Assembly: GCF_000485595.1 (NCBI RefSeq)
Contig: NW_014577105.1
Span: forward strand, 1 to 27,886
Length of the DNA: 27,886 nt
DNA from: Priapulus caudatus
Lineage: Eukaryota > Priapulida > Priapulimorpha > Priapulimorphida > Priapulidae
Direction: 5' to 3'
Within the stretch, counting starts at the first letter, position 1; every line of letters begins with the position of its first letter. Positions 1-27,886 of the stretch are shown here, in pieces. The position numbers and the translations under genes are program-made. Under the pieces are notes generated by a model. That model made no database searches. It was not told the origin of the DNA and saw nothing but the letters and a program-made list of their open reading frames with translations.

Positions 1-415
1 CATTCAATTATTCGATTGATTGGTTCAAATTTGAACACGTCATTTAACATCAAACATTCAATTATTCGTATGATTGTTCAATTGATCGATTGATTGTTCA
101 ATTGAACAGTCAATTAATCATTTTCACGTTCAATTGATCAAATGATCAATGATTGTTCAATTGAACAATCAATTTAATCATTCAAAACATTCAATTGAAC
201 AATCAATTAATCATAAACATTTCAATTGAACAATCAACTTTAATCATTCAAACATTCAATTGCAACAATCAATTTAATCATCAAAACATTCAATTGCAAC
301 AATCAATTTTATCATATCAAACATTCAATTGAACAATCGAATTTAATCATTCAACTTCAAATGAGCAATTGAATGAATGAATGCCAAAATTGAATCAAAT
401 GAATTGGCGTATTGA
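1..415. repeat. AT-rich satellite, left outer arm of foldback
   Basis: Tandem units of about 33 bp contain ATTCAATTGAACAATCAA and TTTAATCATTCAAACATT, with many single-base indels. The unit is rich in the palindrome CAATTG. The array at 2116-2505 is the reverse complement of the same unit. Confidence 0.85.
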
Positions 416-544
416 ATCAATGAATGGAGCAATCGCGAGTCTCGTATATCGCCCGATAAACCCACATTGCGCAGAGATAAGAGAAACATGACGGAAACAC
501 GTGGTAGCACGTACGCTTGCTAGAGAAACGCAATTCGGCCAACG

Positions 545-1968
545 TTTCCAGCTAACGTGTGTGTACCGCGTTTACGTGCGTGTTACCCGCGTGTACGTGC
601 GTGTACGTGGCGTGCACGCTGCGTGTTACCCGCGTGGCAGTGCGATGTACCTGCGTGGTACCCGCGTGCTACGTGAGTGTACCGCGTGTTACGTGATGTG
701 TTACCCGCGGTGTACGTGCGTGTACGTGCGTTGCACGTGCGTGTAACCCGCCGTGCACCTGGCGTGTACCCGCGTGTACGTGCGTGTATCTGCGTGTACC
801 TTGCGTGTACCGTGCGTGTACCCGGTGTGCGGGTCGTGTATCTCCGGTGTACCGATGTACGCTGCGTGTACGTGCGTGTACCGGCGCCACCGTGCGTGCA
901 CGTACACGCGGTACACGCACGCTACACGCGAGTAACAAGCAAGTCACACGCGGAGCTCGTCACGCCACGTGCACGCGGGATACACGCACGTGCACGCACG
1001 TACACGCACGCAGTGCACGCACGTACGCGCACGTACACGCGGGTACACGCACGTACACGCGGGTACACGCACGTACACGCGGGTACACGCACGTACACGC
1101 GAGTACACAAGCAAGTACACGCGGGTGCACGCACGTGCACGCGGCGTAACGCCACGTGCACCCACGTACACTGCTAACGTGCACGCACGCTACGCGCACG
1201 CTACAACGCACGTACACGCGCTGTACACGCACGTACACGCGGGTACACGCACGTACACGCGAGTTACACAAGCAAAGTACACGCGGCTGTGCACGCCACG
1301 GGCACGCGGGGGTACACGCACGTGCCACGCACGTACACGCACGTGCCACGCACGTACGCGCACACCGTAACGCGGCGTACACGCACGTACACGCGGGTAC
1401 ACGCACGTACACGCGGGTACACGCACGTACACGCGAGTACACAAGCAAGTACACGCGGCTCTGTGCACGCACGGCTGCACGCGTGCGTACACGCACGTGC
1501 ACGACACGTACACGCCACGTGCACGCACGTACGCGCACGTACACGCGGCGTATACGCCACGTGCACGCGGGTACACGCACGTGCACGCACGTACCACGCA
1601 CATGCACCGCACGCTTACGCGCACGTTATACACCGCGCGGGCGGACACGCTACGTACACAGCTGGGTACACGCACGTACACGCGGCGTACACGCCGTACA
1701 CGCATGCGTACACTGCACGTACACGTGGGCCCGGTAACGCACTGCTGCACGCAACGTACACGCACGCTACACGCACGCTAAACGCGGGTTACACGCACGG
1801 TACACGCTGCGGTACACGCGGCGGTACACGCAGCGTACACTCACGTACACGCGGTTACACGCCCACGTACACGCGGGTACATCGCACGTACACAGCGGGT
1901 ACAGCACGTACACGCCACGTACACGCACGTACCACGCTGGGGTACACAGCACGTAACGCCAGGTACAC
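545..1968. repeat. GC-rich 20-bp minisatellite that inverts near position 895
   Basis: From about 545 to 895 the unit reads as GTGTACGTGCGTGTACCCGC. From about 900 to 1968 it reads as its reverse complement, ACACGCGGGTACACGCACGT, itself a dimer of related 10-mers. The two halves are unequal (about 350 and 1070 bp). The 20-bp period is not a multiple of three, so long open frames in all six frames (peptides rich in V, H, A, R, T, Y) are a by-product and not genes. Confidence 0.9.
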
Positions 1969-2115
1969 ACACTTAGCTGGGAAAACGTTGGCGATTGCGT
2001 TTCTGAACGTACGTCCTACCCACCTTTTCCGTCATGTCTTTATCTCTGCGCATGTTGGTTTATTGGCGATATACGAGCCTCGGCGATTGCTCCATTCCAT
2101 GATTCAAATACTGCC

Positions 2116-2505
2116 ATAATTCATTGATTCAATTTGGCAATTCATTCATTCAATTGCTCAATTGGAATGTTTGAATGATTAAAACTTGCTTCAATGAATG
2201 TTGAATGATTAAATGCATTGTTCAATTGAATCGCTTTTGACATGATTAAATTGATTGCTTCAATGAATATTGAATGAATTAAATTGATTGTTCAATTGAA
2301 TGCTTTTGTAATGATCTAAATTGATTTGTTTCAATCTGCAACAACAATTTGATCAATGAAACGTTTGGATGATTAAATTGGACTGTTCAATTGGAACAAT
2401 CAATTGATCAATTGACGTTTGAATGATTAAATTGACTGTTCAATTAAACAAATCAATCGATCAATTCTGAACGTTTGAATTTGATTAAATTGACGTTTGA
2501 ATTTT
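2116..2505. repeat. AT-rich satellite, right outer arm of foldback
   Basis: This is the reverse-complement orientation of the 1-415 array, with GATTAAATTGATTGTTCAAT-type units. It ends near 2505, just before a change to unique sequence (CACATCATCCCCTCCC at about 2507). Confidence 0.8.
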
Positions 2506-3240
2506 GGACACATCATCCCCTCCCATAGGCCCGGGGCAGGGCCACATGCACCAACATCGAATGACCCAAGTCAAACACGCTTTACACCATCAACAATCCA
2601 CTCTCCAATCATAGCGTAGTAGCGTCATGGCAGGTTCGCCACAACCGCCATTTTGGGAAGCAAGTTCACACGAAGTTTCCCGGGCATGTTGCTGTATCTG
2701 CCTACTTGTGAACTGTGCCTGCTGTTGTGCTGTCATCCCTCAGCCTATACTGTTCTGCTGTAAATTGCTGAATCGTCAGTGTAAGGCCCGACCTGTCTTT
2801 CTTCAGGTCCCCAAAATACGAAAGGTGAGAAAACATTCTTTTTTATGTCGAAATCCATCGATGAGAAGGAGCTTGTGACCAATCTTTGTTGATACATGTA
2901 AGTACCAGTGCAGTGTTGTTTGTGCACAGGGGCGTACGTGCGGTGCTACTTCACTACTTGTGTGTTGCACAGATGAGCATTTAAACGGCATTTCACAGCA
3001 AGTTCATCGACAATAAATAGGCGAAATAGGTAGAGAAAACATTAATACATTTGATTAGTAGATACATTTAGTGTTTAATTACCATTATTTTTGAGACGGT
3101 CCAATGAAGTGCCTGTGCACTGTACCCACTGTCTGCACATACACCACTGGCCGAGACTATACAGTATACGCACGGCGGCCGCGTGTGGGATAAGCATTCA
3201 ATATGGCTATACGCACGGGCGGCCGTCAGCGCCGACTCAA
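2506..3240. other. Gene-free unique sequence
   Basis: The open frames here are short (the longest is 83 codons at 2627-2878, Cys-rich, from an ATG) with no recognised domain and no convincing splice context. A short imperfect duplication around TATACGCACGGCGGCCG (about 3164) and TATACGCACGGGCGGCCG (about 3208) lies just before the purine-rich tract. Confidence 0.5.
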
Positions 3241-3765
3241 TATGGCCTAGGAATGAGGAAGGGGAGAAGCGGAGAAGCTGGTGGAGAAGCGAGGAGGGGC
3301 AGAAGCTTGGGTGAGAAGGAGGAGCGGGAGAAGGTGATGGCAGAAGGGAAGGCGAGAAGCTGGTGGAAAAGAGGAAGGGGAGAAGGGAGAGGTTGGCGTA
3401 GAGAAGCAGGAAGGAGAGAAGCCTGGTTGGAGAAGGGAGGAAGGAGAAGCTGGTGGCGAGAAGGAGCGAAGGGAGAAGCTGGTAGAGATGGCAGGAGCGG
3501 ACGAAGGCTGGTGAGGAAGGAGGAACGGGAGAGCCGTGGTGTGAGAAAAAATGGAGCGAAGGAGAAGCTGGTGGAAAGAGAAGTGAGAATGGACAGTAGG
3601 CTGCGTGGAGCAAGGAGGAAGGGAGGCTGGTGGCAGAAGGAGGAGGTGAGAAGCGAGAGGTGCTTGCGAGAAGGGAGGAGCGGGAGAGCTGGTTGGAGAG
3701 GAGGAGGGGGGGCAGACGCGTGGAGAAGAGAGGTGGTTGGAGAAGGAATTCTTGCCTGTATCTTC
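3241..3765. repeat. Purine-rich minisatellite tract
   Basis: About 520 bp are strongly purine-biased on the plus strand. They are built of variants of GGAGAAGCTGGTGGAGAAG, spaced roughly 25-45 bp apart. Polypurine:polypyrimidine tracts can adopt triplex forms. Overlapping long frames rich in E, G, R, K (plus) or S, P, L, F (minus) come from base composition and not from coding. Confidence 0.85.
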
Positions 3766-3847
3766 CACCGTATAGGCTAAATATAGCTTAAGATAGGTTA
3801 TGTATAGTGCTGCTGACAATACGCAGTATCTCGTTCGGAATATAGTT

Positions 3848-5190
3848 AACCTACGGAACAGAGCTGGCGCTCCGAATCTCGGCGCACAATCTCCGTCTCC
3901 GAATATACGCTAACCTACGGACAGAGCTGTCCGAATTCTCGGCGCACAATCTCCGTCTCGAATATACAATAACCTACGGGAACAGGAGCTGGCTCGAATC
4001 CGGCGCACAATCTCCGTCTCCGAATATACGCTAACCTACGGGAAACAGAGTGCTACCGAATCTCGGCGCACAATCTCCGTCTTCGAATATACGTAACCTA
4101 CGGGAACAGAGCTGCTCCGAATCTCGCGCGCACAATCTCCGTTCTCGAATATACGTAACCATACGGCGAAACAGAGCGCTGCTCGAATCTTGGCGACACA
4201 ATCTCCGTCTCCAATACACGTAACCTACGCCGGAACAGACGTGCTCCGAATCTCGGCGCACAATCTCCGATCTCCGAATATACGTAATCTACGGGAACAG
4301 AGCTGCCCCCCTCGCAATCTCTGCGCACAAATCATCCGTCTCCGAATATACGTACACCTACGCTATCTTTTCCGGAAACGCAGAGCTGCCCTCGAATCTC
4401 GGCGCATTATCTCCATCTCCGAATTTATATTTTAACCTACGCTGGGCAACGAGCTCCTCCTATCTCGGCGCACAATCTCTGTCTCCAAATATCACCGTAC
4501 CTACGGGTACAGAGCTGCTCCGAATCTCGCGCGCCACAATCTCCGTCTCCGAATATACGTAAACTACGGGAACAGCAGCTGCCCTCCAGAATCTCGCGCA
4601 ACAATCTCCGTCTCGATATACGTAACCTACGGGAACAGAGCTGCTCCGAATTCTCGCGCGCACAATCTTCCGTCTCCGAATTACACGTAACCTACGTGGA
4701 AACGAGAGCTGCTCCAATCACGGCGCACAATCTTCCGTCCTCGAATTACCACGTAACCTACGGCGGAAACAGAGCTGCCTCGAATCTCGGCGCACAATCT
4801 CCGTCTCCGTATACACGTAACCTACGGCGAACAGAGCTGCTCCGAATCTCGGCGCCCCACAAGTCTCCGTCTTCGAATATACGTAACCTACGGAACAGAG
4901 CTGCTCCGAAATCTCGGCGCCACAATCTTCGTCTCCGATATACGTAACCTACGGGAACAGAGCTGCTCGAATCTCCGGCGCAGCAATCTCCGTCTGCCGA
5001 ATATTACGTAAACCTACGTAACAGAAGCTGCTCCGAAATCTCGGCGCCATAATGCCCGTCTCCGAATACACGTAACCTACGCGGCGAACAGAGCTGCTTC
5101 GAATCTCGGCGCACAATCTCTGTCTTCCGAATACACGCAACCTACGTAACAGAGCTGCTCCGAATCTCGGCGCACAATCTCTGTATCCGC
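3848..5190. repeat. ~61-bp minisatellite, about 22 units
   Basis: The unit contains, in order, GAATCTCGGCGCACAATCTC, CGTCTCCGAATATACGTAAC and CTACGGGAACAGAGCTGCTC. About 22 copies run head to tail. Neighbouring copies differ mainly by one-base insertions and deletions (for example GCGCG for GCG, CTTCC for CTCC). The array ends near 5190 in CGGCGCACAATCTCTGTATCC, after which unique sequence starts. No coding potential is credible. Confidence 0.92.
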
Positions 5191-6180
5191 AATGTGCTTA
5201 CTCTGATCCGAAAGATTAAGTTCCTGATATCCTTTCCTGTCCTAGTCTGAAGGTCCTTAGTGAACCAGTCTGGTGACTTGACTGACAGTTACCATTGGAA
5301 CTTGGCTGCTATATAGCGAGTCCGCGTGACGCAGGATCCAGCGGCGCCTCCCTGTCCCGTGCTCGGGTAGCCTGCGCCGTTGTCCCCCTCGCTTAACACG
5401 TGTTTACAGGTGAATGCAACGCCCCCTTGGTTCCAGATATATGCCTGCAGCGTTACACCCCTGGTCTGCAGCCTCGTGTTCGGCTGGCACCCGCCGCTCT
5501 CTCGCCGCGCGCGATGTACGTGAGGGACGCAACTCTCTGACCTCCCATATCTGTAGCTATTTTTCTCTTTTTTCCTTATGTAAAACTTATCAAAGTTATT
5601 TTTATAGCCACCGAGAAATATAGCCATAATTCACATGTTTGGAAATTTCTAGGGCGTACTATATGACAAATACATAGTTATACACGCCATTCTAATACTT
5701 TTATAGTAAGTATCATCTGAGAGCCTTTTCGTTTACAAGGTGGCCTGCCATCCATACCGTTACTGAGTTATAATACGCAGTCGCAGTGAAATGACTATAA
5801 TATACACATAGGCCTATCTCTATAGCACCTGCTGAATATAGACGATGAAGCCAGAAGAGACCGCGGTACAAGATGCGTTGCGCAAAAGATGCGTTGTTCC
5901 CGACCCGCCGAAAGCCGGTTAAAGCCGCGCACTTCTGCGGGACTGGGCGCACGCGACCGTGGGGTGTTGTATGTAGGCATCTCGCGTCTCCCCGCGCTAT
6001 ACGAATTCGCGCGCCGACAAGGAAGGCAGCCCTTCGCGCGCGAATGCGTATAGCGGGCAGCCTAACATCGCGCAGTTTTCGAGACACGTACATCGGCTCG
6101 GCTACATCGGCTTTGGAGGGGGGCCTTTCGATTATAGATTGACACGGTTTGTACATCCTCGCCCGTCGTACCGTCACTGC
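5191..6180. other. Gene-free sequence with small inverted repeats
   Basis: I recognise no gene. A GC-rich hairpin (ATTCGCGCG about 6004, CGCGCGAAT about 6035) is visible. The open frames at 5289-5627 and 5713-6177 on the minus strand have no recognisable motif and mixed composition. Confidence 0.45.
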
Positions 6181-6204
6181 CGATATTTCGTACCTTATCT
6201 GGCG

Positions 6205-6290
6205 TTATCTCCCACTCTCTTCTCTCTTTCTCGCACTCTCCACGGTCTGTCTCTCTCTCGCTCTCTCTCTCTCGCTCGCTCCGCCGCCAC
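6205..6290. repeat. CT-rich simple repeat
   Basis: A low-complexity CTCT/CTCG stretch includes CTCTCTCTCGCTCTCTCTCT. It makes a Leu/Ser-rich apparent frame on the plus strand that I do not call as a gene. Confidence 0.85.
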
Positions 6291-6520
6291 GGGTTAATAA
6301 GGTATCTTTATACATGCATCAATGCTGCCGGCAGCCACACAAGCATGCACTTGCAGCGTTTCAATAAAATGTAATTGCTAAATAAATACAAAATCTATTT
6401 ACTACGAAAGTCGCCGCGCCGCCAAAACTCCGCAGCCAGCGTTTTGTTGGATATAGCATTTGCGGACCGTGCCGGCCGCCACGTTGAGGCGCGGGGAGGA
6501 GGGAGGCTGCGATGTGTTGC

Positions 6521-6618
6521 GCTCCCCCGTCTTCGTAAAAACATGTGCACATATATTTTGGGTGTGTGTCAGTGTGGCGGCTTATTGTAGCATTAGCTAC
6601 CGTGTTAAAAACTGCCAG
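6521..6618 (+). repeat. ~95-bp direct repeat, copy 1
   Basis: This copy starts GCTCCCCCGTCTTCGTAAAA and ends TTAAAAACTGCCAG. It is matched with several indels by 6748-6840. Both copies share GTGTCAGTGTGGCGGC and ATTAGCTAC. Function is unknown. Confidence 0.75.
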
Positions 6619-6747
6619 TATTACAACTGCAGTATGCATTGTCCTGCATACAACTATCTATGTCTATTATTGGAACACTATGTCTATAATATATTCCTAT
6701 GTTATTATTGGCGGTACAGTATACAACTGCAACTGCAATATGCAGGC

Positions 6748-6840
6748 GCTCCGCCGTCTTCGTAAAGACATGTGGATATATATATTTGTGTGTCAGTGTG
6801 GCGGCGTATTGTTAGAGATTAGCTACGTGTAAAAACTGCC
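6748..6840 (+). repeat. ~95-bp direct repeat, copy 2
   Basis: Second copy of the 6521-6618 unit, starting GCTCCGCCGTCTTCGTAAAG. The ~130 bp between the copies holds smaller degenerate repeats around ATGTCTATTATTGG and CAACTGCAATATGCAG. Confidence 0.75.
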
Positions 6841-6942
6841 ACGGCCACGCCAGACGTACTCGTGCTCGCAGGACGTTGCCGTCGCCACGGCCAGTGCGGG
6901 GTCAAGAGGTTGATAAAACCTCGCACGTTACGGAGCCAGGCG

Positions 6943-7573
6943 CTTTTCCAGATAACATCAGTTGGAATTCTCAGGTGTAAACAAACATCAATCAACGCGG
7001 CTTAGCCAATCACGTAAGGGGTACTAAGATGGCTACGATAATTTGAATCCGACGTCACGATTTGGAGCTAGACTGCCTACGCGACCTTAACTCGGCCCAA
7101 GTATCTTTCGCCCTACACTAAATTATTAGTTAGTGCAGCGTGTGCGGACTCTCCACGCCGCGGAGCAGTCTAGCTGAATCGCCGATCCTTGTGTGGCTAA
7201 TTCCTTTGAAATCCCTCGAAGAGAGCCTCGTCGCGTCCATCTATGGGCACGCCATATGTACGAGAATAAATCAGGGCGTGAAACGCAAGAAATGCAAACT
7301 CGCTTTTCTAGACGAAAGGAAACGCGCGACCAGCAAAACAAGCAATTACCAGCATTTGTATTTATTCTCGACCTACGTGCCATAGCCCGAAAGGCTTGTG
7401 GAATCGCCACAACTCCTCAATTGACGATTATACGGCTTCTATCTGTACCCATTAGGGGCATAGCTGGAGAAATTTTTTTTTTCCATTAATTATAGGGCAG
7501 CCGAATAAGATTTATTGTCACCGCTGCGCGGCCGTTTGCGCGCTTCGCGCGGATATCCGGGCTGCAGATCGTC
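6943..7573. mobile_element. ~600-bp dispersed repeat, copy 1 (LTR-like or nonautonomous)
   Basis: This 631-bp segment runs from CTTTTCCAGATAACATC to GCTGCAGATCGTC and recurs in the same orientation at 8178-8767. Shared blocks include GTACTAAGATGGCTACGATA, GAAATGCAAACTCGCTTTTC and GAATCGCCACAACTCCTCAA. The end contains a GC-rich hairpin (GCGCGCTTCGCGCGG). Two same-orientation copies about 600 bp apart could be LTRs of a collapsed element or two insertions of one family. I do not see clear TG..CA ends. Confidence 0.7.
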
Positions 7574-7607
7574 TAGAATCATCACAATACCATCATTGCA
7601 TTGGACC

Positions 7608-7722
7608 ATTTCGATCACTCGGTACCCGACGGTCGTGCGCGCAATGCGATTTTCATGACTCGGTACCCGACAGTCGTAGTCGCAATGCCATTTTGCATCA
7701 CTCGGTACACGACGGTCGGGTA
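7608..7722 (+). repeat. ~41-bp tandem repeat, three units
   Basis: Three consecutive units carry ACTCGGTACCCGACGGTCGT or close variants, followed by CGCAATGC. The third unit is partial. Confidence 0.8.
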
Positions 7723-8177
7723 TATAATACGTTCCTATAATATATCATTCGACACTATACTATTATTTGCGGTAACAAATGTTAACAAATCTCTATCGTT
7801 CAACGGCAATGGCAACTGTCAAGAACAACATTATGTAACAACTAGACGATGACTAGGCCTATTTCAATGTTGTCTCACCGATGGAATGCTTTTCACTCCT
7901 CACATGGAACAACGTTACACTTGGATATGCACTACAACAGCGTGGCATGATATATCGATGGATGCAACATCGATGGCTATGTATGAATGCGAAACTATAT
8001 ATGCTCTGTGCTCTATGCACAGGGCTATGCTATATGCACTCTGCTCTGCTATTATACATGCTCGAACTATTACGTCATCATCGGAAACATCAGACCATCG
8101 GGGGTACTAAGATGCATACGGCTGCTGCTGCTCTGGCAGCACATACGGCTGCTGCTGCTGACGCCACGGCGGCGGGG
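7723..8177. other. Low-complexity spacer between the two ~600-bp repeats
   Basis: The stretch contains simple-sequence patches: TGC-rich words near 8000-8050 and two blocks of GCTGCTGCTGCT near 8120-8160. The 131-codon plus frame at 7881-8276 runs through these patches and into the second ~600-bp repeat. It shows no domain and I do not call it. Confidence 0.5.
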
Positions 8178-8767
8178 CTTTTCCAGATAACATCTAGTGG
8201 AAATTCTCAGTGTAAACAAACATCAATCAATGGGCTTACCCAATCAACGTCGGGGGTACTAAGATGGCTACGATAATTTGAATTGCACGTCACGATTCTA
8301 GGTAGACTGGTACGAACCTTAACTCATAGTTAAACTTATAGTTAGTGCAGCGTGTGGAACTCTCCACCGCGCGGCAGTATAAGCGCAATCGCCGACCCTT
8401 GTGTGGAAATAAACCTTGAAAATACCTCGTAACGGGCCTCGTCGCGCCATCTATGGGACGGCATATGTACGAGAATAATTTAACGGCGTGAAACGGAAGA
8501 AATGCAAACTCGCTTTTCTAGAGGAAAAGCAAATGCGCCGACCAGCAAAGGAGCAATTACGAGCATTTGTATTTATTCTCGCCCTACGTGCATACTCGAA
8601 AGGCTTCTGGAATCGCCACAACTCCTCAATTCACCGATTATAGTGCTTTATCCTATACCCAAAGGGCACTGTCGAAAAATTCTTTTAAACAGGGCAGCAA
8701 ATCCGATAAAAAGTGCCGCTGCGCGGCGCTGTTCGCACTTCGCGCGGATATCCGGCTGCAGATCGTC
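8178..8767. mobile_element. ~600-bp dispersed repeat, copy 2
   Basis: Second, slightly shorter copy of 6943-7573, from CTTTTCCAGATAACATC to GCTGCAGATCGTC. On the minus strand it follows directly after the envelope-like reading frame (8768-9134). That frame runs on into repeat sequence, so the repeat appears to truncate it. Confidence 0.7.
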
Positions 8768-9134
8768 GAGGATTATGCAGCGAATTCATGTCATGGACTC
8801 GTGCAGTTAAGAAATCATACTTCTTCTGAAACCATTTTAAGTGAGTCTGAAGCATTTTGTACAAATCATGGGCAAAAGCCTCCGTAGAGTACACAGGCAT
8901 GTCAGTGACCATTTTATACGGGGACGAAGGTTTTTCTAGATTAGTCAATTCGTCACATATTTTAATAAGGTAAGTACTCAACGCTGAGGTGTTAGCTGAG
9001 AAGGTAAGCAACCATGAATCGTGTGACACTGCGAGACGACCTTGCTTGACAAAAAGAGCACCCGTCGTTGGTTGCAGCGTAGCAGCCACGAATGAGAAGC
9101 TCATAAGTGCTAGACACAGCACGAATGCCATCAT
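8768..9134 (-). pseudogene. Envelope-like retroelement ORF, truncated (tentative)
   Basis: A minus-strand frame starts with two adjacent Met codons and a clear signal peptide (hydrophobic residues about 2-18). It then has the pattern G-A-L-F-x-x-x-G-R-L-x-x-S-x-x-S-W-L-L-x-F, followed by a Cys and a charged, probably helical stretch. That pattern resembles the N-terminal ectodomain of envelope/F-like proteins of errantivirus-type LTR elements; this is family resemblance judged by eye. A good splice acceptor (TTTTTATGTCTCTTACAG) ends two bases before the ATG, as expected for a spliced env message. Upstream on the same strand, 9185-9301 is a 38-codon acidic frame that could be the end of a pol-like ORF. 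After about 122 codons the frame enters the 8178-8767 repeat, losing any fusion peptide or transmembrane anchor. It could instead be an unrelated secreted protein exon. Confidence 0.4.
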
Positions 9135-9339
9135 TCTGTAAGAGACATAAAAAATTAAACATTAAAATGTTCACAGGCATGACACTAAGCAGCTATATGC
9201 TCTCGCAATGCAGCTAACGGAATCAAATCCTCAGCCTCCCATTGAGAACTGTGCTGTGAACTTGTGTCGTCATCGTAGTTGTGAACAGCTGTACCTACCA
9301 TGCGCGTTTGCCGAAAAGGTTGCTCACGCGTTGTGTGTC

Positions 9340-9720
9340 TAGCCGGTAGGGTGAGGTAAATGTGAGGTGACAGATGAGAAGGGTAGGGTGTGGGGAGGTA
9401 AAGGAGGAGGAGGAGAGGGGGCAGAAACGAGGATGGGGAGAGGCCGGAGAATGAGTTGGAGGGGGAGGTAAAGAGGAAGGGGAATAAGGGGAGAATCTGA
9501 ACAGGGTATAGGAATTAAGGGATGAGGTAGAGGGGCAGGTGGAGGGAGGCTGGAGGAGGAAGTACGTGGTAGATGTAGGTGGGGTAGGGGAGGAGGAGGA
9601 GCGCAGCAACAGTAGCAGGAGGAGTAAAGAAGGAGAAGCTGAAGAAGGCGGAGGAGAGGAAAGAATGGAATGAGGAAGTAAGGTAGGAGAAGGTACCAGG
9701 AGCAGGTAAGGTATATGTGA
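9340..9720. repeat. Second purine-rich tract
   Basis: About 380 bp are purine-rich on the plus strand (GAGGTAAAGGAGGAGGAGG and GGGGAGGTAAAGAGGAAGGG types), irregular rather than strictly tandem. Minus-strand frames rich in S, P, L, F are compositional. Confidence 0.8.
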
Positions 9721-10215
9721 ACAAGCTGGTTTAATGATAAGGGACTAGCTATATTGAAGACGGAAAGAGACAAAGTTAATCAAATATACAGATCAATAAT
9801 GCGGATCACAGTAGACAAAATCTCACGTTTGCAACTAACTAAAGAGAAAGGGAGAAAATTCCAATATGGAAATTGACAGAGACAAAGAAGCTGATTAATT
9901 TATGTTCGAAATATCTGATGCTTTGTACTGTATCGCTCAGAAATTTTATCATTTGAACTGCTCAACACTATTGCATTTATCAGATTTTTTCTCCATGAAA
10001 AAGACTGTCCTCAGTACATGTACATGTATTTGAATTACATGCAATAAAGGTTTAATTATTAAAAAAACAACCTTAATTTTTTGGTATACGTAGTTGCCGA
10101 TACGACTGTTAGTTCGCAAATATGCCGTTCAACATCTGTCGCGCCACGAGTCATTTTCCACTGCGCGGGTGGTGGCGCTGCATTTTGGTCGTGGAACAAC
10201 ATTTGCGTCCCTAAT
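9721..10215. other. Gene-free sequence upstream of the RPS5 candidate start
   Basis: This is AT-rich sequence with a small inverted repeat near 10046-10078 (AAGGTTTAATTATTAAAA against TTAATTTTT). From about 10115 it becomes more GC-rich (GTCGCGCCACGAGTC, CTGCGCGGGTGGTGGCGC), which fits a TATA-less promoter for the exon at 10216. No transcription-factor site is claimed. Confidence 0.35.
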
Positions 10216-10244
10216 CTCTTTCTTTTCCGGTTCGGTTTCCGAAG
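10216..10244 (+). promoter_or_regulatory. RPS5: Candidate RPS5 transcription start and TOP-type 5' UTR exon
   Basis: The sequence CTCTTTCTTTTCCGG begins with C and runs 13 pyrimidines, matching the 5' terminal oligopyrimidine tract that starts ribosomal protein mRNAs and couples their translation to mTOR signalling. It is followed by a good donor (CCGAAG then GTATAT at 10245). Joining to the acceptor ending at 11126 gives a ~50-nt leader with no upstream ATG. The start and this splice are inferred; another non-coding exon is possible. Confidence 0.5.
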
Positions 10245-11147
10245 GTATATAACGTGTTTTATATATTTATGTAATTTCTCCGGTTCTGTGCAGCCATATG
10301 TGACTCTACATCGTGAATTTGCGCGAGTGAATAGGACAAGTAAATATGTGTTGTATGTGGTGAGCTGTTGTTTAGGTAGCAGGTAGGCCCTACACATGAC
10401 CAATGGCAATGGCAATACTAGAAGTAGTAAAATGACAACACAATCAATCATAGGGTCAATCAATGAATAGGCCTACGGTGTAGAACTTGCTGTTGTACCG
10501 CCGGTTAGTGGGCAGTCGCGTAATGTCGAAAATTGACAAGTATAAATGCAGCCAGGCTGATTAGGTCAGTTATTCACGTGCAGTTACTGATTCAGTGATT
10601 GGGAATCCTACGGTTTTTCCAATACCAAAACAACTGATCACAACTGAGAGTGTGTTTCATAAACATCATGACGCTAATGCCGCGATAATCACAAATGTGT
10701 TTTAGAATGATAATATTAGTACACAGTGCATTACTTATTACAATACTATTAGTATTAGTACTATCGAGATGTTGGGAAAAAGTAAAAACCATACTTATTT
10801 GCAAAGAATAGCAACAGCGAAATGAGTAGTCTAACACTAACAGGCAGTAAACGCCGTCCCTACTATCCCTAAATTACGGTGCACGGTCGAGTAAGTCGTA
10901 TGTTTATTGCCTTTTTCTAGGGTTCACCCCTATTTTTTATTTGATTTGGATGTGTAATTGCTTTAGCCTGTTGTTGTCTAAGATTGTAAATACATTCTAG
11001 ATTTGTATTCAGGTTTGCCTTTTTGCACTGTAATTTGGTTTTTGGTGTTACAAGTGGATATATATTGAGTTGGTCTCGGAGTTGATTGGTAAGCAGATGT
11101 TGAGATTCGCTTCTATTTACTTTCAGGTCTTTGGATCAGTGATAAAC

Positions 11148-14100
11148 ATGGAAGATTGGGAAGCTGAAACGCAAGCAGCATCAGACTTGCATGCGGTAGC
11201 AGCGCCTGAGTTGCCCGAGATCAAGCTTTTTGGTCGATGGACTTCCGACGATATTCAAGTCAATGACATGAGCTTGACTGTAAGTGTGCATTATTATACA
11301 GATAACGCACGGCCCAGCGTGCATTTACATTGATCGCACAACAGGCCAAGTGCGTTATCTGTTTTATAAAATTGCGACACACAATTAATTGAAAATAAAT
11401 AGTAAGTCTAGATCACGGAAATTTATTTCAATTCCGAACGTCAAAACAAACACATCTACAGTTTAGTAAATTGCTTCACACACAATTAACAGTATGTCTA
11501 GATAAACAGTCTAGATAAATAGTCTAGAAAATAAATAGTAAATCTACATCTCGAAAATTTCAGTTTGATGCTTAATTATTGTAAATGTTAACATAATCGC
11601 GAGCGTGCAATATAACTTTTTTTGCGCGCTTTTTTACACGGTTTGGCGTGCATTATAACAACAACAACAGCGTGTCATGTGACGTGTTTTGACCAATCAT
11701 GATCAGTGTTCGAAATTCACGGGCCGACAGTTTCGATGCCGGGCCTACAGCTTCTTGGTAAAACAGGCCCGCTGATCCTACAGCTATTTGATCACCGAAA
11801 ATTCGAAACACTGAGAAACTGTTACCTGTAGAAATCTGTGCACTCTGTGCATGCATATTAACTTCCAGGGGTATTTATTTGAAAACTAATCCGTGATAAA
11901 CCGTGACATACATGTAAACAAGAGCAGATAAAGAAGGAGAGCGTACAAGGGTAAAATGCTGAAACCATGCTGCAGTATTAGTCGAATTATTAAACTTTTC
12001 CCATTTTATTTTGACGATCCTTTGCAGTATTATTGATTAGCTGTCTTACCTTGTTCATATCAAACAAACCGCATGTCCCTACGATGCCCTTACGCTGAGA
12101 TAATGAGCGGCGAAAATCTGGTATTTTCGCCGAAACCAGACTCGAGATCAGTGTGAACTGCGTCCCTCTCCCGAAGTGTTATAACTTCGGGAAACCTCGC
12201 GTGTCCTGAATGATGTCTGTTATTGATTGCCATAGTGATGACCCCCACCTGTGCCCACCTCACGCCCACCTCACGCTGGATGTATAGTAAACTCTGGTAG
12301 TATTACGTGAGTCAGCGCCACTGGCGCTACACAGCGGCGACCGGAAGCAACACACTGGAAACACTTCGAGAGACAGTCGCAGTTCACACTGATCTCGAGT
12401 CTGGTTTCGGCGAAAATACCAGATTTTCACCGCTCATTATCTCAGCGTAGGGGCATCGTAGGGACATGCGGTTTGTTTTATATGAACAAGGTAAGACAGC
12501 TAATCAATAATACTGCAAAGGATCGTNNNNNNNNNNNNNNNNNNNNNNNNNNNNNNNNNNNNNNNNNNNNNNNNNNNNNNNNNNNNNNNNNNNNNNNNNN
12601 NNNNNNNNNNNNNNNNNNNNNNNNNNNNNNNNNNNNNNNNNNNNNNNNNNNNNNNNNNNNNNNNNNNNNNNNNNNNNNNNNNNNNNNNNNNNNNNNNNNN
12701 NNNNNNNNNNNNNNNNNNNNNNNNNNNNNNNNNNNNNNNNNNNNNNNNNNNNNNNNNNNNNNNNNNNNNNNNNNNNNNNNNNNNNNNNNNNNNNNNNNNN
12801 NNNNNNNNNNNNNNNNNNNNNNNNNNNNNNNNNNNNNNNNNNNNNNNNNNNNNNNNNNNNNNNNNNNNNNNNNNNNNNNNNNNNNNCAGTATACTGTTTT
12901 AAAATAATATTAAGAAGATTTAGGTAATATATCATGTTGAATTATACAGTAAATAATAATAATTGTCTCAAGTTTTAACACACATGTCATAAGTCACTGT
13001 AGCTGCAAAGCACGTCGTATTAGGCCTACTTACTAGTCATGCAAACAGCAGTACAGCCTCGTCGCACCACTCGGGTTTAACAGTATCATATTGTTTTTAA
13101 CGATTGGAAAAACTATATATACATTTTATAGAGGGTGTAGCTAAATAAAAGCTTTCCTACGTAAGAGCTTGTATGTCTACAAAATACGTTTACTTTGGAC
13201 ACACTCAACACAGATGGAATTCCTCAGTGCCCATCAAAATTTTACAGTAGGTAAATTTTACATAATTTTTTTCCCTTTCCCACCAAAAAGTGTTGCTAGT
13301 TGTAAGCTATTGGAGTACCCTGAAATGGCTCTAGATTGCATCTCAGAGCTTATAATTTTCAAATATGTTCTGGCCCCCAGACCCCCATAGAAGTCCCCGA
13401 CGTGTACCAGACTACCAGTCTGTCTCTCTGCTGTCAAAGTGGAGAGTCGTAGTTACCAAGGAGCTACATATAACAACGATATGGCGTTTCCTTAATTGTG
13501 AGCCCCGGCAAAGAAGCATAAACAGTCATCCGACGAGAGGAAGGAAAAACAGAGGGATTATGATTATGGACATTGATAATTACTAATAAACACAAGGAAG
13601 AACATGATATGCTGTTTTATTACTGTAATTTGCTCCAAAATTGGCGGGCCTACAGCTTTGCTGGCTGGCCTGCAGCTTTTAGGAGCTATAGGCCCTGCAG
13701 GCCTACAGTTTTTTCTGATCAGTGGCAAACACTGATCATGATGCATAAAATATCTGAGCCATTTTATAATGCGTGATGTAACAGGTTTTGCCCCTGTAGC
13801 ATTGTGCATGATTTTATGGGAGTGTACTGTATGAATTAGTGTTGGAGATCGGTCCAAATTTCATGATCGATCATCGGTTTTACAAAACGACCGATGATCG
13901 ATTAATCATCGATCATTTTAGATTGTGGCGACGACGTGGTGACGCCGCGTCATTGTCGACACAACCGGTGTATTGCGAAGGAATATTGACATGATTGTAT
14001 GTGTAGCTAGTATTTAATGGTAAGTAAATTAAGGATACTGTTGGCATGATTGTATGTGTAGCTAGTATTTAATGGTAAGTAAATTAAAAGGATACTGTTA

Positions 14101-17100
14101 GGGTTACAGACGGGTAACACTCTAAAGAGCATTGCAACATAACTGCTCATCAAATTCAATCAAACTCATATCCATTACATAAGAGAGATGTCTCTCTATG
14201 CTATCGATGAAAATTTTTTATTAAAAATTTATTGCTATAATTAAGTGACGGCAAAAAATGTCAATTTATACAAAAATTATTTTTTGGTTATTTCTCAGAA
14301 ACAGCAGAGTTGGGACCTAAACTTTTAACCATAAGTTGTTCATAATATGAACAAAAAAAGGGTCCCTGTAATTTTTTTTAAATGTTTTAATTTAAGAAAT
14401 AAGTTGAAAAGATGTAGGCAAATTTAGGATTAGGCTTGATTTTTAGGAAACAAAGTCGCTTAGTTCCTTGGAAATTTATACCGCACCGTGTTTACTAGTA
14501 TTTGTGTAAATGTATGTACTTGTGTCAAATCTGGAAATAAAAAAATAATCGGTCGTCAGATTTTCTACTCGATTAGTCAACTCGTCAGCCCAAACGAGTA
14601 ATGATCGGCGAACTCGATTAATCTGAACACCACTAATATGAATTGCATCGTTATGACCAATGTGTCATCCCCTTACAGTAATACCCCACATTTCAGGAGG
14701 GATGACATTAAATGATTTACCATTACACGAACGTTCTATAACTTAAACACCTATTTCCATATTACATTTCATTATATATACAAGTAAAAGATAGATTTAT
14801 GGAACGATCATGTTATCATTTGCCAGTATACAACCAATCTGGTGCCTTAAATCGAATTAACAGGAAATTGTACGTAGCTGCAGTAATACTAAATAGGCAT
14901 TTACGTGCAGGTACATTCCATTTGATGTTCAGCTAGAAAATGTGTATGTGCTAGAATATGCAATCAATCTTCACTGCGTTTATTGTCAGGACTACATCTC
15001 CGTGAAGGAGAAGCATGCCAAGTACCTGCCGCATTCGAACCTGCGGTACCAAATGAAGCGCTTCCGCAAGGCGCAATGCCCGATCGTCGAGCGACTGACC
15101 TGCTCCATGATGAAGCATGGACGTAACAACGGCAAGAAGCTGCTAACCGTGCGCATTGTCAAGCATGCATTCGAAATCATCCACCTTCTTGCTGGAGAAG
15201 TACGTACACTGTTGCTCTCGCCAATCTTAGTGCAATTTGTTGTCTCCGAGTGATTCACCCATCAGGGGTCATGAGGTCATCATCATTTTTGGATAGTAAT
15301 TTCAACAATGTTGGTATCCAAAATCTTTAAATATGCAATAATAGCATTTGAAAATTATTAATATGTAATGTAATTATTATATAAAAACATGAAAACAGAT
15401 TCACAGATATTATTAATATGTAATGTAATTATTATATAAAAACATGAAAACAGATTCACAGATATGCACAGACAAGTACACTGCAGACGTATTGTCTAGA
15501 CGCATTGTCTGGTTCGCTTGATACAATGTATACACATCACATTTATGATCAGATCGCGCACTCGCTCTACGTGCACTCGCTCAGATGCGCTGCCGTATAA
15601 AGTTGATAACTCAACAACCACTATCCCGATTTTGGCGATTTTTTTTTTACTATCGGCGGGATACCAAGCATTGAAATCTGGTATCCAACACAAGAATCTA
15701 CTATCCCGCGGATATCGCGATACCGCTAATTTCGACCCCTGCCCATGGTGGTGTTTCCTGTATAGGAGGATTGCAGATCGCACATGATTGTGATTTAGAT
15801 TAGAGGAAATTGTGTTGTTTGTGCAAATTCTATGATGATAAATATACCTTTATGATTGTCTGTGATTACTGAAATCCATACTCTAATTTTTTACTGAGAA
15901 TTTGCCAAGTTCGTTGTAACATTTTAGTAATTAGTGTGTAGTGAGATGGTTGTGTTTCATAATAAATTTATTATACATGTATCAAACTTACTCTTACTCT
16001 TAGAGTCTCGTATGGTTGTTTTTAACCTTTAATTGTTAACAAATGATTACTAATTCTATATATTCCAAGACAGTTTGAAACTGGCCATATTTAGTTAACA
16101 AGGAAGATGATATATCACACGTATTCCACATATTGCATTGTTTTACAGAATCCCCTGCAAGTGTTGGTGAATGCTATCATCAACAGCGGTCCACGTGAGG
16201 ACTCTACACGTATTGGACGTGCTGGCACAGTTCGTCGTCAGGCTGTAGATGTGTCCCCTCTGAGACGTGTCAACCAGGTAGTTAGTTGTTGAACAACATC
16301 TACTAGTGAGAAAAATGATAGACCGTCAACGTGTATTTAGTGGAAAATCGTACGTTTAAAGCCTACTTGAGGGTGAATTTGTTGACTTGGGTAAGAGTGT
16401 ATTTGTTAAACGTGTAGAACACGTTACTGTAATATTGTTGCAACTGACAAGTTACGTAAGACAAGTTACTTTCTGTCGCACATGATTGTGATTCAGATTA
16501 GAGGAAATTTAGTCGTTTGTGCAAATTCTATGATGATGAATATATACCTTTATGATTGTGTGTGATTACTGAAATCCATACTCTAATTTTTTACTGAGAA
16601 TTTGCCAAATTAGTTATTATTATTAGTAATTAGTGTGTAGTGAGATGGTTTTGTTTCATAATAAACTTACTTGTGGGTCAATTTGTTGACTTGGGTAAGA
16701 GTGTGTTTGTTGAATGTGTAGAACACGTTGCTATAATATTGTTGAAACTCACAAGTTACGTAAGACCAGTTCCTTTTTGTCAGGTCAGCATCTGTTTAGT
16801 AATGTAGTAGTTGTGCAGTGTGAAAACAACTAAACTCTAGGGTAATTTGCCATGAGATTGCAAGTTATTTGAAAAGAGTAGCACTATTTCTTCCCTGAGA
16901 CTTTACAGTGCTTGTGTTGGAAGCTACATATTTGCTGTACAACGTGTTGTTTGGTTGAATGTTGCATTAACAATTGAATTACTATTTTGTGTTAGGCCAT
17001 CTGGCTGCTCTGCACCGGAGCTAGGGAATCCTCGTTCAGGAATATCAAGTCCATTGCAGAGTGTCTGGCTGATGAACTGATCAATGCATCCAAGGTAACA

Positions 17101-19441
17101 ATTCTACTTGTTTTAACTTGTCTGGTTGGTAGTTACATTCTGTGCTCACAATTTAAGAAAAAACTTGTGGCCCCTGGAGTTATTTGGACTTGATGTGGTG
17201 TCATTTGTAAAAAGTTGAACTTGTACTGCATGCAGTAAAAACAACAAGATATTGTATTTCAACATAGTTACAGTGTATTAAGAGCTGGATTTTGTAAAGT
17301 GCCCAAGTCTGCCACCACTGGTTTTAGACTACCCATCCAGGTTCTCCAACCATTCCTCATTCTGCGGAATCATTACGATTTCTAGGCTTAATTTCCGGAT
17401 TCTGCAGCGGCAAGGTTATATTCCTCATTTCAGTTGCACTGTACAACAGGGTTGGAGACCCTGCCCAGCATACCTGGAGGCGTGAAATGTTCAGATTACC
17501 AGATAATACATGATAGAAGTTGAATTCAGCCTGTTAAACTGAAATTTGTTGGGCAATGCTGAATAGCTAAACTCTGGTGCTGTTGTTTATTTTGAACCAA
17601 CTAGCTTGGGTACCCGGCTTTGCACGGGGAAAAACACTTGGGAACAACTTGTAGAGCAAATTCTGACACATCTATTTACTTAATTTTAAGGCTAGAGTCG
17701 TAACAGAGAAAGAAAATATGAAGGGGTAAAGAATAATATTCTGACAAAAACAGTTGGAAAGATTCTATGTAGTCAATTCTTCTGGTTATACAACATTGTT
17801 ATGAAATTGCAACTGGTGACGTCTGTCACGTGTCTCTCTTATCATTGGGATTCACAATACATCAAAATAATACATGGAAACTCTCATTAGTATTGAAATT
17901 ACTGTGTATTACAGGGTGCGAAATTAACGGGAGTCCGGAGTCAAATACTCCCTGATTTACTGTCGGACTCCCTGGTTTGACATATGCAGGAGTCCGTGTG
18001 ACTCCCTGAAAATTCTGCCATACTAACTAGTTCGTTCCGGAGCACGGCCTCGCGGAATTACTGTATTTTTTCAGCTAATGTCCAAAGAAAATTTGGTAGA
18101 CATGCAACTGCGTTAATCTTAAAAATAAGCACATGCGTTATTATTAATATCTTTGAATCTCGGACTGCGGACTCCCTCATTTTGCTGCAGACGCCCTCTT
18201 TTTGAGGGTAGGGAGTCCGTCCGTTGGGCTCCCTTGTTCAAAAGTTAATTTCTACCCCTGGTATTAAGTATTGAGCATCTAATTGCCAATGCTACCTGAA
18301 GAGTTGGCAATTCGACTAACAACCAGCAGCATCTAGTGAGCGCACAATAAAAATCACAAAGGAAATATGCTGGAAAAGACTCGCTTATTGTACAATGATC
18401 AAACACACTACATAGGTTTAAAACAAACTATACTATACATTACTCTAGGTCAGTGGTTCCCAACCTTTTCACCACCAAGGACCCCTTTCATTTAAATGAA
18501 TTTCCCCACAGACCCCAGGTTTTTGAAAAGTCATGTCTACTCAAGTTTACTCAACAAGCAGATTTTATTAACTAACAAAAAACCTGATTTCCCACGGACC
18601 CCAGGTTTTTGAAAGGTCTGGCTACTCAACAAGCAGATTTTATTAACTAGAATCAAACTCGTTCCCCCAGCTTCATCTCTCAGTTGAAAGACATATGTAA
18701 CGGAAGCAGCCGTTAGGCTATTTTATAGCTATAACATCTACCCCGCACAACCAATGTTGCCATACTGAGTTGATAATATTATTGCCAAGAACAACCAAAC
18801 GTTTGAATGTTTATCTTTAGCAGCCCTATCGTGAGTAATTATACATTTTAGTATTTTACGCTGGAGCCTCTTGAAATTTTGAACTTGGCTCACAGATCCG
18901 CAGTACTTAGTACCTTTGCGGACCCCCATGGGTCCGGGGTCCCCAGGTTGGGAACCACTGTGCTAGGTTCTTTGCAGATTTTCCGTTAAAATAGGTTAAA
19001 ATAATGCCACGAAGTTTTGTTTCAATATTCATTGGCATTTTTTTTAAATTGTAAAACTGACAGCTATACCGTTGCTAACAATGGTGGCGCCACTGGGAGC
19101 GCACCCACTAAAAAAGTTGCGCAAAGCAACGTTTCGGCTGCAGGCTACAGACCGCTCTCTCTCTCTCTGCGTGCATGCTATCTACCCCCTTTCTCGTTCC
19201 TCTATAACGTGAGAACTGTTGATGTGATATTGCGAATAGGCACATTTAAGCTGTGACTTTCTAACATCCCCTTCTTGCTTTAGTACTGGCACAGACAGTT
19301 AGGTTAGCATTGTTGCTCCACATCACTTGTAATGTTTTGGTACATACTAATTATGGGCTTTTTCAATTTTAGGGATCTTCGAACTCTTATGCCATCAAGA
19401 AGAAAGACGAGTTGGAGAGAGTTGCAAAGTCTAACCGTTAG
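11148..19441 (+). CDS. RPS5: 40S ribosomal protein S5 (uS7), five coding exons
   Basis: RPS5 is a core component of the small ribosomal subunit head, near the mRNA exit and E site. Coding exons are 11148-11279, 14990-15199, 16149-16277, 16996-17094 and 19373-19441 (TAG). Every junction has GT..AG and phase 0, giving 132+210+129+99+69 nt, or 212 residues (human 204; the extra length is in the variable N-terminus). Conserved stretches include [101 protein letters not shown] and the C-terminal [12 protein letters not shown]. The start is the ATG at 11148. An in-frame ATG at 11070 lies upstream of the acceptor CTTTCAG ending at 11126 and is intronic. The first coding intron is 3.7 kb and contains the assembly gap. 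Two introns host box C/D snoRNAs. Confidence 0.97.
11286..11372. repeat. Small inverted repeat just inside RPS5 intron
   Basis: ACAGATAACGCACGGCC (about 11299) is matched in reverse by GGCCAAGTGCGTTATCTGT (about 11345). The pair begins within about 20 bp of the donor at 11280. AT-rich direct repeats with AGTCTAGATAAA follow to about 11580. It is a possible MITE, but no target duplication was found. Confidence 0.5.
11704..11813. mobile_element. Short MITE-like element with CAGTGTT ends
   Basis: The inverted ends are CAGTGTTCGAAATT (left) and AATTCGAAACACTG (right). The interior contains GGGCCTACAGCTTC. A related opposite-orientation copy lies at about 13627-13736 and shares GGCCTACAG and the flank ATCATGAT next to CAGTGTTT. 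CAG..CTG ends suggest hAT affinity, but target duplications are not clear. Confidence 0.45.
12014..12526. mobile_element. Young hairpin element with 149-bp arms, cut by the assembly gap
   Basis: The left arm 12014-12162 and right arm 12378-12526 are reverse complements with three mismatches and no indels (about 98% identity), separated by 215 bp. The arms contain ACCAGACTCGAGATCAGTGT and GCTGAGATAATGAGCGG. Pairing continues imperfectly inward (CGAAGTG at 12172 against CACTTCG at 12362). The right arm runs straight into the N run, so its outer end is unknown. There is no ORF. It looks like a recent foldback-type MITE in the first coding intron of RPS5. Confidence 0.8.
12527..12886. other. Assembly gap (360 N)
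   Basis: All bases are N. The gap starts exactly where the right arm of the hairpin element reaches the point matching the start of its left arm. Frames crossing the gap are artefacts. Confidence 1.
13627..13736. mobile_element. Second copy of the CAGTGTT-ended MITE-like family
   Basis: Read on the minus strand, CAGTGTTTGCCACTGATCAG follows the flank ATCATGAT. Internal words GTAGGCC and AGCTGCAGGCC resemble the 11704-11813 element. The left boundary is approximate. Confidence 0.35.
13837..14635. mobile_element. hAT-like nonautonomous element in RPS5 intron
   Basis: The ends TAGTGTTGGAGAT and ATCTGAACACCACTA are imperfect inverted repeats. The 8-bp flanks are GTATGAAT (13829-13836) and ATATGAAT (14636-14643), one mismatch, matching the 8-bp target duplication typical of hAT transposons. 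Subterminal palindromic words (GATCATCGG..CCGATGATC) lie near the left end and ATCGGTCGTC and ATGATCGGCG near the right. A 55-bp tandem duplication with TGTATGTGTAGCTAGTATTT starts at 13990 and 14045. No transposase frame is seen. Confidence 0.65.
15355..15464 (+). repeat. Exact 55-bp tandem duplication
   Basis: Two identical units (15355-15409 and 15410-15464) start TTATTAATATGTAATGTAAT and end AAACAGATTCACAGATA. They lie in the RPS5 intron 15200-16148. Confidence 0.9.
15778..15968 (+). repeat. Duplicated snoRNA-bearing segment A, copy 1
   Basis: This 191-bp segment starts TCGCACATGATTGTGAT and ends TTTCATAATAAA. It matches 16476-16667 at roughly 90% and contains snoRNA copy 1. Confidence 0.9.
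15823..15905 (+). ncRNA. Intronic box C/D snoRNA, copy 1 (predicted 18S rRNA guide)
   Basis: All core parts are present. The terminal stem is GCAAATTC (15823-15830) with GAATTTGC (15898-15905), a perfect 8 bp. Box C is ATGATGA (15832-15838), box D is CTGA (15894-15897), and an internal CTGA at 15869-15872 could be D'. The length is 83 nt. The guide just before box D, ATACTCTAATTTTTT, can form 15 pairs (one G-U) with the conserved 18S segment AAAAAATTAGAGTGT. By the D+5 rule it would direct 2'-O-methylation of the fourth A of that run. The 18S comparison is from memory. It lies in the RPS5 intron 15200-16148, 243 nt before the acceptor, so it would be released by intron processing. I do not assign it to a named snoRNA family. 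Confidence 0.82.
16364..16477 (+). repeat. Duplicated segment B, copy 1
   Basis: The segment contains TTTGTTGACTTGGGTAAGAG and the hairpin AACGTGT-AGA-ACACGTT. The same segment recurs at 16666-16781 as AATGTGT-AGA-ACACGTT, where a G-U pair keeps the stem. Confidence 0.85.
16476..16667 (+). repeat. Duplicated snoRNA-bearing segment A, copy 2
   Basis: Second copy of 15778-15968, directly abutting segment B copy 1 on its left and B copy 2 on its right. It contains snoRNA copy 2. Confidence 0.9.
16521..16605 (+). ncRNA. Intronic box C/D snoRNA, copy 2
   Basis: Paralogue of the 15823-15905 snoRNA in the next RPS5 intron (16278-16995). The terminal stem is GCAAATTC (16521-16528) with GAATTTGC (16598-16605). 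Box C is ATGATGA (16530-16536), D' candidate CTGA 16569-16572, and box D CTGA 16594-16597. The guide before box D is identical to copy 1. The candidate D' guide differs by one base (GTGTGTG for GTCTGTG), and the segment after box C has an inserted TA. Conservation of boxes, stem and D guide against drift elsewhere suggests both copies are functional. Confidence 0.82.
16666..16781 (+). repeat. Duplicated segment B, copy 2
   Basis: Second copy of 16364-16477, ending ACGTAAGACCAGTTCC. The order A-exon-B-A-B implies duplication of a block that once included, or flanked, the 16149-16277 exon. Confidence 0.85.
17912..18260. mobile_element. MITE-like element with GGAGTCC subterminal repeats
   Basis: The ends CAGGGTGCGAAATTAA (17912) and TTAATTTCTACCCCTG (to 18260) are inverted repeats. 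GTATTA flanks both sides (17906-17911 and 18261-18266). The interior carries many copies in both orientations of GGAGTCC/GGACTCCCT, likely subterminal binding words. An end-like sequence, read on minus as CAGGGGTCGAAATTAGCGG, also occurs at 15724-15742. No ORF. Confidence 0.65.
18451..18960. mobile_element. hAT-type (Charlie-like) nonautonomous transposon
   Basis: The inverted ends are CAGTGGTTCCCAACC (18451) and GGTTGGGAACCACTG (to 18960), a perfect 15-bp match and a hallmark hAT terminus. The flanks CTCTAGGT and TGCTAGGT match at six of eight positions, consistent with a decayed 8-bp target duplication. An internal ~87-bp unit with GACCCCAGGTTTTTGAAA is duplicated (about 18501 and 18588). 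No transposase remains. It lies in the last RPS5 intron. Confidence 0.88.
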
Positions 19442-19490
19442 CTTGTGTTTAAAGGAGGGCTTTACCTTACGTGTATGTATGAAGCAGAAA

Positions 19491-19496
19491 AATAAA
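19491..19496 (+). terminator. RPS5: RPS5 polyadenylation signal AATAAA
   Basis: A canonical AATAAA lies 50 nt after the RPS5 stop codon and is followed by a T-rich stretch (TGTTTTATTTTG). The 3' UTR would be about 65-75 nt, the short length usual for ribosomal protein mRNAs. Confidence 0.85.
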
Positions 19497-19834
19497 TGAA
19501 TGTGATTAAGATGTTTTATTTTGAAGTTAAAAACTGATTGCAAGCAACGCAGATACGACCAGGAATGATAAATATACATAACCTCACAAATAACATCTTT
19601 TGAACTTCGAACATCGCATTATTTAATTTAATGCATGTGATGGAAATGGCATAATTTGAGCAGAACTAACTTGAGACCAAGACTATAATATTTCATGAAC
19701 ATGACACATTTTTATCCTCGTAAGGAGGGGTTGCAAAGACATTTATTTTTACAGGCCATTTTGTAAAGATGTAATTTGACATGACTGGGAAATAGCAAGA
19801 TCACAAATATTTCCAATAGTAAAACGTACATTAT

Positions 19835-19876
19835 ATCAAGAGTACATAATAGAGATCTCTGTTATGTACTCTTGAT
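19835..19876. repeat. Near-perfect hairpin between RPS5 and the GPCR
   Basis: ATCAAGAGTACATAA (19835-19849) is perfectly reversed at 19862-19876. The 12-bp centre contains the palindrome AGAGATCTCT. It is about 340 bp past the RPS5 poly(A) signal and in an otherwise gene-free gap. Confidence 0.9.
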
Positions 19877-20304
19877 TATATGTATGATTCAATTGAGTAA
19901 AATTATAATGTTGCAATATGTCAGTACTCAGTAGCTATAGACTAATTTTTTAAGCTGGATGTGGTGTTATTTGGTACACTGGTTGATTTTTGGCATCAAT
20001 TCTATAATAATGACATCCCGATATAACGTCAAGGACCCTATTTATGTACTCCCAAAATATATTTAATAATACATATGCTATTTTTTAAATGCAATAATGT
20101 GCTTAGCCTAATTTATAGGCATGTTACTCTGTGAGAGCGATACTAGTGCCGGACACTGTCCGGTAAAACAGAATGTCATCAGACTGCCGGTATTGGCCAA
20201 TGCAACGCTTGCCATGCCTTCCTAAAGTAGTAGTTTTATGAACAGGTACAGATATTTACATCAACAACCTGTGTAGGTTGTAAGGTTCCATAACACCAAC
20301 ATTG

Positions 20305-20310
20305 TTTATT
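20305..20310 (-). terminator. Polyadenylation signal for the GPCR gene
   Basis: TTTATT on the plus strand is AATAAA on the minus strand, about 47 nt past the receptor stop codon. RPS5 and this gene are therefore convergent with about 0.8 kb between their poly(A) signals. Confidence 0.7.
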
Positions 20311-20356
20311 GCTGTATAACAACCTCGTGATAGTTTGTGTACACCACCCGTAGGCG

Positions 20357-21565
20357 TCAGTCTTGCTCAGTGATAACAAACACCTTACTGTCAGTGTGCT
20401 TGCGGCGCGAGAATACCTCGCGCGCGCTTTCGCGGAAGCTCTTCGTCATGAACGCGTAAATGAACGGATTCAGCGCGCTGTTGCAGTAGGAGAGCGTGTG
20501 CGCGAGCGCCTTGATAGCGAACGTCGCTTCCGTGTAGCGCCACGTACCGGCGTCGTGACTCAGCTGTACACAGTGCGCAGGTAGCCAACAGACAGCGAAC
20601 ACTGCAACAATGACGAGCAGCGTGCGCGCTGTCATCGTACGTGACGTCAGCATCCTGCCGGCCGACGCCGCGACGACGATGGGGCTGACGGTGCGGCAGA
20701 GGCTGCGCGCCATGAGCACGTACGTCGATGTGATGACGATGAGTGGAGCGACGTAGAACGCGATGAAGAGTACCACTGTGAAGCCGGTACGGTGCGATGG
20801 CAGCTGCCAGTGCTCGACGCAGTACTCCTGCCACTCTCCTGCAGAATGGCCATGAAAAAACATGCAGGCATGAGAATTTTCCGCGGATTCGCGGATTTCC
20901 AAGTTTTGGTTTTCATTTTGGTCATTCTTGAGATCGATGCAAAAAAAAACGAATAAAAATTTGAGGGGGGATAAGGTGTACTTTTCTTATCAAAATGGAC
21001 ACCATTTTTAATTTTAACTTCATAAAAAGTCAGGGAAAGTATGTCAAATTCGTTACATGGGTACGATGTGTTGGAAGAAGTTGCAGTCATCTTATACAGC
21101 GAGTGTGAATGTGTCGCTGGTTTTAATACACGAAACCTGGTGAGATTTAATAGAACATGACTGAAATTTCGATAATTCCAAAACATTCTTAATATTCAAT
21201 ATATTCACATACTTAATTCGAGAATGCACGCATGACGTGGTATGGTAAGAAAGTCTGTACCTCTATCAAAGTAAATTGCAACACGCATTATGAAGAGCAC
21301 AGGGGCCAAGCCAATGAAGCTGGTCATCCAGATGACTGTGAGAATAACTACTGTTCTTTGTACTGTTCTGCAACATTGCATACATAAGATATTGTTTTAG
21401 CACGTTTGTCATACTACAAATTTGTTACAAGACTGATACATAGTGCTACAGTTTCTAGTCCAACTGGATGGTTAAAAACTTAATAGTAATGTATAATAAG
21501 GGTATTACATTACAACTACAAGTACGTATCATGTCGAATTTTATCCGAGAGGGAATTAGTGCCTT

Positions 21566-21608
<43 letters not shown>

Positions 21609-23755
21609 TAGCAGTATGTTAAGTATTAGGCAGTGGGTACGGTAGCCGTATCTTAATGCCTCGAGGCTACGGGTACGGGAGTCCATTCACTTTCATACTT
21701 AACGAGACAAAGATGGCGGCGGTGGCGCCAGATTTCGAAATAACGCCTTGGGAAATAAATTCACGATTTGAGAGTTTAGATGAGCTAGAACCCTAACCCT
21801 AACCCTAACCCTAATCCTAACCCTAACCTTAACGCCAAAAAGGGGCTTCAACGACCGACGGCTACCGTACCCGTAGCCACTGCGTAATTGGCAATACATT
21901 TCTGATTATACGTGGAATAATTGAATGTTGGGATTTTTAATGCGTTTGGGAATGGTCACGATGGGTGGGTGACTAGGTAATCGGCTATGTGTTGTCATTC
22001 ATACCTGAAGATAAGAGACCTTACTGGTTGGACCACAGCGTAATACCGGTCAACGGCCATAGCTATGAGTGTCATCACACTGGCCGACACTGCGACGGTA
22101 GTTAAGTACGTCCATACTTTGCCTGATAAAATGGTAATGAAATAGGGTTATATGCAGGGCCGGACTAAGCGTGTGGGGGGGGGGCCGGGGCACGCAATTG
22201 TGTGGGGGCCCTATAGTCTGTATTTTTTCCGCACTTTCATGCTTGCAAATTTAGAGAGTATTTCATCGCGTTTCAATGAATTTAAAATGTCACTTTCGAC
22301 AGCGAGAATACTGAGGTTTACCAGTCTCTGTTGGCTCATCGTGGTTCTCATGTGATTTTTAATCAACTTGAGTTTTGAAAATGACCTTTCACCGCTACAA
22401 TTCGAGACCATCAATAATCAGCTGAACAGCGAAATTCAGTCAGCGAAAGAGCATGGGAAACGCATCACTTCAACGTTACATGCTAAGAATTTTGTGGATC
22501 ACAATTACGACAGTTTTGTAAATTTTAGGATACTCTAAATGTGGGGGGCCCGGGGCACGTGCCCGTTGCCCTGCCCTTAATCCGCTAGTGGTTATATGTG
22601 TTATAAAGCTATGGGCACCGTAAAGTTGCATCACCATAATTTTAATAAGCTTGCGCGTGACTGAAATAACTGTTTGTGTGTGTTGTAGCAATTTACCAGA
22701 AGCACACCGATCAATTATTTCCTTAGATCCTCAACCGATATTTCTATAATGACGATCACGATGCAAATAAAACCAAGGCACGTACATACAATCTGACCAA
22801 ACGGCCAGTACGGCAGCAGATAGTTTATGGTGATAAACGGGACGCAGAAGACCAGTAGGATGAGGTCAGCAACGGCAAGGTTGACCAGATAGAGACTAGT
22901 GATTGTTCTCATCGATCTACTGCAAAGGACGACGTACAACACCAAGCCATTCGACGCGAGGCCAACTGCAAAGCATCAAACAAATGAAATTATGAAACAA
23001 TAAAGGATACGATAATCAATGCCACCTGGTGAGTGGTGCTGAGAGGGTCTATGTCCCCCAGGGTACTGCCGGAACTTACCCTGGGTACGGTCGGGTATAC
23101 CGGAACGGCGGAACGTACCCTGGTACTATCTAATATGCCGGACCGTACCTCGCCTACTCCACTAACGAGGACAACGAGTCTAGGGAGTCGCCTACGCCTA
23201 CTCACTAACCCTAACCCTAACCCTAACCATATCAAATAGTTACCAGGGTACGTTCCGGTATACCGGACCGTACCCTGGGGGACATAGACCCTATGAGCGT
23301 GAGTGGTATTAGTTCAAGTCGTTACATAGTAAGACACGAACGCACGCGCACGCATCATGAAAAGTAGGAGATGGGTTAAAGACCTACTGAGAACCGTTAC
23401 AGGTTACGCCTTGGTATTTGTTTGGAAATTTTAAGAATATTTTCTAACCACGTATTTTTTTAGGCGTGGGTGTGGGTAATTCATGTACTTGCGATCTTGC
23501 AACTGCGCGGTATCTGGTGAATAATTCGAGAACGGAAATGCGTCACTTACCTAAGAATATAAGCGAGAATACGAGCGGAAGTGTAATAGTTATTATCCGG
23601 TCTTGGCCATCACCGGCGTAGCTGGAGTAGTTGATGTAGTCGTAGTCAACGTCTTGTGGACCGGTGATGCTACAATTAAGGCACACCACCGTGCAGTCTA
23701 GACATATATCTTCGTCATCCATGGCGACAGCCTTTACTGCCATATGAGAATCCAT
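20357..23755 (-). CDS. Rhodopsin-class neuropeptide GPCR (galanin/allatostatin-A/kisspeptin receptor type)
   Basis: This is a seven-transmembrane receptor of the plasma membrane. Coding exons, in order, are 23755-23551, 22965-22786, 22122-22005, 21367-21261 and 20838-20357 (TGA), all GT..AG, giving 363 residues. The N-terminus (1-55) has two N-glycosylation sites (NCS at 27, NYS at 42), four Cys and an acidic Tyr-rich run. TM1 has SNGLVLYVV (Asn74), TM2 LAVADL (Asp102), TM3 begins at Cys129, a codon split by an intron. The DRY box is V-DRYYAV (153-155). Loop 2 Cys210 should pair with Cys129. TM6 has CWLPAH (287-292) and TM7 [11 protein letters not shown]. The tail is short (about 30 residues) with no obvious palmitoyl Cys. 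TM2-3 and TM7 most resemble galanin, allatostatin-A and kisspeptin receptors; the exact ligand cannot be set by eye. The start at 23755 is the first ATG after a candidate acceptor at 23782. Confidence 0.9.
21567..21608. repeat. (TA)n microsatellite
   Basis: About 20 TA dinucleotides lie in the GPCR intron between coding exons 3 and 4. Confidence 0.97.
21631..21886. mobile_element. MITE-like element carrying CCCTAA repeats (1)
   Basis: The left end CAGTGGGTACGGTAGCCGT and right end ACGGCTACCGTACCCGTAGC are inverted, the right having an extra CTACGG block. About 21792-21830 holds roughly six CCCTAA-type repeats (with CCTTAA and TCCTAA variants), the vertebrate-type telomere sequence. It lies in a GPCR intron. 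No clear target duplication and no ORF. Confidence 0.6.
22155..22590. mobile_element. hAT internal-deletion derivative with perfect 8-bp target duplication
   Basis: GTTATATG flanks both sides exactly (22147-22154 and 22591-22598). The ends CAGGGCCGGACTAAG and CTTAATCCGCTAGTG are imperfect inverted repeats. GC-rich subterminal blocks (GGGGCCGGGGCACG and GGGGCCCGGGGCACGTGCCC) lie near each end. The minus strand keeps only the C-terminal end of a hAT transposase. It sits in the GPCR intron between coding exons 2 and 3. Confidence 0.88.
22211..22414 (-). pseudogene. hAT transposase C-terminal dimerisation domain fragment
   Basis: A 67-codon minus-strand frame contains [20 protein letters not shown], then [19 protein letters not shown] and a basic tail. 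This is the C-terminal dimerisation signature of ZMYM1/hAT-type transposases (C-S/A-E/G-R-x-F-S-x-L-K-x-I-K-x-x-x-R-x-x-M-x-x-x-R-L-x-x-L). The catalytic domain and zinc finger are missing, so it cannot be an active enzyme. The frame ends 56 bp from the element's end, as expected for an internally deleted copy. Confidence 0.88.
23044..23292. mobile_element. MITE-like element carrying CCCTAA repeats (2)
   Basis: Perfect 23-bp inverted ends begin AGGGTCTATGTCCCCCAGGG (23044) and close CCCTGGGGGACATAGACCCT (to 23292). Inside are further palindromic words (GGTATACC, GGAACGTACCCTGG). About four CCCTAA units lie at 23205-23228. The flanks CTGAG and ATGAG suggest a short target duplication. It lies in the GPCR intron between coding exons 1 and 2. 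Confidence 0.8.
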
Positions 23756-23858
23756 TAGCGGTCGATTTTCGATTCCTTTACCTATAAATATGGTGAAAGT
23801 AAGTGCTCTCAAGCACGTAAGTAAGTCAGAATGTGGTCTCAGTTAATAACATGGCGTG

Positions 23859-23994
23859 CAATCACGCACACACGCACGTGGGTTCGTGGGCAATCACGCA
23901 CACACGCACGTGGGTTCGTGGGCAATCACGCACACACGCACGTGGGTTCGTGGGCAATCACGCACACACGCACGTGGGTTCGTGGGCAATCACG
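23859..23994 (+). repeat. 32-bp minisatellite, 4.25 exact copies
   Basis: Four identical units (23859-23890, 23891-23922, 23923-23954, 23955-23986), each CAATCACGCACACACGCACG plus TGGGTTCGTGGG, are followed by a partial CAATCACG. Unlike the arrays at the left of the window, the copies are perfect. It lies just upstream of the first GPCR coding exon. Confidence 0.97.
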
Positions 23995-24094
23995 TATACA
24001 ACTATTTGGTATGAGGGCACAGAATTATAGGAATTTGTACGAATTTTAATAATTTTTACGCTATTAAATAATCTATAAAGCGCAACAAGACCAC

Positions 24095-24170
24095 GACGCA
24101 CGCACCGCACGCACACAACGACACACACAACACACACTCACCACACACACAGGCACACACACACACCGCG

Positions 24171-24215
<45 letters not shown>

Positions 24216-24216
24216 C
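24095..24216. repeat. (CA)n microsatellite
   Basis: CA-rich run, purest at about 24172-24211. The Val/Cys-rich minus frame across it is compositional. Confidence 0.95.
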
Positions 24217-24463
24217 CCCCCACACATCCAATGCAGGATTGTTTGGATTTTCAAGTCTTGGAAAGTTTATAGACAATCTTTTGACGATTAGGCATATACA
24301 TAATGTTAATGTAAATTTCCAAAATGCCAAATGGTTATGACCGCCTTATTTAGTTTATATAATAATAGTACATCAATTGTTAAACTGCTAAAGGACAGAA
24401 GCGGCGTGTTATTTGTTATAATATGTGCTAAATGATAATGACATGTGCGCGCGCATGACTTAC

Positions 24464-24490
24464 CTTTGGTATATATCTACCGATTTCTGT
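24464..24490 (-). promoter_or_regulatory. Candidate donor of an upstream 5' UTR exon for the GPCR
   Basis: On the minus strand ACCAAAG then GTAAGT (donor at 24463-24458) is a strong splice donor. It could join the acceptor TTTATAG at 23782, making exon 23551-23781 the first coding exon. The start of this exon is not visible, and its upper bound here is arbitrary. Confidence 0.3.
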
Positions 24491-25951
24491 ATGTAAAACT
24501 CTTATAGAGTGACACTGTCGACCCGAGCACAATGTTGTTCGCAATGTTTTGATACAAGCACTGTGCGCTCTAGTGAAACATTTTCGTTACAGGCTACAGC
24601 ATCCTCACCTTGCTGCCTTCTACGTCTGATAACGCCTGTCAATGTCCGACATCCACCGGCAATCATTCCTCAAGAAGAACAAAATTCTGTATACGTATTC
24701 TATCGCAATATACGAGTTAACACACGTATGTCGGAATTTATATTTGACTTCTAATGTCACGCGAACGTAGAACGAACCAAACAAACATGTCCGACGCCCA
24801 GGCACCCGCTGATGCATACTGGGGAGCCAACGGACCGTGGAAGAAGTCAGGCGCTCACGCGTAGTGGTGTATAATACAACTAAGGCCGTTGGGTCGGCCT
24901 GTATACGGTGAATGCGCGTATAAGAGTGGTGGCGATATCTGGCCGCTACCTCTCCCTCAGCCCGTTGTTAACCAATCACACCCACCCACTCGTATGAGGA
25001 CATTCGAATCCCCTTATTGAGATGATAATTATTCGGCGAGTCAATCATATACGTACATTCATTCGTACGCACATATTAAGTTATCACAAGCGCCGTCGTT
25101 TCTGGCAGTCTCACAATTTTACATACGCAAATACGTCAATCGAAACAACGAAGGAGAAAACTATTAATAACTATTAAAAATATTAACTAAAAATATTAAA
25201 AACTATTAATAAAGGCCCCCATAGCCGTCAGATCGGGTTTGAGAGCGTTAATTACGCGTAGACGATGATAAGCCTGCTTCTGGGAAAAGACGAGTTTTTC
25301 CGATTCCATTTGCGACATACAATCTTAAGCCGGTTAACTAGTGGTTGCCTCTACATTTACCGTGAATATTGAAGGACGTCTATATTAAAAGAATGTTCGT
25401 TTAATCGGCTGATTGCGATATCAGCAACGACAGTAACGCGCCGCATTATGATAACGCTGGAGGTTCGATGAGCGAAATCTGCTATGAATACAAGTTTTAG
25501 TTATGAATTGATTGACAATAAATTGAATAGCTATTAATTCGTAAACAACATATCGATGCGAGAATGAGTTGCCTGTGACCCCATGCTATTATGACGCAGC
25601 GGGTATGACAGCTGGAACCCAACAGAGTAGGATGTGCGTCCGGTCTACACACATTGTGCTGAAGAAGTAACCATACACCGTTTGCAGTAGTGTGAAGGCG
25701 CAGAGCCACCATTTCTACTGCGCTCACGTCCGGACTATATTCCGCATATAAACGCGGCTGGTGACAACATGATACGCTATAACAAGGTGTTACCCGAGAT
25801 CGATGTTACCCACGATTTTGCTTTAGCTGCATGTGATGTTGTTCAACACAGTCGCGTTTAGTCAAAACACTGAGGCGTCTGACTAACTGACCGCTTACTC
25901 GATTTACGCATTCGTTGTTACACCGGCATTATAATACGCATCAGCGTTGAA
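24491..25951. other. Divergent intergenic region between the two GPCR genes
   Basis: I see no credible ORF. AT-rich short repeats (ACTATTAATAACTATTAAAA and variants) lie at about 25160-25212. Promoters for both flanking genes are expected here, but I cannot place a start site with confidence. Confidence 0.45.
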
Positions 25952-27703
25952 ATGTGCGCCGTTCATATTGAATATTTAAGCGCCATCTCGGCGCTGCTAC
26001 TGTTTTGCGCATCACTCACACCTGCGTTGACCCTGAGTGAGTGCAGCAGAACTCCGGTAAAATTTCCGCCGTACAGATTTACGAAACGCGGCGACGTTAT
26101 GTTGGGCGCGGTTATACCCGTGCACGAATATAGCAGCACGGACTACTGCGGCAAGGACATCGACCCACCGTACGTTCCGTATGTCTACAGCCTCGCGTTT
26201 GCCGTCGATCAGATCAACAAGAAAACGGCTTTGCTTCCGAACGTCTCCCTTGGTTACGTGATTGTCGATTCGTGCGGCAAGGATGTTACTGGTTTACTAC
26301 ACGCTCTGGAGTTTCTGCCGAAAAACAAGTCCTGTAGTAATCAGACTGGAATAGGTAGTTGTAATTACTGTGGCTATTATTATTATTGTTATTGTTATTG
26401 TTACTGTTAGTGTTATCGTTAGTATTATTGTTATCGTTATCGTTATCGTTATCGTTATCGTTATTGTTATTGTTATTGTTATTGCTATTGTTTTTATTAT
26501 AAAGATCCGAATTATTTCAACCCAATAGCGGACTGGCACAATACTGATGTCACAGATGCACACATGCACGCACGCGCACACACTGCAGCGACAATGACCA
26601 ACCGTAACATTCAGCGTCAAAGTCGCAGCGACTGACACTGTCATACTGCAGGTGTTACCGACTGGCGTTAGGTCAACTAGTTGATGTCAACTAGTTGAGA
26701 GATTAGAATATGTTCTACTTTCTCAAGTTTTGGTCAGCGAGTTGATCAATTTTTTTGATTTGATTTGATGCAGCCAATAACAATCAGGAGGTATATCCAT
26801 CCACCCAGGGGGAGATAATTTACGCAATAATGTAATTAAATGCGTTGAACATCGTATAGAAAGGTGAATAGAACGTTGAAAGCTGGATCAACTCGTCAAC
26901 TTTTCAACTAAAAGTTGATAGTGTAAAAACCCAGCTTTATTTGGGCAACCATGGACAATAAAAGCCCGAATCTAATAAACCTGAATTTCCCTGAGCACAT
27001 ATATATACTGCCATTACATCGCAGTCGTCAAACAGATTAGCAGCCGAATTTCGCTGGGAAATGTTTTTGCGAAACATTGTCTAGGGCTGTGATTGCCTGC
27101 TTATGAAGTGTCGCACAACAATGTCGATGGAAATCGGAAATGATTTTAAACATGGTTGTCGTTACGGTTGTCGCTGGACGTTATCACGTGGTGCGTGTGC
27201 AACAGCTCATTGGAAACAATAGTTTCTCATTTTCTAAAATGTCATTAGACGTGACGTTTTATCGTTGTATTTGCAGTGTCTCTACCACTGGTGCCTAGTA
27301 TGTACGAGCTGTTAGTATATATAGAGGTCAGTGGACCTAACCTTTATCGTGTTAAATTTAGTATTATCTTATAAGTTATTTATTAATGATCCTGTGAATT
27401 CATATAAATTTATATATGTATATAATATCATATTATCAAATAATACTCTAGACGGCATGCATTAATTGTGAGCTCACAATCATGCTAAATCTGTTTGTCA
27501 AATCCTGGTTTCTCACAGGAGATGCCTACCCGGATGTTATAGGCGTCGTTGGAGGACGCTTCAGTTCAGTGACTCAACAGATGGCGCTACTGCTCGGACC
27601 GTTTCAAATCCCGCAGATCAGTTATTTTTCAACGAGCGACGAGCTAAGTGATAAAAACAAGTTTCCCTACCACTTGCGCACAATTCTACCCAACAGAGTT
27701 CAG
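25952..27703 (+). CDS. Class C GPCR, mGluR-like ligand-binding domain (5' part; gene continues past the window)
   Basis: Two exons are visible: 25952-26354 (134 codons plus one base) and 27519-27703, joined GT..AG in phase 1. They give the first 196 residues. Residues 1-28 form a signal peptide (hydrophobic ISALLLFCASLTPAL). The Venus-flytrap domain then starts: RGDVMLGAVIPVHE, a Cys at 66, FAVDQIN (83-89), LLPNVSLGYVIVDSCGKD (94-111) and, across the splice, YPDVIGVVGGRFSSVT, FQIPQISYFSTS and ELSDK. These are hallmarks of metabotropic glutamate receptors and relatives. By hand alignment, Ser150 and Thr173 match the mGluR1 residues that hold the amino-acid backbone (Ser165, Thr188), but the position of mGluR1 Arg78, which holds the glutamate side chain, is Tyr77. 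The ligand may not be glutamate. The cysteine-rich and 7TM domains lie beyond the window. Confidence 0.9.
26375..26500 (+). repeat. (GTTATT/GTTATC)n microsatellite in class C GPCR intron
   Basis: A hexamer-like array of TTATTG, then TTATCG, then TTATTG, starting about 20 bp after the donor at 26355. The 115-codon minus-strand Thr/Ile-rich frame is a by-product. Confidence 0.95.
26673..26698. repeat. Two 12-bp palindromes in tandem
   Basis: TCAACTAGTTGA occurs at 26673-26684 and 26687-26698, separated by TG. Related words (GCGAGTTGATC at about 26738, GATCAACTCG at about 26886, CAACTTTTCAACTAAAAGTTG at about 26898) suggest a larger inverted structure of about 240 bp, perhaps a MITE. The rest of the intron to 27518 shows nothing recognisable. 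Confidence 0.7.
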
Positions 27704-27886
27704 GTACGGTTTACGTGGTTATGCCATATCATCATGAAGCCTCTAAATAAAATGCACCAAACTATATAAGCTGCAATATTGTGCATGCCATTATCCCACT
27801 CTGAGATATGTTATAGGGCCTACAGCATGGCATTCACGGCCAGTGCAAAATTTACATCGTATTATCGGCAATACTAGTGTTTAGTA
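27704..27886. other. Start of next class C GPCR intron
   Basis: GTACGG donor at 27704 follows the CAG codon of the second exon. The remainder of the window is intron with no further exon seen. Confidence 0.7.

Follow-up and report, generated by a model that had tools for sequence, protein, structure and literature searches.

The stretch of DNA analysed here, called the window in the following, comprises 27,886 nucleotides from the priapulid worm Priapulus caudatus and contains the complete gene for the ribosomal protein RPS5 (uS7). Exons 2-5 are translated in frame, introns 2-4 have GT/AG borders, and a Pfam search found Ribosomal_S7 in the assembled protein; the gene named as host in the original prediction is therefore indeed RPS5. 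The borders of exon 1 and intron 1 were judged by eye from the sequence. A single RPS5 locus was found in the assembly, and 5/5 matches are situated there. Among the at least 120 database matches listed for RPS5 there was none from a priapulid. Ribosomal protein genes are usual hosts of snoRNAs, and introns 2 and 3 of this gene each contain one copy of a candidate box C/D snoRNA. The positions of all features are compiled in Table 1.

Table 1. Features of the RPS5 locus and of the 18S rRNA fragment. Positions refer to the window unless a contig is named.
Feature	Position	Strand	Remarks
RPS5 (uS7) host gene	11148..19441	+	complete gene in the window
RPS5 exons	11148-11279, 14990-15199, 16149-16277, 16996-17094, 19373-19441	+	
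RPS5 intron 2	15200-16148	+	949 nt; holds snoRNA copy 1
RPS5 intron 3	16278-16995	+	718 nt; holds snoRNA copy 2
Candidate box C/D snoRNA, copy 1	15823..15905	+	83 nt; boxes, 8-bp stem, fold z -2.65, sub-threshold C/D family matches
Candidate box C/D snoRNA, copy 2	16521..16605	+	85 nt; boxes, stem, fold z -4.06, sub-threshold C/D family matches
Box C ATGATGA, copy 1	15832..15838	+	
Box C ATGATGA, copy 2	16530..16536	+	
Box D CTGA, copy 1	15894..15897	+	
Box D CTGA, copy 2	16594..16597	+	
Putative guide ATACTCTAATTTTTT, copy 1	15878..15892	+	D+5 = base 15889
Putative guide ATACTCTAATTTTTT, copy 2	16578..16592	+	D+5 = base 16589
Possible box C' GTGATTA, copy 1	15862..15868	+	one mismatch
Weak D' candidate ATGA, copy 1	15852-15855	+	
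Duplicated unit B, copy 1	15778..15970	+	intron 2; snoRNA and flanks; 178/195 identities to 16476-16669
Duplicated unit B, copy 2	16476..16669	+	intron 3
Repeat A, copy 1	16359..16477	+	intron 3, directly upstream of unit B; fold z -0.24
Repeat A, copy 2	16663..16781	+	intron 3, directly downstream of unit B; fold z +0.56 (16659-16786)
18S rRNA fragment	C957:92170-92487 (L004:7170-7487)		about 318 nt; edges by eye

Repeats of other kinds are also present in the introns. In intron 2 a perfect 55-bp tandem duplication (15354-15463) lies upstream of snoRNA copy 1. Intron 4 harbours a short element (18445-18966) with 22-nt terminal inverted repeats of the CAGTGGTTCCCAACCT type that are 91% complementary, and we take this element to resemble a non-autonomous hAT element.

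Anatomy of the two candidate snoRNA copies

Both copies carry an exact box C (RUGAUGA) near the 5' end and an exact box D (CUGA) near the 3' end, as is characteristic of box C/D snoRNAs, and they share the layout GCAAATTC-T-ATGATGA ... CTGA-GAATTTGC. The terminal stem GCAAATTC/GAATTTGC consists of eight perfect base pairs in either copy and is present in the MFE folds. When compared with dinucleotide shuffles both copies were found to be more stable (z -2.65 for copy 1 and -4.06 for copy 2). The putative guide ATACTCTAATTTTTT has a length of 15 nt and is separated from box D by one base in both copies. As to the internal boxes, GTGATTA is a possible C' with one mismatch and ATGA a weak candidate for D'; the D' side of the snoRNA appears to be without guide function.

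The identical boxes, 8-bp stem and guide claimed in the original prediction can be read directly from the sequence, and its coordinates for the two copies proved to be exact on rechecking. At this level its main claim, a duplicated box C/D snoRNA in adjacent introns of RPS5, appears to be borne out: two copies with exact boxes, stem and guide are present. Vertebrate intronic C/D RNAs are located roughly 70-80 nt from the 3' splice site. In contrast, the candidate snoRNAs of RPS5 are situated further away, at a distance of 243 nt for copy 1 and 390 nt for copy 2.

We scanned both strands of the window for an exact RTGATGA followed 45-160 nt downstream by CTGA and closed by a terminal stem of 6 bp or more. 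Two matches were obtained in all, namely the two copies in the RPS5 introns. In the null set of 100 first-order Markov sequences of window length, of which one strand each was scanned, the mean number of matches was 0.04 for stems of 6 bp or more, 0.02 for 7 bp or more and 0 for 8 bp or more.

A search against Rfam, which had been proposed as a check of the original prediction, found no family at its gathering score anywhere in the window, in keeping with the cautious suggestion that the snoRNA may be undescribed. With a permissive search of positions 15400-17000, 23 of the 25 matches listed fell on the two copies, all of them to C/D families. The best family was RF00134 (snoZ196/R39/R59), which scored 33.4 and 28.1 bits and thus remained below its gathering score of 55. 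This family has the same box architecture and is the top-scoring one at both copies, whereas the stretch adjoining box D departs from the family consensus. Membership in any of the sub-threshold families was rejected, as the matches are spread among many C/D families and are due to the boxes and the layout, with no guide in common.

Duplication within the host gene

The duplicated unit is larger than the snoRNA itself. Unit B comprises about 193 nt (15778-15970 versus 16476-16669), and the alignment of its copies has 178 identities in 195 columns; beyond the snoRNA it takes in flanks of about 45 nt (5') and 65 nt (3') without recognised function. In intron 3 the second snoRNA copy is moreover bracketed by two copies of a 119-nt repeat, repeat A, which are 88% identical. 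Searching the 385-Mb assembly (2952 contigs) gave two matches each for unit B and repeat A, these repeat counts being lower bounds, and a third copy of unit B was not found there. As all matches are within RPS5, neither unit B nor repeat A looks like a dispersed element.

We also considered repeat A as an H/ACA snoRNA and rejected it as such, since its two copies fold no better than shuffles (z -0.24 and +0.56) and have no H/ACA layout. In a consensus fold of the two copies 0/35 pairs have changes on both sides.

Inside the snoRNA the two copies differ by two substitutions in 83 aligned bases and by a 2-nt indel, and all of these differences are located between box C and the guide. It had been stated originally that the remaining positions drift. 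Differences do exist, but with so few of them the statement was too strong. Substitutions amount to 2/83 in the snoRNA, 10/105 in the flanks and 12/114 in repeat A; these counts leave out the gapped stretch 15919-15923/16619-16622, the 2-nt indel in the snoRNA and the initial 5 nt of repeat A. By Fisher's test the snoRNA differs from the flanks with p=0.07 and from flanks plus repeat A (22/219) with p=0.03. The lower divergence of the snoRNA favours selection on it weakly and at the borderline of significance, and gene conversion would give the same low divergence.

These data bear on the question whether both copies are functional. Possibly only one copy works, and its partner arose recently as a passive by-product when a larger repeat of the introns was duplicated. 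This would fit with the inclusion of flanks without recognised function, with the adjoining repeat A, for which no RNA structure is supported, and with the borderline excess conservation of the snoRNA. On the other hand neither copy has a damaged box, stem or guide, the differences are confined to the part between box C and guide, and both copies fold better than shuffled sequences. We therefore regard a passive second copy as rather unlikely; it would be compatible with the function proposed below for the working copy.

Predicted pairing of the guide with 18S rRNA

A conserved 18S pattern was used to find the small subunit rRNA of the species itself and gave one match in the assembly, on contig C957. 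The fragment found there has the sequence of 18S core, with CTTTGAAAAAATTAGAGTGTTC included. It starts and stops abruptly within unrelated, non-rDNA sequence and may owe its position to misassembly or insertion.

With AAAAAATTAGAGTGT of this fragment the guide forms 15 contiguous pairs, including one G-U, that start 1 nt from box D, where a complementarity to rRNA or snRNA of at least 10 nt is expected of a box C/D snoRNA. The D+5 base faces the fourth A of GAAAAAATTAGAG, which corresponds to C957:92391. The original prediction had assumed just this pairing of 15 bp with one G-U and had placed D+5 on the fourth A; the exact target is thus present in the 18S fragment of the same assembly, and the guide bases 15889 and 16589 face that A.

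An anchored match of such quality is expected 2e-4 times by chance in 5.7 kb. With the 18S fragment, 2000 shuffled guides gave at most 14 pairs and the 1542 other 22-mers from introns 2 and 3 at most 13, so that 15 pairs were reached in neither set. If the match is not anchored to box D and G-U pairs are free, at least 15 pairs occur in 6 of 200 random 5.7-kb sequences; such matches are not rare because the guide is AT-rich.

The guide together with box D has no exact match in the assembly beyond the two RPS5 copies. With one mismatch allowed, four matches were obtained, that is two extra sites, versus seven for a reversed control pattern, and the one-mismatch level is therefore noise. The two extra sites were rejected as further copies of the guide in other hosts, since nothing like a box C precedes either of them within 130 nt.

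From these searches it can also be judged whether the two copies might resemble snoRNAs by chance, the introns being AT-rich, or might derive from a transposable element that was duplicated. The AT-rich sequence, the guide being a run of T, the other repeats in the introns and the one-mismatch count, which is lower than that of the reversed control, could be taken in favour of such a view. It is highly improbable nevertheless, considering that the strict C/D scan yields a mean of only 0.04 in the null sequences, that the 385 Mb contain two copies, both in RPS5, and that the exact guide with box D is found only there, the one-mismatch sites having no motif like box C.

Alternative targets

A conserved 28S motif was searched for in the assembly and gave no match. 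As proxies we used the eukaryotic rRNA contained in eight GTDB bacterial genome records, namely eight LSU sequences (three of which are truncated at an end), four SSU and three 5.8S sequences; matches were counted only with at least seven Watson-Crick pairs, and one of the SSU sequences (L012) is very divergent. Against the eight LSU and three 5.8S proxies the D guide gave no match above 10 pairs. In one SSU proxy (L015) the homologous site again forms 15 pairs, with three G-U, and the matches elsewhere in it have 11 pairs with 3-4 G-U. The other three of the four SSU proxies have no long match at the site, their best matches being 9-10 pairs at other places.

A target of the D' side, or of a guide upstream of an internal CTGA, was rejected: at most 12 pairs were obtained, mostly with 2-4 G-U, and the places differ between the proxy records. 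Viral contigs were scanned for the 18S target, the 5' part of the snoRNA and 28S, and none of these was found in them. The proxy sequences (L012-L019) are themselves worth recording as eukaryotic rDNA inside GTDB bacterial genome records, i.e., as contamination; one unit contains a group I intron.

Proposed function of the snoRNA pair

The locus combines the anatomy of a box C/D snoRNA, present in two copies, with exact complementarity to the species' own 18S fragment, and there is no better target in the proxy rRNAs. The explanation that we consider probable on the basis of these sequence features is that the two copies are intronic box C/D snoRNA paralogs which arose by cis-duplication in RPS5 and guide the 2'-O-methylation of the fourth A of 18S GAAAAAATTAGAG. 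Transcription of the gene and splicing of introns 2 and 3, followed by processing, would release the two snoRNAs. The C/D motif and the terminal stem would then recruit the core C/D proteins, which are fibrillarin, Nop56/58 and 15.5K. The 15-nt element beside box D would pair with AAAAAATTAGAGTGT of the 18S rRNA, and by the rule of box D plus five fibrillarin would be set on the fourth A and methylate its 2'-hydroxyl.

The kind of gene is familiar, and only the exact target spot is possibly new. If the site is methylated, it would represent a mark restricted to a clade and placed where the small subunit is strongly conserved. The locus would in that case also be a clean one for studying the multiplication of intronic snoRNAs within a host gene, with two copies that differ at few bases.

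Is the predicted site known?

In conventional numbering the predicted A presumably sits near position 811 of human and 755 of yeast 18S rRNA. In the rows of the chicken C/D table considered here there is nothing between 18S-C-757 and 18S-G-825 (PMC2653536), and the corresponding part of the Neurospora table has 18S-Am793 and nothing near the predicted site (PMC2780460). A Drosophila study names human 18S 644-867 among the regions with human-unique Nm peaks (PMC13228274), which from the passage concerned we read as the absence of a fly mark there. The A811 that occurs in the snoRNA/18S literature is a yeast position that was probed with DMS (PMC4105744).

A candidate for the same mark is Am755 in the 18S rRNA of the planarian Schmidtea mediterranea. 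This site was described as planarian-specific, was called fully methylated by RiboMeth-seq and was altered after fibrillarin knockdown; RTL-PCR did not validate it (PMC11649923). To place it, we matched the planarian sites given in that paper to human sites and added as an anchor the equivalence of Xenopus 828, human 866 and yeast 808 (PMC8522698). With these approximate anchors, planarian 755 corresponds roughly to human 813-814, a place no more than about 3 nt away from the predicted A. Like the predicted A it is an 18S adenosine that is close by numbering; unlike it, Am755 belongs to another phylum and, by a rough estimate, is located some 2 nt further on.

The suggestion that site or snoRNA may be undescribed still stands, as no Rfam family reaches its cutoff and the site is absent from the chicken, Neurospora and fly material in the parts consulted (PMC2653536, PMC2780460, PMC13228274). 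As regards the site it is weakened a little by Am755, which may be the same base as the predicted A or a neighbour of it. The literature search retrieved no report of a snoRNA in an RPS5 intron, and searching with the letters of the guide or of the 18S target gave nothing related. Among the best 10 matches of a search joining snoRNA, Priapulus and 18S rRNA, a query that could miss papers on snoRNA and Priapulus alone, there was no paper on this combination.

Priapulids are placed in Ecdysozoa by the taxonomy and are early-branching ecdysozoans. Should the predicted A be methylated in priapulids and be identical with the planarian Am755, it would be an old protostome mark, guided by a snoRNA that is hosted by RPS5 and belongs to no Rfam family; we consider this combination quite a long shot. 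To our knowledge, such a mark is unreported in vertebrates, yeast and flies.

Finally, real box C/D snoRNAs could pair with 18S rRNA without methylating it. The pairing might hold the platform of pre-18S open during folding, or have no effect in vivo. We assume that the predicted target segment lies beside the ES6/platform region. In the 18S rRNA this region is chaperoned by snR30 (PMC12095548). Some snoRNAs with good complementarity to rRNA leave the endogenous rRNA unmodified; snoRNAs complementary to rRNA positions that are never modified are known, and some of them are active only on artificial substrates (PMC8522698). The consulted parts of the chicken, Neurospora and fly material, moreover, contain no methylation at the homologous base (PMC2653536, PMC2780460, PMC13228274). 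Against this stands the classical guide geometry of the RPS5 copies, in which the duplex begins 1 nt from a perfect box D and the pairing is unbroken through D+5, and also the planarian Am755, near by numbering and called fully methylated (PMC11649923). Pairing without methylation thus seems unlikely to us, and guided methylation of the fourth A is the reading that we prefer.

Comparison with other snoRNA paralogs

As a biological system the RPS5 snoRNA pair is ordinary. In chicken, U36 is found in introns 3 and 4 of RPL7A and U38 in introns 4 and 5 of RPS8, and according to the authors almost all chicken snoRNA paralogs stem from intragenic duplication (PMC2653536). Since this route is the usual one in chicken, as far as that account goes, the arrangement of the paralogs in RPS5 is nothing unusual. 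The candidate pair resembles chicken U36 and U38 in having boxes C and D, a terminal stem, an antisense element beside box D, a ribosomal protein gene as host and paralogs in neighbouring introns. It differs from the chicken set in its host and its target base, neither of which is present in the table rows examined (PMC2653536).

Other features of the window

Downstream of RPS5 three further features were observed. On the minus strand, positions 20360-20986 represent an exon of a rhodopsin-family receptor, with 100% identity over 77% of the query to a galanin-receptor-like protein of Priapulus caudatus. An interstitial telomere-like run of 7.5 AACCCT units is located at 21789-21833. The open frame at 25883-26410 has a weak match to ANF_receptor, at 24.4 bits versus a curated cutoff of 25.4 bits, and by eye it is metabotropic-glutamate-receptor-like.
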